Shown piece after piece: positions 1-60,968 of a DNA stretch of 60,968 nucleotides. Position numbers and translations under genes: made by a program. This stretch comes from Dehalococcoidia bacterium (GTDB taxonomy: Bacteria > Chloroflexota > Dehalococcoidia > UBA2979): positions 1 to 60,968 of the forward strand of contig JAIBBD010000006.1 in assembly GCA_019694855.1 (NCBI GenBank), read 5' to 3'. The first letter of the stretch is position 1, and each line of letters begins with the position of its first letter. The notes beneath the pieces were generated by a model that worked only from the letters and a program-made list of their open reading frames with translations, did not search any database and was not told the origin of the DNA.

Positions 1-788
1 TCCTCGTCTCGATCATGCACGCGAACAACGAGGTCGGGGCCATCAACGACCTCGCCGAAATCGCACGCCGGGTGCACGCCCGTAACCCCCACACCATGGT
101 GCACACCGACGCGGTGCAGAGCGCCGCCCACCTCGGGGTGCATGTCGACCGCCTCGGCGTCGACCTGCTCACGCTGACGGCGCACAAGTTCTATGGCCCT
201 CGAGGCGCCGGCATCCTGTACGTTCGCTCCGGTACGCCGCTCCAGCCGCAGATCCTCGGTGGCGGGCAGGAGGACAACCGCCGCGCCGGCACCGAGAACA
301 CGGCCGCTATCGTCGGCCTCGCCGAGGCGGTCCGTGTCGCCGAGGAGCAGCGCGAGGCCGACATCAGTCACGAACGCCATCTGCAGCGGCGCCTGATCGA
401 GGAGCTACCTCGACGGGTCCCCATGCTCGGCATCTCCGGCCCGAGCGATCTCAGCCTGCGGCTGCCCGGCTCCGTCTCGGTCATCGTCGCCTTCGTCGAG
501 GGCGAGTCGATTCTGCTCGCGCTCGACCTGGCTGGCGTGGCCGCCTCCTCGGGCTCGGCCTGCACCACAGGATCCGTCGAGCCCAGCCACGTCCTGGTCG
601 CGATGGACGTGCCGCCCGACCTCGCCCGCGGGTCGCTTCGCTTCACCCTCGGCCGCATGAATACCGACGCGGACGTGGACCGGCTGCTCGGGGTGCTCCC
701 GCCGATCGTGCAGCGCATGCGCGCGCTTTCGCCGCTGCCGGTCACTGAGCCTCCACCTGCGTACCGCCCGTGGCTCGCAAACGCCTAG
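1..788 (+). CDS. Cysteine desulfurase, NifS/IscS type (5' end outside window)
   Basis: This is a pyridoxal-phosphate enzyme that takes sulfur from cysteine for Fe-S cluster or thiolation pathways. The reading frame is open from base 3 and begins inside the conserved block VSIMHANNEVG, so the N-terminal third lies upstream of the window. The PLP-lysine motif LTAHKFYGPRGAG is present, as is the catalytic-cysteine loop SSGSACTTGSVEPSHVL, which is the long-loop form typical of the IscS/NifS group rather than SufS. The C-terminus FTLGRMNTDADVDRLL is also typical of the family. The product is cytoplasmic. The gene ends with TAG and is separated from the next cluster by about 155 bp. Family assignment is firm; whether it serves general Fe-S assembly or tRNA thiolation cannot be told without its upstream neighbours. 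Confidence 0.93.
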   Translation, partial: LVSIMHANNEVGAINDLAEIARRVHARNPHTMVHTDAVQSAAHLGVHVDRLGVDLLTLTAHKFYGPRGAGILYVRSGTPLQPQILGGGQEDNRRAGTENTAAIVGLAEAVRVAEEQREADISHERHLQRRLIEELPRRVPMLGISGPSDLSLRLPGSVSVIVAFVEGESILLALDLAGVAASSGSACTTGSVEPSHVLVAMDVPPDLARGSLRFTLGRMNTDADVDRLLGVLPPIVQRMRALSPLPVTEPPPAYRPWLANA

Positions 789-943
789 GAGCTCGTCCTC
801 ACGCGGGCGACTTCGGTTCGATCGCGCGACTTCTCGCGTTTGTAACGATTTCGTAACGGCCATGTCACTCGCGGGCCCGTGTGTCCGCTACCTTGGTCAG
901 TGCAGTACGCGCGGCGTTCTCGCGCCGTTGACCGAGGCGACAG

Positions 944-2383
944 GTGCTCTTCTCCGGATACGACACTGGACCGTGGTTCGACGAGCTGTTCCAGCCGGGT
1001 GGCACGCCGCGGCCGGAAGCCGCCGAGCTGGTGCACGCCATCGAGGCGCTCCCTCCGGGCGGGTTCGAGCGTCTGCAGGAGACAGCAAACGCGGCCCTGG
1101 TGAACCTCGGCATCACGTTCAACGTCTACAGCGATGGCGCCGGGATCGAACGCGTGCTGCCGTTCGATATCGTCCCGCGCATCGTGACCGCATCCGAGTG
1201 GGAACGCATCGAACGAGGGCTCCAGCAACGCATCTACGCCCTGAACTGCTTCATCGACGACGTCTACCACGACGGCAAGATCCTGAGCGACGGCGTCGTG
1301 CCTCGCGAGCTCGTCCTGTCCGCGCCCGCATACCGCGAGGCGTGTGTCGGCCTCAATCCGCCGCGAGGAATCTGGTGCCACATCACGGGCACCGACCTCG
1401 TGCGCGACGGGGACGGCCAGGTCTACGTCCTCGAGGACAACCTGCGTTGCCCCTCGGGCGTGTCATATGTGCTCGAGAACCGCCGCCTGATGAAGCGCAC
1501 GTTCCCGGGCCTGTTCAGCTCCTCCCATGTACGGCCCGTGGACGACTACGCGAGCCGGCTCCTCGAAACGCTGTCCGCGCTTGCATCCCGCGAAGAGGCG
1601 CCCGAGGTGGCCGTCCTCACGCCCGGCGTCTACAACTCCGCCTACTTCGAGCACTCCTATCTCGCCCAGCAGATGGGGGTCGAGCTCGTCGAGGGACGCG
1701 ACCTCGTCGTCGACGACGACACGCTCTACATGCGGACCACGCGTGGCCTCGAACGCGTCGACGTACTCTACCGCCGCATCGACGACGACTTCCTCGACCC
1801 GACCGTCTTCCGTCCCGATTCGATGCTCGGCGTGCCCGGCCTGATGAATGCCTACCGCCGCGGGCGGGTCGCCCTCGCGAACGCGCCCGGCACGGGCATT
1901 GCGGACGACAAGGCGATCTACGCCTACGTACCCGAGATCGTCCGCTACTACACGGGCGAGGACGCTATCCTCCCGAACGTCCCGACGTACCTCTGCTGGC
2001 GCGAGTCCGACCTCGACTACGTCGTGCACCACATGGACGAGCTGGTCGTGAAGCCGACGAACGAGTCCGGCGGCTACGGGATGATCGTCGGCCCGCATGC
2101 CACCGCCGAGGAACGCGAGGAGTTCGTGCGCCGCGTGCGCGCCAACCCGCGCAACTACATCGCGCAGCCGGTGTTGGCCCTTTCGCGCGCGCCCGTGATC
2201 GTGGACGACCACTTCGAGGGGCGCCATGTCGACCTCCGGCCGTACATCCTCTACGGCGAGGAGATCTACGTCCTGCCCGGCGGCCTTACCCGCGTGGCGC
2301 TGCGCAAGGGGTCGCTGGTCGTGAACTCTTCCCAGGGCGGCGGCAGCAAGGACACCTGGGTGCTCTCCGGGGATGCAGCCTGA
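944..2383 (+). CDS. Circularly permuted ATP-grasp protein (DUF404/DUF407 type)
   Basis: The predicted 479-aa protein belongs to the circularly permuted ATP-grasp family, thought to form amide or peptide bonds on an unknown substrate. Family-typical stretches include [16 protein letters not shown] near residues 85-100, [38 protein letters not shown] and the nucleotide-binding-like [15 protein letters not shown] near residue 370. I chose the GTG at 944 because it gives [16 protein letters not shown], the usual N-terminus. The stop TGA (2381-2383) shares its A with the ATG of the alpha-E gene, so translation is probably coupled. Together with the next three genes it forms the known ATP-grasp/alpha-E/Anbu/transglutaminase neighbourhood. 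Family is certain; the biochemical product is unknown. Confidence 0.9.
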
Positions 2384-3420
2384 TGCTCAGTCGCGTCGCC
2401 AGCTCAGTTTATTGGCTCGCGCGTTACATCGAGCGCGCCGAGAACACCGCACGCTGGGTCGACGTGAACCTGCAGATGAGTCTGGATGCGCCCATCTCGT
2501 TCTCGGATCAGTGGCAGCCACTGGTTGCCATCACGGGCGAGCTGCCAGCGTTCCTCGACCGGTATGAGTTCGCGACGCGCGAGCGCGTGCTGCGCTACCT
2601 GACCACCGACCCCGACAATCCGAGCTCGATCCTCTCGTGTGTGCGGCAGGCCCGCGAGAACGCGCGTTCCATCCGCGAGGTGATCTCGTCCGAGATGTGG
2701 GAGGAGATCAACCACTTCTACCTGCGAGTCAGCGAGTACGCGGCGTCCGACCACGCCTCGATCGACTCTCACGACTTCTTCAACGATGTGAAGCTGCGGA
2801 GCCACCTCGTGGCGGGGGTCGCCGACAACACGATGTCCCACAGCGAGGCGTGGCACTTCTTTCAGCTCGGCCGCCTCCTCGAGCGCGCCGACAACACCTC
2901 GCGCCTCCTGGACATGAAGTACTTCCTGCTGTTGCCGGCCGCCGCTCATGTCGGCGGACCGATCGATGAGATGCAGTGGTCGACCCTGCTGCGCTCCGCC
3001 TCGGCGTTCGAGATGTACCGAAAGCGCTACGGGCGCATCGAGCCGGAGCATGTCGTGGCCTTCCTCATGCTCGACCACGAGTTCCCGCGCGCGATCCTGT
3101 ACTGCCTCGCCCACGCCGATGACTCGCTGCACGCCATCGCCGGTACGCCAATCGAGGCGATCCGGAACCCGGCGGAACGCCTGCTCGGCCGACTCCGCGC
3201 CGAGTTGGCGTTCGCCCAGGCGTCTGAGATCATCGCCTCGGGCTTGCACGAGTACTGCGATCGCTTCCAGGCCCGACTGAATGAGGTCGGCAGCGCGATC
3301 TCCACTACCTTCTTTACGCAGCCATTCGCGCAGCCGTCCGCCGGGACGGCGGAAAGCAGGTCCAGCGGTGACGTTCTGTCTGGGTATCAGCGTCAACGAT
3401 GGGCTGGTGGGAATAGCTGA
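2383..3420 (+). CDS. Alpha-E domain protein (DUF403)
   Basis: This is an all-helical protein of 345 aa beginning [20 protein letters not shown], the signature start of the alpha-E family that accompanies circularly permuted ATP-grasp enzymes. Further family motifs are FFQLGRLLERADNTSRLLDMKY and FLMLDHEFPRAILYCL. The start at 2383 overlaps the previous stop by one base. The same frame is open far upstream (from 862), but that part is antisense-like shadow of the ATP-grasp gene and has no alpha-E homology. The 3' end overlaps the following Anbu start by 53 bp. Its role is unknown; a scaffold or partner for the ATP-grasp enzyme is inferred from the strict gene pairing. Confidence 0.9.
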   Translation: MLSRVASSVYWLARYIERAENTARWVDVNLQMSLDAPISFSDQWQPLVAITGELPAFLDRYEFATRERVLRYLTTDPDNPSSILSCVRQARENARSIREVISSEMWEEINHFYLRVSEYAASDHASIDSHDFFNDVKLRSHLVAGVADNTMSHSEAWHFFQLGRLLERADNTSRLLDMKYFLLLPAAAHVGGPIDEMQWSTLLRSASAFEMYRKRYGRIEPEHVVAFLMLDHEFPRAILYCLAHADDSLHAIAGTPIEAIRNPAERLLGRLRAELAFAQASEIIASGLHEYCDRFQARLNEVGSAISTTFFTQPFAQPSAGTAESRSSGDVLSGYQRQRWAGGNS

Positions 3421-4141
3421 TACCCGCGTCATCTCGGGCAACGAGAACATCTCGGCACGCAAGCTCTCGATCTTCCACCAGGGCCGCGACAGCTTCTTCC
3501 TGATGACGTCGGGGCTGCGCTCCATCCGCGACAAGACAGTGACGTACCTCGAGGAGGACCTGCGCGGCCGCGAGGAGCCCTACAACCGCCTCTTCAAGGC
3601 GGCGAACGCTTTCGCCTCCGAGGTCCGTCGCGTGGCTGCCGAGGACGGCGAGGCCCTCGCCAAGAGCGGCCTCACGTTCAACATGCACGCGCTCATGGGC
3701 GGTCAGCTCGCCGATGACCCGGAGCCCAAGCTCTACCTCATCTACCCCGAGGCGAACTGGGTCGAGGTGGGCCCATCGACGCCCTACCAGATCATCGGGG
3801 CGAGTGGCTACGGAAAGCCGGTCCTCGACCGCACTCTGCAGTACGGGGATTCGATGCAGTTCGCCCTGAAGGTCGGCTGCCTCGCCTTCGACTCGACGCG
3901 CATCAGCGCGGCGGACGTCGACTTCCCGATCGATGTCGTCCTCTACTTCGCGCAGACCCGCGAGATGGTCGTCCGACGCTTCGAGCAGGACGACCTGCGC
4001 GAGATCTCCGACGGCTGGCAGGAGCGGCTGCGCAACTCCGTCGCCAATCTCCCCTCCCCCTACCTCGACGGGTTTTGGGCCGATATCGCCGCCGGCCGGC
4101 GCGCCTGGCCGCGAGAGGTCGGCGCGTCGACCGGCCTCTAG
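3368..4141 (+). CDS. Proteasome-like peptidase, Anbu type
   Basis: This is a 257-aa Ntn-hydrolase of the HslV/Anbu class. The start GTG at 3368 was chosen because it gives MTFCLGISVNDGLVGIADTR. In this family the Thr directly after Met becomes the N-terminal nucleophile, and the GLVGIADTR block matches the beta-subunit fold; a downstream Lys is seen in SARKLSIFHQG. The longer open frame from 3281 would bury the Thr and is therefore not preferred. The gene overlaps the end of the alpha-E gene by 53 bp, and the transglutaminase gene begins one base after its stop. Homologues form ring-like self-compartmentalised peptidases in the cytoplasm. The link to an ATP-grasp enzyme suggests processing or turnover of a peptide made or attached by the cluster, which is inference. 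Confidence 0.82.
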   Translation: MTFCLGISVNDGLVGIADTRVISGNENISARKLSIFHQGRDSFFLMTSGLRSIRDKTVTYLEEDLRGREEPYNRLFKAANAFASEVRRVAAEDGEALAKSGLTFNMHALMGGQLADDPEPKLYLIYPEANWVEVGPSTPYQIIGASGYGKPVLDRTLQYGDSMQFALKVGCLAFDSTRISAADVDFPIDVVLYFAQTREMVVRRFEQDDLREISDGWQERLRNSVANLPSPYLDGFWADIAAGRRAWPREVGASTGL

Positions 4142-4142
4142 C

Positions 4143-4979
4143 GTGCGCATCGAGGTCGAACACCGGACGCGCTATCGGTTCACGCCGCCGGTATTCCTCG
4201 AGCCGCACGTGTTGCGCTTTCGACCGCGCTCGAACTCCTGGCAGCGGCTCGACGCATTCGAGTTCCATCTCGATCCGCAGCCGGCCGGCACGGCCGCGAA
4301 CGTCGACCTCGACGGCAACGACGTAGTCGTGGCCTGGTTCGAAGGCCGCACTGAGCACCTCGTCGTGGACGTGCGCTTTGAGGTTGAAACGCTGCGGGCG
4401 AACGCCTTCGATTTCCTGCCGGCGAACCATCCGTCGCTGCCGATGCGCTATGAGGCGGAACTCGACCCACTGCTGGCGCCCTACCTCGCGAGCGAGTCAC
4501 GAGCGTCTCTGCTGCCATACGCGGAGGCCATCGCTGAGGGCGCGGCGCACGACGCCACCTCGTTCGCGGCGCACCTCGCCCGCCGGCTGCACGAGGATTG
4601 CCGCCACGTCGTCCGGCGCGAGGGCGGGCCACGCGCCGCGGAGGAAACCCTTCGGCGTCGGGAGGGGGCCTGCCGCGATCTCGCGCTGCTGTACGTCGAG
4701 CTGTGCCGGACGGTCGGCCTCGCCGCCCGCTTCGTCAGCGGCTACTGCCTCTCCGAGGAGGCCGAGCGCGATGAGCTGCATGCCTGGGCTGAGGTGTATC
4801 TCCCGGGCGGCGGCTGGCGGGGCTTCGATCCCTCGACCGGCTTCGCCGTGACTGACCGCCACATTGCCGTCGCCGCTGGCCCCACGCCGCTTGCCGCGTC
4901 CCCGGTCTCGGGGAGCTTCCGCGGCGAAGCGGTCGCCGAGTCGCCGGAAATTGCCCTGACGATTCGCCGCCGGGCCTAG
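4143..4979 (+). CDS. Transglutaminase-like cysteine protease family protein
   Basis: The 278-aa protein has the bacterial transglutaminase-like N-terminal beta domain (VRIEVEHRTRYRFTPPV, near residues 1-80) followed by the papain-like core. The catalytic triad is readable: Cys in RRREGACRDLALLYVELCR, His in DELHAWAEVYLPGGGW, and Asp in GFDPSTG. The GTG at 4143 starts one base after the Anbu stop, so the gene is in the same operon. In this neighbourhood such enzymes are proposed to hydrolyse or form isopeptide bonds. No signal peptide is visible, so it is probably cytoplasmic. The upstream part of the frame (from 3933) is a shadow of the Anbu gene. Confidence 0.86.
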   Translation: MRIEVEHRTRYRFTPPVFLEPHVLRFRPRSNSWQRLDAFEFHLDPQPAGTAANVDLDGNDVVVAWFEGRTEHLVVDVRFEVETLRANAFDFLPANHPSLPMRYEAELDPLLAPYLASESRASLLPYAEAIAEGAAHDATSFAAHLARRLHEDCRHVVRREGGPRAAEETLRRREGACRDLALLYVELCRTVGLAARFVSGYCLSEEAERDELHAWAEVYLPGGGWRGFDPSTGFAVTDRHIAVAAGPTPLAASPVSGSFRGEAVAESPEIALTIRRRA

Positions 4980-5045
4980 GGTTGGTCATCTTCACGTAAG
5001 CAACGGACCGTATCCTCGGTACACGCGACGAGTGAGGAGGACGCG

Positions 5046-5603
5046 ATGACCGGACAACTGGAACGAGCGACGCTCGCGGGCGGGTGCTTCTGGTGCCTCG
5101 AGGCGGTCTACGAGATGCTGCGCGGCGTCGAGCACGTGACGTCCGGCTACGCCGGCGGACACGTCCCTAACCCCGACTACCACAGCGTCTGTACGGGCCG
5201 AACCGGCCACGCCGAGGTCGTGCAACTCGAATTCGACCCCGAGGAAATCACGTACCAGGACATCCTCGATGTCTTCTTCACCATCCACGACCCCACCACG
5301 CTGAACCGCCAAGGTCCCGACGTAGGCACGCAGTACCGTTCCGCGATCTTCACGCACTCCCCGGAGCAGCAGGAGATCGCCGAGGCGACCCTGCACGAAG
5401 TGGACACCGAGGGCCCGTGGGACGACCCCATCGTGACCGAAGTGATCCCCCTCGAGACGTTCTATCCCGCCGAGGAGTACCACCAGCAGTACTTCCGCCG
5501 GAATCCATACCAGGGCTACTGTCAGGCGATCATTGCGCCGAAGGTCGCGAAGGCCCGTTCGGTCTTCCTCGAGCGACTGAAGCGCGAGCCCTCGTCCGCG
5601 TGA
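5046..5603 (+). CDS. msrA: Peptide-methionine (S)-S-oxide reductase
   Basis: MsrA repairs oxidised methionine by reducing the S-epimer of methionine sulfoxide. The protein is 185 aa and carries the hallmark GGCFWCLEAVYE, with the catalytic Cys at about residue 14, followed by SGYAGGHVPNPDYHSVCTGRTGHAE. The later blocks FFTIHDPTTLNRQGPDVGTQYRS and EYHQQYFRRNP are also family-typical. A strong ribosome-binding site (GAGGAGG) precedes the ATG by about eight bases. It stands alone between the ATP-grasp cluster and nuoB, each separated by short untranslated gaps. Cytoplasmic, standard length. Confidence 0.96.
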   Translation: MTGQLERATLAGGCFWCLEAVYEMLRGVEHVTSGYAGGHVPNPDYHSVCTGRTGHAEVVQLEFDPEEITYQDILDVFFTIHDPTTLNRQGPDVGTQYRSAIFTHSPEQQEIAEATLHEVDTEGPWDDPIVTEVIPLETFYPAEEYHQQYFRRNPYQGYCQAIIAPKVAKARSVFLERLKREPSSA

Positions 5604-5682
5604 CCCCGAGCAAAGCGCAGTCTCGCGCGGCTTCGCCCGTCCGGCGTTTGCCGCGCGAGTCGCCCTCGGCTAGGATCGAGCC

Positions 5683-6369
5683 GTGACCACCCACTCACTC
5701 GACCTGCACACGCACAACGACATCGCGCCCCTCGACCTCGACGAGGAGATTCGCAAGAACGTCCTCGTCACATCGGTCGACGGCATCCTCAACTGGGCCC
5801 GCTCGTCATCGTTGTGGCCGGCGATGTTCGGCCTCGCCTGCTGCGCCATCGAGATGATCGCCACCGCGACCTCGCGGTACGACATCGCGCGCTTCGGGTC
5901 CGAGGTGTTCCGCGCCTCGCCGCGTCAGGCCGACCTCATGATCGTCGCCGGCACGGTGACCTGGAAGATGGCCCCCGCGGTACGGCGGGTCTACCTCCAG
6001 ATGGCCGAGCCCAAGTGGGTCATCTCGATGGGTGGCTGCGCGATCATGGGCGGCCCGTTCGCGTACGGGTACTCGGTGCTGCCCGGCGTGAACCTCATTT
6101 GCCCCGTCGACGTCTACGTCCCCGGCTGTCCGCCCCGTCCGGAGTCGCTGCTCCAGGGACTGATGATGCTGCAGGACAAGATCCGCCAGCACGGCGTCGA
6201 GGGCGGGCAGCGCCTGCGGCCAGAACCGGATGGCGACTTTTCTCGCTACCTGCCGGCGGGTGACCCGCTGCGCACCGAGCTGGAGTCGCTCTTCCCGCCG
6301 TACCTCGGCCTCGATGATCCGAACCGCCTCGCCGGCGGCTACCCGCTGGCTGGCAACATCCGCCGGTAG
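5683..6369 (+). CDS. nuoB: NADH-quinone oxidoreductase subunit B, isolated copy
   Basis: The 228-aa protein matches NuoB, the peripheral-arm subunit that holds Fe-S cluster N2 and passes electrons to quinone. All four ligand cysteines are visible: the tandem pair in GLACCAIEM, one in [10 protein letters not shown] and one in [11 protein letters not shown]. The conserved [22 protein letters not shown] is intact. GTG at 5683 is the likely start. The C-terminal extension ([17 protein letters not shown] and onwards) is longer than in the shortest homologues but not unusual. No other nuo gene is nearby: the neighbours are msrA and a broken SnoaL-like gene. It may be a dispersed complex I gene or part of another NuoB-containing complex. 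Confidence 0.9.
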
Positions 6370-6383
6370 TCGACCGGCGTCGC

Positions 6384-6896
6384 GTGGATACTGCGGCGGC
6401 CACGGTCCTCGTCGAGCGATATCTGAGCCTCGTCGCCAACCCGGGATCCGACGTGCCGAGGCCGAGGCGCTGCTCGATCCCGACTACCGGTTCATCAAAC
6501 GTCCCAACCTCATGAATCCCGCTGGCTCAGAACGCGACCGCGCGGACCGCATTGGCGAGTATCCCGCAGGAACGGGCGCTCCTCGCATCCCAGGCCTTCA
6601 CGATTCACGACCACCACGCGTCTGAAGGCACGCTCATCACGAGGACGGCCTGGCCGGGGGAGCTGGCGATCGATGCCGGCCCCGTTATGCGCGGGACACG
6701 GTTGCATGCGGACATCGTGATGTTCTTCGCGTTCCGCGACGGGCGCATCCTCCTCCGGGAGAACGTCGACCGCTACGCGACCCCGAGACTCCACCGCCTC
6801 TGCCCTGAGGTCGCTACCCCGCGGCTAGCCGTCCCCAGATCAGCACGCGCGGATACGTATAGAGGTACGGCCGCGCAGGCCCGAGGGCCGCGATGA
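6384..6896 (+). pseudogene. SnoaL-like (NTF2-fold) gene with two compensating frameshifts
   Basis: Three successive reading-frame segments read as one SnoaL-like protein. Frame A starts at GTG 6384 (VDTAAATVLVERYLSLVAN). Frame B covers about 6465-6545 (AEALLDPDYRFIKRPNLMNP). From about 6545 the reading returns to frame A (LASIPQERALLASQAFTIHD, then ADIVMFFAFRDGRILLRENVDRY). Frame A between the two slips hits a stop at the base of the second segment, so no single ORF encodes the full domain. After the family-typical end near 6780 the frame runs on to 6896, into the convergent methyltransferase gene. This is either a decayed gene or two assembly errors; two independent indels that restore frame make both possible. 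Function of the intact form is unknown. Confidence 0.6.
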
Positions 6897-7602
6897 GCCG
6901 CCGCCCGTACTCTTCGAGAAACGCCGCATACAGCTCGGGCGACAGCCGAGAGCGGAACGCCGTGAGGAACGTGCCGCTCACCCACTCGACGACCGACTCG
7001 GGCCCCGGGAGCAAATGCGGGTAGATCTGGAGTCGCACCGACTGCTCCTCGAATCCCAGTGTGTGCAGCAACTCCGCATAGCGGACGGGCGACAGCACCG
7101 TCAGCGGACGTTCGTAGCCTTCGAGGGCGCTCGCGTACGGCTCCTCGCGCGCCAGATCCATGGCCGTGACGTGCGAGATGTGCCCTTCGTTCGCCGGCAT
7201 CTGGACCGCCAGTTGCCCGCCCGGCGCCACCAGGGAGCGCAGGCTGGGAAACAGGCGCTCGTGATCCGTCACCCACTGCAGAGCCGCGTTCGAGAACACG
7301 AGGTCGTACTGCCGGCGGCCCCACGGCTCGGACTCGAGGCGGTTGATGTCGCCGGCCTCGAACGTCAGCCCCGACTCCGCCTGCGCACGCGCCCGCCCGA
7401 GCATCGCCTCCGATGAGTCGATCCCGAGCGTGGACGCTGCCTCGAGCCCTCGGTGCAGCCAGGCCGTCAGCTCACCGCTGCCGCAACCGAGGTCGATGAC
7501 CGCCATCCCGGCCCGCGCACGTACCAGCGCCGCGAGGTCGTAGAACGGCTGGCTGCGTTCCGCCTCGAAGCGCGCGTACAGAGCAGGATCCCATGCGGTC
7601 AC
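6814..7602 (-). CDS. tam: SAM-dependent methyltransferase, trans-aconitate methyltransferase-like
   Basis: The 262-aa class I methyltransferase has the SAM-binding glycine motif VIDLGCGSGELTAWL near residue 36. It then shows GIDSSEAMLGRARAQ, DLVFSNAALQWVTDH and LVAPGGQLAVQMPANEGH, and ends PRVLIWGRL, all typical of trans-aconitate 2-methyltransferase, which esterifies trans-aconitate to detoxify an inhibitor of aconitase. The N-terminal MTAWDPALYARFEAERSQPFYDL is also typical. Its ATG overlaps the stop of the upstream LLM gene by 4 bp, so both are probably co-transcribed. A related methyltransferase specificity cannot be excluded. Confidence 0.8.
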   Translation of the reverse strand: MTAWDPALYARFEAERSQPFYDLAALVRARAGMAVIDLGCGSGELTAWLHRGLEAASTLGIDSSEAMLGRARAQAESGLTFEAGDINRLESEPWGRRQYDLVFSNAALQWVTDHERLFPSLRSLVAPGGQLAVQMPANEGHISHVTAMDLAREEPYASALEGYERPLTVLSPVRYAELLHTLGFEEQSVRLQIYPHLLPGPESVVEWVSGTFLTAFRSRLSPELYAAFLEEYGRRLIAALGPARPYLYTYPRVLIWGRLAAG

Positions 7603-8543
7603 AGCGAGGCCGCCCGAGGTGCGATCTCGGCGGCGATGAATTCCGGCCCTTCGTCCGAGTCGAAGTCGAGGTGCTGCAGCTGCACCTCCTGAACGCCTGC
7701 CTGCGCGAGCCCGCCGAGCTGATCGATCACCTCATCCGTCGTTCCCACGAGCATGCCGCGCGCGAGGAGCCGCGCGCGCAGCTCACTGTCGAGCGGGCCG
7801 GCCACGCGTCCGGGCAGCCTGCTGAGGGCGCGCTCCACGTCCGAGTTCGTTCGCCCCATGGCGCCAAAGATCATCATCGAGCGCCGGATCACTGCCGGGT
7901 CACGCCCGACCTCGGCGCAATGCCGTTCGAGGATGTCTCGCTTCGCGCGGTACGTCTCGGGCGTGAGCGCGACGCAGTTCCATTCGTCGGCGTACTCGGC
8001 AACCAGGCGCAGCGTGCGGCGCTCGCCTGCCCCGCCGATCGTCACCCATGGCCGTCCGCGCGTCGCCCGCGGCAGCATCGTTGCCCTACTCAGCGAGTAG
8101 TAGCGCCCCTCGAAGGTCGCCTCGCCCTCGTCCCACAACCCGCGCATCAGCCGCAGCGCCTCCTCCAGGCGGTCGAGGCGCTCCTTTGCACCCGGAAACG
8201 GCAGGCCGTACGCGACGTGTTCGGGCTCGTTCCAGCCCGCGCCGAGGCCGAGCTTGAATCGCCCGCCGCTGAGCACATCGAGCTGCGCGCCCATTCGCGC
8301 GACGTCGACGGGGTGCCGGAACGTCACGGGCGACACGAGCGGCCCGAAGCGAATTCGGCTCGTCTCGACCGCGGCCACCGCGAGCGAAAGGTACGCCTCG
8401 ATCGAGGATTGCTGCGTCCCGATGAAGTAGTGGTCGGAGCGGTGCAGGCTGGGAAAGCCGAGACGCTCGGCGAGCGCGAGGATGTGCCGCCACCGTTCCC
8501 AGCTCAGGCCATTCTGGCCCTCGACCATCAACCCGACCTCCAT
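7599..8543 (-). CDS. LLM-class flavin/F420-dependent oxidoreductase
   Basis: The 314-aa protein has the luciferase-like monooxygenase TIM-barrel fold. Diagnostic stretches are RSDHYF near residue 37, SRIRFGPLVSPVTFRHP, the GGRFKLGLGAGWNEPEH block and WVTIGGAGERRTLRLVAEYAD. Proteins of this subgroup (often labelled TIGR03560-like) usually use F420 or FMN; the substrate is not predictable. It is the first gene of a two-gene minus-strand unit with the methyltransferase. An F420-dependent role would require F420 biosynthesis, which is not encoded in this window. Confidence 0.85.
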   Translation of the reverse strand: MEVGLMVEGQNGLSWERWRHILALAERLGFPSLHRSDHYFIGTQQSSIEAYLSLAVAAVETSRIRFGPLVSPVTFRHPVDVARMGAQLDVLSGGRFKLGLGAGWNEPEHVAYGLPFPGAKERLDRLEEALRLMRGLWDEGEATFEGRYYSLSRATMLPRATRGRPWVTIGGAGERRTLRLVAEYADEWNCVALTPETYRAKRDILERHCAEVGRDPAVIRRSMMIFGAMGRTNSDVERALSRLPGRVAGPLDSELRARLLARGMLVGTTDEVIDQLGGLAQAGVQEVQLQHLDFDSDEGPEFIAAEIAPRAASL

Positions 8544-8660
8544 GGCAGCCTCCTCTGAACGCCTCGATCTTCGTTAACACCTTGCGCGGCTGCGGTTAGC
8601 ATCGCCCATCTACCATGAGCTTGATAGAGATCGAAGCATGCTCCAGATGCAGGGAGTCCC

Positions 8661-9098
8661 ATGAACCCTCGCTACGTCCTCGTCAGCGTCGGCCTCGGCG
8701 CGGCCCTCCTCGCGGCCGCCTGTTCGAGTAGCAGCGACAAGAGCACGCCGACCGCCGCCGCGATCGCGACCACTGCGGCGAGCACGCAGACGGCAGCCGC
8801 CTCGACGGCTACGGCGTCCACGACCAACGCCATCGCGACGACCACCGCCGGCACGACGGCCACAGCCGCGGCGGCGGCGAAGAAGGTGTCCGCAAACAAC
8901 GCCACGATCGCCGAAATCACCGCGGCCCTCGAGGCGGCAGGCGTCAGCAACGCGAGCCGCTGGGCACGGGAGGTCGATGAGTACCGCCCGTACTCCACGA
9001 CCGACACGAACCTCAACAAGCTTCGGCAGGAGCTGGCCAAGTACAATCCCGGCCCCGGCGTCGTCGATGCGATCGTCGCCACACTGCAGCTGCCGTGA
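8661..9098 (+). CDS. Small secreted lipoprotein with Thr/Ala linker
   Basis: The 145-aa protein begins MNPRYVLVSVGLGAALLAAACSSSSDKS, a lipoprotein signal peptide with lipobox LAAAC (Cys about residue 21). An Ala/Thr-rich low-complexity linker spans about residues 30-75. A compact C-terminal domain of about 70 aa follows (ISAALEAAGVSN-like region, SRWAREVDEYRPYSTTD, LNKLRQELAKYNPGPGVVD). I do not recognise the C-terminal domain; its helical look suggests a small helical bundle. An RBS (GGGAG) lies before the ATG. The next gene overlaps its stop by 4 bp, so the lipoprotein and the membrane protein are likely co-expressed. Confidence 0.75.
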   Translation: MNPRYVLVSVGLGAALLAAACSSSSDKSTPTAAAIATTAASTQTAAASTATASTTNAIATTTAGTTATAAAAAKKVSANNATIAEITAALEAAGVSNASRWAREVDEYRPYSTTDTNLNKLRQELAKYNPGPGVVDAIVATLQLP

Positions 9099-9586
9099 CC
9101 GACTCCGAGGCGCGCGAGTCGAGGCAACTCCGGCTCGCGCTGCTCGCCCTGGCCGGGCTGGGCCTCGCCGGCACGGCCGTCGAACTCGTCCTCGAGCGTC
9201 ACTGGGATGGGCTTGAGCAGCTGATCCCGTGGCCGTTCCTCGCCGCGGGGGTCGTGAGCCTCGTCCTGCTCTCCATCCGGCCGGGCGCCGCGAGCGTCCG
9301 GGTGGCACGGGTGCTCGCGGCCGCGCTCTTCATCGGCGCCTCCGTGGGCATCTGGCGGCACGTGGCCGCGAACTACGATGCGGGCTTCCTCGACTTCCGC
9401 TACGCCGACCGCTGGCCGTCGATGTCCGGCCTCGACCGCTGGTGGCACGCCGCCACAAAGTCGGTCGGTCCGGCACCTGTCCTCGCCCCGGGCGTCCTCG
9501 CCCAGGTGGGACTCGCGCTCCTCTTTGCCACCGTCCGTCACCCCGCCCTGCGTTCTCACGCCGAGGAGAAGTCCACCATCGGCTAG
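9095..9586 (+). CDS. Hypothetical membrane protein, about four TM segments
   Basis: The 163-aa protein is strongly hydrophobic, with predicted membrane segments near residues 14-32 (LALLALAGLGLAGTAVELV), 44-62 (IPWPFLAAGVVSLVLLSI), 69-86 (ARVLAAALFIGASVGIW) and 130-146 (LAPGVLAQVGLALLFA). Its GTG start overlaps the lipoprotein stop. A Trp-rich extracytoplasmic loop (RYADRWPSMSGLDRWWHAA) sits between segments 3 and 4. No family is recognised. Co-expression with the lipoprotein suggests a joint envelope function, which is inference. Confidence 0.68.
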   Translation: MTDSEARESRQLRLALLALAGLGLAGTAVELVLERHWDGLEQLIPWPFLAAGVVSLVLLSIRPGAASVRVARVLAAALFIGASVGIWRHVAANYDAGFLDFRYADRWPSMSGLDRWWHAATKSVGPAPVLAPGVLAQVGLALLFATVRHPALRSHAEEKSTIG

Positions 9587-9663
9587 GACCGTCTCCTCGA
9601 ATGGCCCGAGGCGTCGCGGCCCGCGGTACGATGGGCGGACGAATCACAGCCGGGAGGGCCGCC

Positions 9664-10311
9664 ATGAACGACGAGGCACCGCGCGAACGAGCGTCCATCA
9701 TCATGCTCTCGGACGTTGTCTGTCCGTGGTGCTATGTCGGCCTGATGGAGCTGGAGAAGCTCCAGGAGAACTTCCCGATCGACGTGCACTGGTCGCCCTT
9801 CCTCCTCGATCCGACCGTGCCGCCGGAAGGCCGGCCGCAGACGCCGTACAACAAGCCCGGCGACCCGCCGACCCCCGTCGAGGAGCGCGCCGAGCGGCTG
9901 GGCATCCACTTCACCCGTGGCCGCACCTTCCGCCCGAACTCACACCTCGCGCTCGAGGCGGCGATGTACGCGTCGGAGGCCGGCATTGACGACAAGCCCC
10001 TGCACCGCGCGCTCTACAAGGCGCACTTCGACGACCTCGAGGACGTGAGTGACGTCGATGTGCTGGTCCGCATCGGAGCGGAGAACGGGCTGAACGCGGA
10101 CGAGCTGCGCGACGTCCTCGAGACGCGGCGCTACCAGGAGGCTGTGGACGACGCGATTGGCTGGGCCCAGAGCATCGGCGTCACCGCCGTGCCCACGTTC
10201 ATCATCGACGAGCGCCACGGCGTCGTCGGCGCCCAGGAGTACGAAGTCCTCGAGCGCGTCATGCTCCAGCTGGGCTACGAGAAGCACCCGCCCGTCGCCG
10301 CCGATGCCTAG
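9664..10311 (+). CDS. DsbA-family oxidoreductase, FrnE-like
   Basis: The 215-aa thioredoxin-fold protein has the active site CPWC at about residues 20-23 within SDVVCPWCYVGLMELEK. A helical insertion and the cis-Pro region (GVTAVPTFIID) follow. This is the FrnE branch of DsbA-like proteins, which lack a signal peptide and act in the cytoplasm as disulfide oxidoreductases or isomerases of polyketide and stress pathways. The ATG at 9664 is preceded by GGGAGG. The longer open frame from 9229 is shadow of the preceding membrane-protein gene. A strong hairpin downstream separates it from the convergent molybdoenzyme operon. Confidence 0.88.
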   Translation: MNDEAPRERASIIMLSDVVCPWCYVGLMELEKLQENFPIDVHWSPFLLDPTVPPEGRPQTPYNKPGDPPTPVEERAERLGIHFTRGRTFRPNSHLALEAAMYASEAGIDDKPLHRALYKAHFDDLEDVSDVDVLVRIGAENGLNADELRDVLETRRYQEAVDDAIGWAQSIGVTAVPTFIIDERHGVVGAQEYEVLERVMLQLGYEKHPPVAADA

Positions 10312-10361
10312 CTCGGTCCGCCCCGGCGAACTGACCCGCTGACCGGGTACAGAGAGAAGCG

Positions 10362-10391
10362 CAGCGCCCCGGGGGTCGCCCCGGGGCGCTG
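10362..10391. terminator. Perfect hairpin between convergent genes
   Basis: A 13-bp perfect stem (CAGCGCCCCGGGG / CCCCGGGGCGCTG) with a 4-base loop lies between the FrnE-like gene and the end of the molybdoenzyme operon. No long T-run follows on either side, so it is a GC-rich bidirectional terminator candidate rather than a classical intrinsic terminator. Confidence 0.7.
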
Positions 10392-10439
10392 TGGAGGGAC
10401 ATCGGGACCGCCGAGGGGACTCGGGCAGTCCTCGATGGT

Positions 10440-11240
10440 CTAGTCCTCGTCGGCGACGAGTGCCTGTGCGTCGCCCAACGAGAGGCTCCCGCGTTCGGCC
10501 TCCGGCACATCCGGAGCCAGCGGACAGCTCATCGGCTCCCGCTCGGTCGTCATCCGCTGCTTGAGCCGCAGCGGTTTCACGTGAAACATCCGCAGCTCGC
10601 CCTCGACGAAGCGCTCACACAGTGCGCCGAGCAGCCGGTAGAAGTGGGCCGTCGCGTCGTTGTCGTCGGCCAGCACGCGGTCGACGTCGCCACAGAGCGT
10701 CCGCTCCCAGCGTCCCAGGTGGTCGCGCAGGAACGACCGCTGCGCGTCGAGAGCGACGTCGCGACGCCGCGTCCAGTGACGGGCGGTCGCGTAGGCCTCG
10801 TTCCGGGTGAGCAGGCTCATGAACTCGAGTTCGGAGCCGATGTAGTCATTCGTCGTCGGTCGCGCCTGAGCGGCATCCATTCCGAAGGCGTTGTAGAACC
10901 CGGAGATGTCCGCCAGCTGGCGGGCCTTCGCGAACGGGTCCGCCTCGTACTCCGTCTCGAACGCGGAGCAGAGCGCCGACTGGTCGAACACCCGGTTGTA
11001 CTCGACAGCCTGGTTGACGATGTCAGTCGCCTGCAGCGCGGCGAGCAACTCGCGTGCTCGATCCCGCATCTCGGCGTCGACCTCAACTTCGAACTCCAGC
11101 ATGTCCTCGAGAAGCACGATCAACCGCTCGCGCAGCACCGGCTCGGGGTACGAGAAGCCGAGCGAGAGCGCCTCGTAGATCGCGGAGCGGTACATCGCGA
11201 CTCGGACGCGAGGATCCTCGAGTGCGGTTGCGGTGGTCAT
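10440..11240 (-). CDS. TorD/NarJ-family chaperone of the molybdoenzyme (delta)
   Basis: The 266-aa all-helical protein resembles the delta/D chaperones of type II DMSO-reductase-family enzymes (NarJ, EbdD, ClrC-like). These insert the molybdenum cofactor and hold the Tat-exported alpha subunit in the cytoplasm. Recognisable regions are YRSAIYEALSLGFSYPEP, EYNRVFDQSALCSAFETEY, FYNAFGM and DYIGSELEFMSLL. The start at 11240 overlaps the gamma-gene stop by 4 bp; the frame is open 26 codons further upstream, but that part is antisense to the gamma coding end. It is the last gene of the alpha-beta-gamma-delta operon. Confidence 0.85.
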   Translation of the reverse strand: MTTATALEDPRVRVAMYRSAIYEALSLGFSYPEPVLRERLIVLLEDMLEFEVEVDAEMRDRARELLAALQATDIVNQAVEYNRVFDQSALCSAFETEYEADPFAKARQLADISGFYNAFGMDAAQARPTTNDYIGSELEFMSLLTRNEAYATARHWTRRRDVALDAQRSFLRDHLGRWERTLCGDVDRVLADDNDATAHFYRLLGALCERFVEGELRMFHVKPLRLKQRMTTEREPMSCPLAPDVPEAERGSLSLGDAQALVADED

Positions 11241-12163
11241 CCGGCGGCCTCCACCTCGATCGGCGCCCAGGGGAAGTACTGCTTGCGGCCGCCACGCTGG
11301 TTGGCGCTGCCGTTCCACACGGCGAACGCGATGTTGCGCGTCTCGCCGGCCTTCACCTCGGACTTCGTCTTGTCGCCCATCGCCATCGGACGGGAGATCA
11401 CGACCTGCCAGCGCTTGCTGCGGTACACGCCGTGGCCCTGCGCCTTCTGCTCACTGTGCTGCGTGAGCGAACCGAACCCGATGGCCGTGTACTCCTCGAC
11501 GGGCGAGGTGCGCTCGTGGTTCGACTGGTCGTTCCCGGCCACGCGAGCCGGGTAGAAGGTGACGGCCTGTTCCTTCGGCATCAGCAGCTCGGGCGATACG
11601 TCGTTGTAGGCGTTCGGGAAGAGCTGCTTCACGCCCTGGTGACCTTCGTCGACGTCGGCCTGCCAGCTCGCACGCCACTGCATGATGTGCACCGGCGCAC
11701 CGGCGTTCCCCATCGTGAAGGACGGGGTGCTGGCGGGGTCGACTTCGAGCATCACCGCGACGGCGTCGCGGAACTTCGCGATGCTCTCCTGGCTGTCGTC
11801 CGTGCTGTCATCCCACTGGAAGTGGAACGCGATGTCGGTGCCGTTGTGCAGCGCCCGCACGCGCAACTCCGCGATGTCGACCGTCGTCTGCAACGGCGTG
11901 GCCATGTTCTGCGGCAGCATGGTTGCCACGAACGCGTCGCGGTCGAGCCAAGCCGAGTTGAGCGGGTCGTCGGGCAGGTCGCCGTTCCGATAGCCAGCGA
12001 CCAGCTTGTCCGTCGTCCCCGACCCTCGAGTGGCGACGTAACCGATCGTCCCCGCGATTGCGATGCCGGCCGCCGCCGCGCCGCCGACCGTCTGCAGGAA
12101 GCGCCGGCGCGTCTGAACATCCGGTTGCTGTTCGTGGGCTGGGATTTGCGTTTCGCTCGTCAT
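11237..12163 (-). CDS. Molybdoenzyme gamma subunit, ethylbenzene-dehydrogenase-like haem b protein
   Basis: The 308-aa protein starts with a Tat signal (QTRRRFLQTVGGAAAAGIAIAG), so it is exported. The mature part resembles the haem-b-binding gamma subunit of ethylbenzene dehydrogenase and relatives, where haem is held by Met and Lys. The likely Met region is SFTMGNAGAPVHIMQWRASW, with downstream lysines in the YRSKRWQVVISRPM segment. In such enzymes gamma transfers electrons between the Fe-S beta subunit and a periplasmic cytochrome or the quinone pool. Its own Tat signal is a slight oddity, since the alpha Tat signal alone exports alpha-beta complexes. It sits between beta (49 bp upstream) and the chaperone. 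Confidence 0.85.
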   Translation of the reverse strand: MTSETQIPAHEQQPDVQTRRRFLQTVGGAAAAGIAIAGTIGYVATRGSGTTDKLVAGYRNGDLPDDPLNSAWLDRDAFVATMLPQNMATPLQTTVDIAELRVRALHNGTDIAFHFQWDDSTDDSQESIAKFRDAVAVMLEVDPASTPSFTMGNAGAPVHIMQWRASWQADVDEGHQGVKQLFPNAYNDVSPELLMPKEQAVTFYPARVAGNDQSNHERTSPVEEYTAIGFGSLTQHSEQKAQGHGVYRSKRWQVVISRPMAMGDKTKSEVKAGETRNIAFAVWNGSANQRGGRKQYFPWAPIEVEAAG

Positions 12164-12212
12164 CGCTCTGTCATCCTTCCGCGTGAGCGGTGGTCAAGGC
12201 TCTCGAGGACGC

Positions 12213-13346
12213 CTACGTGATGTTGTGCAGGTAGGACTCGTGGACGCGGTCGAAGTAATCGCGCACCACGCTCGGCTCGCGAACCGGCACGCGCACCACC
12301 TCGGTGCCCTTGTCGTCGTAGCCGATGGCCGTCTCGCCCTGCACCTCGAACTGGCGAATGATCTTCTCGGTGCTGCCGAAGAGCATGAACAGGCCGAGGA
12401 GCGTCGGGTCGTTCTTGGTGTTGTTGTAGGCGTCGATCGCCGCGTCCGTGCCCGGTCCGAACATCTGCCGCGTGTAGTCGCGGTTCGCGTGCTTCGGCGG
12501 GATGTAGTAGACGTTCGGCTCCGTGCCCGACTGCGGGTAGAGCGGCAGCGCAACCTTCTTCACCTTGACCATGTAGTCAATCGGGTTCTTCGGGTCGATC
12601 ACGCCGGGCGGGCTGATGAACCCGACCATGCGGATGCGGCCGATGCAGGAGACCACACACTGCGGTTGCTCACCCTGCTCGATCTTCGGGTAGCAGGCGA
12701 TGCACTTCTGCGAGACCCGGTCCTCCGGGTTGTACATCACCTTCTTGTACGGGCAGGCGCTGTTGCACTCCTGGTAGCCCCGGCACCGACTCTGGTCGAC
12801 CAGCACGATGCCATCCTCGGGCCGCTTGTAGATCGCCTCCCGAGGACACGCCGCCAGGCAGGCCGGGTACGTGCAGTGGTTGCAGATGCGGGCGAGGTAG
12901 GAGAACCACATGCTGTGTGGCAGCTCCTTGATGTACGTACCTTTCTCCGCCACGCCGACCGGCTCGTCTTCGCCAATGTTCGGGTGCGCCCAGTGCTCCG
13001 CGTCGAACAGGAACCCCTTCACCCGCTCGCCGGGGTCGGCCTGCTCGAACACCGTCTTCCCGGTGTATGCGCCGTTGCTGTCCCACTTGCCGCCGCCGAC
13101 CAGCTCCATCAGCTTCACGTCCCAGCCCATGGGGAAGAAGCCGTAGGGCTTGGTCTCGACGTTGTTCCACAGCATGTATTCCTGGCCCGTGCCCCAGGTC
13201 CAGGTCTGCTTACATGCAATCGTGCAGGTCTGGCAGTCGATGCACTTGTTCGTGTCGAAGACGTACGCGATCTGCTTCTGCGGTCGCGACTCGTCGTACT
13301 GGTACTGCATCTTGCGCTGCAGGTGCCAGTTGAATACCTCGGCCAT
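12213..13346 (-). CDS. Molybdoenzyme beta subunit, four-cluster ferredoxin (NarH/EbdB type)
   Basis: The 377-aa electron-transfer subunit has four Cys groups: CIDCQTCTIAC (C-x2-C-x2-C-x3-C), CNHCTYPACLAAC, CRGYQECNSAC and CIACYPKIEQGEQPQC followed by VVSC. In the third group Tyr stands where the second Cys would be, as expected for the [3Fe-4S] site of the NarH-like family; the others predict [4Fe-4S] clusters. There is no signal peptide, so export would be by hitch-hiking on the Tat-bearing alpha subunit. It begins 35 bp after the alpha stop. Electrons pass from alpha to the haem gamma subunit. Confidence 0.93.
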   Translation of the reverse strand: MAEVFNWHLQRKMQYQYDESRPQKQIAYVFDTNKCIDCQTCTIACKQTWTWGTGQEYMLWNNVETKPYGFFPMGWDVKLMELVGGGKWDSNGAYTGKTVFEQADPGERVKGFLFDAEHWAHPNIGEDEPVGVAEKGTYIKELPHSMWFSYLARICNHCTYPACLAACPREAIYKRPEDGIVLVDQSRCRGYQECNSACPYKKVMYNPEDRVSQKCIACYPKIEQGEQPQCVVSCIGRIRMVGFISPPGVIDPKNPIDYMVKVKKVALPLYPQSGTEPNVYYIPPKHANRDYTRQMFGPGTDAAIDAYNNTKNDPTLLGLFMLFGSTEKIIRQFEVQGETAIGYDDKGTEVVRVPVREPSVVRDYFDRVHESYLHNIT

Positions 13347-13381
13347 CGTCGTTCCCTTCTGCTCTCGACGTACTCGTCCGG

Positions 13382-16300
13382 TCAGGCCGCGTAGAACTTG
13401 CCGGCGAGGTATTGCTTCATCAGGTCAGACTCGTAGGTCGGCCGCAGACCCTCCTTGGCGGGGAGCCACAGACCCTTGGCATCCATCCCGCCATCCTCTG
13501 CTTTTTCAAGCTTGACGAAGGACTCCTTGGGTGCGCCCACGACCGTATGGACGTCGGCCTCGTAGCCCTTGCCAAGGATCTGGCCGTAGTACGGTTTGCG
13601 GGTCAGGGTCTCGGTCTGCAGTGTGGGGCCAAGCCAGGCGCGGGTAGCACTCTGATGGCCGCCATGGCGGAACATCGCCTGGTAATTCGTTTCAGGGTTT
13701 TTCGCCAGGCCATCCTCGCGTGTTTCGGCGCCCTTCACGGACCCCTTGGTCGCGAGGTACATGTTGTACCACATGCGCAATACACCCGGTTGAATCGCGT
13801 TATTGTAGCGGGCACGCGCCATGCCTCTGGCGACTTTGTAGAAGGCATCATCCTTCTTCCAGCCGCGATATGGCCGGTCCTCCGGGTCGGCGTCGAACCA
13901 GACGTAGTCACCATCCTCGATGCCGAGGTCGTGCGCATCCTTCGGGTTCACTTCAACGTAGCCCTCACCGGTCCAGGGCGACCGCTTGTCCTGACGGAAC
14001 ATGTCGCCGAACGGTCCGAAGAGCATTGCCATCCAGTCGATGTCGACCGGCGTGCTGTGCGCACCGTGACGGTACTTCGGAGTGATGAAGATGAACTTGT
14101 ACTTGCTGTCCTTGTTCATCAACGGGTGCTTGGTCGTCTTCAGCTCTGACCATGGCTTCATGACGTTGCGCACCTGTCGCGTCTCCGTCGACAGGTCATC
14201 GATCTTGAGGCCGTACTTGTCGGGCCCGTTCGGCACGAGCATCGGGTGCGGCGACGCGACAATGACGTTCGGCTCGTGTGGCGTGGCGTCGATCGGCTCG
14301 CGGTAAACCGGAATATTCTCGCCATGCTCGATGAACTCGGCTTCATCCCGATAAAACTCAAGTCGACCGGTGCGGGTGTACCAGGGCTTGCTCTCGAACC
14401 GCTGCTCCCAGCCCAGTCCACGCGGGTAGGTGCGGTAGTTCATCACGGCCGGGATGCCGGACTGAGCTTTCCGTTCGACGTCCAGTACGTCGTAGCCACG
14501 GGTCGTTCCAGACGCGTTGAACGTTCGCTGCAGGTAGACTTCCGCACGGCCCTCGTGAATGTAGCGCCAGTAGGTCTCGTGTCGCGTGTCTCCTGTGAGC
14601 ACACCGATAGCCTTTGCCACGCCGGCGAGCACCTCATAGTCGGACCGAGTGTCGAAAATCCGCTTCAGCGGCGTCCGCGGGAAAATGTGCAGGAATGGGT
14701 TCGTGCAGGAGGCCGAGGCGTCCACGAGCTTGTGCTCGCCCCACGAGTCGACACCGAACACGATGTCCGCATATTCGCAGGACGCCGTCCACCACCATTC
14801 GTTGACGAAGATGGCGTCGATCTTCGGCAGCGTGTTGTTGACCACGTCGTAGTGCCACTTGGCGTTACCGAGCAGTGAATTCGAGTTGCCAAAGTGTATG
14901 AGCTTCGTAGGAGTCGGCATGTGACCGGCACCAGTGAAGTTCTTGTTGCCCACACGCAGTGGTCGGTCACCGTAGTTGTAGTAGTGCGGTGACTCTCCCT
15001 TGTAGTAGTACTTCTGTCGTGCCGGTTTTGCCGGATCCAGCTCGACATCGAACGGATCCTCCTGGATGAACTGCGGGACGCCATTGAATACAGAACCACG
15101 GTAGTTCCCAGAGTACGATCCGACATTGCCCCCGAAGTGACCCACATTATCGGTGAGCGAGGCGAGCAAGAAGATCGCGCGGTCCTTCAACTGAGCGTTG
15201 AAGAAGTGGTTCGGGCCCATGCCGGTGGGCATCAACGTCTTCTGCTTCGCCGCCGCGACCTGCTTCGCGACACTTTCGATCGCGGCCTGTGGCGCCCAGG
15301 TCAGTTCAGACGCGATCTGCGGCGTGAAGTCCTTGTCGAGGTATTGCTTCACCAGCGAGAAGACTGTCCGACATTTCACCGTCTGGCCACTCGCGAGCTT
15401 GACGTCAAACTCGCCGTCGAGCGCCGGATTCAGCGCGAACTTCTCGCCCACCTGGTCACGGTTCACGGGCGTGGCCGCGTTGGTGGTGCTGTCCCAGACG
15501 GCGAAGTCGCCCCAGTCCGCTCGCAGGTCCTGTGGCAGGTACTGCGTGCCCTGCGCGTAACCCAGGGGAATGCCCGCGAGCGCCGTGCCGGCCGGCACCA
15601 TCGTCACGTAGTTTGTGAGGTCGGCGTTCTGGTAGTTCGCGACGATGTCTTTGGCGGCCAGAAGCTTCCGGGTGTCCATGCGCACGAGGAACGGGAGGTC
15701 CGTGGCGCGCTTGACGTGTGCCTCGTCGTACAACCGGTTCGCGATGATGTACTGCGCGCAGGCGAGCATGAAGGCCCCGTCTGTAGCAGGGCGGATCATC
15801 ACTACTTCGTCGGCGCGGTTCGACGTCGACTGGTAGTCGGTAGCGATCGTGATGATCTTCGTGCCCTTCATGCGGGCTTCGGCCAGCCAGTGACCATCCG
15901 GCATCTTCGTCGAGATCCAGTTCATGCCGAACGTGACGATGAGGTCGGCATACTCGGGCGCGAAGAGGTCGAAGTCGACGCCCTGCTGGCCGGTCACCAT
16001 CGGATGGCCTGGTGCCAGGTCGGTGTGCCAGGCATAGCTGTCCCAGGCACGAGAGCCGAGCGCCGCGCTCTTACCCACTTTGCGCACATTGTCGTCGAGC
16101 AGCGCCATGCCATTGGCGAAGCGGTTGAAGCTCTGGATGCGCCCGACGCCGAGCAGCGGCATGCCACCGCGCATCTTGATCGTGCGCGTGCCGGCCTCGT
16201 GCGTGGCTTCGATCATGTCGTGGTCGTAGCCCTGCTCCTCGAGGAGCTTCGTCCCCTTGGCGCCGGAGTAGGTCGTGGCCACGTTGACGTACGTCTTGGC

Positions 16301-16864
16301 GGCGAGGGCGAATGCCTCGTCCCAGGACATCTTCAGCCACCCGTCTTCGCCGCGCTTGGTCATGTCCATTTGCGGCTTGCCGGTGGTCGCGTCTCGGGGG
16401 AACCCGGCGTCAGCCCACTCCTTGAAGCCCTTGCGCACCATCGCGCCTTTGACGCGACGGTCGCCGTAGAACTTGCGGGCCAGCGCGAGGCCCTTCTGGC
16501 AGGCTCGCGGGTCCCAGCGGTGCGACGGCCCGTTGCCGTGCAGGTCCTGCGCCTGGCCGTAGCCGTACGTCGGGTTGATGCGCACGACCACGCCGTTCTT
16601 GACGTGAGCACGCAGCAGACAGTCGTGCGTGTCGTTCGGCGCGCAGGTGAAGACGTAGCTGCTGTCCGACTGGAACAGGTTGCGATACGCCTTCTCCCAG
16701 CCTCGATCCGGGAACACCTTGAACGGGTCACCGATCTGCACCGGGTCGCTCGCCTCGAGGTGCCAGGGTTCAAACGCGAGGACGTTGGCAATCGCCAGTC
16801 CCGCCCCTGCCGCCGCCGCCCGTCCGAGGAACGACCTTCTGCTGATACCCCCGCGCTGCTGCAT
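13382..16864 (-). CDS. Type II DMSO-reductase-family molybdopterin catalytic subunit (alpha)
   Basis: The 1,160-aa catalytic subunit belongs to the Nar/Nxr/Ebd/Clr/Pcr clade. I chose ATG at 16864 because GGAGG lies seven bases upstream and it places the Tat motif RRSFLG at residues 9-14; the frame is open 21 codons further. N-terminal cluster ligand candidates are Cys74, Asp78, Cys82 and Cys122, in C-x3-D-x3-C rather than the NarG H-x3-C-x3-C. The Mo-ligand Asp candidate is Asp282 in AWHTDLAPGHP, aligned by eye with NarG WYCDLPP. Length exceeds the usual 900-980 aa of Ebd/Clr/Ser enzymes and is nearer exported nitrite oxidoreductase NxrA. Substrate is undecided: nitrite/nitrate, (per)chlorate, or hydrocarbon hydroxylation. 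Confidence 0.93.
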   Translation of the reverse strand: MQQRGGISRRSFLGRAAAAGAGLAIANVLAFEPWHLEASDPVQIGDPFKVFPDRGWEKAYRNLFQSDSSYVFTCAPNDTHDCLLRAHVKNGVVVRINPTYGYGQAQDLHGNGPSHRWDPRACQKGLALARKFYGDRRVKGAMVRKGFKEWADAGFPRDATTGKPQMDMTKRGEDGWLKMSWDEAFALAAKTYVNVATTYSGAKGTKLLEEQGYDHDMIEATHEAGTRTIKMRGGMPLLGVGRIQSFNRFANGMALLDDNVRKVGKSAALGSRAWDSYAWHTDLAPGHPMVTGQQGVDFDLFAPEYADLIVTFGMNWISTKMPDGHWLAEARMKGTKIITIATDYQSTSNRADEVVMIRPATDGAFMLACAQYIIANRLYDEAHVKRATDLPFLVRMDTRKLLAAKDIVANYQNADLTNYVTMVPAGTALAGIPLGYAQGTQYLPQDLRADWGDFAVWDSTTNAATPVNRDQVGEKFALNPALDGEFDVKLASGQTVKCRTVFSLVKQYLDKDFTPQIASELTWAPQAAIESVAKQVAAAKQKTLMPTGMGPNHFFNAQLKDRAIFLLASLTDNVGHFGGNVGSYSGNYRGSVFNGVPQFIQEDPFDVELDPAKPARQKYYYKGESPHYYNYGDRPLRVGNKNFTGAGHMPTPTKLIHFGNSNSLLGNAKWHYDVVNNTLPKIDAIFVNEWWWTASCEYADIVFGVDSWGEHKLVDASASCTNPFLHIFPRTPLKRIFDTRSDYEVLAGVAKAIGVLTGDTRHETYWRYIHEGRAEVYLQRTFNASGTTRGYDVLDVERKAQSGIPAVMNYRTYPRGLGWEQRFESKPWYTRTGRLEFYRDEAEFIEHGENIPVYREPIDATPHEPNVIVASPHPMLVPNGPDKYGLKIDDLSTETRQVRNVMKPWSELKTTKHPLMNKDSKYKFIFITPKYRHGAHSTPVDIDWMAMLFGPFGDMFRQDKRSPWTGEGYVEVNPKDAHDLGIEDGDYVWFDADPEDRPYRGWKKDDAFYKVARGMARARYNNAIQPGVLRMWYNMYLATKGSVKGAETREDGLAKNPETNYQAMFRHGGHQSATRAWLGPTLQTETLTRKPYYGQILGKGYEADVHTVVGAPKESFVKLEKAEDGGMDAKGLWLPAKEGLRPTYESDLMKQYLAGKFYAA

Positions 16865-16953
16865 TCTGTGCCTCCATCCGAGCGCCGCAGCGAGTTCTAT
16901 GAGCGTCGTGCTGTCTATTAGCGCCACGCTGATAGTTCGATGGTGTGAGCATC

Positions 16954-17030
16954 CTCCACCCCTACGGACGGGACACGGACGAAAGTCCCCTTCAACGGGT
17001 GACCAGTCCCGATGGCCCGGGACTCACGCC
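16954..17030 (+). other. Possible structured 5' leader of the mobB-fmdE gene
   Basis: The divergent intergenic region contains a GAAA-tetraloop hairpin (GGAC 16977-16980, GTCC 16985-16988). A 6-bp hairpin follows (GTCCCG 17006-17011, CGGGAC 17018-17023). GGGAC at 16970-16974 could pair with either GTCCC copy, so alternative folds are possible. It does not match the Moco riboswitch consensus as I know it. It may equally be part of an N-terminally extended coding frame, which is open from 16945. Confidence 0.3.
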
Positions 17031-17067
17031 TCAGCTACCAATGGAAGTGCGCAGATGGGGGCATTCG

Positions 17068-18120
17068 ATGGCAGCTGCAACGCCGCTGGTCCGAGTCCTG
17101 GGTCCCGGCCGCAACATCGGCAAGACCTGGTTGGCGTCGCATCTCATCGAGGAGCTGGTCGCCCGCGGATACCGCGTGGGGGCCATCAAGAGCTCACACC
17201 ACCTCGTGCCGCCGGACCGCGAAGGCTCGGACACCGCGCTGTTCGGACTGGCCGGAGCGCAGCCCGTCGTCTTCGCTGCCGGGGACGGCACACTGACGCG
17301 AGCAGAGCCGAGCCGCGACCTCGGCCGGCTCGTCGCTGAGCTCCCGCCGACGCTCGATGTCGTGGTGGTGGAGGGGTTCAAGGCCGACCCGCTCGGCGCG
17401 CGCATCGAGATCGTGCCCGGGACGCCCGAGTCTGCCGTCCGCCTCTGGACGATGGACGGCGTCCTCGCCTACGAGGGCGGAATGAGTGACCTCGACCGGC
17501 TCAGCGATGCCCTCTGCTGCGCCCTCGGGATTTCCGCCAGCGGCGACGAGCTGGTGCGTGCTGACATCCGGCGGGCGGCGCGAGTGCATGGCCACCGCTG
17601 TCCTGGACTTACGCTCGGGGTCCGCATGGCCCGCTACGCGGCCCGGTATCTCGAGGTCTCGCCGGAGCCGTCGCCGTCCGGGCTCGTGGTCGAGGTGGAG
17701 ACGGCGCGCTGTGCGACCGACGCGATCGCGGCGGTGACCGGCTGCACGACGGGCAATCGACGGCTGCTGGTGAACGAGTACGGCAAGCTCGCGGCGACCT
17801 TCTCCTTCGAGGGGCGGGCCGTCCGCATCGCCGCCCGTGCCGGGCTGCGCGAACTGGCGTTGCTGGACGCGGCCTGCGAGCACAGCGCGCACGCCCAGGA
17901 CCAGGCCTACCGCACGTTCGCCGACGAGACGCTGTTCGACGCCGCGCCGGCGGAGCCGCTACCCACTCCCGACCACCACCGCGGCGGACGGGGGCTCTGC
18001 GAACGCTGCGGCGAGGAGGTCGCTGCGCCTGCCCTCGAACGCACGGCGTCCGGGTCGTTCTGCCGGCCCTGCGCGGTGGCCACAGGCGCCAACTCCCCGA
18101 GGCTGACTGCCGTCCACTGA
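17068..18120 (+). CDS. mobB: MobB-FmdE fusion protein (molybdopterin guanine dinucleotide synthesis)
   Basis: The protein is 350 aa from the ATG at 17068. The N-terminal domain (about residues 1-160) is MobB, a GTP-binding P-loop protein of Mo-cofactor maturation: Walker A GPGRNIGKTWLASHL (residues 12-20 for the motif) and VVVVEGFKADPLGARIEIV. The middle domain (about 165-290) is FmdE-like, with the diagnostic HGHRCPGLTLGVRMARYAARY and AVTGCTTGNRRL. The C-terminus has a zinc-ribbon CERCGEEV...FCRPCA (about 312-340). It diverges from the molybdoenzyme operon, so a role in supplying its bis-MGD cofactor is a reasonable inference. Alternative starts are GTG 16945 and ATG 17041. Confidence 0.88.
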   Translation: MAAATPLVRVLGPGRNIGKTWLASHLIEELVARGYRVGAIKSSHHLVPPDREGSDTALFGLAGAQPVVFAAGDGTLTRAEPSRDLGRLVAELPPTLDVVVVEGFKADPLGARIEIVPGTPESAVRLWTMDGVLAYEGGMSDLDRLSDALCCALGISASGDELVRADIRRAARVHGHRCPGLTLGVRMARYAARYLEVSPEPSPSGLVVEVETARCATDAIAAVTGCTTGNRRLLVNEYGKLAATFSFEGRAVRIAARAGLRELALLDAACEHSAHAQDQAYRTFADETLFDAAPAEPLPTPDHHRGGRGLCERCGEEVAAPALERTASGSFCRPCAVATGANSPRLTAVH

Positions 18121-18279
18121 GCAACGACCGCTGGGCATATCTTGTGGACGAGTCGTGCAATTACATTCGTGATCTGTTAGAGTCCCGCCGGCGATGCCGA
18201 TTGTGATGACCAGGCGAGGCGCCGTCAGCCATCACGGTGGGCGTCGTGCTTACACGCTCTCGAGCGGCGGGAGTGGGGG

Positions 18280-21200
18280 ATGGTCTGGACACAGCTCGCG
18301 CGAGCGTGCCGAGGTGCGCACGCGACGCGGGCCGCCTTGGTGGCGGCATTCATCGGGATCGTGCTCTGGCTGGCGCCGGGATCGTTCTGGTTCGGCCCAG
18401 CGCCGGGCTACGGACATGGCACGGTCGATCAGGAGTTCCCTGGGCCGTTCGGCGCGGGATCACCGCTTGGCACCGAGACGTGGCGAGCGCAGAGCTTCAC
18501 CCCAGCACAGTCGACCCTCGTCGCGCTCGACATCTTCCTGACCACCGATGGCCAGACAACCGCGACGGAGCAGGCGGTCTCCCTCTCGATCCGCGAAGCT
18601 ACATTCGCAGGGGAGTGGGGCACAGTCCTTGGTACCGGCAGCGGGAAGGTACCCGCGGGAACCTCAGCTATTCCCTCCGCGCCCCATCCTCTGCACATCG
18701 ACTTGGCGGCGCCAGTGACGCTCACAGTCGGTACCACCTACGTGATCCAGATCAATCAAGCGCCTGACCTCTTCTGGGCAGTCAGCACGTCGGGTGGATA
18801 CGCGGGAGGAAGCGGCTACCTCGGGACGCAGGCTTATCCAACCATCGACTTTGGCTTCCGCACCTACTACGAGCCGGCTGCCCCGAGCGACACCACGCCG
18901 CCTGTCATCAGCTACACCCTCTCGTCGCCACTTCCGGCGAATGGCTGGTATCGCACGGACATCACGCTCGATTGGACGGTCGCCGACAACGAATCGACGC
19001 CGGCCGTCGATGGCTGCGAGGACCGCACGGTCACCTCAGATCGAGATCAGGCTGCGTACTCCTGCTCCGCCTCGAGCGCCGGCGGAAGCGCCGGGCCGGT
19101 CACGGTCACGTTCGGCCGCGACACCGTGGCGCCGACGATCGAGGCGACCGTCACGGCGGGCACGCGATCGAACGGCTGGTACCGCAGCGACGTCAGCGTC
19201 GGCTTCACCTGCTTCGACGACCGGTCGGGCATCACTGACGGGGGCTGCCCGGCGACGCAGATCCTGAGCACCGAGGGCAGCGCCGTGGCCTCGACGGCGC
19301 GGACGGTCATGGACCGCGCGGGTAACGAGAGCGCGTCGAGCAACGTCGTGACGGTACAGATCGACCAGAGCCCGCCCATCGTAAGCGTCACCCCGAGCCG
19401 CTCGCCGGACGTCGAGGGTGCGTACGATCACGAGGTCAGCTTCACCGCGAGTGGCGAGGACGGCGCCGGCTCAGGCATCGCTTCTTGTGATCCGACAGCA
19501 ACCTACTCCGGTCCCCCGGACGAGGATGCGTCGGTGGAGATGACCTGCACCGACCTCGCGGGCAACATCGGACATGCCACCTACCACTTCACATTCGTCG
19601 AGCCGTCAGACACGACCAAGCCGACGATCAGCGCGGCCATCACCTCGGGGACGAAGGGCAGCGGCGACTGGTACGTGAGCAAGGTCGTGGTGCATTTCAC
19701 CTGCGACGACGAAGACTCGGGCATCCCGGACGGCAACTGTCCCGAGGACGAAACGCTCAGCGCGGAAGGAGCCGCAGTCTCCTCGACGGCTCGAACGGTC
19801 TTCGATGCGGCAGGCAACGAGAGCGAGCCAAGCAACGTCGTCACGGTGAGCATCGACCGCACGCCGCCGAACGCGCAGGCGGACGTCACTCCCGTGCCCA
19901 ACCCCGCCGGCTGGCACAGCACGGGAGTGACCGTGACCTTCTCTGGATCGGATGCCATCTCCGGCGGCGTGGTGTGCGACCCTCCGGTGACGCTCACCTC
20001 GGATGGCGCGGGCCAGTCCGCGAGCGGATCCTGCGCCGATCTCGCAGGCAACACGCAGTCGGCCACGGCGATTCACATCAACATCGACCGCACGAAGCCC
20101 TCTGTGACGATCTCGCCGGACCGATCGCCCGACAGTGCCGCCGGGTACGACCACCCCGTGGCGTTTACCGCCAGCGCATCCGACGGTGGCTCGGGCGTCG
20201 CGTACTGCGACCCGCCCGAGAGCTACAGCGGCCCGCTGTCATCGAGCGCCTCGGTTGAGATGTCGTGCGCCGACAACGCCGGGAACATCGGTTCAGCCAC
20301 GTTCGAGTTCAAGTACGTCGACAGCACGCCGCCGGTCATCGGGTTCACGCTCTCGCCGTCCCTGCCGGCCGGCGGCTGGTACAGCTCGAACGTGACCCTC
20401 ATATGGTCGGTGACTGAGGCCGAATCCAGCGACACGCTGCTGCTGGTGGGGTGCGTGAACCAGGCCGTGACGGCCGACCGCCCATACACGAAGTACAGTT
20501 GCGGCGCCTCGAGCGCCGGCGGCGAGGCGAGCGTCGTTGAGGTCGAGTTTGGCCGCGACGCGACGAAGCCAGCGCTGGCAGCCGAGGTGCTGGGCACGGC
20601 GGGTGCCGGCGGCTGGTTCACCGGCGACGTGACGGTGCGCTTCACCTGCACGGATGCTGGCTCCGGCGTCGCGTCCGACACCGTCCCGGACGCTACGCTC
20701 AACTCGGAGGGCGCGAGTCAGTCGGTCACGAGCGGCGGCTCGTGTGCCGACCACGCGGGTAACGTCGCGGACCCGCTCACGGTCAGCAACATCAACCTCG
20801 ATACGACTGGCCCGAACGCGACGCTCGCCGTTGTGAGCGGGACGCTGGGTCTCAACGGTTGGTACACATCGGACATCGTCGTACGCACCTCGGGCAGCGA
20901 CTCGACCAGCGGCCCGGTCACCTGCACCGCCGACCAGACGCTCACGGTCGACATCCAGACGCGCACGTTCGAGGGGTCATGCACGAATGCGGCTGGTCTG
21001 GCGACCGGTGCCTCGTCGCTCACGGTGAAGCTCGACAAGACCGCGCCGCAGCTCGCCCCGGCATTGTCGCTGGCGAGCGTCACGAGGGGCGGCGCGCTCA
21101 CGGTCGAGCCGAACGCGAGCGACGCCACCTCGGGAATCGCCAGCTCGAGCTGCGGCAGCATCGACACCAGCGTGGTCGGCAAGCACAGCCTCGCCTGCAG

Positions 21201-21528
21201 CGCGACGGACCGTGCGGGCAACTCAGCGACTTCGAACGTCACCTACGAGGTGACAGCTGGCGCCGGCGCGATCGTCTACGGCGCCCCGCCGCCTCGAACC
21301 GGCGGCTACGGCACGTTCTCGTTCACGGGCGGGACGTTCGAGGAGCTGCTGGCCGCCTCGGGCTGCCCGCGGACCAGCGCGGTGTTCTTCTACAACAAGA
21401 CGGACGGCGCGTTCGCAGTGTGGATCCCCGGAGCCGAGGTGCAGGCGGTCAACGCCGAGTTCCTCGCGCTCTTCGGCAACTCGCCGCCGCTTCCGGATGG
21501 GAGCATCTTCACCGCAAGATGCGTCTGA
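18280..21528 (+). CDS. Secreted multi-repeat Ig-like surface protein
   Basis: The 1,082-aa protein has an N-terminal hydrophobic export segment (ALVAAFIGIVLWLAPGSFWFG, about residues 19-39) and a roughly 160-aa beta-rich domain (SFTPAQSTLVALDIFLTTDG). Ten Ig/cadherin-like repeats of 70-95 aa follow, each opening with D-x-T-x-P-P or a variant (SDTTPPVIS, IDRTPPNAQ, VDSTPPVIG, LDKTAPQLA). Repeats fall into types: 1 resembles 7, 2 resembles 4, 3 resembles 6, showing module duplication. Paired Cys within repeats suggest disulfides. The last 90 aa form a distinct C-terminal domain (GGTFEELLAASGCPRTSAVFFYN). No LPXTG or PEP-CTERM sorting signal is seen. A surface or extracellular adhesive role is inferred. 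Confidence 0.8.
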   Translation: MVWTQLARACRGAHATRAALVAAFIGIVLWLAPGSFWFGPAPGYGHGTVDQEFPGPFGAGSPLGTETWRAQSFTPAQSTLVALDIFLTTDGQTTATEQAVSLSIREATFAGEWGTVLGTGSGKVPAGTSAIPSAPHPLHIDLAAPVTLTVGTTYVIQINQAPDLFWAVSTSGGYAGGSGYLGTQAYPTIDFGFRTYYEPAAPSDTTPPVISYTLSSPLPANGWYRTDITLDWTVADNESTPAVDGCEDRTVTSDRDQAAYSCSASSAGGSAGPVTVTFGRDTVAPTIEATVTAGTRSNGWYRSDVSVGFTCFDDRSGITDGGCPATQILSTEGSAVASTARTVMDRAGNESASSNVVTVQIDQSPPIVSVTPSRSPDVEGAYDHEVSFTASGEDGAGSGIASCDPTATYSGPPDEDASVEMTCTDLAGNIGHATYHFTFVEPSDTTKPTISAAITSGTKGSGDWYVSKVVVHFTCDDEDSGIPDGNCPEDETLSAEGAAVSSTARTVFDAAGNESEPSNVVTVSIDRTPPNAQADVTPVPNPAGWHSTGVTVTFSGSDAISGGVVCDPPVTLTSDGAGQSASGSCADLAGNTQSATAIHINIDRTKPSVTISPDRSPDSAAGYDHPVAFTASASDGGSGVAYCDPPESYSGPLSSSASVEMSCADNAGNIGSATFEFKYVDSTPPVIGFTLSPSLPAGGWYSSNVTLIWSVTEAESSDTLLLVGCVNQAVTADRPYTKYSCGASSAGGEASVVEVEFGRDATKPALAAEVLGTAGAGGWFTGDVTVRFTCTDAGSGVASDTVPDATLNSEGASQSVTSGGSCADHAGNVADPLTVSNINLDTTGPNATLAVVSGTLGLNGWYTSDIVVRTSGSDSTSGPVTCTADQTLTVDIQTRTFEGSCTNAAGLATGASSLTVKLDKTAPQLAPALSLASVTRGGALTVEPNASDATSGIASSSCGSIDTSVVGKHSLACSATDRAGNSATSNVTYEVTAGAGAIVYGAPPPRTGGYGTFSFTGGTFEELLAASGCPRTSAVFFYNKTDGAFAVWIPGAEVQAVNAEFLALFGNSPPLPDGSIFTARCV

Positions 21529-21564
21529 GGGCACCGAGCCCTCACCGGAGCGAAAGGCGTCGCG

Positions 21565-22065
21565 ATGCCGCTGCGGGCTGCCCGTGAGGCCGACCTCGAC
21601 ACCATCGTCGAGCTCATCCGCGCGCTCGCCGAGTACGAGCGCGAGCCGGACGCCGTGCGGCTCGACCCCGAGGAGCTGCGGCGCCACCTGTTCGGCGCGC
21701 GGCCGTTCGCGGAGGTCCTGCTCGCCGAGGATGCGAGCGGCGCCAACGTCGGGTTTGCCCTCTTCTTCCACAACTTCAGCACCTGGGAAGGCAAACCAGG
21801 CATTCACCTCGAGGACCTCTTCGTGCGGCCGGAGTGCCGCGGGCTCGGCTACGGCAGGGCGCTGCTATCCGCCGTCGCGGAGCTTGCGGTTGCCCGCGGC
21901 TGCGCGCGCCTCGAGTGGGCCGTGCTCGATTGGAACGAACCGGCGCTCGGCTTCTACCGCCGCCTCGGCGCGCAGCCACTCGAGGAGTGGACGACACATC
22001 GCGTCGAGGGGGACGCCCTCCACGCCCTCGCGACGATCCCCGGCACGTCGAGCGACACGAAGTAA
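21565..22065 (+). CDS. GNAT family N-acetyltransferase, diamine acetyltransferase-like
   Basis: The 166-aa protein starts MPLRAAREADLDTIVELIRALAEYE, typical of the spermidine/diamine acetyltransferase subgroup of GNAT enzymes. It contains GFALFFHNFSTWEGKPGIHLEDLFVRPECRGLGYGRALL, where the R-x2-G-x-G/A acetyl-CoA loop is ECRGLGYGRAL. LEWAVLDWNEPALGFYRRLGA near the C-terminus completes motif B. The substrate may be polyamines or thialysine, by analogy only. The gene follows the surface-protein gene by 36 bp and faces the convergent gmk. Confidence 0.86.
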   Translation: MPLRAAREADLDTIVELIRALAEYEREPDAVRLDPEELRRHLFGARPFAEVLLAEDASGANVGFALFFHNFSTWEGKPGIHLEDLFVRPECRGLGYGRALLSAVAELAVARGCARLEWAVLDWNEPALGFYRRLGAQPLEEWTTHRVEGDALHALATIPGTSSDTK

Positions 22066-22142
22066 GCGTTGAGGGGATCGCGACCCCGCCGCTCCGCTGG
22101 AGCCGCGTTGAGCCGGGGCCGGTCGATCCTCTCGACCGCCGG

Positions 22143-22772
22143 CTACCGCGCCGCGCCGACCGGCGTGCAGCCCGAATCGTGACGGGACGCCTGCACGCGC
22201 CGCCGTTCGTCGGCGACGATTCGGATGACGGCGGCGATGGTGGCATCGAGGTCTCCCTCGACGTTCTCGACGACGTGGTCGAAGAGGTCGGTCCGCGTGA
22301 GCTCCTCGCGTGAAGCGGCGACGCGGCGTTCGAGGTCGGCATCGTCGTGTGCCTCGCCGCGCCCGCGCAGACGGCGTTCGAGGTGTTCGAAGCTGTCGGG
22401 CACGAGCATGATGTAGACCGCCGCGGGCAGCAGCTTCCGCAGCGAGGCGACGCCCTGCACGTCCACCCGAACGACCGCGTCGCCACGATCGAGGGCCTGT
22501 TCCAGCTGGGTGCGCGGCAAGCCGTACAGGTTTCCGTAGATGAACGCGTGCTCAAGGAGTTCGCCCGCATCGATACGGCGGCGGAATTCCTCGGGAGTCA
22601 CGAAGACGTAGTCGCGCCCGTCCACCTCGCCCGGACGGGGCGCCCGGGTCGTCATGGTGACGGGGCGGGAGAACTCAGGGTGTTCCGCGAGCAGGCGGTC
22701 GACGAGCGTGTCCTTCCCGACCCCGGAGGGCCCGGAGATGACGACCACGAGGTGCGGTGGGACCTCGGCCAA
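22143..22772 (-). CDS. gmk: Guanylate kinase
   Basis: Guanylate kinase phosphorylates GMP to GDP. The 209-aa protein has the P-loop SGPSGVGKDTLVDRLL, the GMP-binding SRPVTMTTRAPRPGEVDGRDY and VRVDVQGVASLRK. The start appears to be TTG at 22772, two bases after the remA stop. A C-terminal tail (ASRHDSGCTPVGAAR) is non-conserved. It is the distal gene of the M50-HD-tyrA-aroA-remA-gmk run; adjacency of remA and gmk is seen in several phyla. Confidence 0.95.
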   Translation of the reverse strand: MAEVPPHLVVVISGPSGVGKDTLVDRLLAEHPEFSRPVTMTTRAPRPGEVDGRDYVFVTPEEFRRRIDAGELLEHAFIYGNLYGLPRTQLEQALDRGDAVVRVDVQGVASLRKLLPAAVYIMLVPDSFEHLERRLRGRGEAHDDADLERRVAASREELTRTDLFDHVVENVEGDLDATIAAVIRIVADERRRVQASRHDSGCTPVGAAR

Positions 22773-22774
22773 GC

Positions 22775-23035
22775 TCAGCTACCGTCGACGTTGCGCAGGG
22801 CGCCCACGCGGCCGGCGAAGGTCTCCGGCGTGATCGCCAGAAGCGCGACCCAGTCGTTGTCGAGCACGACGACGGCCTTGGTGCGGCGGCCGCTCGTCAG
22901 GTCGATGATGTGCCGCTCCTCCTTGCCGCGCTGGATCATGCGCTTCACGGGGGCGGATGCGGGCGTGGCAACCGCGACGACGCGGTTCAGTGCGAGATGG
23001 TTCTCGAATCCGACGTGGATCAGTTCGGTGGTCAT
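22775..23035 (-). CDS. remA: RemA-family DNA-binding regulator (DUF370)
   Basis: The 86-aa protein MTTELIHVGFENHLALNRVV...SAPVKRMIQRGKEERHIIDLTSGRRTKAVVVLDNDWV matches the RemA/DUF370 family, which in Bacillus activates biofilm-matrix and osmoprotection genes. The ATG at 23035 is supported by GAGGA eight bases upstream and by the conserved family N-terminus; the frame stays open upstream but only as aroA shadow. It lies between aroA and gmk, its usual gmk neighbour. Here its targets are unknown. Confidence 0.9.
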   Translation of the reverse strand: MTTELIHVGFENHLALNRVVAVATPASAPVKRMIQRGKEERHIIDLTSGRRTKAVVVLDNDWVALLAITPETFAGRVGALRNVDGS

Positions 23036-23045
23036 TGGCTGTTCC

Positions 23046-24377
23046 TCAACGAGATACGGCACCCTCCGCTGCCTGAAGACGTAGTAATTCCTCCCAGAAT
23101 TCAGGATACGACACCACAACAGCCCCTCCACCAACGATCGTGGAGACGCCGTCTGCGAGGACGCCCGCGGCCGCTCCCAGCATCGCCAGGCGATGGTCGC
23201 CTCGCGACTCCGCGCTGCCCGCGTGGAGGGTCGCGCCGCCCCGGACAAGCATGCCGTCGGGACGCTCCTCGACCTCTGCGCCGAAGGCGCGCAGCACCGC
23301 GGCTGTCGAGGCAACGCGGTCCGACTCCTTGACTCGCAGCTCCTCGGCGTCGCGGATCAGCGTCTCGCCCTCGGCCAGGGCCCCGGCCAGCGCGACGAGC
23401 GGAAGCTCGTCGATGGCGCGCGGCACGAGTTCGCCGCCCACCTCGATGCCCTTCAGCCGCGCCGAACGCACTCGGAGGTCGGCGACCGGCTCCCCGCCGG
23501 TGACGCGTTCCTCGATCAGGGTGATGTCGGCCCCCATCCCCCACAGAATGTCGAGGAGTCCGGTGCGCGTGGGGTTGATCCCCACGTTCATGAGCGTCAG
23601 CTCCGCGTCGGGATGCAGCGAGGCGAGCACCATCCACACGGCCGCCGTGCTGATGTCGCCGGGCACCGTAACGTCCACCGCCACCAGATCAGTCGCCGGC
23701 GGGGTCAGGGTGACTACGTGCCGGCCGCCATCCTCGACCGTCGCGATGCCCGCGCCCATGGCCGCGAGCATGCGCTCCGTGTGGTCACGTGATGCCGAGG
23801 GCTCAGACACGGTCGTGGGGCCGTCTGCCGCCAGGCCCGCGAGCAGCAGCGCGGACTTCACCTGCGCCGATGCGACCGCGGTATCGACGCGCTGGCCACC
23901 TCGGAGCGGCCCTCCCTGGACGACCACGGGCGGCAGGGTACCCGCCGCCCGTGCGGTGATCTCGGCGCCCAGTTGCGCCAGCGGGCGGACGACGCGCGCC
24001 ATCGGACGGCGGCGCAGCGAGTCGTCGCCAGTGAGCACCGAGAGCATCGGCAGGCCCGAGACGAGCCCTGTGAGCAGGCGCATCGTCGTGCCGGAGTTCC
24101 CGCAGTCGAGGACGTTGTCCGCCTCGTGCAGCCCGCCGCGGCCGCGGCCGTGCACGACCAGCACCCCGCCCCCGAGGTCCTCGATCTCCGCTCCCAGCGC
24201 GCGCATGCATTCGAGCGTCGACCGCGTGTCCGCCGCATCGAGGAAGCCGTCGATGCGGGCGTCCCCGGCCGCGATCGAGTTGAACATGATGGCCCGGTGG
24301 GTGACGGACTTATCGCCGGGAATGGCGATGGTGCCGCGCAGGCGGGCAGGGCGGCGCACTCGCATCTCATCGGACAT
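23046..24377 (-). CDS. aroA: 3-phosphoshikimate 1-carboxyvinyltransferase (EPSP synthase)
   Basis: The enzyme joins shikimate-3-phosphate and PEP in aromatic amino acid synthesis. The 443-aa protein has the substrate motif IPGDKSVTHRAIMFNSIA, LDCGNSGTTMRLLTGLV, ASAQVKSALLLAGLAADG and the catalytic RDAEELRVKESDR region. Its ATG shares one base with the tyrA stop. Clustering with tyrA makes a short aromatic-pathway unit. All expected active-site blocks are intact; I see no unusual replacement in them. Confidence 0.96.
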   Translation of the reverse strand: MSDEMRVRRPARLRGTIAIPGDKSVTHRAIMFNSIAAGDARIDGFLDAADTRSTLECMRALGAEIEDLGGGVLVVHGRGRGGLHEADNVLDCGNSGTTMRLLTGLVSGLPMLSVLTGDDSLRRRPMARVVRPLAQLGAEITARAAGTLPPVVVQGGPLRGGQRVDTAVASAQVKSALLLAGLAADGPTTVSEPSASRDHTERMLAAMGAGIATVEDGGRHVVTLTPPATDLVAVDVTVPGDISTAAVWMVLASLHPDAELTLMNVGINPTRTGLLDILWGMGADITLIEERVTGGEPVADLRVRSARLKGIEVGGELVPRAIDELPLVALAGALAEGETLIRDAEELRVKESDRVASTAAVLRAFGAEVEERPDGMLVRGGATLHAGSAESRGDHRLAMLGAAAGVLADGVSTIVGGGAVVVSYPEFWEELLRLQAAEGAVSR

Positions 24378-25405
24378 CAGCCGCGGCCTCCCGCCTTCGC
24401 GCGCCGCTCGGCTTCCGCGAGGCGCTCCTCGGAGCGGCGCGTCATCTCGCGGGCGCGCTCCGCCATCGTCCCGCCGAGGAGCAGGTCCATCAGGCTCGTC
24501 TCCGGCACGGCCGACCAGTGCGCCTCATCGATCTCCTTGCGGCCGATCGCACCGCTCATGAACGCGCCGTGCTCCAGGTTCGTCTGCGCGAAGACACGGA
24601 ACAGCTCCTGCTCGCCCTCGACGTCCGCGACCTGCCGTTGCAGACTGCGCAGCGTCTCGATGTAGCGTTCGATCCAGTGGATTAGCTGGGTGCGGTTGGT
24701 GACGGCAATATCGTGGGCCATCGCCGGGTCGGTGCCCGCGAGGCGTGACGTGTCCCGGAAGCCTCCGGCGGCGAGCATCGACAGCTCCGGCCAGGCCTCG
24801 GAGTCCCGCGTGAGCCGGAACAGCGCCGTCGCGACCATCAGCGGCAGGTGAGAGATCGCGGCGACGTAGGCGTCATGCTCCTCGGCATCGAGGAACATCG
24901 GGCGGGCGCCCATGGCGAGCGCGAGCCCCGTGACTACGTCGACCGCGTCCTCGGCGGCCTCGCTGGAAGGCACGATGGCCCAGCGAGCGCCCTCGAAGAG
25001 GGTCGCCTCCGCGGCGGAGGGCCCGGCTTCGGTCTTCCCCGCCATGGGATGGCCGCCCACGAACGAGGCCTCGGCCGGCAGCAGTTCGCGCGCCCAGCGC
25101 ATGACCTCAGCCTTCGTCGATCCGGTGTCGGTCGCGATCACCCCCGGCTCCAGCGCGGGCGCGACCTCCTGCATCAGGTCGCGGATCGCGAGGATCGGTG
25201 CGGCGAAGATCACCAGGCCCGCGCCCGTCACGGCCTCGCGCGGCGAATGCGCGACGCGGTCGATGGCCTTGCCGCGCTCAGCCGCCTGCGAGTGCTCGCG
25301 GAACGAGTCGAAGCCGACGACCTCGAGCTCGGGGCGCGCTGCTTTCAGACGCAGACCGATCGAGCCGCCGATGAGGCCAGTGCCGAGGATCGCGACCCGA
25401 GGCAT
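24377..25405 (-). CDS. tyrA: Prephenate dehydrogenase
   Basis: TyrA oxidatively decarboxylates prephenate on the way to tyrosine. The 342-aa protein starts MPRVAILGTGLIGGSIGLRLKAA, an NAD(P)-binding GxGxxG fold. It continues with DTGSTKAEV, FVGGHPMAGKTEAGPSAA and AISHLPLMVATALF, all family motifs. A charged C-terminal tail (TMAERAREMTRRSEERLAEAERRAK) forms a likely helix. There is no ACT domain, so direct tyrosine feedback at such a domain is not expected. It follows the HD gene by 58 bp. Confidence 0.94.
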   Translation of the reverse strand: MPRVAILGTGLIGGSIGLRLKAARPELEVVGFDSFREHSQAAERGKAIDRVAHSPREAVTGAGLVIFAAPILAIRDLMQEVAPALEPGVIATDTGSTKAEVMRWARELLPAEASFVGGHPMAGKTEAGPSAAEATLFEGARWAIVPSSEAAEDAVDVVTGLALAMGARPMFLDAEEHDAYVAAISHLPLMVATALFRLTRDSEAWPELSMLAAGGFRDTSRLAGTDPAMAHDIAVTNRTQLIHWIERYIETLRSLQRQVADVEGEQELFRVFAQTNLEHGAFMSGAIGRKEIDEAHWSAVPETSLMDLLLGGTMAERAREMTRRSEERLAEAERRAKAGGRG

Positions 25406-25463
25406 GACTCACCCCTCTCCCATGTATTCGATCAGTGTATCGAGGCCGAGGTGCTCGGCGGCG

Positions 25464-25982
25464 CTAGCACGCGCCGTCGGCGGCCATCAGGGCACTCAGC
25501 TCGGTGTCGCCGTCCGCCCCGGGGTCTTTGTGGCGTCGCACCAGCTCGACGACGCGAGGACGCGTCCCGCTCCCCTCGAGCAGCTCCGCACCAAGGCCCG
25601 CATGGTGCTCCAGCCGCCATAGCGCCTGCTGCCAGCGCCAGCCTCGCTCACGCTCGAGTGAGCGGCGGAGACGGATCGAGCACGCCCCGAGGAGGACGAA
25701 CGCGACGCGGTCCCACACGATGAGTGAGCCCTTTCCGACGTCATGCAGCAGCGCCGCCGCCAGCAGGTCGGCCGAGGGTGGAGTGCCCTTCGCCGCACCG
25801 CGCCGCTCGAGCCAGCGCACCATGTCCATCGAGTGACGGCGGTCGCGGCCCTGCATGGCGGAAAACAACAGGCGCTCACGCTCATTGAGGAGTCCGCAGA
25901 CGCGGGACACCTCGTCGGGCCGCAGCGCCCAGCGGAAGCCTCGGAAGAACTGACCCGAGCGGTATGCCGCGCTATGCCACAC
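25464..25982 (-). CDS. HD-domain protein
   Basis: The 172-aa protein has a metal-binding HD-type core: RRHSMDMVRWL supplies the first His, AALLHDVGKGSL the HD pair, and RLEHHAGLGAELL a further His pair. PRVVELVRRHKDPGADGD and LSALMAADGA complete it. Such proteins are phosphohydrolases of nucleotides or signalling molecules; the substrate is unknown. The predicted start overlaps the end of the M50 protease gene by 11 bp. It is probably transcribed with the M50 gene and tyrA. Confidence 0.8.
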   Translation of the reverse strand: MWHSAAYRSGQFFRGFRWALRPDEVSRVCGLLNERERLLFSAMQGRDRRHSMDMVRWLERRGAAKGTPPSADLLAAALLHDVGKGSLIVWDRVAFVLLGACSIRLRRSLERERGWRWQQALWRLEHHAGLGAELLEGSGTRPRVVELVRRHKDPGADGDTELSALMAADGAC

Positions 25983-26715
25983 GGAGTCCGCCGCTGTCGC
26001 CGGCGAAGAGGTGCAGGAAGAACTCGATCGGCGGCGCCATGATGTCGAACAGGGGGCTGATCTGCCCGTTCGTGAGGAATGGGAGCATGAACAGGATCAG
26101 CAGCACGCCCGGTCCCCACGCCTCGTACTTCCCGACCTCCCGGCTCAGGTCCCGCGGCAGCAGGCCGACCAGCACCCGGAACCCGTCGAGGGGCGCGATA
26201 GGCACGAAGTTGAAGACGGCGAGGATCACGTTCAACAGCACGATCGTGCCGAGGAAGAGCCCGATCAGGTTGTCCGGGGACTGCGCCCAGATACGCGCCC
26301 AGAACGCCGCGTCACCCGGGTTCACGAACGGGTGGAAGAACGGCACCATCCCGAGCTTGATTGGGATTCCCGCGAGTCCCGCGACGAGCAGGTTCGACAG
26401 CGGTCCCGCCGCCGCGATTGCGACCATGCTGGCCTGCGGGTTCTTTGTGTTGTACGGGTTCACCGGCACGGGACGCGCCCAGCCGAACCCGACAAAGAGG
26501 ATCAGCAACGACCCCACCGGATCGAGGTGCGCGCGTGGGTCGAGAGTGAGGCGGCCATACCGCTTCGGGGTCGGATCGCCGAGGCTGTTCGCGATCAGGC
26601 CGTGGCAGAACTCGTGAAACGCGAGCCCCAACAGCATCGAGATGAGGAATGCGCCGATGAGAATGAGAAACGCCGACGGCGCTTCCCCGAGCACAGACAG
26701 GTAGCGCAGCAGCAC
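25972..26715 (-). CDS. Site-2-protease-like M50 zinc metalloprotease
   Basis: The 247-aa membrane protease has the zinc motif HEFCHG after a hydrophobic segment (SAFLILIGAFLISMLLGLAF). The second metal motif is NFVPIAPLDGFRV. At least five membrane segments are visible. This is the short, PDZ-lacking YwhC/SpoIVFB-like branch that cleaves substrates within the membrane. I chose GTG at 26715 (MLLRYLSVLGEAPSAF); the open frame extends 55 codons upstream but that part is Arg-rich and non-conserved. No strong RBS is seen. It heads the run into HD, tyrA, aroA, remA, gmk. Confidence 0.85.
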   Translation of the reverse strand: MLLRYLSVLGEAPSAFLILIGAFLISMLLGLAFHEFCHGLIANSLGDPTPKRYGRLTLDPRAHLDPVGSLLILFVGFGWARPVPVNPYNTKNPQASMVAIAAAGPLSNLLVAGLAGIPIKLGMVPFFHPFVNPGDAAFWARIWAQSPDNLIGLFLGTIVLLNVILAVFNFVPIAPLDGFRVLVGLLPRDLSREVGKYEAWGPGVLLILFMLPFLTNGQISPLFDIMAPPIEFFLHLFAGDSGGLRVA

Positions 26716-26891
26716 CCGATCAGGATACGTCCGCCGTTGGTTTGACACACCTCGACGGGCGTTCCTATGGTGATCCCACTCGGTGCGCTCAACCCCAGCG
26801 CGCGCCCCGGGCCACTCAGCAGGCGGTATCGAGCTGGCGGGGCTCGCTACGCAGGGGGTTTCGGAACCCCTCGTTTGCATGGTGAGCGTAC

Positions 26892-28034
26892 ATGGCCCTG
26901 CCCCGCCGTCGCGTCCTCATGGTTCCGGTGACGGGCATCGCCGTCGCGGTCGCCGTTGCCATCCTCCTCGTGAATCGAGATGAACGTCCCCGCGACGAGG
27001 GCACCCCCGCCCCCGCCAGCACCTCGCTGCTGTTCGCGGAATTCGGCACGAACGCGGATCGGGTGTTCCGCGCGGAGGCGCGTGACCCCTCGGTCCGGTC
27101 GCTCGTCGCGACCATCCCGCATGCGCCGGAATGGGGCATCAACGCCGCCGCCCGCCCGGCGGGCGACCTGGTCGCCTTCACGGTGCTGCCGGCGACGGCA
27201 CGCCCCGAGCGCGATACCCCCGCCGAGCTGCGCGTCCTCGACCTCGCCGATGGCAGGACTCGCCTGCTCGCGAGTGACGCGGACCTGCTCACCGCGCCGG
27301 TCTTCGACCGTAACGGCACGCACGTGGTCTACCGCAGCGACGGTGAACTCGGGACGCAGACGCTCGTCAGCGTCGACCTCGCGACGGGCGCCCGCCGCAC
27401 CGTGTACGAACTGGAGACGACCTTTGGGGTGTACCCGGTGGGGTTCGGCGCGGACGGCCGTCTCCTCTTCGCCTCGCTCTCTCGCGGGGGCACCGACCTC
27501 GTACGTGCCGGCGCTGATGGCGGGCCGGAGCTCGTGATCCACGCCTCCGACGAGGTGGCACGCGACTGGCAGCTTTCCCCGGATGGCAAACGGATCGCAT
27601 TCCTCGTGCCGCAGACCCAGAACGAACGCACCGTGAATCGCCTCCGCGTGGTGGACCTGACGACGCGCTCGCCCCTGTCGGTCAACTCCGTGCAGGTGCC
27701 CCCGGCTATCGAGGAGTACGCACCGGCCTGGAGCCCGGACGGCTCCGCGGTCACGCTCGGCCGCGAAGCGTTCCCCGACGCGCGGGCCGGCGCGGTGACG
27801 TACCCGCTGAGCGGCGGCACCCCCTCGGCGCTCGCCCCGCCGGCGCGAGGCTACGACGTGCCGATCGACTGGAGCACGGACGGGCAGTACCTCGCCGTGC
27901 GCTCATTCGACGGCATGACCACGCAGGACCCCGGCGAGGAGTCACTCGTAATCGTCGCCACGAGCGGAGGCCGTATGACCGTGAGCGCGGCCAACGAGGT
28001 GCTCTTCCTCGGTTGGGTGGCCAGCAGTGGCTAA
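26892..28034 (+). CDS. Membrane-anchored TolB-like beta-propeller protein
   Basis: The 380-aa protein has an N-terminal anchor (VLMVPVTGIAVAVAVAILLV, about residues 8-27). Behind it is a series of WD40/PD40-like blades, for example DWQLSPDGKRIAFLVPQ, YAPAWSPDGSAVTLGREAF and PIDWSTDGQYLAVRSFDG. Such TolB-type propellers bind partners at the outer face of the membrane. It overlaps the following transglycosylase gene by 8 bp, so the two are probably made together. The precise partner is unknown. Confidence 0.8.
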   Translation: MALPRRRVLMVPVTGIAVAVAVAILLVNRDERPRDEGTPAPASTSLLFAEFGTNADRVFRAEARDPSVRSLVATIPHAPEWGINAAARPAGDLVAFTVLPATARPERDTPAELRVLDLADGRTRLLASDADLLTAPVFDRNGTHVVYRSDGELGTQTLVSVDLATGARRTVYELETTFGVYPVGFGADGRLLFASLSRGGTDLVRAGADGGPELVIHASDEVARDWQLSPDGKRIAFLVPQTQNERTVNRLRVVDLTTRSPLSVNSVQVPPAIEEYAPAWSPDGSAVTLGREAFPDARAGAVTYPLSGGTPSALAPPARGYDVPIDWSTDGQYLAVRSFDGMTTQDPGEESLVIVATSGGRMTVSAANEVLFLGWVASSG

Positions 28035-29358
28035 CCGCGTCCTGCTACTCCTGGGCCTCATCGCCTGCTGCCTCGCGCTGGCAGGCCGGGCGCCGTTCCG
28101 CGCGACCCACGCCGAGGCGTGCGCGTTCCTGCGCACGCCCGCGGCCTACGAGTCCGACCAGCTGCGCGCCAATTACGCCACCGCGATGGACGCCGCCTCG
28201 GTGAACGGGCTGTTTGCTGGCGACCCATATTTCGGCCTGCCGGCGGTGAAGGTCGGCACCCGCGCGAGCCGCGTCGACGGCGCCGCGCGCGTGCCCGGCA
28301 CCCTGCTGCGAGCCCTCGGCTGGGTGGAGTCAAACACGGCGATGGCGGCGCGTTCGGTGAACTTCGACTCCGTCGGACCCGCCCTCGTATCGTTCGACTG
28401 CGGCTACGGCATCATGCAGGTGACCAGCGGCATGACCTCTCCGCTGGGCACCGACAACCAGCCGACGGCGAACCAGGCCCGGGTCGCGACGCACTACCTC
28501 TACAACATCGCCCGAGGCGCGACGATCCTCGCCGACAAGTGGAACCAGGCCCCCGACTCCCGCCCGATCGCCGGCACCGACACGAACTCCGACCCGTCGA
28601 TCGTCGAGAATTGGTACTACGCGGTGTGGAGCTACAACGGCTTCACCGGCCCGGGCGCGACGCAGTCCAATCACCCGCTCGACCCACGCTTCAGCGCCAC
28701 GCGGGAGCGGTGGAAGTGCGATGGCACGCAGTCGCGCACCAAGTACCCGTATCAGGAGGTTGTCTGGGGCTGCATGGCCTCGCCACCGACCCGCAACGGA
28801 CAGCAGCTGTGGAGCCCGCTCGCCGCTTCACTGCCGAATCTGTCCGATCCACGCTTCTCCGGCCCCCTCCAGTTGAGCAACTTCGTCGCGCCGTTCTCTT
28901 CGATGGACATCCCGACCGCGCAGCCGTCTCACAGCCAGGCGGCGCCCACCGTTCCCGGCGACTTCGTCAGCCGCATCCTTGGCTCGCCTGTGCTCTCGGT
29001 GCCGAATACCTCGATTCAACTCGGCCTCGATGGCGGTGCCGCGGCCGCGAAGGCAACCGTCACGGTCGAAAACCACGGCAGCGGGATCCTCGTCTGGACG
29101 GCCACCCCCTCGGCGAACTGGATCGTCATCGACCCGCCCGCCGGCGTGGCCCTCGGCCCCGAGGTGCCCTGCGGCGCCGGTTGCAGCCGCAGCGCCACCT
29201 TCACGGTCACGCTCAACTCGGCCGCGCTGCCGGGGGCGATGACCGCGGGGCACATCACAATCAGCGCGGCGAACGGTAACTCGCCGCCCGTCGAGGTGAG
29301 CATCAACGCTGAGGCCGACTTCGAATTGCCCGCCCCGGGCACGAGCAAGGCGTACTGA
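28027..29358 (+). CDS. Secreted lysozyme-like/lytic transglycosylase protein with BACON-like domain
   Basis: The 443-aa protein begins with a signal peptide (NRVLLLLGLIACCLALAGRAPF). A lysozyme-like fold is suggested by LLRALGWVESNTAMAA (candidate catalytic Glu) and SFDCGYGIMQVTSGM, followed by YNIARGATILADKWNQAP and WSYNGF, the layout of SLT-type transglycosylases. The C-terminal part (about residues 330-435) has a BACON/Ig-like look: VTVENHGSGILVWTATPSA and AGHITISAANG. It probably acts on peptidoglycan outside the membrane. Its overlap with the propeller gene suggests a joint envelope role. Confidence 0.75.
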   Translation: MANRVLLLLGLIACCLALAGRAPFRATHAEACAFLRTPAAYESDQLRANYATAMDAASVNGLFAGDPYFGLPAVKVGTRASRVDGAARVPGTLLRALGWVESNTAMAARSVNFDSVGPALVSFDCGYGIMQVTSGMTSPLGTDNQPTANQARVATHYLYNIARGATILADKWNQAPDSRPIAGTDTNSDPSIVENWYYAVWSYNGFTGPGATQSNHPLDPRFSATRERWKCDGTQSRTKYPYQEVVWGCMASPPTRNGQQLWSPLAASLPNLSDPRFSGPLQLSNFVAPFSSMDIPTAQPSHSQAAPTVPGDFVSRILGSPVLSVPNTSIQLGLDGGAAAAKATVTVENHGSGILVWTATPSANWIVIDPPAGVALGPEVPCGAGCSRSATFTVTLNSAALPGAMTAGHITISAANGNSPPVEVSINAEADFELPAPGTSKAY

Positions 29359-29416
29359 CGCCGCCTGCCGCTCGCGGCAGGCCTACACTGAGCGTGCACA
29401 CCGAAGCGGGGGCGTC

Positions 29417-29905
29417 ATGTTGAAACGCTGGGCGGACGCGGTCCGTCGGAACCACGCACTCGAGCACGCCACAGTCGCGGTGCTCCTCGCGCGCCATGGC
29501 CCGAGGCGGCTCGCCGGCCGCGCGAGCGTCGACGGCTTCTTGATCGCCAGCGACGTCGACTCGGAGGAGCTCACCTCGTGTGCTCGCGAGGCGCTGGAGC
29601 GGCTGCAGGCGGGACAGGCGAGCCTCGCAGTTTCGCCGCTCTGCGGCACGAACATCGCGGTCTCGGGGCTGATGGCGGCGGCGGCCGCCACCGCCGCGCT
29701 CGCGAAGGGCAAGGAGCGTGACGGTCGGTTCGCCAACGCGTTCATGGCCGCGATGGTCGCCGTGGTCGCCGCGCAACCCGTGGGCCGCCTCGTGCAGGAA
29801 CACCTGACCACCCGCCCCGACCTCGACGACGTCGAGGTCATCGACACGAAGCCGGTGTTTGGCGGCCTGCGCAAGGTGCGCACGAGGTCAGTCATTCGAG
29901 CCTGA
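29417..29905 (+). CDS. DUF6391-like membrane-associated protein
   Basis: The 162-aa protein has the family-like start RNHALEHATVAVLLARHGPRRLAGRASVDGFLI and the conserved SPLCGTNIAVSGLMAAAAA, which runs into a hydrophobic stretch. A second hydrophobic stretch (NAFMAAMVAVVAAQPVG) follows. The C-terminus DDVEVIDTKPVFGGLRKVRTRSVI is also typical. These proteins occur in Cyanobacteria and Chloroflexota and have no known function. The next gene starts four bases after its stop, so co-transcription is likely. Confidence 0.72.
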   Translation: MLKRWADAVRRNHALEHATVAVLLARHGPRRLAGRASVDGFLIASDVDSEELTSCAREALERLQAGQASLAVSPLCGTNIAVSGLMAAAAATAALAKGKERDGRFANAFMAAMVAVVAAQPVGRLVQEHLTTRPDLDDVEVIDTKPVFGGLRKVRTRSVIRA

Positions 29906-29909
29906 CACC

Positions 29910-30749
29910 GTGGCGCGTTCAGATGTGCGTTCCGGTCTCTTCGAGGACGACGCGGCCATCCGCCGGGTTCACGGCGAAGGGGTGTTGCTCCTCGGCGGCG
30001 GCCGGGCGCTGCTCATGCAGATCGCGCACCCGCTCGTGGCCCGCGCCGTGCGCGAGCACAGCAGCTACCAGCACGACCGCTGGGGCCGCCTGCTGCGCAC
30101 CGTCCGTCCGATGTACGCGATTATCTTCGGTACGGCCGATCAGGCCGAGGCGGCGGCCACGCGCGTCAACCGTCTGCACGAATCAGTGCGCGGCGACGGG
30201 TACCGCGCCATGGATCCGCGGCTCCTCGCCTGGGTGCTCGCCACGCTGATCGATACCTCGCTGTTGACGTACGAGCGCTTCGTCCGTTCCCTGGCGCCGG
30301 CCGAGGTGGCTGCCTACTACCAGGACGCCCGGGCCGCCGGCATGCTGCTTGGCGTACCTCGCAATGCCCTTCCCGGCGATATCGCGGGCTTTCGGCGTTA
30401 CGTGGACGACCAGGTGGCGAGCATCGAGGTGACGGACGCGGCGCGGGCGATCGCCCGTGACCTGTTCGAGCCACTGCCCGGGACGGGCCCCGCGATGCTC
30501 CTGATGCGCGAGCTCACGGCGGCGCTGCTCCCCCCACGGCTGCGGGAGGCGTACGGGCTCCGCTCAGGCCCCGCGCAGCGAGCGGCCCTCGAGGTCACAG
30601 GCGCGATCAACCGCACCGCGAGCGCCGTGCTCCCGCCCCGCCTGCGCCGTCCGCCGGGGTTTCTCCTACCGCCGAACGAACACACGAGGGGTCAAGTGAC
30701 GGTCAGCGGCACGCCGTCGCGGCAGAGCGGACAGTCGCCCGGCTCATAG
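29910..30749 (+). CDS. Oxygenase MpaB-family protein (DUF2236)
   Basis: The 279-aa protein matches the MpaB/latex-clearing-protein-like family: GGGRALLMQIAHPLVARAVREHSSY, TVRPMYAIIFGT and AAATRVNRLHESVRG are characteristic. The conserved His residues in these helices bind haem b or metal in studied relatives. The start GTG at 29910 is chosen because the earlier frame overlaps the DUF6391 gene. The last 58 bp overlap the convergent pyrE 3' end. The substrate is unknown. Confidence 0.83.
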   Translation: MARSDVRSGLFEDDAAIRRVHGEGVLLLGGGRALLMQIAHPLVARAVREHSSYQHDRWGRLLRTVRPMYAIIFGTADQAEAAATRVNRLHESVRGDGYRAMDPRLLAWVLATLIDTSLLTYERFVRSLAPAEVAAYYQDARAAGMLLGVPRNALPGDIAGFRRYVDDQVASIEVTDAARAIARDLFEPLPGTGPAMLLMRELTAALLPPRLREAYGLRSGPAQRAALEVTGAINRTASAVLPPRLRRPPGFLLPPNEHTRGQVTVSGTPSRQSGQSPGS

Positions 30750-31261
30750 GTCTGAAGGGCAAACTCGGTCGCGGCGAAGAACGGCAGCTCGCCGAACCGG
30801 ACGGCTCCACCGGAGCGGTCGACCAACACCGCGACGCCGACGCAGTCCGCTCCAGTCGCGGCCACCGCGTCGAGCGTGTCGCGCACGGAAGCCCCGCTCG
30901 TGAGCACGTCGTCAACGACGAGCACACGCTCCCCGGCGCGCAGCCGGAAGTCACGCTGGAAGGCGCGCCCACCCTCGGCGGCTCGCTCGGCGAAGATGCC
31001 GCGCAGCCCGAGCTGGCGGGCCACTTCATACGCAAGGATGATGCCGCCCGTGGTTGGCCCCGCCACCGTCTCCGGCGCGAGTCCCCGGGTGGCTTCGGCG
31101 ATCTTGGCGCACACCATCTCCGTGTACCGCGGCCACTGGAGGAGATTGAACTTCTCCAGGTAGCGGTCGGAGTGGCGTCCGGAGTTGAGCTGGAAGTGGC
31201 CTTCGAGGACCGCGCCGGCGTCCTCGAGGGCGGCCGTTACCTCGCTGTCGACGACGATGAT
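30692..31261 (-). CDS. pyrE: Orotate phosphoribosyltransferase, no canonical start codon visible
   Basis: PyrE joins orotate to PRPP in pyrimidine synthesis. The PRPP motif VLVVDDVLTSGASVRDTLDAV, the TTGGIILAYEVARQ block and ERAAEGGRAFQRDFRL are clear. The first ATG in frame (31117) would drop the conserved N-terminus. Codons 31118-31249 still read as DSEVTAALEDAGAVLEGHF and SDRYLEKFNLLQWPRYTEM, which is typical PyrE. Upstream in this frame there is no ATG, GTG or TTG; the nearest options are two ATC codons at 31256-31261, preceded by GGGAG and overlapping the end of lepB. Either a rare ATC start or a base error is likely. The C-terminus carries EPGDCPLCRDGVPL. Confidence 0.82.
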   Translation of the reverse strand: MIVVDSEVTAALEDAGAVLEGHFQLNSGRHSDRYLEKFNLLQWPRYTEMVCAKIAEATRGLAPETVAGPTTGGIILAYEVARQLGLRGIFAERAAEGGRAFQRDFRLRAGERVLVVDDVLTSGASVRDTLDAVAATGADCVGVAVLVDRSGGAVRFGELPFFAATEFALQTYEPGDCPLCRDGVPLTVT

Positions 31262-32247
31262 GAAGCTCCCTGCGTGATGGTGACTCCCGCCTCGGCGCTC
31301 AGGCCCCCGTGGTCGATCCGGCCGATGCGGCCGAACGGCCAGTAGCGGAACTCCGCTCGTCCGATGAGCAGGGACTGGTCAAGCAGGCCCCACGAGTGCG
31401 AATCGTACGAGTTGTTGCGGTTGTCTCCCAGCACGAAGAGCTGGCCCTTTGGCACTGTGACCGGTCCATAGTCATACGTGGGCGCCTGGTCGAGATACGG
31501 CTCGTTCTGCTGAATCCCGTCGAGGTACACCTTGCCCCCGCGCACCTCGACCGTCTGGCCGGGGATCGCGATCACGCGCTTGATGAAGTCGCGGTTCTGA
31601 TCCTGCGGGAACTTGAAGACCACGACGTCGCCCGACTGCGGCGCGCCAAACGGTCGCCAGTCGTCTTTGTCGGTGAACGGGAGCCAGGAGAGATTGAAAT
31701 TCTTATACGCGAGCTTGTTCACGATGAGCATCTCGCCGTTGTGGAAGGTCGGCTCCATCGAGCCGCCATCGACCACGAAGTTCTGCGCCACGGAGCGCAC
31801 GAGAAGGAACATCAGGAGCGCGAGCGCGAGGACCTCGATGGTCTCGATCAGCCCGTGCATGCCCCACGGCCAGACGGAGGAGGCAGGCGGCTCTGACGGC
31901 GGCTCTTGCCCGAATGCATCGTGCTCGGCGGCCCCGTCCTGAGTCGGCGACCAGGGCGTCCGGGCGACGCTCGAGGCGGGGAGCGCCGCCTCACCCGCGC
32001 CGCTCCCCGGGTAGCGCGACAGCGTGGAGAACGTCATTCCGCCCGAGGCTTCAGCGCGGGCGGCGCCGCTCGGAGACTCCGCCGGCGTGTCACCGCTTTC
32101 CACGGCCGCGGGCCGCGGCGTGGGTTCCGTGGAGGCTGATTCCGGGGGGTGGGGCTCGCTCGAAACGCCTGAGAAACCTGAGAGAGTGGCCGGATCCTCG
32201 GCGGGGTCGGCTCCGGACCCCGTCTCGGCCGGTGGTGTGTCTGACAT
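31237..32247 (-). CDS. lepB: Signal peptidase I with long low-complexity N-terminal region
   Basis: The 336-aa membrane protease removes signal peptides. The membrane anchor is LIETIEVLALALLMFLLVRSVAQNF. The catalytic Ser lies in DGGSMEPTFHNGEMLIVNKL and the catalytic Lys in RDFIKRVIAIPGQTVEV; box E is LFVLGDNRNNSYDSHSWG. About 150 residues before the anchor are Pro/Ser/Glu/Ala-rich and probably disordered in the cytoplasm, longer than in most LepB proteins. ATG at 32247 is the start; the frame continues upstream only as aldolase shadow. It sits directly upstream of pyrE, whose 5' end it overlaps. Confidence 0.93.
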   Translation of the reverse strand: MSDTPPAETGSGADPAEDPATLSGFSGVSSEPHPPESASTEPTPRPAAVESGDTPAESPSGAARAEASGGMTFSTLSRYPGSGAGEAALPASSVARTPWSPTQDGAAEHDAFGQEPPSEPPASSVWPWGMHGLIETIEVLALALLMFLLVRSVAQNFVVDGGSMEPTFHNGEMLIVNKLAYKNFNLSWLPFTDKDDWRPFGAPQSGDVVVFKFPQDQNRDFIKRVIAIPGQTVEVRGGKVYLDGIQQNEPYLDQAPTYDYGPVTVPKGQLFVLGDNRNNSYDSHSWGLLDQSLLIGRAEFRYWPFGRIGRIDHGGLSAEAGVTITQGASSSSSTAR

Positions 32248-32294
32248 TGGATCGAGTATAGCAGCGCCCCGTGTAGCGTCTCTGGACGCTGAGT

Positions 32295-33122
32295 TCAGGC
32301 GCGAAACGCCGCCCCGAGCAACTCGATGCGCTGCGCCGCGACATCGGCCACGGCCTCCCGCGCGGCGCGCAGCGCCGGGCGCGGGTCCTTGCCGGACGCG
32401 CCGCCGATCGCCTGGGCGAACGCCGTGTGAATCTCGGTGCTGATGTTCACCTTGCGGATGCCGGCGCGCACCGCCGATCGCAGGTCGTCCGGCGTCACGC
32501 CCGATCCACCATGGAGCACGAGCGGCAGGCCGCGCACGGCGGCCCGCAGTTCCTCCACCAGGTCGAGCCGCACCGCTCCCGCGAGCCCATGCGCGGTTCC
32601 TACCGACACCGCGAGCGCGTGCACGCGTGTCTGCTCGACGAACCGGCGAGCTGACTCGGGATCGGTGAGCACCGCTTCCGACGTGACGACGCCCGGCTCC
32701 CGGCCACCTACGTGGCCGAGTTCGGCCTCCAGGGCGAGTCCCGCCTCGAGCGCGACCTTCCCCGCCTCCAGCGTCTCGCGCAGGTTTCGCTCGAACGGCA
32801 GGGTGGACCCATCGAACATCAGCGAGGTGAACCCCGCGCGGACGGCCGCACGCAGCAGCTCGAGGCTGCCATGGTCGAGATGCACCGCGACGGGCGTGGG
32901 GGCGCGCAACGCGAGCGCACGCGCAAACGCCGCGGCAACCTCGACGCCGCCGGCGTGATCGAGGTTGCTCTGGTTGAACTGCAACAGCACCGGGGCGCGC
33001 CGCGCTGCGGCAGCGTCCAGCACGCCGAGCGCCAGCTCGAGGTTCGATACGTTGAAGCCAGGTACGGCGTACCCGTGCGCCTCGGCATCGGCGAGCAATT
33101 CCTTGCCCGAGGCGAGCGACAT
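32295..33122 (-). CDS. Class II fructose-bisphosphate aldolase family protein
   Basis: The 275-aa zinc-dependent aldolase has the metal motif VAVHLDHGSLELL, the catalytic EAELGHVGGREPG region, LVLHGGSGVTPDDL and KVNISTEIHTAF. These match FbaA/GatY/KbaY-type ketose-bisphosphate aldolases. The short length and GatY-like blocks leave open whether the true substrate is fructose- or tagatose-1,6-bisphosphate. ATG at 33122 is preceded by GAGGAGG. It diverges from the ECF sigma gene 76 bp away. Confidence 0.9.
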   Translation of the reverse strand: MSLASGKELLADAEAHGYAVPGFNVSNLELALGVLDAAAARRAPVLLQFNQSNLDHAGGVEVAAAFARALALRAPTPVAVHLDHGSLELLRAAVRAGFTSLMFDGSTLPFERNLRETLEAGKVALEAGLALEAELGHVGGREPGVVTSEAVLTDPESARRFVEQTRVHALAVSVGTAHGLAGAVRLDLVEELRAAVRGLPLVLHGGSGVTPDDLRSAVRAGIRKVNISTEIHTAFAQAIGGASGKDPRPALRAAREAVADVAAQRIELLGAAFRA

Positions 33123-33198
33123 CGAGCCTCCTCGCGGGCGGCGCCTGCGACCGCAACCGGCACGCATGCTACGCTCGCGCGGCTGAGGAGCGCATCCC

Positions 33199-33846
33199 GT
33201 GACCGAGCCTCCGACGACCGACGCCGCGCCGCGCGACGATTTCCCCGCGGACGCGACGGCGGCGCTGGTGCAGCGGGCTCGGGCGGGCGACGTCGCCGCT
33301 TTCAACCAGTTGGTGCTGCAGCATCAGGACGCCGCCTACTCGCTGGCGCTGCGGTTCCTCGGCAGCCCGCCCGCCGCTGAGGACGTCACCCAAGAGGCGT
33401 TCATCCGCGCCTACCGCGGCATCGCGAAGTTCGAGGGCGAACGCTTCCGCGCCTGGCTGCTGAGCATCGTCGCGAATGCTGCGCGGGACGAGCTGCGGCG
33501 GCAACGGCGTCGTCCCCAGCGCTCCCTCGATGCCGCACGCGACGATCCCGACCAGCCGGCCCTCGACCCGCCGGATTCAGGGCCATCGCCCGAGACGAGT
33601 GCGCTCACCGGCGAGCTGCGGGGGCAGCTCGAGGCGGCGCTCCGCGAGCTGCCCGAAGACTGGCGCATGGTGGTCCTGCTCTCGGACGTCCACGGCCTCG
33701 CGTACGACGAGATCGCGGCGGCGACGGGCGTGCCCGTCGGGACCGTCAAATCGCGACTGAGCCGGGCCCGTGGCCGGCTTCGCGACCTCTTACGAGGAGT
33801 GCGGGAACCTGCGGGCCTTCCCGGTCGTCTGGAAGACAGGCGGTAG
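33199..33846 (+). CDS. ECF-type RNA polymerase sigma factor
   Basis: The 215-aa protein has sigma region 2 (VQRARAGDVAAFNQLVLQHQDAAYSLALRFLGSPPAAEDVTQEAFIRAYR, about residues 24-75) and region 4 (LRELPEDWRMVVLLSDVHGLAYDEIAAATGVPVGTVKSRLSRAR, about 150-195). An Asp/Pro-rich linker lies between them. There is no region 3, as expected of ECF sigma factors. The next gene encodes an anti-sigma-like membrane protein starting seven bases after its stop. This is the usual arrangement in which a membrane protein holds the sigma factor until a signal arrives. Confidence 0.93.
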   Translation: MTEPPTTDAAPRDDFPADATAALVQRARAGDVAAFNQLVLQHQDAAYSLALRFLGSPPAAEDVTQEAFIRAYRGIAKFEGERFRAWLLSIVANAARDELRRQRRRPQRSLDAARDDPDQPALDPPDSGPSPETSALTGELRGQLEAALRELPEDWRMVVLLSDVHGLAYDEIAAATGVPVGTVKSRLSRARGRLRDLLRGVREPAGLPGRLEDRR

Positions 33847-33852
33847 ACGGAT

Positions 33853-35097
33853 ATGCGTTGGTGGATCGCACGGCGCACTCACGACGCGGCGCAGCCCGAG
33901 GAGGCTGACGCCACCGACCTGCTGCTCTCCGCATACCTCGATGACGACCTCGCCCCCGCGGAACGCGACGCCTTCGAACGTCGGCTGAGCGATGACGCCC
34001 GGCTGCGGAGCGACCTCGCGGGGCTGCGCGAGGTCGTCGCGAGCCTCGGCAACCTCGAGGAGCTGCGCGCGCCTCGAGCGTTCACCATCGCCGCGGAGGA
34101 TGCGAGGCCGCCGCGCGGGTTCAGCCGCCTCGAGCTGGGCGTGCGCGTGGGCGCGCTTGCGGCGGCTGCCGCGTTCGTGCTGGCCGTCGGCGTCGACCTG
34201 CAGCGTGGCGGCTCGAACGAGCGCACCGCGGGCGACACCGTCGCCGTCCGCTCCGCCGCCGAATCGACCTCCTCCGAGTACTCCGCACCCGCCGCGCCTG
34301 CCGCCGGTGGAGGGAACTCGGCCGGCGTGGCGACCGCCCCCGAACGCTCGCTGACTCCCCCCACCGACACCGCGGCTCCCGCATCCGCGCCCGCCGTCGT
34401 TCCCACAACGTTCGTTACGCAGCCTACTGCCGCCGCCGCGACTACCACGCCGGCCTCGTCGGCGCAGCGGCAGCAAGACCAGCCGAGCACTCCGACGCCG
34501 AGTCCGATCGCGTCGCGCACGCCCGGTGGCGCGAACTCGACGTCGACGACGACCTCCGCCCTGCAGGGCGCGGCGGCGCCCACCACGACCCCGGCCGTCG
34601 CGGCCGCTGCCTCGGTCACATCTGCGGCGGCCCCCGCACTCGCGCCCGTCCTGACCGCCACTGCCACCCCGACCCCACCGCGCCCGACCCCGACGCCGAC
34701 GCCGCCAGCGCCCCCGAAGGCCGACGCGGCCACGCCCGCGGCCGTCCAGGGGAGTGGCTCCGGCTCAACGCAGGTCGCACCGGCGCTGCCTGCCGATTCC
34801 ATCACGTCCACACCGGTCGCCGAGGAGCGCGTCGCGGCGCCCTCGATCGCGCCGAGCACTGGCAGCCTCGGCGCGGGAATTGGGACAGACAGCCCGAGCG
34901 GCCGAGTCATCGTTCCCGCGCCAGCGGCCAACGACGACTGGGGCCAGGCTGCGGTACGCGTCTCCGTCACGAGCCACGAAGGCATCGATTCGGTGCGCGC
35001 GAGCGAGTTCGGCCTCGGGGCGCTGGCGCTTGGCCTGGGTGGCCTCACGGGTTGGTTCTGGTATCTGCGCCGTCGCGAGGCGGCGGCGAACGTTTGA
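33853..35097 (+). CDS. Putative anti-sigma factor with long Ala/Thr/Pro linker
   Basis: The 414-aa protein starts with a helical zf-HC2-like anti-sigma region (DLLLSAYLDDDLAPAERDAFERRLSDDARLRSDLAGLREVV) but lacks the HxxxCxxC zinc motif. A membrane segment (GALAAAAAFVLAVGVDL, about residues 96-112) follows. More than 200 residues of Ala/Thr/Pro/Ser-rich sequence, probably extracytoplasmic, come next. A second hydrophobic segment (LGALALGLGGLTGWFWYL) and the tail RRREAAANV end the protein, like a membrane stop-transfer anchor. The pairing with the ECF sigma gene supports the anti-sigma role. The stop is immediately followed by the SIMPL gene. Confidence 0.72.
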   Translation: MRWWIARRTHDAAQPEEADATDLLLSAYLDDDLAPAERDAFERRLSDDARLRSDLAGLREVVASLGNLEELRAPRAFTIAAEDARPPRGFSRLELGVRVGALAAAAAFVLAVGVDLQRGGSNERTAGDTVAVRSAAESTSSEYSAPAAPAAGGGNSAGVATAPERSLTPPTDTAAPASAPAVVPTTFVTQPTAAAATTTPASSAQRQQDQPSTPTPSPIASRTPGGANSTSTTTSALQGAAAPTTTPAVAAAASVTSAAAPALAPVLTATATPTPPRPTPTPTPPAPPKADAATPAAVQGSGSGSTQVAPALPADSITSTPVAEERVAAPSIAPSTGSLGAGIGTDSPSGRVIVPAPAANDDWGQAAVRVSVTSHEGIDSVRASEFGLGALALGLGGLTGWFWYLRRREAAANV

Positions 35098-35109
35098 GTG
35101 GAGGGCGAG

Positions 35110-35850
35110 ATGCGACGAAGTGGCGCCTGGATAGCGATCGCGATGCTTGGCCTCGGCGCCCTCGCGCTGGCGGCGTGTTCCAGTGAAACGCGGGTCGCGG
35201 TCGACCAGCAGCAACAGACCGGCATCGCCGTCAGCGGCACGGGCCGTGTGACGGTCGTGCCGGACATTGCGCTCGTGAACCTTGGCGTCGAGGTGACGCG
35301 GTCGAGCGTCGCGGACGCCCGGAGTGCCGCCGCCACCGCCATGGACGCGGTGCGCGCCTCCCTGAAGCGGAGCGGCGTCGATGACAAGGACGTCGCGACC
35401 TCCTACTTCAGCATCCAGCCGCAGTACGGGTCGTCCGAGCCGCTCGACAAGAGCGGGACGCCGCGCATTACGGGCTATACCGTCGTGAACGAGCTCGCCG
35501 TGAAGGTCCGGCGCATCGACGACCTGTCGAAGGTGGTCGACTCGGCGGTTGCGGCCGGTGGCGACGCGACTCGCGTCCAGAACATCGCCTTTACGGTGGA
35601 CCAGCCCGCGCAGTTCGAGGCCGACGCCCGCCAGAAAGCGGTGGACGACGCGCACGCACGCGCCGAGCAACTCGCGAAACTCGCCGGCGTGAACCTCGGC
35701 CATGCCCGCGCCGTCTCAGAAAGCACGGCGGGCGTGGCGGCGACCGATCTGAAGCTCGCGGTGCCGGCCACCGGCGCCGGGTCCACCCCGTTCAGCCCCG
35801 GCCAGACCGAGGTGAGCCTCACGGTGAACGTCGTCTACGACATCGAGTAG
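35110..35850 (+). CDS. SIMPL-domain (DUF541) lipoprotein
   Basis: The 246-aa protein has a lipoprotein signal (AIAMLGLGALALAACSSE, lipobox LAAC). A SIMPL domain follows: GIAVSGTGRVTVVPDIALVNLGVEV, TSYFSIQPQYG, ITGYTVVNELAVKV and VDDAHARAEQLAKLAGVNLG. Bacterial SIMPL proteins are periplasmic or surface proteins linked to oxidative stress and membrane stability, with no enzyme activity known. ATG 35110 is preferred over GTG 35098 because GGAGGG lies just before it. It is the third gene of the sigma/anti-sigma unit. Confidence 0.88.
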   Translation: MRRSGAWIAIAMLGLGALALAACSSETRVAVDQQQQTGIAVSGTGRVTVVPDIALVNLGVEVTRSSVADARSAAATAMDAVRASLKRSGVDDKDVATSYFSIQPQYGSSEPLDKSGTPRITGYTVVNELAVKVRRIDDLSKVVDSAVAAGGDATRVQNIAFTVDQPAQFEADARQKAVDDAHARAEQLAKLAGVNLGHARAVSESTAGVAATDLKLAVPATGAGSTPFSPGQTEVSLTVNVVYDIE

Positions 35851-35943
35851 CCTGAACGGCGGAGGTTGGCCGCCACGGGAGCGACGCGATAGGATGACCG
35901 CAGAGGCGCTGCGCGCCTCGCTCCCCGTCGAGGTGGACCTGAG

Positions 35944-36525
35944 TTGATCCTGAGCGACCATTCCATCGCCGAAGCGCTCGCTTCCGGGCGGCTGGTGATC
36001 GACCCGATCGGCGAGGACGCCCTGCAGCCCGCCTCCATCGATATCCGGCTGGACCGCCAGTTCCGCGTCTTCCGCCAGCATCGCCGCGCCTACATCGATG
36101 TGCGCGAGTCCGTTGACGACCTGACCGACGTCGAGGAGATCGAGGACGACGAGCCGTTCGTCCTGCACCCGGGTGAATTCGTCCTCGGCTCCACGCTCGA
36201 GCGGGTCCGCCTCGCCAACGACATCGTCGCGCGCGTGGAGGGGAAGTCGTCGCTCGGCCGCCTCGGGCTGCTCGTCCATGCGACCGCTGGTTATGTCGAC
36301 CCAGGGTGGGACGGGCATCTGACGATGGAGCTCTCGAACGTCTCGAACCTGCCGGTGCGGCTCTATTACGGCATGAAGATCGGCCAGCTCTCGTTCGCTG
36401 ACCTGACCACGGCGGCCGACCGCCCGTACGGAGATCCGCGGCTCCACTCGAAGTACCAGGGCCAGACGGGCCCCACCGCGAGCCGCGGCTACCTCGACTA
36501 CGAATCCCACACGCGTCCGCGCTGA
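35944..36525 (+). CDS. dcd: dCTP deaminase
   Basis: The 193-aa protein starts MILSDHSIAEALASGRLVIDPI, the classic Dcd opening. It has QPASIDIRLDRQFRVF, VEGKSSLGRLGLLVHATAGYVDPGW and RLYYGMKIGQLSF, with KSSLGRLGL holding the catalytic region. The enzyme converts dCTP to dUTP (or, in the bifunctional branch, to dUMP); sequence alone does not decide this here. TTG at 35944 is the likely start. It lies 93 bp after the SIMPL gene and 13 bp before ribD. Confidence 0.93.
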   Translation: MILSDHSIAEALASGRLVIDPIGEDALQPASIDIRLDRQFRVFRQHRRAYIDVRESVDDLTDVEEIEDDEPFVLHPGEFVLGSTLERVRLANDIVARVEGKSSLGRLGLLVHATAGYVDPGWDGHLTMELSNVSNLPVRLYYGMKIGQLSFADLTTAADRPYGDPRLHSKYQGQTGPTASRGYLDYESHTRPR

Positions 36526-36538
36526 GAGCCCTGCACCC

Positions 36539-37648
36539 ATGCCCCCATCCGAGTTCATGCGCCTGGCTCTCGAGGAGGCGGCGCTCGCCCTCGGACACGC
36601 CTCGCCCAACCCGGCCGTCGGCGCGGTCCTCGTGCGAGATGGCGAGATCGTCGGACGGGGTCACACGCAGCCGCCGGGAGCGGCCCACGCGGAGGTCATG
36701 GCGCTGCGCGACGCCGGCGAACGTGCCCGTGGCGCGACCGCGTACGTGACGCTCGAGCCGTGCGGACACCAGGGACGGACGCCGCCCTGCACCCGAGCCC
36801 TCGTCGACGCCATGGTCGGCCGCGTCGTGTATGCCATCGAGGATCCGGACCCACTCGTGCGCGGAGTCGGCCACCGGCAGTTGGTCGAGGCCGGCATCGC
36901 CGTCGAGGTGGGGGACGGCGCCGAGGAGTCGGGTCGCCTCCTCGAGGGGTACCTCAAACACCGGCGCACGGGTATGCCGTTCGTGATCGCGAAATTCGCC
37001 GCCTCGCTCGACGGGCACATCGCGGCAGCCTCTGGCGACTCAAGGTGGGTTTCGGGCCCGGAGACGGCCGCCTGGATGCACCGGCAGCGCGCCACGCTCG
37101 ACGCGATCGTCGTGGGTTCACGGACGGTGCTCGTCGACGATCCTCAGCTCACCGCGCGCCCCGAAAGCGCCACGGCGGCCACCCATCAACCCCTGCGCGT
37201 GGTCGTCGACTCCAGCGGCCGCATCCCCGCCTCGGCGCGCGTCCTGCCGCCGCCGCCCGCGACGCTGGTCGCAACGACGGAGGCCTCCGCGGAGGAATGG
37301 CGGGCCGCGGTTCGTCGAGCCGGCGCGGAGGTGCTCACGCTCCCGGCGCACGACGGGCACGTCGACCTCGATGCGCTCCTCGGCGTGCTCGGCGGGCGTG
37401 GCGTGCTGACGGCCCTCTTCGAGGGCGGCGGCACGCTGCTCGGCTCGCTCTTTGATGCTCGTCTGGTGGACCGCGTCCAGGCGGTGATTGCGCCCCTCAT
37501 CATCGGGGCTGCCGAAGCGCCCTCAGCGGTCTCCGGCCGTGGGGCGTATCGTATGGCGGACGCGCCACGCCTCCATGCAGTGACGGTGGAGCGCTTCGGC
37601 GACGACACGATGATCAGTGGCCTGCCCGTCTGGCCCGACACGGACTAG
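36539..37648 (+). CDS. ribD: Bifunctional pyrimidine deaminase/reductase RibD
   Basis: RibD performs the second and third steps of riboflavin synthesis: deamination, then reduction of the ribosyl side chain. The 369-aa protein has the N-terminal zinc deaminase (PPGAAHAEVMALRDAGERA, TLEPCGHQGRTPPCTRALVDA). The C-terminal reductase domain follows (FAASLDGHIAAASGDSRWVSG, VVVDSSGRIPASARVL, TALFEGGGTLLGSLFDARLVD). It opens a ribD-ribE-ribBA-ribH run. No FMN riboswitch is seen in the short gap to dcd, so control by flavin is not evident here. Confidence 0.95.
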   Translation: MPPSEFMRLALEEAALALGHASPNPAVGAVLVRDGEIVGRGHTQPPGAAHAEVMALRDAGERARGATAYVTLEPCGHQGRTPPCTRALVDAMVGRVVYAIEDPDPLVRGVGHRQLVEAGIAVEVGDGAEESGRLLEGYLKHRRTGMPFVIAKFAASLDGHIAAASGDSRWVSGPETAAWMHRQRATLDAIVVGSRTVLVDDPQLTARPESATAATHQPLRVVVDSSGRIPASARVLPPPPATLVATTEASAEEWRAAVRRAGAEVLTLPAHDGHVDLDALLGVLGGRGVLTALFEGGGTLLGSLFDARLVDRVQAVIAPLIIGAAEAPSAVSGRGAYRMADAPRLHAVTVERFGDDTMISGLPVWPDTD

Positions 37649-37656
37649 GAGTCCTC

Positions 37657-38253
37657 GTGTTCACAGGCATCGTCGAGGAAGTTGGCACGGTGCAGAGCGC
37701 CGAGGGTGGCGTGCTGGTCATCGGGTGCCGCGACATCGTCGAGGGGACCAGGCTCGGCGACTCGATCGCCGTCAACGGCGTCGACCTCACCGTCCGCGAG
37801 ATGACGGCCGAGTCCATGACCTTCGATGTCATGCCCGAGACGTTCCGTCGCTCCAACCTGCGCGATGCCCGTTCGGGCGACCTGGTCAACCTCGAGCGGT
37901 CCGTACGCCCCAACGACCGCCTGTCCGGCCACATCGTCCGGGGCGTCGTCGAAGCGACCTGCACACTCGAAGGGTTCACGCCGGAGGGCGAGGCGCTCAT
38001 CGCGCGCTTCCGTCCACCGGCCGAGTACCTTCGCTACATCGTGATGAAGGGGCCCGTGTGCGTGGACGGCGTGTCGCTCACCGTCATGGGCCGTGACGAG
38101 ACGACGTTCTCCGTCTCGCTCGTCCAGTACACCCAGGAACATACGAACCTCACGAGGCGGCAACCGGGTGCTAGCATCAACCTCGAGACGGACATCATTG
38201 CCCGCTACGTCGAGCAACTGCTCGCCGAGCGCGCGGCCGCACCATCCTCGTAA
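37657..38253 (+). CDS. ribE: Riboflavin synthase alpha chain
   Basis: Riboflavin synthase dismutates two lumazine molecules to riboflavin. The 198-aa protein starts MFTGIVEEVGTVQSAEGG (GTG start at 37657). It has two lumazine-binding repeats; the first contains GDSIAVNGVDLTV and MPETFRRSNL, the second VCVDGVSLTVMGRDE and PGASINLETDII. Length and duplication are standard. It lies eight bases after ribD and 23 bases before ribBA, so one operon is likely. Confidence 0.95.
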   Translation: MFTGIVEEVGTVQSAEGGVLVIGCRDIVEGTRLGDSIAVNGVDLTVREMTAESMTFDVMPETFRRSNLRDARSGDLVNLERSVRPNDRLSGHIVRGVVEATCTLEGFTPEGEALIARFRPPAEYLRYIVMKGPVCVDGVSLTVMGRDETTFSVSLVQYTQEHTNLTRRQPGASINLETDIIARYVEQLLAERAAAPSS

Positions 38254-38276
38254 CGTCTCAGGGCAGGAGAGACCAG

Positions 38277-39524
38277 ATGGACAGCCCACCACGTCCAGAC
38301 GCCGAGTTGGAGCCCGGCCTCGTCCCCATTGAGGAGGCGATCGAGGAGTTCCGGCAGGGCCGTCCCGTCATCATCATTGACGACAAGGACCGCGAGAACG
38401 AAGGCGACGTCTGCATCCCCGCGGAGTTCTGCACCGCCGAGATGGTCAACTTCATGGCGATGCATGCTCGCGGACTGATCTGCGTGGCGATGACCGGCGA
38501 CCGCCTCGATGACCTGGGCCTGCCGCTCATGACCAGCCGCAACAGCTCGCCACTCGGGACCGCCTTCACCGTCAGCGTCGAGGCCCGCGAGGGCGTCACG
38601 ACCGGTATTTCAGCAGCCGACCGGGCGCGCACCATCGAGGTGCTGATCCACCCCGACTCGACATCCGACGACCTCACGCGGCCGGGCCACACCTTCCCGT
38701 TGCGCGCCCGCGACGGCGGCGTGCTGGTCCGGGCCGGCCAGACCGAGGCCTCGATCGACCTCGCGAAGCTCGCCGGGCGCTACCCCGCGGCCGTCATCTG
38801 TGAGGTGATGGCGGCCGACGGCACGATGGCGCGGCTTCCCGACCTCATCGAGTTCGCAGCCGAACACAACCTGAAGATCGTCAGCGTCAACCAGATCATC
38901 GCGCACCGCCTGCGCAACGAACGCCTGGTCGAGCGGGTCGCCGACAGCCTCATGCCGACGCGCTACGGCGAGTTCCGTGCCATCGCGTACCGGACGCTCA
39001 TCGACACCCGCGAGCACGTCGCCTTCGTGATGGGAGACGTGACGCCGGACGAGCCCGTGCTCGCCCGCGTGCACGACCAGTGCGTGACGGGAGACGTATT
39101 CGGCTCCCTGCGCTGCGACTGCGGAGAGCAACTCGACAAAGCGCTTCGCCTCGTTGCCGAGGCCGGGCGCGGCGTCGTCGTCTACATGGACCAGGAAGGC
39201 CGCGGGATCGGCCTGCACAACAAGATCCGCGCCTACCACCTGCAGGACGGCGGCCTGGACACGGTCGAGGCGAACGAGGCCCTCGGCTTCCCCGCCGACA
39301 AGCGCGAATACGGCATCGGCATGCAGATCCTGCTCGACCTCGGCATCCGTAAGATGCGACTGATGACGAACAACCCGATCAAGCGCGCCGGTCTCGAGGG
39401 CTTTGGCCTCGAAGTCGTCGAGCGCGTGCCGATCGAGGTCACGCCGAACCCGCACAACGTGCGTTACCTGCGCACCAAGCGCGAGAAGATGGGCCACCTG
39501 CTCGACGCGGACGGGCTCGGCTAG
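38277..39524 (+). CDS. ribBA: Bifunctional DHBP synthase / GTP cyclohydrolase II
   Basis: The 415-aa fusion makes both riboflavin precursors. The N-terminal RibB domain has IIDDKDRENEGDVCIPAEF, the GEGVTTGISAADRARTI-type loop (here AREGVTTGISAADRA) and RPGHTFPLRARDGGVL. The C-terminal RibA domain carries the zinc ligands in HDQCVTGDVFGSLRCDCGEQL and the active-site DQEGRGIGLHNKIRAYHLQD. RLMTNNPIKRAGLEGFGLE is also typical. An RBS (GGCAGGAGAG) precedes the ATG. The stop overlaps the ribH start by one base. Confidence 0.96.
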   Translation: MDSPPRPDAELEPGLVPIEEAIEEFRQGRPVIIIDDKDRENEGDVCIPAEFCTAEMVNFMAMHARGLICVAMTGDRLDDLGLPLMTSRNSSPLGTAFTVSVEAREGVTTGISAADRARTIEVLIHPDSTSDDLTRPGHTFPLRARDGGVLVRAGQTEASIDLAKLAGRYPAAVICEVMAADGTMARLPDLIEFAAEHNLKIVSVNQIIAHRLRNERLVERVADSLMPTRYGEFRAIAYRTLIDTREHVAFVMGDVTPDEPVLARVHDQCVTGDVFGSLRCDCGEQLDKALRLVAEAGRGVVVYMDQEGRGIGLHNKIRAYHLQDGGLDTVEANEALGFPADKREYGIGMQILLDLGIRKMRLMTNNPIKRAGLEGFGLEVVERVPIEVTPNPHNVRYLRTKREKMGHLLDADGLG

Positions 39525-40000
39525 TGCGCGTCATCGAGGGCCCGCTCGACGGGAGCGCGTTGCGCGTCGCCGTGGTCGTGTCGCGCTTCAACGAGATGAT
39601 CACGGAGAAGTTGCTCAAGGGCGCCACGGACACCGCCCTCGAGCACGGCGTCCCGGAAGACTGCATCGATGTCGTTTGGGTGCCGGGCGCCTACGAGCTG
39701 CCGATGGCCGCGCGCCGCCTCGCCGCGACCGGGCGCTACCACGCCATCGCCTGCACCGGCGCGGTGATCCGGGGGCAGACCCCACACTTCGACTTCGTGG
39801 CCGGCGAGGCCGCCCGCGGCATCATGGACGTGACGCGCGACTTTCCGATCCCGGTGACGTTCGGCGTCATCACCTCCGACAACCTGGAGCAGGCGCAGGC
39901 CCGCTCGGGCGGCGCCGTCGGCAACAAGGGCCGCGAGGCCATGCTTGCCGCGATCGAGATGGCGACGCTCTTCCCGCTCATCGACCGCGCGCACTCGTAG
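39524..40000 (+). CDS. ribH: 6,7-dimethyl-8-ribityllumazine synthase
   Basis: RibH condenses the RibD and RibB products to lumazine, forming icosahedral shells in many bacteria. The 158-aa protein shows VVVSRFNEMITEKLLKGA, VWVPGAYELPMAARRLAA, ACTGAVIRGQTPHFDFVAGEAARG and FGVITSDNLEQAQARSGG. All are canonical. The GTG start at 39524 overlaps the ribBA stop. Together with ribD, ribE and ribBA this is the full set for riboflavin from GTP and ribulose phosphate, apart from a phosphatase. Confidence 0.96.
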   Translation: MRVIEGPLDGSALRVAVVVSRFNEMITEKLLKGATDTALEHGVPEDCIDVVWVPGAYELPMAARRLAATGRYHAIACTGAVIRGQTPHFDFVAGEAARGIMDVTRDFPIPVTFGVITSDNLEQAQARSGGAVGNKGREAMLAAIEMATLFPLIDRAHS

Positions 40001-40014
40001 CAGAGGAGGACGGC

Positions 40015-40371
40015 ATGAGCCCGACCAGTGGGACCCCCAGCGGAGGCGAGCCCATCGACCGCACGGCCGGCGAGGCGATCCGCCTGGCGCATCGCGCGCT
40101 CGACCGGTTCCCGGAGGTCGTCCGCCGCCACAAGTTTGTCGCGGGCGGCGCCGTCATCTCCTCGTCGCTGATCGCCCTGGCCGGCGTGGCCATCACCCGT
40201 CGCATCCGCGCGGGCCAGACGCCCGAGGAGGCCGTCGCGAACGTGACGGCCGAGGAAGTGCAGGGGCTGCGCGTGATCGAGCCCGAACCACCCGCCGAGA
40301 GCGCGGAGGCTGCCGAGCAGCCGGACGAGCCCGAGTCGGATGGAGCCGAGGCCAAGCGCCAGCTCGCCTGA
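40015..40371 (+). CDS. Small single-TM protein after ribH
   Basis: The 118-aa protein has a hydrophilic N-terminus (EPIDRTAGEAIRLAHRALDRFPEVVRRH), one membrane segment (FVAGGAVISSSLIALAGVAITRRI, about residues 41-64) and an acidic tail (ESAEAAEQPDEPESDGAEAK). AGGAGG lies before the ATG at 40015. No family is recognised. It is in the operon by position (14 bp after ribH, 21 bp before dinB); the longer frame from 39403 is shadow. Confidence 0.65.
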   Translation: MSPTSGTPSGGEPIDRTAGEAIRLAHRALDRFPEVVRRHKFVAGGAVISSSLIALAGVAITRRIRAGQTPEEAVANVTAEEVQGLRVIEPEPPAESAEAAEQPDEPESDGAEAKRQLA

Positions 40372-40392
40372 CGTCCGCCCGATGAGGTCCTC

Positions 40393-41583
40393 GTGACCAT
40401 CCCGTCCCCGATCCCCCGCCGTATCGCGCACTTCGACCTCGACACGTTCTTCGTGGCGGTCGAGCGCCTGAAGGACCCGACGCTGGTCGGCCAGCCCGTG
40501 CTCGTCGGCGGACGAGGACCGCGCTCGGTCGTCGCGACCGCCTCCTACGAAGCACGCGTCTTCGGTTGTCACTCCGCTCAGCCGATGACCCAGGCCCTCC
40601 GCCTCTGCCCGCAGGCGATCGTCGTGCCGCCGGACTTCGCGAGTTATCGGACGGCGTCCGAAGGGTTCCACGCCGTCCTGCGCGAAGCCTCGCCGCTCGT
40701 GGAGTCGGTCGGCCTCGACGAGGCCTATGCGGATCTCACCGGGATCGGGGTGGCCGCCGACGGCCCGCGCGAGGCGGCGGAGGCCGCCCGGCGGCGCGTC
40801 CGCGGCGAACTCGGCCTCGCGGTCTCGGTAGGGATCGCGGGTTCCCGGACCGTGGCGAAGGTCGCATCCGACCGCGCCAAACCCGACGGCGTCCTTGATG
40901 TCCCCGTCGGCGGAGACGCGGTGTTCCTCGCCCCGCTGCCGCTGCGCGACCTGCCGTTTCTCGGGCCCCGCGCCGAGGAGCGGCTCCGCGCCGCGGGGGT
41001 ACGGACGCTCGGGCAGCTGGCGCAGCTCGATGAGCGATGGCTGCTCGCGACCTTCGGCAGCCACGGCCTTGGCCTCGCGCGACGGGCGCGCGGCATCGAC
41101 CCCGAGCCCGTGCATAGCGATGCCCGCGCCGCGGTTTCCGTCTCCCGTGAGGTCACATTTGGCGAGGACGTCACGGACCTCGACCGCCTGCGGCAGGTCC
41201 TACGCGCGCATGCCGAGGAGATCGGCGCCGACCTGCGCGCCTCGGAACGGCGCGCCCGAACCGTGACCCTGAAGGCGCGCTGGCCCGATTTCACGACGTT
41301 CACCCGCGGCGCCACCTTCGGCCAACCCCTGCAGACCACGGAGCAACTCTCTTCGGCCGGCGCTTCCCTGCTCGACCAGCTCTTCGTGCAGGAGGGCCGC
41401 CATCCCGTCCGGCTGATCGGCCTCGGCGCGACGAACCTCGTCGAGGACGCCGTCCAGCTCGGCTTCGAGGATGGCCGCCTTCTGCACGACCAGCAGCTCG
41501 ACCGCGCCATCGACGAGATCCGCGACCGCTTCGGCAACGACGCGTTGTGGCGCGGCCTCGCGCCAAGGCGCCGCTGGCGCTGA
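40393..41583 (+). CDS. dinB: DNA polymerase IV (Y family)
   Basis: The 396-aa translesion polymerase has IAHFDLDTFFVAVERL with the first catalytic Asp, SYEARVFG for nucleotide contact, SVGLDEAYADLTGI with the second catalytic Asp-Glu, and the helix-hairpin-helix GPRAEERLRAAGVRTLGQLAQ. A little-finger domain follows (VSREVTFGEDVTDLDRLRQVL). No clear C-terminal beta-clamp motif of the QL[SD]LF type is seen near the end. GTG at 40393 is the start. Confidence 0.93.
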   Translation: MTIPSPIPRRIAHFDLDTFFVAVERLKDPTLVGQPVLVGGRGPRSVVATASYEARVFGCHSAQPMTQALRLCPQAIVVPPDFASYRTASEGFHAVLREASPLVESVGLDEAYADLTGIGVAADGPREAAEAARRRVRGELGLAVSVGIAGSRTVAKVASDRAKPDGVLDVPVGGDAVFLAPLPLRDLPFLGPRAEERLRAAGVRTLGQLAQLDERWLLATFGSHGLGLARRARGIDPEPVHSDARAAVSVSREVTFGEDVTDLDRLRQVLRAHAEEIGADLRASERRARTVTLKARWPDFTTFTRGATFGQPLQTTEQLSSAGASLLDQLFVQEGRHPVRLIGLGATNLVEDAVQLGFEDGRLLHDQQLDRAIDEIRDRFGNDALWRGLAPRRRWR

Positions 41584-41745
41584 ACGGCCCGCGCCGGCAA
41601 ACCCCGCGAACCTGACCAAACTCGAATCTCACTTACCTGCGCGAAGGTTCGAGGAATCGCCGCGAGTCTGACAAAGCCTCGACAAGTCCGCCTTGCCCCT
41701 CTCCGGAGCCTGCGTTTCGCTGCCCATGAGCCGAGGGAGGACGCC

Positions 41746-42752
<1,007 letters not shown>

Positions 42753-42756
<4 letters not shown>

Positions 42757-43832
42757 CTACGGAGGCTCGAACCCGTCCCAACCCCACCCTGGACGAGATG
42801 ACGGCCCGGGTGCTGAACGAGCTGCAGGACCACTTTCCGCTTGCGGAGCGCCCGTACCTCGAGGTCGGCGCACGCCTCGGAATTTCCGAGTCAGAGACCG
42901 TCGCGAGGCTACGCGAGGCGCGCGCGGCCGGAGTCATCCGCCAGGTCTGCGGCATCTACGACACGAAGAGCCTCGGCTACTCGTCCGCCCTGGTCGCGAT
43001 GCGGGTCAGCGCTGAGCGCCTGGAACGCGCGGCGGCCGTCGTGAACGCGCATCCCGGCGTCTCGCACAACTACCAGCGCAATCACCCGTTCAACATGTGG
43101 TTCACGGTCGCCATGCCGCCGGGTCACGACCTCGACGCGGTCATCGACCGCCTCCACCAGCTGTCCGGGGCCGAATCGACGCGGCCAATGCCCACGCTGC
43201 GGCTCTTCAAGATCGGCGTCACGCTCGACATCGCCGGGACGAGGCCCGCCGCAGCCCGTGGTGAACCCGAGTACTCGGACGAACGGCGCAACCGCGCGCC
43301 GCGGCACGAAATCGACGGGGACGACATCGCGTACATCCGGGCCACGCAGGGCGACCTCCCGGACGTGGAGCGTCCCTTTGATGCCGTCGCCGAGACGCTC
43401 GGGTGTTCGCTCGAAGCAGTGCTGGAGCACGGCCGGCGACTGACAGCCAGCGGCCACCTTCGCCGTTTCGCCGCCATCCTCAATCATCGCGCGGCCGGCT
43501 TCCGCGCGAACGGGATGGCCGTCTGGGCGGTCCCCACCGATCGGATCGAGGAGTTCGGCACGTTCGTCGCGGGCTACCGCAACGTGTCGCACTGCTACCA
43601 GCGGCCCACGTACGAGGACTGGCCCTACAACGTCTTCTCGATGATCCACTCGCCGCGTGTCGATGGCGTCGAGGAGGTGGCTGAGGCGATCGCGGCTGAG
43701 ACGGGCGTGACCGACCGCCGCGTCCTCTACTCGAGCATCGAGTTCAAGAAGATTCGCCTCCCGTACTTCGTCCCCGAATACGAGCAGTGGGAATCGCTGT
43801 GCACAGCAGCCGGCGAGGAGGCGCATCCGTGA
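42753..43832 (+). CDS. ahbAB: Fused siroheme decarboxylase AhbA-AhbB
   Basis: AhbA and AhbB together decarboxylate siroheme to 12,18-didecarboxysiroheme in the alternative haem pathway. Here both Lrp/AsnC-like halves are in one 359-aa protein. Half 1 has LNELQDHFPLAERPYLEVGARLG and the signature GVSHNYQRNHPFNMWFTV (about residue 105). Half 2 has DLPDVERPFDAVAETLG and NVSHCYQRPTYEDWPYNVFSMIH (about residue 280), which carry the His/Tyr residues typical of the active site. NirDL-type nitrite reductase d1-haem proteins are the main alternative; a haem operon context favours Ahb. Confidence 0.87.
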
Positions 43833-44590
43833 GCGGCCATCCACACGCGACACAGCCAGCGGGCAACGAGGCGCCTCGCGCCACCGGATGGGGACGCCAG
43901 TTCGTCAAGTTCAGCTTTTACCGTCTGCGCGATGAATTGCGGCAGGCCGACGCTGCCACACGAGCCGAGGCAGGCGCCTGCCTCGATGCACTCCTCTGCG
44001 GATCAGCAGAGCGCATGTTGACCCGGACCTACTCGACCGTCGGCACGAGGCGCGACACCGACCTCCTCGTCTGGCAGGTCGCCGATGAGCTCGACACGAT
44101 CACGGACTGGCACGCGTCGCTGCTGAACTCGCCTGTCGGCCCGCAGCTCGAGCGTTCCGCCTCGTACCTCTCGATGACGATGCGCTCGCTCTACGAGAAC
44201 CCGCTGCACGATGGCGCCTCGGGGCGTGACCGGCTCCGCGCGGACGAGAGCGGCGCGCGCTATCTCTTCGTGTATCCGATGGTGAAGACGCGCGAGTGGT
44301 ACCGGCTGCCGAAGTCGGAACGCCAGCGCATGATGGACGAGCACATCGCCATCGGACACGCGTACCACGGCATCCGCATCAATACGACCTACTCGTACGG
44401 TCTGGACGACCAGGAGTTCGTCGTGGCCTTCGAAGGCGATCACCCCGGTGAGTTCCTCGCCCTCGTCCGCGAGCTGCGCGAGTCCGAGGCGTCAGCCTTC
44501 ACGGAGCGGGACACCCCGATGTACACGTGCCGGCGCATGCCGCTGGACAACCTCCTGCGCCATGTCGGGCTGGCGGGCGTCGCCACGTGA
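43829..44590 (+). CDS. hemQ: Coproheme decarboxylase-like protein of the chlorite dismutase family
   Basis: The 253-aa protein matches HemQ/ChdC, which converts coproheme to haem b by two oxidative decarboxylations. Key stretches are QFVKFSFYRLRDELRQAD, DTDLLVWQVADELDTI, YLFVYPMVKTREWYRLPK (with the YPM-x-K tyrosine region used in HemQ catalysis) and RMMDEHIAIGHAYHGI, giving a proximal-His candidate. Its GTG overlaps the ahbAB stop by 4 bp. HemQ next to AhbAB, rather than AhbD, suggests that haem is finished by a chlorite-dismutase-type enzyme. A plain chlorite dismutase is less likely given the YPM-x-K motif. Confidence 0.85.
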   Translation: MSGHPHATQPAGNEAPRATGWGRQFVKFSFYRLRDELRQADAATRAEAGACLDALLCGSAERMLTRTYSTVGTRRDTDLLVWQVADELDTITDWHASLLNSPVGPQLERSASYLSMTMRSLYENPLHDGASGRDRLRADESGARYLFVYPMVKTREWYRLPKSERQRMMDEHIAIGHAYHGIRINTTYSYGLDDQEFVVAFEGDHPGEFLALVRELRESEASAFTERDTPMYTCRRMPLDNLLRHVGLAGVAT

Positions 44591-45315
44591 TGGCCGCGAG
44601 CCCGCGTGAGGTTGCGCCGCCGGGTGGCCGGAAATACACTGCAGATCTTGCAGACTTCGACCAGCATTTTGGTGAGATTTTGGATCAGACGCTCACGAAC
44701 GGGACGGCTGGATCCACCCGCTGGGTAAACCTCGGGCGAGCGTGCGAGATCCTCGGAGTGAACGAGTCCACCGTCCGCCGCTGGGCTGACTCCGGCGAAA
44801 TCCGCTGCTTCCGCACCCCCGGCGGCCACCGTCGCTTCGCCGAGAGCGACCTCTACGCCATGACCGAGAGCGGCGGCCGCCGCCCCGAGAGCGACCTCGA
44901 AACTGCCGCCGTCTCCCGCATCCGCCGTCAGCTGCATGCGGGGAGCAAGAGCGGCCCCGCCGGCTGGTACGCAACCCTCGAGGAGGAGGAGCGCGACGTC
45001 CTGCGCCCGCTCGGACGGCGGCTCGTCGAGCTCGTGGGCGACTACATCTCACGCCGAGGCCGTCGAGCGCAGGTGGAGCACGAGGTCGACGAAATCGGCC
45101 GCCGCTACGGTCAGATCCTGCACGAACGCGGCATGCCTCTCATGCGTGCCGTGCAGGCGTTCACGTTCTTCCGACGCTCGCTCGACGAGACTGCGAAGCG
45201 GCTCGCCGAACGCAATAGCATGACCGGCGAGGAGGCCGCGCGTGCCCGTGAGGACATCGCGGGCCTCGCCGACCGCGTGCTACTCGGCCTCGCGGCCGCG
45301 TACGATCCTCGATAG
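44590..45315 (+). CDS. MerR/excisionase-type HTH regulator within the tetrapyrrole operon
   Basis: The 241-aa protein has a BldC/MerR-like winged HTH near residues 48-90: LGRACEILGVNESTVRRWADSGEIRCFRTPGGHRRFAESDL. The C-terminal half (about 130-240) is helical and resembles the N-terminal RsbRD/co-antagonist-type domain: LRPLGRRLVELVGDYISRRGRRAQ and LMRAVQAFTFFRRSLDETAKRLAE. That part could sense haem, redox or a partner. The ATG at 44590 overlaps the hemQ stop by one base. A role as regulator of this operon is inferred from position. Confidence 0.78.
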   Translation: MAASPREVAPPGGRKYTADLADFDQHFGEILDQTLTNGTAGSTRWVNLGRACEILGVNESTVRRWADSGEIRCFRTPGGHRRFAESDLYAMTESGGRRPESDLETAAVSRIRRQLHAGSKSGPAGWYATLEEEERDVLRPLGRRLVELVGDYISRRGRRAQVEHEVDEIGRRYGQILHERGMPLMRAVQAFTFFRRSLDETAKRLAERNSMTGEEAARAREDIAGLADRVLLGLAAAYDPR

Positions 45316-45321
45316 CTCGCT

Positions 45322-46032
45322 ATGGGGTACTACCCGATCTTCGTCGAGATGAACGGTCGCTCGGTGCTCCTCGTGGGCGGAGGACACGTGGCGCTCGAGA
45401 AGATCGGGAAGCTCGTGCAGGCCGGAGCGCGCGTGACCGTGGTCGCGCCCGAGTTGATCGCCCCGATCCGTGCATTCATCGACCGGGGTGATGCGTCGTG
45501 GCGCCAGCGACGCTACGAGCCCGGCGACACCGAGGGGTTTGACCTCGTCATGGTCGCGACCGATGACGGCGAGGTGAACTCGACCGTCGCCGCCGAGGCG
45601 CGCGCCGCCGGAATCTGGGTCAACGCTGCCGACGACGTCAGGAACTGCGACTTCATCCTCCCGGCTCTCGCCCAGCGTGGGACGATCGCGATCGCCGCCT
45701 CGACCGGCGGCTCCAGCCCCGCGCTCGCACGCTGGCTTCGGGAACGCCTCGAGGAGTTCCTGAGCGACGAGGTCGTGGCCCTGGGCGACCTACTCGCCGA
45801 TGTCCGCCGCCTCGCACGTGAGCGCGATCGCGCCTGTGCAGCCACTTGCGACCGCACTCGCACGCCTCCTCCGTTGCTCTGCGGCAGCTGCCCCAACCGC
45901 ATCACGCCCGACGCATGGCAGGCGGCCATCGACGACGAACTGCGCGCGCTTCTTCTCCAGGGCGAGTACGAGGCCGCGAGGGCGCGCCTCGTGCGCACGC
46001 TGGGCATCGACCGTCCGCTGGTGCAGCCGTGA
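45322..46032 (+). CDS. Precorrin-2 dehydrogenase / sirohydrochlorin ferrochelatase-like
   Basis: The enzyme oxidises precorrin-2 with NAD+ and may insert iron to give siroheme (CysG N-terminal/Met8 type). The 236-aa protein starts MGYYPIFVEMNGRSVLLVGGGHVALEKI, with the GGGxVA nucleotide fold. It continues with WVNAADDVRNCDFILPA and IAASTGGSSPALARWLRERLE. An unusual cysteine group is present in the tail: Cys172, Cys176, Cys187 and Cys190 (ACAATCDRTR and LLCGSCPNRI). It lies six bases after the HTH gene. Confidence 0.88.
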   Translation: MGYYPIFVEMNGRSVLLVGGGHVALEKIGKLVQAGARVTVVAPELIAPIRAFIDRGDASWRQRRYEPGDTEGFDLVMVATDDGEVNSTVAAEARAAGIWVNAADDVRNCDFILPALAQRGTIAIAASTGGSSPALARWLRERLEEFLSDEVVALGDLLADVRRLARERDRACAATCDRTRTPPPLLCGSCPNRITPDAWQAAIDDELRALLLQGEYEAARARLVRTLGIDRPLVQP

Positions 46033-46045
46033 GCGAGGCGCCGCG

Positions 46046-47314
46046 ATGCTGACACTCGTTGGCCTCAGCCACCAGACCGCAGCCCTCGAGGTACGGGAAC
46101 AGCTCGCGATCCCCGCGGACGAGCTGCCCGCGACGCTGGGCGCGTTGCGCGAACGCTTTGGCGCGGGCGCGATCCTTGCTACCTGCAACCGCCTCGAGCT
46201 CTATCTTCCCGGCGACCACGCCCGCGAAGACGTGCTCGCCTTCCTGTCGGACCAGGCGGGCCTCGACGTGTCGCTCGCCGCGGCGCATTTCGCGGCACTC
46301 CACGACCGCGACGCGGTGCGCCACCTCTATTCCGTCGCCGGCGGCATCGACTCAATGGTGCTGGGCGAGTCCGAGGTGCTGGGCCAGGTGCGCGCCGCCT
46401 TCTCGGCCTCGGTCGCCGCCGGCTGTGACGACGCGCTGCTCTCGAGGCTCTTCCACACGGCGATCCGCCTGGGACGGCGCGCCCGCACGGAGACCGCCAT
46501 CGGGCGCCACGCCCTGTCCGTCTCCTCGATCTCGGTGCAGCAGGCGCGCCTGCTGTGCCCGGAGCTTCCCGAGGCGACCGTCCTCGTCATCGGCGCTGGG
46601 GAGGCCGGCCGGCTCGCGGCGGCCGCGCTCGTCGAGCAGGGTGTGCGAGACGTGCTCGTCGCGAACCGCACCCGGGAGCGCGCCGAGGACCTCGCGGCCG
46701 AACTCGGCGGCGTCGCCTGTTCGCTGGACGAACTGGACGAGGCGCTGCCGCGGGCGGACGTCGTGATCGCGGCCGCCGATGCGCCCTCGCCCCTGGTGAC
46801 CCGCGCCATGGTCGACGCGGCGATGGAACAGCGCCGTCGACGCCCGCTGCTGCTGGTCGACATCGGCGTGCCGAGGGACATCGACCACACGGTTGGTGAG
46901 TTGCCCGGCGTGACGTACTACGACCTCGACGGGCTACAGGCCATCGCTGCCGAGCACTACGCCGTCCGCGCCGGCGAGGTCGCGACGGTTCAGACCATGG
47001 TCGACGAGGAAACGGACCGCTTCGTCGAGTGGTGGGAGCAGCTCCAGGTCGTGCCGACCATCGCCGCGCTCACCGACCGCGCCGAGCGGCTGCGCTCCAC
47101 GGAGCTAGCAAAGACGCTGCGCCGGCTGAACGTGGGTGACGAGGAACGCGCGCACCTCGAGGCCCTCACGCGAGCGCTCGTGAAGCAGATCCTGCACGAC
47201 CCTATCGCCACCCTGCGCGAGCGAGGCGACCGCGAGGTCTACATCGACGCCGTGCGGAAGCTCTTCCGGCTCGACGACGAACCGGGCGACCTCGAAAACC
47301 GCGAACTCAGTTGA
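46046..47314 (+). CDS. hemA: Glutamyl-tRNA reductase
   Basis: HemA makes glutamate-1-semialdehyde from glutamyl-tRNA, the first committed step. The 422-aa protein has MLTLVGLSHQTAALEVREQLAI, the catalytic Cys in LATCNRLELYLPG, GIDSMVLGESEVLGQVR and the NADPH fold VLVIGAGEAGRLAAAAL. DIGVPRDIDHTVGEL and the C-terminal dimerisation helices are present. ATG at 46046 is chosen from the family N-terminus; the longer frame from 45800 is shadow. TTG of hemC overlaps its stop by 4 bp. Confidence 0.95.
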   Translation: MLTLVGLSHQTAALEVREQLAIPADELPATLGALRERFGAGAILATCNRLELYLPGDHAREDVLAFLSDQAGLDVSLAAAHFAALHDRDAVRHLYSVAGGIDSMVLGESEVLGQVRAAFSASVAAGCDDALLSRLFHTAIRLGRRARTETAIGRHALSVSSISVQQARLLCPELPEATVLVIGAGEAGRLAAAALVEQGVRDVLVANRTRERAEDLAAELGGVACSLDELDEALPRADVVIAAADAPSPLVTRAMVDAAMEQRRRRPLLLVDIGVPRDIDHTVGELPGVTYYDLDGLQAIAAEHYAVRAGEVATVQTMVDEETDRFVEWWEQLQVVPTIAALTDRAERLRSTELAKTLRRLNVGDEERAHLEALTRALVKQILHDPIATLRERGDREVYIDAVRKLFRLDDEPGDLENRELS

Positions 47315-48222
47315 CCCACCTCCGGCTCGCGACGCGCGGCTTCGCGCTCGCGCTCGCCCAGAGCGAGCTGGTCGCTGCCGCCCTGCGTGCGGCCGACCCG
47401 GCGGTCGAGGTCGAGTTCGTCGAGGTGCACACCGAGGGCGACGCGGACCGCCGCACACCCCTGAGCATCCTCGGCGGGCGCGGCGTCTTCGTCCGTGCGG
47501 TCGAGGAAGCGCTCCTCGAGGGGCGCGCGGACATCGCTATGCACTCGCTCAAAGACGTGCCGACCACGGTTCCGGAGGGACTCGTGCTCGGGGCGTTCCT
47601 CGAACGCGGCGACCCACGCGACGTCCTCGTGGCGTCCGGCGGGCGACGCCTGCGAGACCTGCCTCCCGGCGCCGTGGTCGGCACCAGTTCGAACCGCCGC
47701 GCCGCGCTGCTGCACGCCCTGCGGCCCGACCTCGACGTGCGGGACGTCCGCGGCAACGTCGACACGCGCGTACGGCGGGTAGCCGAGGGCGCGTACGACG
47801 CCGTATTGATCGCGGCGGCCGGCCTCGACCGGCTTGGCCGCCTGCGGGAAGCGACTCAGCTGTTTGAGGCGATGGAGTTCCTGCCGGCGCCGGGACAGGG
47901 GACGATCGTCGTCGAGTGCCGCGCCGGCGACGATGCGACGCGCGGTCTCCTCGATCAGATCGACCACGCACCCACACGCGCCGCAGCCATCGCCGAGCGC
48001 AGCTTCCTTGCCGCGCTCGGCAGCGGGTGCACGCTGCCGGTCGGCGCCTACGCGCAGGTGGATGACGGCCTGCTCGTGCTGCGCGCGATGGTCGCCAGCG
48101 AGGCGAGCGGCACGCCCTTCTTTGGCGACGCGACGGGGCCGCTCGATCAGGCGGAAGCGCTCGGAAGAGGGCTGGGCGAGCGGCTGCTCGCCGCTGCTTC
48201 GCCTGACGCGACGGGCCAGTGA
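47311..48222 (+). CDS. hemC: Hydroxymethylbilane synthase
   Basis: HemC joins four porphobilinogens into hydroxymethylbilane on a dipyrromethane cofactor. The 303-aa protein shows LATRGFALALAQSELVAAAL, ADIAMHSLKDVPTTVPEGL (substrate-binding), VVGTSSNRRAALL and DVRGNVDTRVRRVAEGAYDAVLIAAAGLDRL. The cofactor Cys is in LGSGCTLPVGAYAQ. The start TTG at 47311 overlaps the hemA stop and gives the standard N-terminus. Confidence 0.95.
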   Translation: MTHLRLATRGFALALAQSELVAAALRAADPAVEVEFVEVHTEGDADRRTPLSILGGRGVFVRAVEEALLEGRADIAMHSLKDVPTTVPEGLVLGAFLERGDPRDVLVASGGRRLRDLPPGAVVGTSSNRRAALLHALRPDLDVRDVRGNVDTRVRRVAEGAYDAVLIAAAGLDRLGRLREATQLFEAMEFLPAPGQGTIVVECRAGDDATRGLLDQIDHAPTRAAAIAERSFLAALGSGCTLPVGAYAQVDDGLLVLRAMVASEASGTPFFGDATGPLDQAEALGRGLGERLLAAASPDATGQ

Positions 48223-49790
48223 CGGCCCGCCCCATCGCGCATGGCCGCGCCAGCGGTCACGTCTGGCTCGTCGGCGCCGGGCCGGGCGACCCCGGCCTCA
48301 TTACCCGCGCTGGCCTCGAAGCGCTCCGTCGCGCCGATGTGGTCCTCTACGACCGCCTCGGCACGGCCGACCTGCTCGACGAATGCCGTGAGGACGCTCT
48401 CCTGATCGACGTCGGCAAGGCCCCCGGCCGCCAGGCGATGGCGCAGGAGGAGATCAACGCCGAGCTCATCGAGCACGGCCGCGCCGGACGACGTGTGGTG
48501 CGCTTGAAGGGCGGTGACCCCTTCGTGTTCGGGCGCGGCGGCGAGGAAGCCGAGGCGCTCGCGGCGGCGCGCATCGCGTGCACCGTCGTGCCCGGCGTCA
48601 CCTCGGCCATCGGCGGTCTGGCCGCTGCCGGCATCCCGGTGACACATCGGGGCGTGGCCGCCTCGTTCGCCGTCGTCACGGGCCACGAGGCGCCCGACCG
48701 CTCCACCGAGGGCGTCGACTGGACTCGTCTCGCCACCGCCGTGGACACCATCGTCGTCCTCATGGGCGTCGGTCGCCTGGAGTCGATCGCCGCCGCCCTC
48801 ATCGCCGGGGGTCGTGACTCGCGAACCCCGGCGGCCCTGGTGCAGCAGGCATCCACGCCAGCCCAGCGTGTCCTCGAGGCGACACTGGGCGAGATCGCGG
48901 TGGCGGCGCGGGATGCCGGCATCGAGGCCCCCGCGCTCCTCGTCGTCGGAGAGGTGGCGGCGCTCCGCGACCGGCTCGCGCTGGCGCCCTCCGGACCGCT
49001 CGCTGGCAAACGCGTGCTCGTGACGCGTACCCGGCGGCAGGCCTCCGCCCTGGCCGACGCCCTGCGGCGCGAGGGCGCCGTGCCGCTGCTCCTCCCGGCG
49101 ATCGAACTCGAGCGGCACGCCGACGCCGAGCAGGCCCGCGAGGCGGGCGGTCGGCTGCGCGCCCACGAGTACGGCTGGGCTGTCTTCACCTCGGAGAACG
49201 CCGTCGATACCGCCTTCGAACTGCTCGAAGCGGAACGAGTTGACGCGCGAGCCTTCGCCGGGGTCCGGCTCTGTGCCGTGGGCACTGCAACCGCCGAGGC
49301 GCTCCGCCGGCATGGACTGCTCGCGGACCTCCTGCCCGCCGAGGCGGACGGCGACGGCGTGCTGCGTGCACTCCTCGAGGCGGGCATCGCGGGCCAGCGC
49401 GTCCTGCTCCCTCGTGCCGAGGGCGCCCGTGCCGCGCTGCCAGACGGCCTCCGTGCGGCCGGCGCGACGGTCGACGAACTGGCGCTCTACCTCGCCGCAC
49501 CACCGGCCGCACCCTCACCGCGCACGCTGGAACGTGTACGGCGGGGAGAGGTAGACGTGGTCACGTTCACCTCGTCTTCGACGGTCAGCAACCTCGCTAC
49601 ACTGCTGGAAGGCGACCTGGAGCCCGTGCGCAGCGCCATCGTCGCATGCATCGGGCCACAGACCGCCGCGACCGCCCGTGACGTCGGCCTCGACCCGACC
49701 GTGGTCGCCAGCGACCGCAGCGTCGAAGGCCTTGTACAGGCGCTCCTCGAGCATTTCGGGGGCGACGCCGATCCGGAGTTTGCGGAATGA
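48219..49790 (+). CDS. cobA-hemD: Fused uroporphyrinogen-III C-methyltransferase and uroporphyrinogen-III synthase
   Basis: The 523-aa fusion has an N-terminal CobA/SUMT half (about residues 1-255): [60 protein letters not shown] and [10 protein letters not shown] HemD half follows: [33 protein letters not shown] and [16 protein letters not shown]. One polypeptide thus makes uroporphyrinogen III and methylates it to precorrin-2, committing the flux to siroheme. GTG at 48219 overlaps the hemC stop. The fusion is known in other bacteria. Confidence 0.95.
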
Positions 49791-50791
49791 CCCTGCTTGC
49801 CACCTCCACGGACTTCGTGCGCACGCGCCGCACCCGACGCACGGCAGGCCTGCGCGACCTCGTACGCGAGACCCGCCTCGACCCGGCGTCCTTCATCTAC
49901 CCGATGTTCGTGACACACGGCCGCAACCTGCGCGAACCGATCGCCTCGATGCCGGGGCAGGCCCGGCTGTCGCTCGATCAGTTGCCCGCCGAGGCCGCCG
50001 AACTCCGCGGCCTGGGGGTGCGTGCCGTCATGCTCTTCGGCATCCCCGCCTCGAAGGACGCTACCGGGAGCGAGGGCTATGCGAGCGACGGCATCGCCCA
50101 GCTGGCCACGCGCGTCCTCAAGGACGCCGACCCCGATCTGACCGTCGTGGGCGACGTCTGCCTCTGCGAGTACACCGACCACGGCCACTGCGGGCTCCTC
50201 GGCAGCGACGGCGAGGTCGACAACGACCGCTCCCTGCCGCTGCTCGCGGAGGCCGCAGTTTCGCTCGCCGAAGCGGGGGCGGACCTGATCGCGCCCTCCG
50301 ACATGATGGACGGGCGCGTCGAGGCGATTCGGCGGGCGCTTGATGAGGCCGGCCACGAGTCGCTGCCGATCATGTCCTACAGCGCGAAGTACGCCTCGGC
50401 CTTTTACGGCCCCTTCCGCGAGGCCGCCGACTCTGCGCCTCGGATGGGCCCGCCGCACCGACGGAGCTACCAGATGGACCCCGCCAACGTCCGCGAGGCC
50501 CTGCGTGAAGTCGCGGCAGACGAGCTCGAGCAGGCGGACATCGTGATGGTGAAGCCCGCGCTCGCCTATCTCGATGTCATTCGCGTCGTGAAGGAATCGA
50601 CCGACCTCCCGGTCGCGGCGTACAACGTCTCCGGTGAGTACGCGATGCTCAAGGCCGCTGCGATCAACGGCTGGCTCGACGAGCGTGCGGCGGTCCTCGA
50701 GACGTTGACCGCGATCCGGCGCGCGGGCGCCGATATCATCCTCACGTATCACGCGAAGGATGCGGCGCGCTGGCTCCGCGAGGATGCGTAG
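49787..50791 (+). CDS. hemB: Delta-aminolevulinic acid dehydratase (porphobilinogen synthase)
   Basis: HemB condenses two ALA molecules to porphobilinogen. The 334-aa protein has [32 protein letters not shown] (a Cys-rich metal site of the zinc-dependent type), [18 protein letters not shown], the Schiff-base Lys in [16 protein letters not shown] and the second in [16 protein letters not shown]. The stop overlap with cobA-hemD is 4 bp. Standard length. Confidence 0.96.
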
Positions 50792-50822
50792 CGCTCCCGC
50801 CACGACCCCGAAAGGCAACGCG

Positions 50823-51617
50823 ATGACGACCGCCGGGACGACGGAGCAGGTGGAGCCGGCCGAGGAGCGGACGCCCCTCGACCTCGCCACCATCAAGGCG
50901 GTGGCCTTCGACGCCTACGGCACGCTGTTCCACTGGGACTTCCTCCTCGCGGTGCAGGAAGTGCTCGACCAGCAGGGTCTGGGCGGCAACCACGAGGAGG
51001 TCGCGAAGACCTTCCAGGACGAGGCGTTTCGCAAGGTGAGCGTCTGGGCCGAGCACTCCGGCGAGGACGGCAAGCTCGACCGCAAGCGCCTCGCCGACGG
51101 CCCGCCGCCGCCCTGGATCGCGACATGGGAAACGTGGCGACGGCAATTCGAGTACACCTTCGAGAAGTTCGAGCTGGCCGGTGACCCCGTCCAGGGCGCC
51201 AACCACCTCCGCAAGGTGCTCAGCCACGCTCCTGCCTACCCGGACGCCTTCGACAGCATCGAACGCATCGCCAGCCGCTACCTGGTGGGTCTCATGTCGA
51301 ACGCCGACGAGGACTTCCTGCAGAGCGCGGTGTCGGTGAACCGGCTGCGCTTCTCCGTGATCCAGTCCTCCGAGTCGCTCCGGATCTACAAGCCAAACCG
51401 TGCAGCGTTCCTCGCGCTTGCGAAGCGCTTTAGCTGCGAGCCGCGCGAGGTGCTCTACGTCGGCGACACCCCGGGCGCCGACGTGGCGGGTGCGCTGAAC
51501 GCCGGGCTGCGGGCAGCCTACCTCCGCCGCAACGAAGCCGAATACCCGCAGGAGACCGCGCTTCCCGACATCGAGACCCGCTCACTGGCCGAGCTAACGG
51601 CGATCCTCGTCTCATGA
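50823..51617 (+). CDS. HAD-superfamily hydrolase, haloacid dehalogenase type II-like
   Basis: The 264-aa protein has the HAD motif I as [12 protein letters not shown] (nucleophile Asp), motif II region [12 protein letters not shown], and motifs III/IV with [15 protein letters not shown] and [23 protein letters not shown]. Its likely role is a phosphatase or dehalogenase; the substrate is unknown. The position between hemB and hemL (4-bp overlap with hemL) makes an unassigned part in tetrapyrrole metabolism possible. ATG 50823 is chosen because it is preceded by an AAAGGCAACG leader and clears the hemB stop. Confidence 0.82.
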
Positions 51618-52918
51618 CCCCCGAGCGCGTGCACAGCGTTTCCCGCGCCGCGATGGAGCGTGCTCGGCGCGTGCTGCCCGGCGGCGTGGATTCGCCCGTC
51701 CGCGCCTATCGCGCCGTCGGTGGAGACCCGGTCGTGCTTGCGAGCGGCGCCGGCGCCCGTGTCCGCGACGTCGACGGCAACGAGTACATCGACTACGTCG
51801 GCTCGTTTGGCCCGCTCATCCTCGGTCATGCCCATCCCGCGGTGGTCGAGGCCGTGCGGTCGGCGGCCGGTCGAGGCACCTCATTTGGCGCGCCCACCGA
51901 GGCCGAAGCCGAGCTGGCCGAGCGCGTAATCGCCGCCGTCCCCTCGATCGAGATGGTGCGCTTCGTCAACTCGGGCACCGAGGCCACGATGACCGCGATC
52001 CGACTCGCGCGCGCAATCACCGGCCGCGATCTCATCCTCAAGTTCGACGGCGGGTACCACGGACATGCGGACGGTCTCCTCGCCGCCGCCGGCTCCGGCG
52101 TCGCCACGCTGGGGCTGCCGGACTCACCGGGCGTGCCCGCCGCCTTCGCTGCCCAGACGCTCGTCGTCCCCTACAACGACCTCGAGGCCGTCCGCGCTGC
52201 CTTCGAGCGGCATCCGGGGGCCATCGCCTGCATCATTGTTGAGCCCGTCGCCGGCAACATGGGACTCGTCGCTCCGCAGCCGGGGTTCCTCGAGGGCCTG
52301 CGCGCCCTGTGCGACGCCAGTGGCGCGCTACTCCTTTTCGACGAGGTGATCACGGGCTTCCGGGTGGCCCGAGGCGGTGCACAGGCACGCTACTCGGTGC
52401 GTCCGGACCTGACCGCCCTCGGTAAGATCATCGGGGGCGGTCTGCCCGTCGGCGCGTACGGAGGGCCACGGGCGCTCATGGAGCGCATGGCGCCCGCGGG
52501 CGACGTCTACCAGGCGGGCACCCTGTCCGGAAACCCGCTCGCCATGGCCGCTGGCATCGCCACCCTCGACGCGCTGGCCGCCGACGAGGACGCCTACCAC
52601 CGGCTCGATGAGCTGGGCGCGCGGCTGCAGGCAGGGCTCGAGGCAGCGGCGGCCAGCGCCGGCGTACCGTTGGCCGTCGGGCGCGTGGGCTCGGTGCTCA
52701 CGCCGTTCTTTCGCCCTTCCCCACCCGTGAATTACTCGGAAGCCCGCGAGTCGGATACGGCCCGCTTCGCCCGCTTCCATCGAGGCATGCTCGAGCGCGG
52801 CATCCTGCTGCCACCCTCGCAGTTTGAATGCTGGTTCGTGTCCCTCGCGCACGACGAGGCGCTCATCGACGAGACCATCGAGGCCGCCGCCGCGGCACTC
52901 CTCGAGCGCGAGCCGTAG
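51614..52918 (+). CDS. hemL: Glutamate-1-semialdehyde 2,1-aminomutase
   Basis: HemL converts glutamate-1-semialdehyde to ALA using PLP/PMP. The 434-aa protein has [70 protein letters not shown] and the PLP Lys in [36 protein letters not shown] is typical. It closes the tetrapyrrole run. Confidence 0.96.
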
Positions 52919-52932
52919 CGGCGGGACGGTGT

Positions 52933-52962
52933 TTGCGAGCTATCCACACGGCCACCTATACT
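52933..52962 (+). promoter_or_regulatory. dnaN promoter candidate overlapping a DnaA-box-like site
   Basis: TTGCGA (52933-52938) and TATACT (52957-52962) are separated by 18 bp. Inside the spacer CTATCCACA (52940-52948) differs from the consensus DnaA box TTATCCACA at one base. DnaA binding would overlap the promoter and could tie dnaN expression to DnaA level. Confidence 0.5.
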
Positions 52963-53016
52963 GCACAGTGCGTGTAAACGCTCAGCGATTGAGCAATTAA
53001 GGCCGGGAGCAAGCGC

Positions 53017-54153
53017 ATGCGCGTCGCCTGCCAGCAGGATCAGCTGCACCGGGGGCTCAGCGCCGTCTCCCGGGCCGTGCCCGCCCGCTCCGTGCTCCCC
53101 ATTACGCAGCATGTGCTGGTCGAGGCGGACGAGGGGCGCATCAAGCTCTCGGCCACGGACGCCGAGACCATCGCCATCACCTACACGATCCCGGCCACGG
53201 TCGCACAGTCCGGCGCTATCACGATGCCGTCCCGGCTGCTGTCCGACTTCGTCGCCACGCTCCCGCGCGACGAGATCGAGATGAACCTCGCCGAGCGTTC
53301 GCGCCAGGTGAGCCTCTCCTGCGCCCGCAACGCCGCCTCCATTGGCGGGATGGATCCCGACGAGTTCCCACCGATCCCACCCGTCGAAGGCAGCGGCGCG
53401 ATCGCCATCGAGGCTGACCGCCTGCGCCAGGCGCTCGACCACGTGGTCTTCGCGGCGGCTACCGACGACTCGCGGCCGGTGCTCACCGGTGTGCACTTCG
53501 CCATCGGCGCCGCGTCGATCCGGCTGGCCGCCGCCGATGGCTTCCGCCTGGCGGTGTACGAGCTCGAACTGCCGGCCGGGGCCCCGCAGGAGCGCGAGGT
53601 GATCGTGCCTGCCCGCGCCCTTGGTGAGCTGGCGCGCCTGCTCCCGGAGGCCGAGCAGCCCGTGACGATGACGGTGAACGCGGCGCAGACGCAGGTGCTG
53701 TTTGACCTTGGCCACGCCACACTCGTGGCCAACCTGATCCAGGGCACCTTCCCGAACTACCAGCAGCTCATTCCTGCCAGCTCCGCCACGCGCACGGAGG
53801 TCTCGGTGGGCGAGTTCCGCCAGGAGACGCGTCTTGCCTCGGTCTTCGCCCGGGATGGCTCCGGCATCGTGCGCCTCACGGCGACACCCGGCGACGCCGG
53901 CAGCCCGGGCCGCCTCCTCGTGACCGCCCGCGCCGAAGAGGTCGGCAACAACGAGGGCGAAATCGACGCCATCATCGCGGGTGAAGAGGCGAAGATCGCC
54001 TTCAACAGCCGCTACCTGATCGAGGTGCTGAACGTCATCACGACGGACCGCGTGGCCATAGAGACGTCCTCCCCCTCGGCCCCGGGCGTCCTCCGCCCCG
54101 TCGGCGACGATCGCTACGTCCACGTCGTCATGCCGATGTTCGTCCAATGGTGA
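53017..54153 (+). CDS. dnaN: DNA polymerase III sliding clamp (beta subunit)
   Basis: The 378-aa clamp has the three-domain layout of DnaN: MRVACQQDQLHRGLSAVSRAVPARSVLPITQHVLVEA, GGMDPDEFPPIPPVEG, DDSRPVLTGVHF, AADGFRLAVYELEL, VANLIQGTFPNYQQLIP and the C-terminal hook YVHVVMPMFVQW. It tethers the replicative polymerase to DNA. No dnaA, recF or gyrB is adjacent, so it is not in the usual origin cluster. Confidence 0.96.
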   Translation: MRVACQQDQLHRGLSAVSRAVPARSVLPITQHVLVEADEGRIKLSATDAETIAITYTIPATVAQSGAITMPSRLLSDFVATLPRDEIEMNLAERSRQVSLSCARNAASIGGMDPDEFPPIPPVEGSGAIAIEADRLRQALDHVVFAAATDDSRPVLTGVHFAIGAASIRLAAADGFRLAVYELELPAGAPQEREVIVPARALGELARLLPEAEQPVTMTVNAAQTQVLFDLGHATLVANLIQGTFPNYQQLIPASSATRTEVSVGEFRQETRLASVFARDGSGIVRLTATPGDAGSPGRLLVTARAEEVGNNEGEIDAIIAGEEAKIAFNSRYLIEVLNVITTDRVAIETSSPSAPGVLRPVGDDRYVHVVMPMFVQW

Positions 54154-54202
54154 ACTGACCGACCCGGCGCCGGCATCGCGAGACTGAGCCTCGCACGGAT
54201 AC

Positions 54203-54231
54203 TTCACATTGGCTTCAGCAACGAGTACGAT
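54203..54231 (+). promoter_or_regulatory. Sigma-70-like promoter candidate
   Basis: TTCACA (54203-54208) is followed after 17 bp by TACGAT (54226-54231), 28 bp before the ATG of the PRC-barrel-like gene. The match is one mismatch at -35 and two at -10. Confidence 0.45.
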
Positions 54232-54258
54232 GCGCCGGTTCCGTCGGAGGGCAGACGT

Positions 54259-54552
54259 ATGGCACAAGAAATTACCGTTGGCGCCGAGGTCGTGACCGCG
54301 GATGGCCGCACGCTCGGCAAAGTGAAGACCGTGCAGGAGAGCGCCTTCCAGGTCGACGCCCCGCGCCAGTTCGACTACTGGCTCGAGGCGACGCTGGTGA
54401 AGGCGAGCAGCGCCGAACGGCTCGAACTCGCGTTCAACGAGTCGGATCTCGGCGGCTATAAGATGGACCGGCCGTTCGACCACAACGGCTTCCGCGAGGG
54501 TGCCCCGCAGCACCTGCACCCTGACTCGGTGCGCGACTCGTTCCTGCGCTAG
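54259..54552 (+). CDS. PRC-barrel/DUF2171-like small protein
   Basis: The 97-aa protein starts ITVGAEVVTADGRTLGKVKTVQESAFQVD, the layout of the PRC-barrel/DUF2171 fold, followed by DYWLEATLVKASSAERLELAFNESDLG. There is no signal peptide or membrane segment. These proteins are often stress-related in Deinococcus-like and Chloroflexota genomes, with no defined activity. It lies between dnaN and a strong hairpin. Confidence 0.7.
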   Translation: MAQEITVGAEVVTADGRTLGKVKTVQESAFQVDAPRQFDYWLEATLVKASSAERLELAFNESDLGGYKMDRPFDHNGFREGAPQHLHPDSVRDSFLR

Positions 54553-54581
54553 CCGGCCGCGCTTGAGGCGGCCCGACACAA

Positions 54582-54607
54582 AGCGGCCCCGGTTCCCCGG
54601 GGCCGCT
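54582..54607 (+). terminator. GC-rich hairpin terminator candidate
   Basis: A perfect 11-bp stem AGCGGCCCCGG / CCGGGGCCGCT with a TTCC loop lies 30 bp after the PRC-barrel stop. The following bases are not T-rich, so it is a hairpin-only candidate. Confidence 0.65.
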
Positions 54608-54922
54608 GTCACTGTGTGCCAATTGAGTGGTGGTGCTCGAAGCGCTTTGCCGGCCTGAGTGCCGAGGGCAATCGCAATGCGATTGCCAGTGCTCGTGGCT
54701 CCGAGGCTACCGTGCCGCCGCTACTACGTAGTCCAAGGGCGGGGCCCTCCTCCTAGTGCTTGATCAGCCATCGCAGCAATCCTGCGTGAGGAAGTTCTGC
54801 TTTCAGCCAAACCCCCTTCCCGACGGTGGTTTCGGGGTGGATCCACCGCAATCATCATGCTCCAGCCACGCAAGCCCACACAGGGTCGAAGGTCACGTGA
54901 CTTTCGAGGTCGCCCGATCCGC
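54608..54922. other. 315-bp intergenic region with hairpins, no gene recognised
   Basis: No coding frame of note is found. A 9-bp perfect hairpin (GGCAATCGC 54667-54675, GCGATTGCC 54679-54687) and a 10-bp palindrome ACTACGTAGT (54723-54732) are present. I tested by eye for tRNA, 6S, 4.5S and RNase P features and saw none. A small RNA or regulator site is possible but unsupported. Confidence 0.4.
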
Positions 54923-55318
54923 TCAGGCTTGCGGGTAGTCCGTCTCGACGCGTCGCCGGGCGAACTTCCAGCGGCCGTCTACGCGTTGCAGCTCGTCGTA
55001 GTAGCAGCCAACGAGCATTGGAGTCGTGGGATCCGCGAGGTTCTTCACCTCGACGTACAGCTTCATCGTCGCCCGGTCGCCGTCTCCCTCGATCACCGGG
55101 TTGCTGACGAAGTGGCGCAGCACGAGTCCGCTCGCCGCCAGCGCGTTCGTCGCGGCTTCGTGAGCCGCCCGTCCGCGTCGAGGTTCGCCCGCGCCCTCGA
55201 AGATCCCATCCTCCGTGAACGTGTCCGCCAACGCCCGACCGTCACCGTGGTCGCTGGCGTGGCTGTACCGCGCGGCGAGATCGAGTATGTCGAGCCGGTC
55301 CTCGAGACTGAGCGTCAT
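54923..55318 (-). CDS. SnoaL/NTF2-like family protein
   Basis: The 131-aa protein has the SnoaL-like opening LSLEDRLDILDLAARYSHASDHGDGRALADTFTEDGIFEG, with DRLDILDLAARY and TFTEDG typical, and ends with a beta hairpin ELQRVDGRWKFARRRVETDY. Members include small isomerases, dehydratases and non-enzymatic binders. It is transcribed toward the hairpin region, divergent from the MFS gene. Confidence 0.8.
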   Translation of the reverse strand: MTLSLEDRLDILDLAARYSHASDHGDGRALADTFTEDGIFEGAGEPRRGRAAHEAATNALAASGLVLRHFVSNPVIEGDGDRATMKLYVEVKNLADPTTPMLVGCYYDELQRVDGRWKFARRRVETDYPQA

Positions 55319-55475
55319 GATGGTCTCCTCACGAAACTGCTTCGCTGCCCTCGGCGGATTCTATGTCGCCCGGCCTGCGGCGGGGGTGGCAGCGACTCGC
55401 GACGATGGCAAAGGCACGCGAACATGTACAGTGTCACTTACAGGTACCGGCTGCGAGGCACAGGCGGGGGCAAGG

Positions 55476-56759
55476 ATGGCGGCTGGCAACACGCGATCTG
55501 AGGTGCGAGGCGCGACCGACGAAGGGCCGTTGCCTCGCTGGGGCGCGCTCGCCTACCCGAACTATCGCAACTACTGGATCGCGAACCTCGTCCGCATCTT
55601 CGGAATCCAATTCCGATTCATCGGAGGGCTCTGGCTCGTCCAGCAGCTTGCTGACTCGCCCCTCTGGCTCGGCGTACTCAGCATTTCGACCGCCGTCCCC
55701 ACCATCGTGCTCTCCGTGCCCGCCGGCGCGCTCGCCGACCGCGTCGATAACCAGAAGCTCCTTGTCTGGTCGAGCGCGCTGACCGCCGTCGTCACCGGCG
55801 CCCTGGCGGTCGCCGTCGTGCTCGATGTCGCCAACGTCTGGATCGCCGTGCTGTGGGCGGCCGTCCTCGGCGCGCTGATGGCCCTCGCCAACCCGGCGCA
55901 GAGCGCCATCCTGCCGAGGCTGATCGATATGCGCGCCATTGCCAGCGCGGTCGCCTATACGAGCGCTGCCTGGAGCGGGATGCGTATCGTCGGCCCGTTC
56001 GCCGTCGGCATCCTCATCGCCGTCATCGGTACGGGGCAGGCGTTCATCGTGACGGCCGCCGCCTTCGCCATCTCGGCGTTGCTGCTGCAGCGCCTGCGGC
56101 TGGCGCCCGTCGAGCGTCGCGGGACGCATGCCGAACACGACGGCGGCATGCTCGAGGGAGCGCGCTACATCTTCCGGAACAAGCTCTTCCTCGCCACCAT
56201 CGGGCTCTCGTTCTTCACCTCGGTGTTCGGCTCCTCCTACATCGTGCTGCTGCCGACCTTCGCCGACGACATCCTGCACGTCGGCGCGCGCGGGTTTGGT
56301 CTCATGGAGACCGCCGCCGGGATGGGCGCGCTGCTTGGGACGTTCCTCATCGTGCGCGTGCGCTCGCAGCGCCATTACGGCCCCGTCATGCTGCTCGCGG
56401 CCGCGGCCTTTGGGATCCTCATCGCCGGCTTTGCGGCCAGCCGCACGATCGGCGTCTCGATGGCGCTGCTGTTCGGGGGCGGACTCGCCTCGGCCGTCTA
56501 CCTCAACGTCGGCATGACGACGCTGCAGGTGCTCGTCCCCGACGAATTGCGCGGCCGGGTCATGGGCGTCTGGAGCATGACCTACTTCCTCGGCTCCGTG
56601 GGCGGCCTGCCGGCCGGCCTGGTGGCGGCGTGGCTCGGCGCGCCGGTGGCGGTGGCGGCGGGCGGCCTTTCGGTCACCGCGTTCGCCGTCGCCCTGCTCG
56701 TCACCGTCCCCGCCCTGCGCGAGCTGGCCCGCCCCTCGGCGGTCCCGAGCCGCGCGTAA
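55476..56759 (+). CDS. Major facilitator superfamily transporter, EntS/DHA3-like
   Basis: The 427-aa membrane protein begins AYPNYRNYWIANLVRIFGIQFRFIGGLWLVQQLADSPLWLG, typical of the EntS-like DHA3 branch. It has about twelve hydrophobic segments and the motif A-like GALADRVDNQKLLVWSS between TM2 and TM3; VPDELRGRVMGVWSMTYF lies in the second half. These export siderophores, macrolides or other small molecules; the substrate here is unknown. ATG at 55476 is preceded by CAAGG; the longer frame from 55215 includes antisense sequence of the SnoaL-like gene. Confidence 0.85.
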   Translation: MAAGNTRSEVRGATDEGPLPRWGALAYPNYRNYWIANLVRIFGIQFRFIGGLWLVQQLADSPLWLGVLSISTAVPTIVLSVPAGALADRVDNQKLLVWSSALTAVVTGALAVAVVLDVANVWIAVLWAAVLGALMALANPAQSAILPRLIDMRAIASAVAYTSAAWSGMRIVGPFAVGILIAVIGTGQAFIVTAAAFAISALLLQRLRLAPVERRGTHAEHDGGMLEGARYIFRNKLFLATIGLSFFTSVFGSSYIVLLPTFADDILHVGARGFGLMETAAGMGALLGTFLIVRVRSQRHYGPVMLLAAAAFGILIAGFAASRTIGVSMALLFGGGLASAVYLNVGMTTLQVLVPDELRGRVMGVWSMTYFLGSVGGLPAGLVAAWLGAPVAVAAGGLSVTAFAVALLVTVPALRELARPSAVPSRA

Positions 56760-56776
56760 GGCCTCGGGCAGGCGAC

Positions 56777-57766
56777 TCAGTCGAGGCGGGCTCGCCGAGG
56801 GGAGTCTTCGCCGCGCAGCCAGCGCCCCAACTCTTCGAGGAAGATGGCATCCACGCGACCCTGCGTGCCGGCTGACCGCGCCGAGTCGTGTGGACTGATC
56901 AGGACGTTCGGCAGCTCCCAGAGCGGCGATTCCGCCGGAAGCGGCTCCGTGACGAAGACGTCGAGGTACGCGCCGCCCAACCGCCCGGACGCGAGGCGCT
57001 CCGCCAGGGCGGCTTCGTCCACCAGCTCGCCGCGCGCGACGTTGATCACCACGGCGCCCGCGGGTAGGCGGTCGAGCCGCCTCGCGTCGAACGTACCGCG
57101 CGTCTCGGACGTGAGCGGCGCCGTCAGCACGAGGATGTCCGCTTCCGGTAGCACTTCGTCGAGTCGCGCGGGCGGCGCCCAGGCGTCGACTCCGTCCTCG
57201 GGCGTGGCGGGGGTGCGGCGCACGCCGATCACCCGGATGCCGAATGCCCGCGCGAACTGCGCGACGTAGCGACCGATGCTCCCGAGGCCAAAGATGACCA
57301 TCGTCTGACCGCGCAGCTCGCGGGGCAGCTGTTCCGACGGGAGGTCGTCGGGGTCAGGCTCCCAGGCGTGTCGCCGCTGGGCGTCCAACCACCCCGGCAG
57401 GCCACGGTTCAACGCCAGCAGCCCGGCGAGAGCGCTCTGGGCGATCGGCTCCGCGTTCGCGCCCGCCGAGTTCGTGACCACGACGCCCCGGCCGATGAGC
57501 TCCTCGAAGACCGGGTCGTCGACTCCCGAGTGCCCGAGGTGGATCCAGCGCAGGTTCGTCGCCCGTCGCGCGGCGCCGAGGATCCGCCGCGTCCCCGAGG
57601 GACCGGACGCGAGGTTGAAGAACGCAGCGTCGACACGGTCGAGCACATCCGGCGCAAGGAAGGCGCCGGGTTCCTCGGGCGGGGTGACAACCTCGAGCTC
57701 CGGAATGCGCCGCAGCTCGGGACGCAGCCGCACGGCGACGTCTGGCGGCAGCAGGATGACAGGCAC
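56777..57766 (-). CDS. D-2-hydroxyacid dehydrogenase
   Basis: The 329-aa NAD-dependent dehydrogenase has TNLRWIHLGHSGVDD, NSAGANAEPIAQSALAGLLAL, the Rossmann motif VIFGLGSIGRYVAQFARAFG and INVARGELVDEAAL. The catalytic region near the end is LWELPNVLISPHDSARS with the His of the Arg-Glu-His triad. It reduces 2-keto acids, or acts as a phosphoglycerate/glyoxylate-type dehydrogenase; the substrate is unknown. The start is 51 bp from the transposon end. Confidence 0.86.
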   Translation of the reverse strand: MPVILLPPDVAVRLRPELRRIPELEVVTPPEEPGAFLAPDVLDRVDAAFFNLASGPSGTRRILGAARRATNLRWIHLGHSGVDDPVFEELIGRGVVVTNSAGANAEPIAQSALAGLLALNRGLPGWLDAQRRHAWEPDPDDLPSEQLPRELRGQTMVIFGLGSIGRYVAQFARAFGIRVIGVRRTPATPEDGVDAWAPPARLDEVLPEADILVLTAPLTSETRGTFDARRLDRLPAGAVVINVARGELVDEAALAERLASGRLGGAYLDVFVTEPLPAESPLWELPNVLISPHDSARSAGTQGRVDAIFLEELGRWLRGEDSPRRARLD

Positions 57767-57808
57767 TCGAGGAGTCTAGCGCCCTCGGACCGTCCTGCGT
57801 AACGACCT

Positions 57809-57816
57809 CGCGCGGG
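57809..57816. repeat. Target site duplication, left copy (CGCGCGGG)
   Basis: The 8-bp sequence immediately before the left inverted repeat is repeated exactly at 60842-60849 after the right repeat. IS1-family elements usually create 8-9 bp duplications. Confidence 0.85.
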
Positions 57817-57835
57817 GGTAGTGTCCTAGTTTGGA
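57817..57835 (+). repeat. Left terminal inverted repeat of IS1-like element
   Basis: GGTAGTGTCCTAGTTTGGA. It matches the inverted right end at 17 of 19 positions. The stop codon of the leftmost passenger gene (57826-57828) lies inside it. Confidence 0.85.
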
Positions 57836-57999
57836 AGCGGACGGATTGAGGAGCGCAATGGCACTAGGGCCTCCTCGTCGCAGTTGGGGCAGGTGAGCGG
57901 CGTGTCATCCACCTCATCACGATCGGCAGCTTCGAACTCCGAACCGCGATCCTCCTCGTAGCCGCAGGCGCTGCACTTCAGGCTGGCTGTCCATCTCAT
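57826..57999 (-). CDS. Passenger gene: 57-aa zinc-ribbon protein
   Basis: The protein MRWTASLKCSACGYEEDRG... has two CxxC-type knuckles, CSACGYEE and CPNCDEEALV, so a zinc-ribbon fold is likely. ATG at 57999 overlaps the stop of the preceding passenger gene by 4 bp, and its stop lies in the terminal repeat. The frame is open further upstream, but that is shadow of the 74-aa gene. Function unknown; DNA or protein binding is possible. Confidence 0.6.
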   Translation of the reverse strand: MRWTASLKCSACGYEEDRGSEFEAADRDEVDDTPLTCPNCDEEALVPLRSSIRPLPN

Positions 58000-58220
58000 G
58001 TGTCGGTACTCCTGTTGTCGCTGACTATCGCGGCTTGTACTGCCTTCTGCGGTGAGTCCACGGGCGGCTTGTGGAGCACCACAACGAACCGCCGCCGGCC
58101 GCCCGTGGTCTCGAAGCTCCATGCGTAGGCGCGGCTAGCTTCCGGACAGTCGATCAGGTCGAAGACCTGTACGTCGCCATCCCAGACGGTCTGCCCCTCG
58201 AAGGTCTCCGTAATGGGCAC
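57996..58220 (-). CDS. Passenger gene: small unknown protein
   Basis: The 74-aa product (MPITETFEGQTVWDGDVQVFDLIDC..RRFVVVLHKPPVDSPQKAVQAAIV) is beta-rich and unlike any family I recognise. The frame stays open upstream to 58298, reading TEASTEALTDAIRNLHGC, which resembles a genuine N-terminus; a CTG start at 58298 overlapping the previous gene's stop is possible and would give about 100 aa. It is translationally coupled to the zinc-ribbon gene. Confidence 0.5.
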   Translation of the reverse strand: MPITETFEGQTVWDGDVQVFDLIDCPEASRAYAWSFETTGGRRRFVVVLHKPPVDSPQKAVQAAIVSDNRSTDT

Positions 58221-58290
58221 GGACGCGACGTGACGCGACTCGCAGCCGTGCAGGTTGCGGATCGCGTCCGTCAGGGCCTCGGTCGATGCC

Positions 58291-59085
58291 TCAGTCAGCG
58301 TCCTGCTCCGTGGCGTCGGCGGCTTCTGGTTCCCGCTCGCTGGGCGCGATCCGCTCTTGAATAGCCAGATAGTCCTTGATCAGGCCGATCTCAGCCTTGG
58401 TCAGCGGTCCACCAGGCACGGCGATCTCGACCTGGCGGTCACTGACTTGGAAGTTCAACACGGTCATGCTCTCGTCCCGCTTTCGCACCCGAGGGCGACG
58501 GGCCGGATCATGCTTCTCTTCCCCGCCATGATCGCCGTCGTCATCGTGGTCTAGTTCTTCGTCATCGATCTTACCAGACGAATCGAGCCGAGCGAACGCG
58601 ACCGTATTGCGGAACTCGCGGATGAATTCATCCGCCCCATTCTCAGTGAACCCCCGACGTTGAATGAGATCGAATCGCAGGGCGGCGTCACTCGGAGGCA
58701 GCTCTCCGCCGTATTCGGCCCACAACTCCCGGTGGATGGCAGGAAGCAGCGCAAGCCGCCGGATGATCCGATCACGGTCGGGCGAGTCTTCGCGCTCGTC
58801 TCGAATGATGGCAAGCGCATCTTGAGTGAGCCGAGCGCGACGGTTCTCACCATTGCCTTCGCCCTCAGCGAGTCCGAACCTCAGCAGAGCAGCCAGAATC
58901 ACGCCGCCGGCACCACTAGTGGGTGAGAACCCCCACACGCTCAGTATCGAGTTGACCGGCGCGTCGTGGTGCCGCTGGGTGCTGTACATCTGACGCGCTC
59001 GGTCGATGGCTGCCCCGAGGTCGATACCTGGGTAGTTGGGGCTCCGGCCTCGCCGCACTTTCACCGCGTCCGTGTCTGTGGTCAT
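58291..59085 (-). CDS. Passenger gene: 264-aa protein of unknown function
   Basis: The protein starts MTTDTDAVKVRRGRSPNYPGIDLGAAIDRARQMYS, with ATG at 59085 supported by GGAG eight bases upstream. The N-terminal half (to about residue 160) resembles winged-helix/DUF5343-like proteins often found on mobile elements: NSILSVWGFSPTSGAGGVILAALLRFGLAE and LTQDALAIIRDE. The middle is Asp/Glu/His-rich and probably flexible. The C-terminal part (VSDRQVEIAVPGGPLTKAEIGLIKDYLAIQE) looks like a small separate domain. Resemblance is by pattern only. It is the first of the three-gene leftward operon. Confidence 0.6.
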   Translation of the reverse strand: MTTDTDAVKVRRGRSPNYPGIDLGAAIDRARQMYSTQRHHDAPVNSILSVWGFSPTSGAGGVILAALLRFGLAEGEGNGENRRARLTQDALAIIRDEREDSPDRDRIIRRLALLPAIHRELWAEYGGELPPSDAALRFDLIQRRGFTENGADEFIREFRNTVAFARLDSSGKIDDEELDHDDDGDHGGEEKHDPARRPRVRKRDESMTVLNFQVSDRQVEIAVPGGPLTKAEIGLIKDYLAIQERIAPSEREPEAADATEQDAD

Positions 59086-59106
59086 TGGAGTGCTCCTTCG
59101 TACGCA

Positions 59107-59136
59107 TCCGAGCCTAGCATCCCTACCAGACGAATG
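59107..59136 (-). promoter_or_regulatory. Leftward promoter candidate for the passenger operon
   Basis: Read on the minus strand, TTGCAT and TAGGCT are separated by 17 bp, ending about 25 bp before the ATG at 59085. CAGACGAA occurs at about 59127 in this promoter and again at about 59159 in the rightward promoter, a possible shared operator. Confidence 0.45.
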
Positions 59137-59149
59137 CAACCGTAACTAC

Positions 59150-59178
59150 TTGACATGTCAGACGAAATCCGGTAGATC
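59150..59178 (+). promoter_or_regulatory. Rightward promoter candidate
   Basis: Perfect TTGACA (59150-59155), 17-bp spacer, TAGATC (59173-59178). It would drive the hairpin, the tRNA-like sequence and perhaps the transposase. The hairpin directly downstream may attenuate it. Confidence 0.6.
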
Positions 59179-59198
59179 AAAGAAGTAGGGAGATAGAG

Positions 59199-59230
59199 GA
59201 AACCCCCGAGGCGGCTACCTCAGGGGTTTC
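59199..59230 (+). terminator. Hairpin inside the element, attenuator/terminator candidate
   Basis: GAAACCCCCGAGG and CCTCAGGGGTTTC pair over 13 positions with one C/A mismatch, loop CGGCTA. It lies between the rightward promoter and the tRNA-like sequence. Confidence 0.6.
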
Positions 59231-59234
59231 ATGT

Positions 59235-59306
59235 GGGGCGCGAAGTGGTTCCGGGCCGGGCTTTACATCTGGCACTCGCGGGGTTCGAGTCCCCGGCGCT
59301 CCACCA
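59235..59306 (+). tRNA. tRNA-like sequence with reduced D arm (possible UUA anticodon)
   Basis: The 5' GGGGCGC pairs with 3' GCGCTCC over seven positions (one G-U), followed by discriminator A and an encoded CCA. The T arm is standard: CGGGG TTCGAGT CCCCG. A stem CCGGG/TCTGG closes a 7-base loop CTTTACA; the anticodon position then reads UUA (codon UAA). Only 14 bases lie between acceptor and anticodon stem, too few for a normal D arm, and the variable loop has six bases. This may be a degenerate tRNA, a suppressor-like tRNA or a mimic. Fold assigned by eye. Confidence 0.45.
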
Positions 59307-59337
59307 AACCATTATAGCCGCTCACTAAGGGCACCAC

Positions 59338-60159
59338 ATGAATCGGCTATCCATCGACACCCAGACGCAGGTGATCGCGGCGCTGGTCGAGGGCTCCTCG
59401 ATCCGCAGCGTGGAGCGGATGACCGGCGTCCACCGCGACACAATCATGCGACTCGGCGTTCGGGTGGGCACGGCGTGCGAGCAGGCGATGGATGGGCTGC
59501 TTCGCAACCTGCACTGCCGCCGCCTCGAAGTCGACCAGGTCTGGGCATACGTCGGGAAGAAGGACCGCCACGTCACCCACGAGGATGACCAGTCCCAGGT
59601 CGGCTCGTTCTGGACCTGGGTCGCAATCGACGCGGACACGAAGCTCGTCCCGACGTGGCTCGTCAGCAAGCGGGACGCATTCGCGGCTGACGAGTTCATG
59701 GCCGACCTCGCCTCGCGCGTCCGCAACCGCCCGCAGATCAACACCGACGGCCTCAGGTTGTACGTGGACGCGGTGGAGAAGGCGTTCGGCTCCAATTTGG
59801 ACTGGGCCACAGTCGTAAAAAGTTACGAAGCGGAGCCGGTGGGACAGGGTAGATACTCCCCGCCGAAGGTGTCTTCCGTTGAGAAGACCCGGATGGCGGG
59901 GCACCCCAAGATGAGCGAGGCGAGCACCTCCTACATCGAGCGGTCGAACCTCGACCTGCGGATGAGCCAGCGGCGCTTCACGCGACTTACGAACGCCTTC
60001 AGCAAGCGCCCTGAGAACCTCGCTGCGGCTGTCAGCCTGCACTACACGCACCACAACATGGTGAGGCGTCACGGCACGCTGAAGACGACGCCAGCGGTCG
60101 CTGCCGGGATCGTCTACAGGGCGTGGACGGTGCGGGATCTGGTAGAGTTGGCGCAGTGA
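59338..60159 (+). CDS. IS1-like family DDE transposase
   Basis: The 273-aa transposase begins MNRLSIDTQTQVIAALVEGSSIRSVERMTGVHRDTIMRLG, an N-terminal HTH. The DDE triad is readable: Asp in CRRLEVDQVWAYVG, Asp in QINTDGLRLYVDAVE, and Glu in STSYIERSNLDLRMSQRRFTR, the latter an IS1-like C-terminal signature with FSKRPENLAAAVSLHYTHHNMVRRH. All are intact and the frame is uninterrupted (no programmed frameshift as in classical IS1). It should recognise the 19-bp ends at 57817 and 60841. Confidence 0.9.
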   Translation: MNRLSIDTQTQVIAALVEGSSIRSVERMTGVHRDTIMRLGVRVGTACEQAMDGLLRNLHCRRLEVDQVWAYVGKKDRHVTHEDDQSQVGSFWTWVAIDADTKLVPTWLVSKRDAFAADEFMADLASRVRNRPQINTDGLRLYVDAVEKAFGSNLDWATVVKSYEAEPVGQGRYSPPKVSSVEKTRMAGHPKMSEASTSYIERSNLDLRMSQRRFTRLTNAFSKRPENLAAAVSLHYTHHNMVRRHGTLKTTPAVAAGIVYRAWTVRDLVELAQ

Positions 60160-60440
60160 GTAGAACGGGTGTTTCTGATAAGGCGCGTGAGCGCTTCACG
60201 TCGGTTAAGGCGGGTACTATGTAAATAGGACATGAAAAACCCGCCGAGGTCGAGGACCGCGACGGGCTACCTGGTGGTTTAGCTGTTTCTAGGGTAGTCC
60301 TCGCTCGATCCCCTCGTCAACTTCGGCGCGTCAATCTGGTCATACGCAACGAGGACGGCTGTCACCGTCCCCGTCGCTTCCATCAACCCAGCGCGCCAGC
60401 TCACCTGAGAACGAGAACTACGGCTAGGTCATCCCAACGA
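60160..60440. other. Non-coding stretch after the transposase
   Basis: No ORF is evident. An imperfect hairpin near 60240-60283 (AAACCCGCCGAGGT ... ACCTGGTGGTTT) resembles the one at 59199 in sequence and may terminate transposase transcription. Confidence 0.4.
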
Positions 60441-60656
60441 ATGTTGATTCTGATCGAGCGTATGTCAGCCGTCAACCTCGTTTCGTCGCTCAGGGGCGCT
60501 TTCCGAACCGGAGGCACCATCGTGAACGACTATGTCGAAGATGGGGACTACGTGTACATCTTCCGCCCGTATATCACGGTGAAGGGCGTACGGAAGTACC
60601 ACCCCGAAGGCAAGATGTGGCGGCTCAAGATCCGCAAGGACAAGTTCCGCCAGTAA
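60441..60656 (+). CDS. Small ORF in the element, hypothetical protein
   Basis: The 71-aa reading frame ends VNDYVEDGDYVYIFRPYITVKGVRKYHPEGKMWRLKIRKDKFRQ, with a basic C-terminus and alternating beta-type pattern. Internal starts at 60462 or GTG 60522 would give 64 or 44 aa. It has no recognised family; codon composition is reasonable for this genome. It is followed by two hairpins before the right end. Confidence 0.42.
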   Translation: MLILIERMSAVNLVSSLRGAFRTGGTIVNDYVEDGDYVYIFRPYITVKGVRKYHPEGKMWRLKIRKDKFRQ

Positions 60657-60670
60657 CGCAGCGAGGACGA

Positions 60671-60699
60671 TGCTGGTGGTGGCGCGACCGCCACCAGCA
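60671..60699. repeat. Inverted repeat (hairpin) near the right end of the element
   Basis: TGCTGGTGGTGG pairs with CCGCCACCAGCA over 12 positions with one T-G wobble, 5-base loop. It lies just after the small ORF. Confidence 0.6.
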
Positions 60700-60717
60700 C
60701 TCCGCCATACGACGAAC

Positions 60718-60739
60718 GAGGCCCGCGCAAGCGGGCCTC
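60718..60739. terminator. Hairpin terminator candidate
   Basis: Perfect 9-bp stem GAGGCCCGC / GCGGGCCTC with GCAA loop, followed by TCGTCT. It probably ends transcription of the small ORF before the right terminal repeat. Confidence 0.62.
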
Positions 60740-60822
60740 TCGTCTACCTGCCGCGCCGGGCCATGCCTTGCCATGCCGTACCTCGCCCTGTCCATCCAGT
60801 GTAGAGCAGGCAGCCTGACGAT

Positions 60823-60841
60823 TCCAAATTAGGACAGTACC
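60823..60841 (-). repeat. Right terminal inverted repeat of IS1-like element
   Basis: TCCAAATTAGGACAGTACC; reverse complement GGTACTGTCCTAATTTGGA matches the left end at 17 of 19 positions. Confidence 0.85.
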
Positions 60842-60849
60842 CGCGCGGG
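60842..60849. repeat. Target site duplication, right copy (CGCGCGGG)
   Basis: Exact copy of 57809-57816, directly flanking the right inverted repeat. Confidence 0.85.
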
Positions 60850-60857
60850 CCTATGAT

Positions 60858-60886
60858 TTCGCACCGAGGGAACGTTCCGTTAGACT
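60858..60886 (+). promoter_or_regulatory. Promoter candidate with internal palindrome
   Basis: TTCGCA (60858-60863), 17-bp spacer, TAGACT (60881-60886). The spacer holds the perfect palindrome GGAACGTTCC (60869-60878), a possible operator. It is upstream of the gene that starts near 60951 and just outside the transposon. Confidence 0.38.
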
Positions 60887-60950
60887 AAACCAAACGTACC
60901 GCGGCGCATTCCGGCGGCGCACTGCTGAACTGCTGAAAAGGACGCCGCCC

Positions 60951-60968
60951 GTGGCTGTGACCGTGCTG
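60951..60968 (+). CDS. Start of a gene running off the window
   Basis: GTG at 60951 with AAAGGA about ten bases upstream begins MAVTVL and is open to the window end. Only six codons are visible, so identity cannot be stated. The transposon insertion lies about 110 bp upstream and may have altered its promoter. Confidence 0.4.

Follow-up and report, generated by a model that had tools for sequence, protein, structure and literature searches.

An IS1-like transposon with extra genes and a tRNA-like RNA directly ahead of its transposase

A complete IS1-like element and its relatives

The window, the whole stretch of 60,968 nucleotides of Dehalococcoidia DNA analysed here, holds near its right edge a complete IS1-like element of 3,025 bp (positions 57,817–60,841). 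Its inverted ends, GGTAGTGTCCTAGTTTGGA on the left (57,817–57,835, plus strand) and GGTACTGTCCTAATTTGGA on the right (60,823–60,841, minus strand, read inward from 60,841 to 60,823), pair at 17 of 19 positions, and exact copies of the 8-bp duplication CGCGCGGG flank it at 57,809–57,816 and 60,842–60,849. Between the ends lie a transposase gene (tnp) preceded on its own strand by a tRNA-like RNA, and, on the minus strand, three genes named c264, c100 and c57. A 71-aa open reading frame (60,441–60,656, plus strand), which the earlier note on this DNA did not mention, had no family match above threshold and could be spurious. Ahead of the right end, two strong hairpins (60,671–60,739; structure scan, z −4.3) are probable bidirectional terminators.

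The combination of a 17/19 end pair with an identical flanking 8-mer was found once in the real sequence and in none of 200 mononucleotide shuffles of positions 57,001–60,968. Exact copies of the end consensus were present in 29 viral contigs (IMG/VR), several of them with duplications. The contig stops at an assembly junction 127 bases past the start of the right duplication, which might mean that the boundaries arose in assembly or match by chance; however, the right flank runs on in C15 into an open reading frame, and exact duplications accompany the same ends in independent genomes, which makes such an explanation hardly credible. The boundaries of the element are real. The ends, perfect duplication and size given in the earlier note were thus all borne out, and the check it proposed on the recurrence of the ends recovered them, with duplications, in many other copies.

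The transposase is a single-ORF DDE protein of 273 aa (59,338–60,159, plus strand), recognised by profile matches and motif comparison. Its motifs, D-E-x-W, T-D-G and E-R-x-N-L-x-x-R, are of the IS1 type. Across 27 transposases the catalytic residues D66 (26/27), D137 (27/27) and E201 (27/27) were retained, and R202, N204 and R208 were conserved. At position 67, 26 of the 27 sequences have E but the window copy has Q (Q67), and its transposase may therefore be inactive. The top NCBIfam model was IS1 (NF033558), with a partial match of 54.9 bits against a cut-off of 100 (47–66 bits for the relatives' transposases), while Pfam DDE_Tnp_IS1 (PF03400) gave the window copy 22.4 bits, below its cut-off of 24.1. 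Because it falls under the NF033558 cut-off, we name the protein, on its sequence, "IS1-like" rather than a member of that equivalog. The DDE triad and IS1-type motifs, together with ends that start GGTA.TG and an 8-bp duplication, agree with the broad IS1-family pattern (GGT..TG ends and duplications of 8–9 bp). The earlier note's description of the transposon as intact, IS1-like and equipped with a divergent operon is supported. The IS1595 family was ruled out (NF033547, 18.2 of 75 bits; no zinc ribbon on the transposase).

Related transposases with 36–59% identity lie within elements with similar ends, and the 8-bp duplication was exact in 18 of the 19 complete elements examined, window included. 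All 19 measured 2.0–7.1 kb and none was below 2.0 kb; extra genes, 1–6 kb of them beside the transposase, are therefore as a rule present in this widespread IS1-like subgroup rather than the exception. A length near 1 kb, which had been used as the yardstick for IS1 elements, does not apply to this subgroup, in which 3 kb is normal. Across the family the gene content differs between elements in a modular way, with methylases, PIN, PemK, Panacea and dCTP deaminase-like genes among it, and toxin-antitoxin-type and methylase genes are carried by other family elements. The nearest named group may be the ISMhu11-like subgroup of longer elements in ISfinder. A literature search of partial coverage found no paper on ISMhu11 or DUF5343.

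Genes divergent from the transposase

The gene adjacent to the transposase leader, c264 (58,291–59,085, minus strand; the ORF list was corrected to its ATG start), encodes a 264-aa protein with homologues in loci L068, L077, L078, L079 and L080 and a weak one in L112. It stands divergent beside tnp in five elements (window, L077, L078, L079 and L068), and L068 combines c264, c100, the tRNA-like RNA and the start of tnp. Its distribution on the transposase tree is scattered, and it lacks a nearby transposase in L080 and, by the weak match, in L112, so that it does not always travel with the transposase, a point that the earlier note had proposed to check. Since L112 has c264 and the RNA with no transposase nearby, the two could form a separate module of their own. 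Sequence searches with c264 of the plasmid collection and IMG/VR gave no match. In the predicted model, residues 14–179 adopt a tandem winged-helix arrangement similar to that with which FokI recognises DNA (PDB 1fok, 2fok; Z 8.7, 159–161 residues aligned, rmsd 3.9), a match just above the level reached by common arrangements from a model of moderate quality (pLDDT 68); N.BspD6I and SspB also matched at Z of about 7.1. Unlike FokI, c264 is without a nuclease domain, and at 10–11% identity we do not claim membership of the FokI family.

The middle gene, c100 (57,996–58,310, minus strand), encodes 74 aa from the first usual start, a GTG. Homology extends over about 100 aa, spanning about 25–30 residues upstream of the GTG where there are only non-standard starts (e.g. 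CTG), and this extended 5' part overlaps the end of the c264 gene. We found c100 with eight elements of several phyla (window, L005, L067, L068, L069, L122, L129 and L141); L122, L129 and L141 were found by end sequence alone and each has c100, which in L122 and L141 is translationally coupled to tnp by an ATGA. Sequence searches with c100 of plasmid, phage and IMG/VR collections gave no match; it was reached in IMG/VR through the element ends. Matches in L070 and L071 (32%, E about 1e-5) were set aside, as they coincide in part with the beginning of a tyrosine-recombinase-like ORF. No fold identity for c100 was convincing: the best Foldseek E was 0.12, and by VIA a designed protein ranked first at Z 5.7, followed by Ugi, cystatin-like proteins and SciW near 4, which we take as a common arrangement. 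The NCBIfam model TnpC_regulator was matched by one of eight c100 homologues (E 0.0028, 17.7 of 100 bits), which we record as a lead only.

The last gene, c57 (57,826–57,999, minus strand), encodes a zinc-ribbon-like protein of 57 aa with weak zinc-ribbon matches only. Its final codons fall within the left inverted end, and BLAST found no homologues of it in the other elements.

The three genes could be genuine passengers that serve, say, defence, stress response or host fitness and are unrelated to transposition, as the modular gene content of the family and the scattered distribution of c264, including its occurrence apart from tnp, would suggest. We consider this a serious but rather doubtful reading, because c264 holds its divergent place beside tnp, c100 is coupled to tnp in two elements, and neither protein matched a defence or toxin-antitoxin profile (no PADLOC, Pfam, NCBIfam or PHROG match for either). 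Part of the extra gene set recurs at a constant position and is therefore probably accessory rather than passenger; c264 and c100 look like accessory or regulatory genes. The earlier note saw no recognised transposition role for this cargo, which is probably wrong in spirit, since both genes do occur with other transposases of the group. Of its alternatives of a regulator, toxin-antitoxin or defence unit, the first may apply, whereas for the other two there was no matching profile, although an undescribed system is possible.

A tRNA-like RNA ahead of the transposase

Between a terminator-like hairpin (59,199–59,230; structure scan) and the transposase start lies a tRNA-like RNA of 72 nt (59,235–59,306, plus strand), absent from the earlier note. 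It has a 7-bp acceptor stem with G3.U70, a T-arm, A73 and an encoded ACCA, together with a weak, degenerate D arm and an odd anticodon-like loop, CTTTACA, with C at position 37. Upstream, a promoter-like TTGACA-17-TAGATC with a weak −10 (59,150–59,178, plus strand) is suggested by the sequence and was absent from the promoter scan listing. A hairpin precedes the RNA in the same place in L005, L067, L068 and L112, in the last of which no transposase is nearby. The RNA ahead of the transposase recurs in related elements of bacteria that are only distantly related.

In an RNA model of five sequences, G3.U70 was invariant (5/5), pairing held in 97.6% of cells versus 81.4% when shuffled, six pairs had two-sided changes, and covariation, present in all three helices, was 0.512 versus at most 0.147 for slid partners. 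As the rows were hand-aligned on the cloverleaf (with N padding) and three of the five come from one transposase clade, these counts lean towards the cloverleaf and are not fully independent. A cleaner test is the held-out sixth copy, in L068, which scored 67.1 bits in the predicted place just 5' of the truncated tnp, versus at most 42 bits for host tRNAs. A motif search of IMG/VR with the UUUACA loop found nothing.

The RNA in the window is not called as a canonical tRNA by ARAGORN, and Rfam gave only sub-threshold mascRNA and tRNA-Sec matches. By its sequence, G3.U70, A73, CCA, T-arm and covariation agree with alanine identity, and charging with alanine is allowed by the G3.U70 pair and the encoded CCA. 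The 7-bp acceptor stem with G3.U70, the T-arm and the CCA are common to alanine tRNA and the tRNA-like domain of tmRNA; the weak D arm, the odd loop with C37 and the place in a transposase leader set the RNA apart from both. The L005, L044 and L057 copies matched the tmRNA model, but a control host tRNA-Ala matched it equally (42.7 bits) and kinship with tmRNA was rejected; the RNA is 72 nt with no tag, and a full tmRNA match lies elsewhere in the host genome (C38).

All four copies in the window's subgroup share the loop (C/G)UUUACA, in which UUA occupies the anticodon position, and ARAGORN calls the L067 copy tRNA-Stop(tta), as would fit a working ochre-suppressor tRNA with alanine identity that provides UAA read-through for the element. 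Such a suppressor is very improbable: C37 is unusual in decoding tRNAs, the loops of the L044 and L057 copies differ, the three transposases end in TGA, and a read-through frame check found no long conserved open frame past the TAA stops in the window, L005 and L067 elements. It is also unlikely, though less so, that a decayed tRNA gene was caught by chance and is functionless in the element. The degenerate D arm, the lack of an ARAGORN call in the window and the ordinary tRNA genes of different types that hold this position in some other elements favour decay, but the covariation, the invariant G3.U70 and the shared position and preceding hairpin in several elements argue against it. ARAGORN on 32 loci (324 kb) found only four tRNAs, all just 5' of this group's transposase on the same strand, and the chance of this position is about 0.02 per tRNA. 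Most elements of the wider group are without the tRNA-like RNA, which is therefore not essential.

A possible control circuit and comparison with known elements

Taken as a whole, the best explanation, with a probability of roughly one half, is an IS1-like transposon in which c264 and c100 are accessory and a tRNA-like leader serves to process the tnp mRNA; we infer the processing, charging and DNA binding that it involves. The transposase would insert the element with an 8-bp stagger. The c264 product would be a tandem winged-helix protein that binds a specific sequence of the element, most simply in the c264–tnp intergenic region, and so sets transcription of both genes; c100, which is produced together with c264 here but with the transposase in other elements, would be its putative small partner, accessory or regulatory in role. 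The tnp transcript would start before the hairpin, which may halt many transcripts; host tRNA-maturation enzymes would then excise the tRNA-like segment, with RNase P acting at the 5' side and 3' processing at the CCA, leaving a tnp mRNA with a short leader. Transposase would thereby be kept low and shielded from outside transcription, an effect expected whatever the host, since every cell processes tRNA, and the RNA might additionally be charged with alanine. More tentatively, and at less than even odds, the tnp mRNA of the group as such may be processed or controlled through the host tRNA machinery by an alanine-identity tRNA mimic, lying between a hairpin and the tnp start, in concert with a tandem winged-helix protein and its small partner; members of the group would have taken up tRNA genes of different types at this one position.

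An insertion sequence is commonly pictured as two ends enclosing a transposase, whereas this subgroup routinely carries extra genes, some of which stay beside the transposase across phyla, and several copies place a tRNA or tRNA-like RNA immediately 5' of the transposase. Processing or charging of that RNA, if it occurs, would offer host-independent control of transposition. The literature search, partial in coverage, returned no description of a tRNA-like leader directly upstream of a transposase, and the leader of this IS1-like transposase is apparently undescribed.

The element shares with the IS1 family (NF033558; PF03400) the DDE transposase motifs, the GGTA.TG ends and the 8-bp duplication. 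Classical IS1 has two frames, insA and insB, joined by a frameshift within about 0.8 kb, in contrast to the one 273-aa ORF and 3,025 bp found here. Insertion sequence copies that carry passenger genes are known as transporter IS (tIS; PMC3129680, PMC7986276); Siguier 2009, cited in PMC3129680, was the first to treat them, for IS1595. The element resembles a tIS, defined by genes unrelated to transposition inside a complete IS, in having a single transposase, one pair of ends and extra genes within them; it is unlike a tIS in that some of these genes recur in place and a tRNA-like RNA lies inside. It is thus a known kind of element, a passenger-carrying IS1-like one, with an apparently undescribed tRNA-like leader whose mechanism we infer.

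Boundaries, transposase and family of the element

The element spans 57817-60841, with terminal ends identical at 17/19 positions and CGCGCGGG abutting it on the left and right as a target duplication. The 3,025-bp transposon with these ends and an 8-bp duplication, as proposed in the earlier note, was borne out; no matching end pair with a duplication arose in 200 shuffles of the same stretch. The G+C content of the element is 62% versus 71% in its flanks. Its left neighbor is a D-2-hydroxyacid dehydrogenase-like gene (56777-57766, minus strand), and its right neighbor is an open frame continuing on C15, another contig of the same assembly. The window's contig and C15 share 127 bases (60842-60968) at their junction; C15 begins exactly where the right duplication starts, and the window's contig stops at the end of this overlap. 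A contig break at the duplication is the expected assembler output if element-free molecules were also present, and the sample may be polymorphic for this insertion, a reading that is only suggestive because the left side of the element is unbroken.

The transposase is a single open reading frame (59338-60159, plus strand), for which the best family models are IS1-like, with scores mostly under the cut-off (NF033558, 54.9 of 100; PF03400, 22.4 of 24.1; PF13610, 27.6 of 27). Across 27 compared sequences, the conserved residues D66, D137 and E201 fall within the motifs DExW, TDG and ERxNLxxR. The first catalytic motif reads DQVW in the window (59533-59544), where 26/27 sequences have DE, and this substitution may weaken the window's transposase. 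In the transposase tree, the window's copy clusters with L005 (an Olavius-associated Delta 1 genome) and L067 (support 97/92), and also joins L077 (100/98).

Relatives were gathered by transposase alone and their ends then paired, which yielded 19 complete elements, window counted, of 2,050 to 7,068 bp; paired ends thus recur elsewhere, with an exact 8-bp duplication in 18/19. No bare IS of ~1 kb was present among these 19. Further genes in the family encode N6/N4 DNA methylases, a PIN protein, PemK, Panacea, P63C and a dCTP deaminase-like protein, and a ~90-aa basic protein also recurs. From the lengths and gene content, we conclude that elements of the window's subgroup as a rule carry 2 kb of additional DNA; the ~2 kb of cargo described earlier is of ordinary size for this subgroup.

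Several smaller observations accompany this survey. The basic protein (GRLGGxKGGKARAxKLTPExRxEIAxxAAxxRW) lies near the left end of many family elements (L079:1438-1695, L021:364-642, L043:3403-3678 and others). In L005, the closest relative, a PemK/MazF-type toxin gene (5859-6284, 41 bits) sits directly 3' of the transposase, and no antitoxin partner was identified for it. Elements of 0.8-1.1 kb that are bounded by the same ends and flanked by exact 8-bp duplications also occur in viral contigs (L119:2397-3169, L116:4664-5452, L140:4683-5817); no complete transposase was found in them.

A tRNA-like RNA 5' of the transposase

Folded alone, 59235-59306 (plus strand) forms a cloverleaf with a 7-bp acceptor (GGGGCGC/GCGCTCC), a 3-bp D arm, an anticodon-like arm with the loop CTTTACA, and a T-arm (CGGGG-TTCGAGT-CCCCG) followed by ACCA. 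ARAGORN made no call on it and Rfam returned weak matches only. The window, L005, L067, L044 and L057 all have this structure, 31-87 bases 5' of the transposase, and among these five sequences 97.6% of pair cells are paired versus 81.4% after shuffling, with two-sided changes at six pairs and an invariant G3.U70. A covariance model built from these five, with L068 outside it, finds L068 at 67.1 bits, 37 bases 5' of a truncated transposase start and again with a UUUACA loop, while host tRNAs reach at most 42 bits, the best being mostly tRNA-Ala. In searches of two phyla (218 and 201 genomes), strong matches were element copies plus L112 (51 bits). A tmRNA model also matched the L005, L044 and L057 copies; kinship with tmRNA was dropped, as ordinary host tRNA-Ala scores equally on that model. 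Because of this control, we restrict the claim to an alanine-type tRNA-like RNA.

Ordinary tRNAs occur at the same position. In 32 loci (324 kb), ARAGORN called four tRNAs, namely the L067 copy, L021 (act), L053 (tag) and L078 (tgc), and all four lie just 5' of a window-group transposase on the same strand, where random placement gives a chance of ~0.02 per tRNA of falling in such a 400-base stretch. Among IMG/VR contigs, L132 has a tRNA ~280 bases 5' of the transposase; in L114, a tRNA and also a tRNA-like match precede a broken transposase on the same strand. Many other family elements have no tRNA at this place. The L114 element (8659-10798, 2,140 bp, exact duplication CTTTTTTG) also carries a methylase gene and retains only a broken transposase start, and was apparently mobilized in trans.

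Proteins encoded beside the transposase

Homologs of the divergent 264-aa protein (c264, 58291-59085, minus strand) were found in 5/237 genomes of the Delta 1 phylum. In L077, L078 and L079, c264 adjoins and diverges from a transposase of the window's group, with paired ends and 8-bp duplications in L077 and L079 and a contig end cutting the L078 locus; L068 has the order transposase start, tRNA-like RNA, c264, c100, end. Carriers of c264 are scattered across distant transposases in the tree, and c264 has therefore been exchanged between elements. As to whether cargo always travels with the transposase, as the earlier note asked, c264 and c100 do recur with the group, and L080 holds a c264 homolog with no transposase nearby. 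L112:6182-7148 comprises a c264-like gene, then a hairpin, then an alanine-type tRNA-like RNA, and adjoins a 1,110-aa methylase-like gene; neither transposase nor ends were found near them, and gene, hairpin and RNA may be a separate module.

The 100-aa protein (c100, 57996-58310, minus strand) was not found in any of 300 other genomes searched in the host's phylum. Homologs lie inside the elements of L005 (53%) and L067 (45%), lie next to one end of an element in both L068 and L069, and occur in L122, L129 and L141, which were retrieved via end sequence alone; in L122 and L141 the transposase stop and the c100 start codon share an ATGA. The predicted model is alpha-beta4-alpha with good confidence (pLDDT 82), and fold searches with it gave no clear structural relative. 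Close to c100, three viral-contig elements (L122:2478-2696, L129:1725-1946, L141:1759-1947) share a small protein that carries GRPKLPKGEA in its N-terminal part and looks, on visual inspection, like a ribbon-helix-helix protein.

In other elements, the transposase is preceded by a gene for a DUF5343 protein (52.7 bits, L044), a HARE-HTH-like protein (24.3 of 25.9 bits, L057) or a P63C protein with an HTH (L005), so proteins of the winged-helix or HTH kind recur next to the transposase.

Proposed expression route and known systems

Starting from this anatomy, which is observed in the window and recurs in its relatives, we propose that c264 would act on the region between its own gene and the transposase, where the hairpin (59199-59230) would restrict transcription. 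tRNA-processing enzymes could then excise the tRNA-like part to leave a transposase message with a short leader, and the RNA might be charged with alanine. We do not favor the alternative that the RNA is a suppressor tRNA, as it has C at position 37, the transposases stop at TGA, and no long conserved open frame extends beyond TAA stops.

In the part of the literature searched, we found no paper describing tRNA-like RNAs 5' of transposases. IS elements with passengers are already known (PMC3129680; PMC7986276). In the predicted model of c264, residues 14-179 form a tandem winged helix, followed by a linker of low confidence and a hairpin-helix at the C terminus. Its closest structural likeness is to the part of FokI that recognizes DNA (rmsd 3.9 over 159-161 residues, Z 8.7), followed by N.BspD6I and SspB (Z ~7.1) and single MarR-type winged helices (6-7), and we read c264, from this model, as a probable sequence-specific DNA-binding protein.
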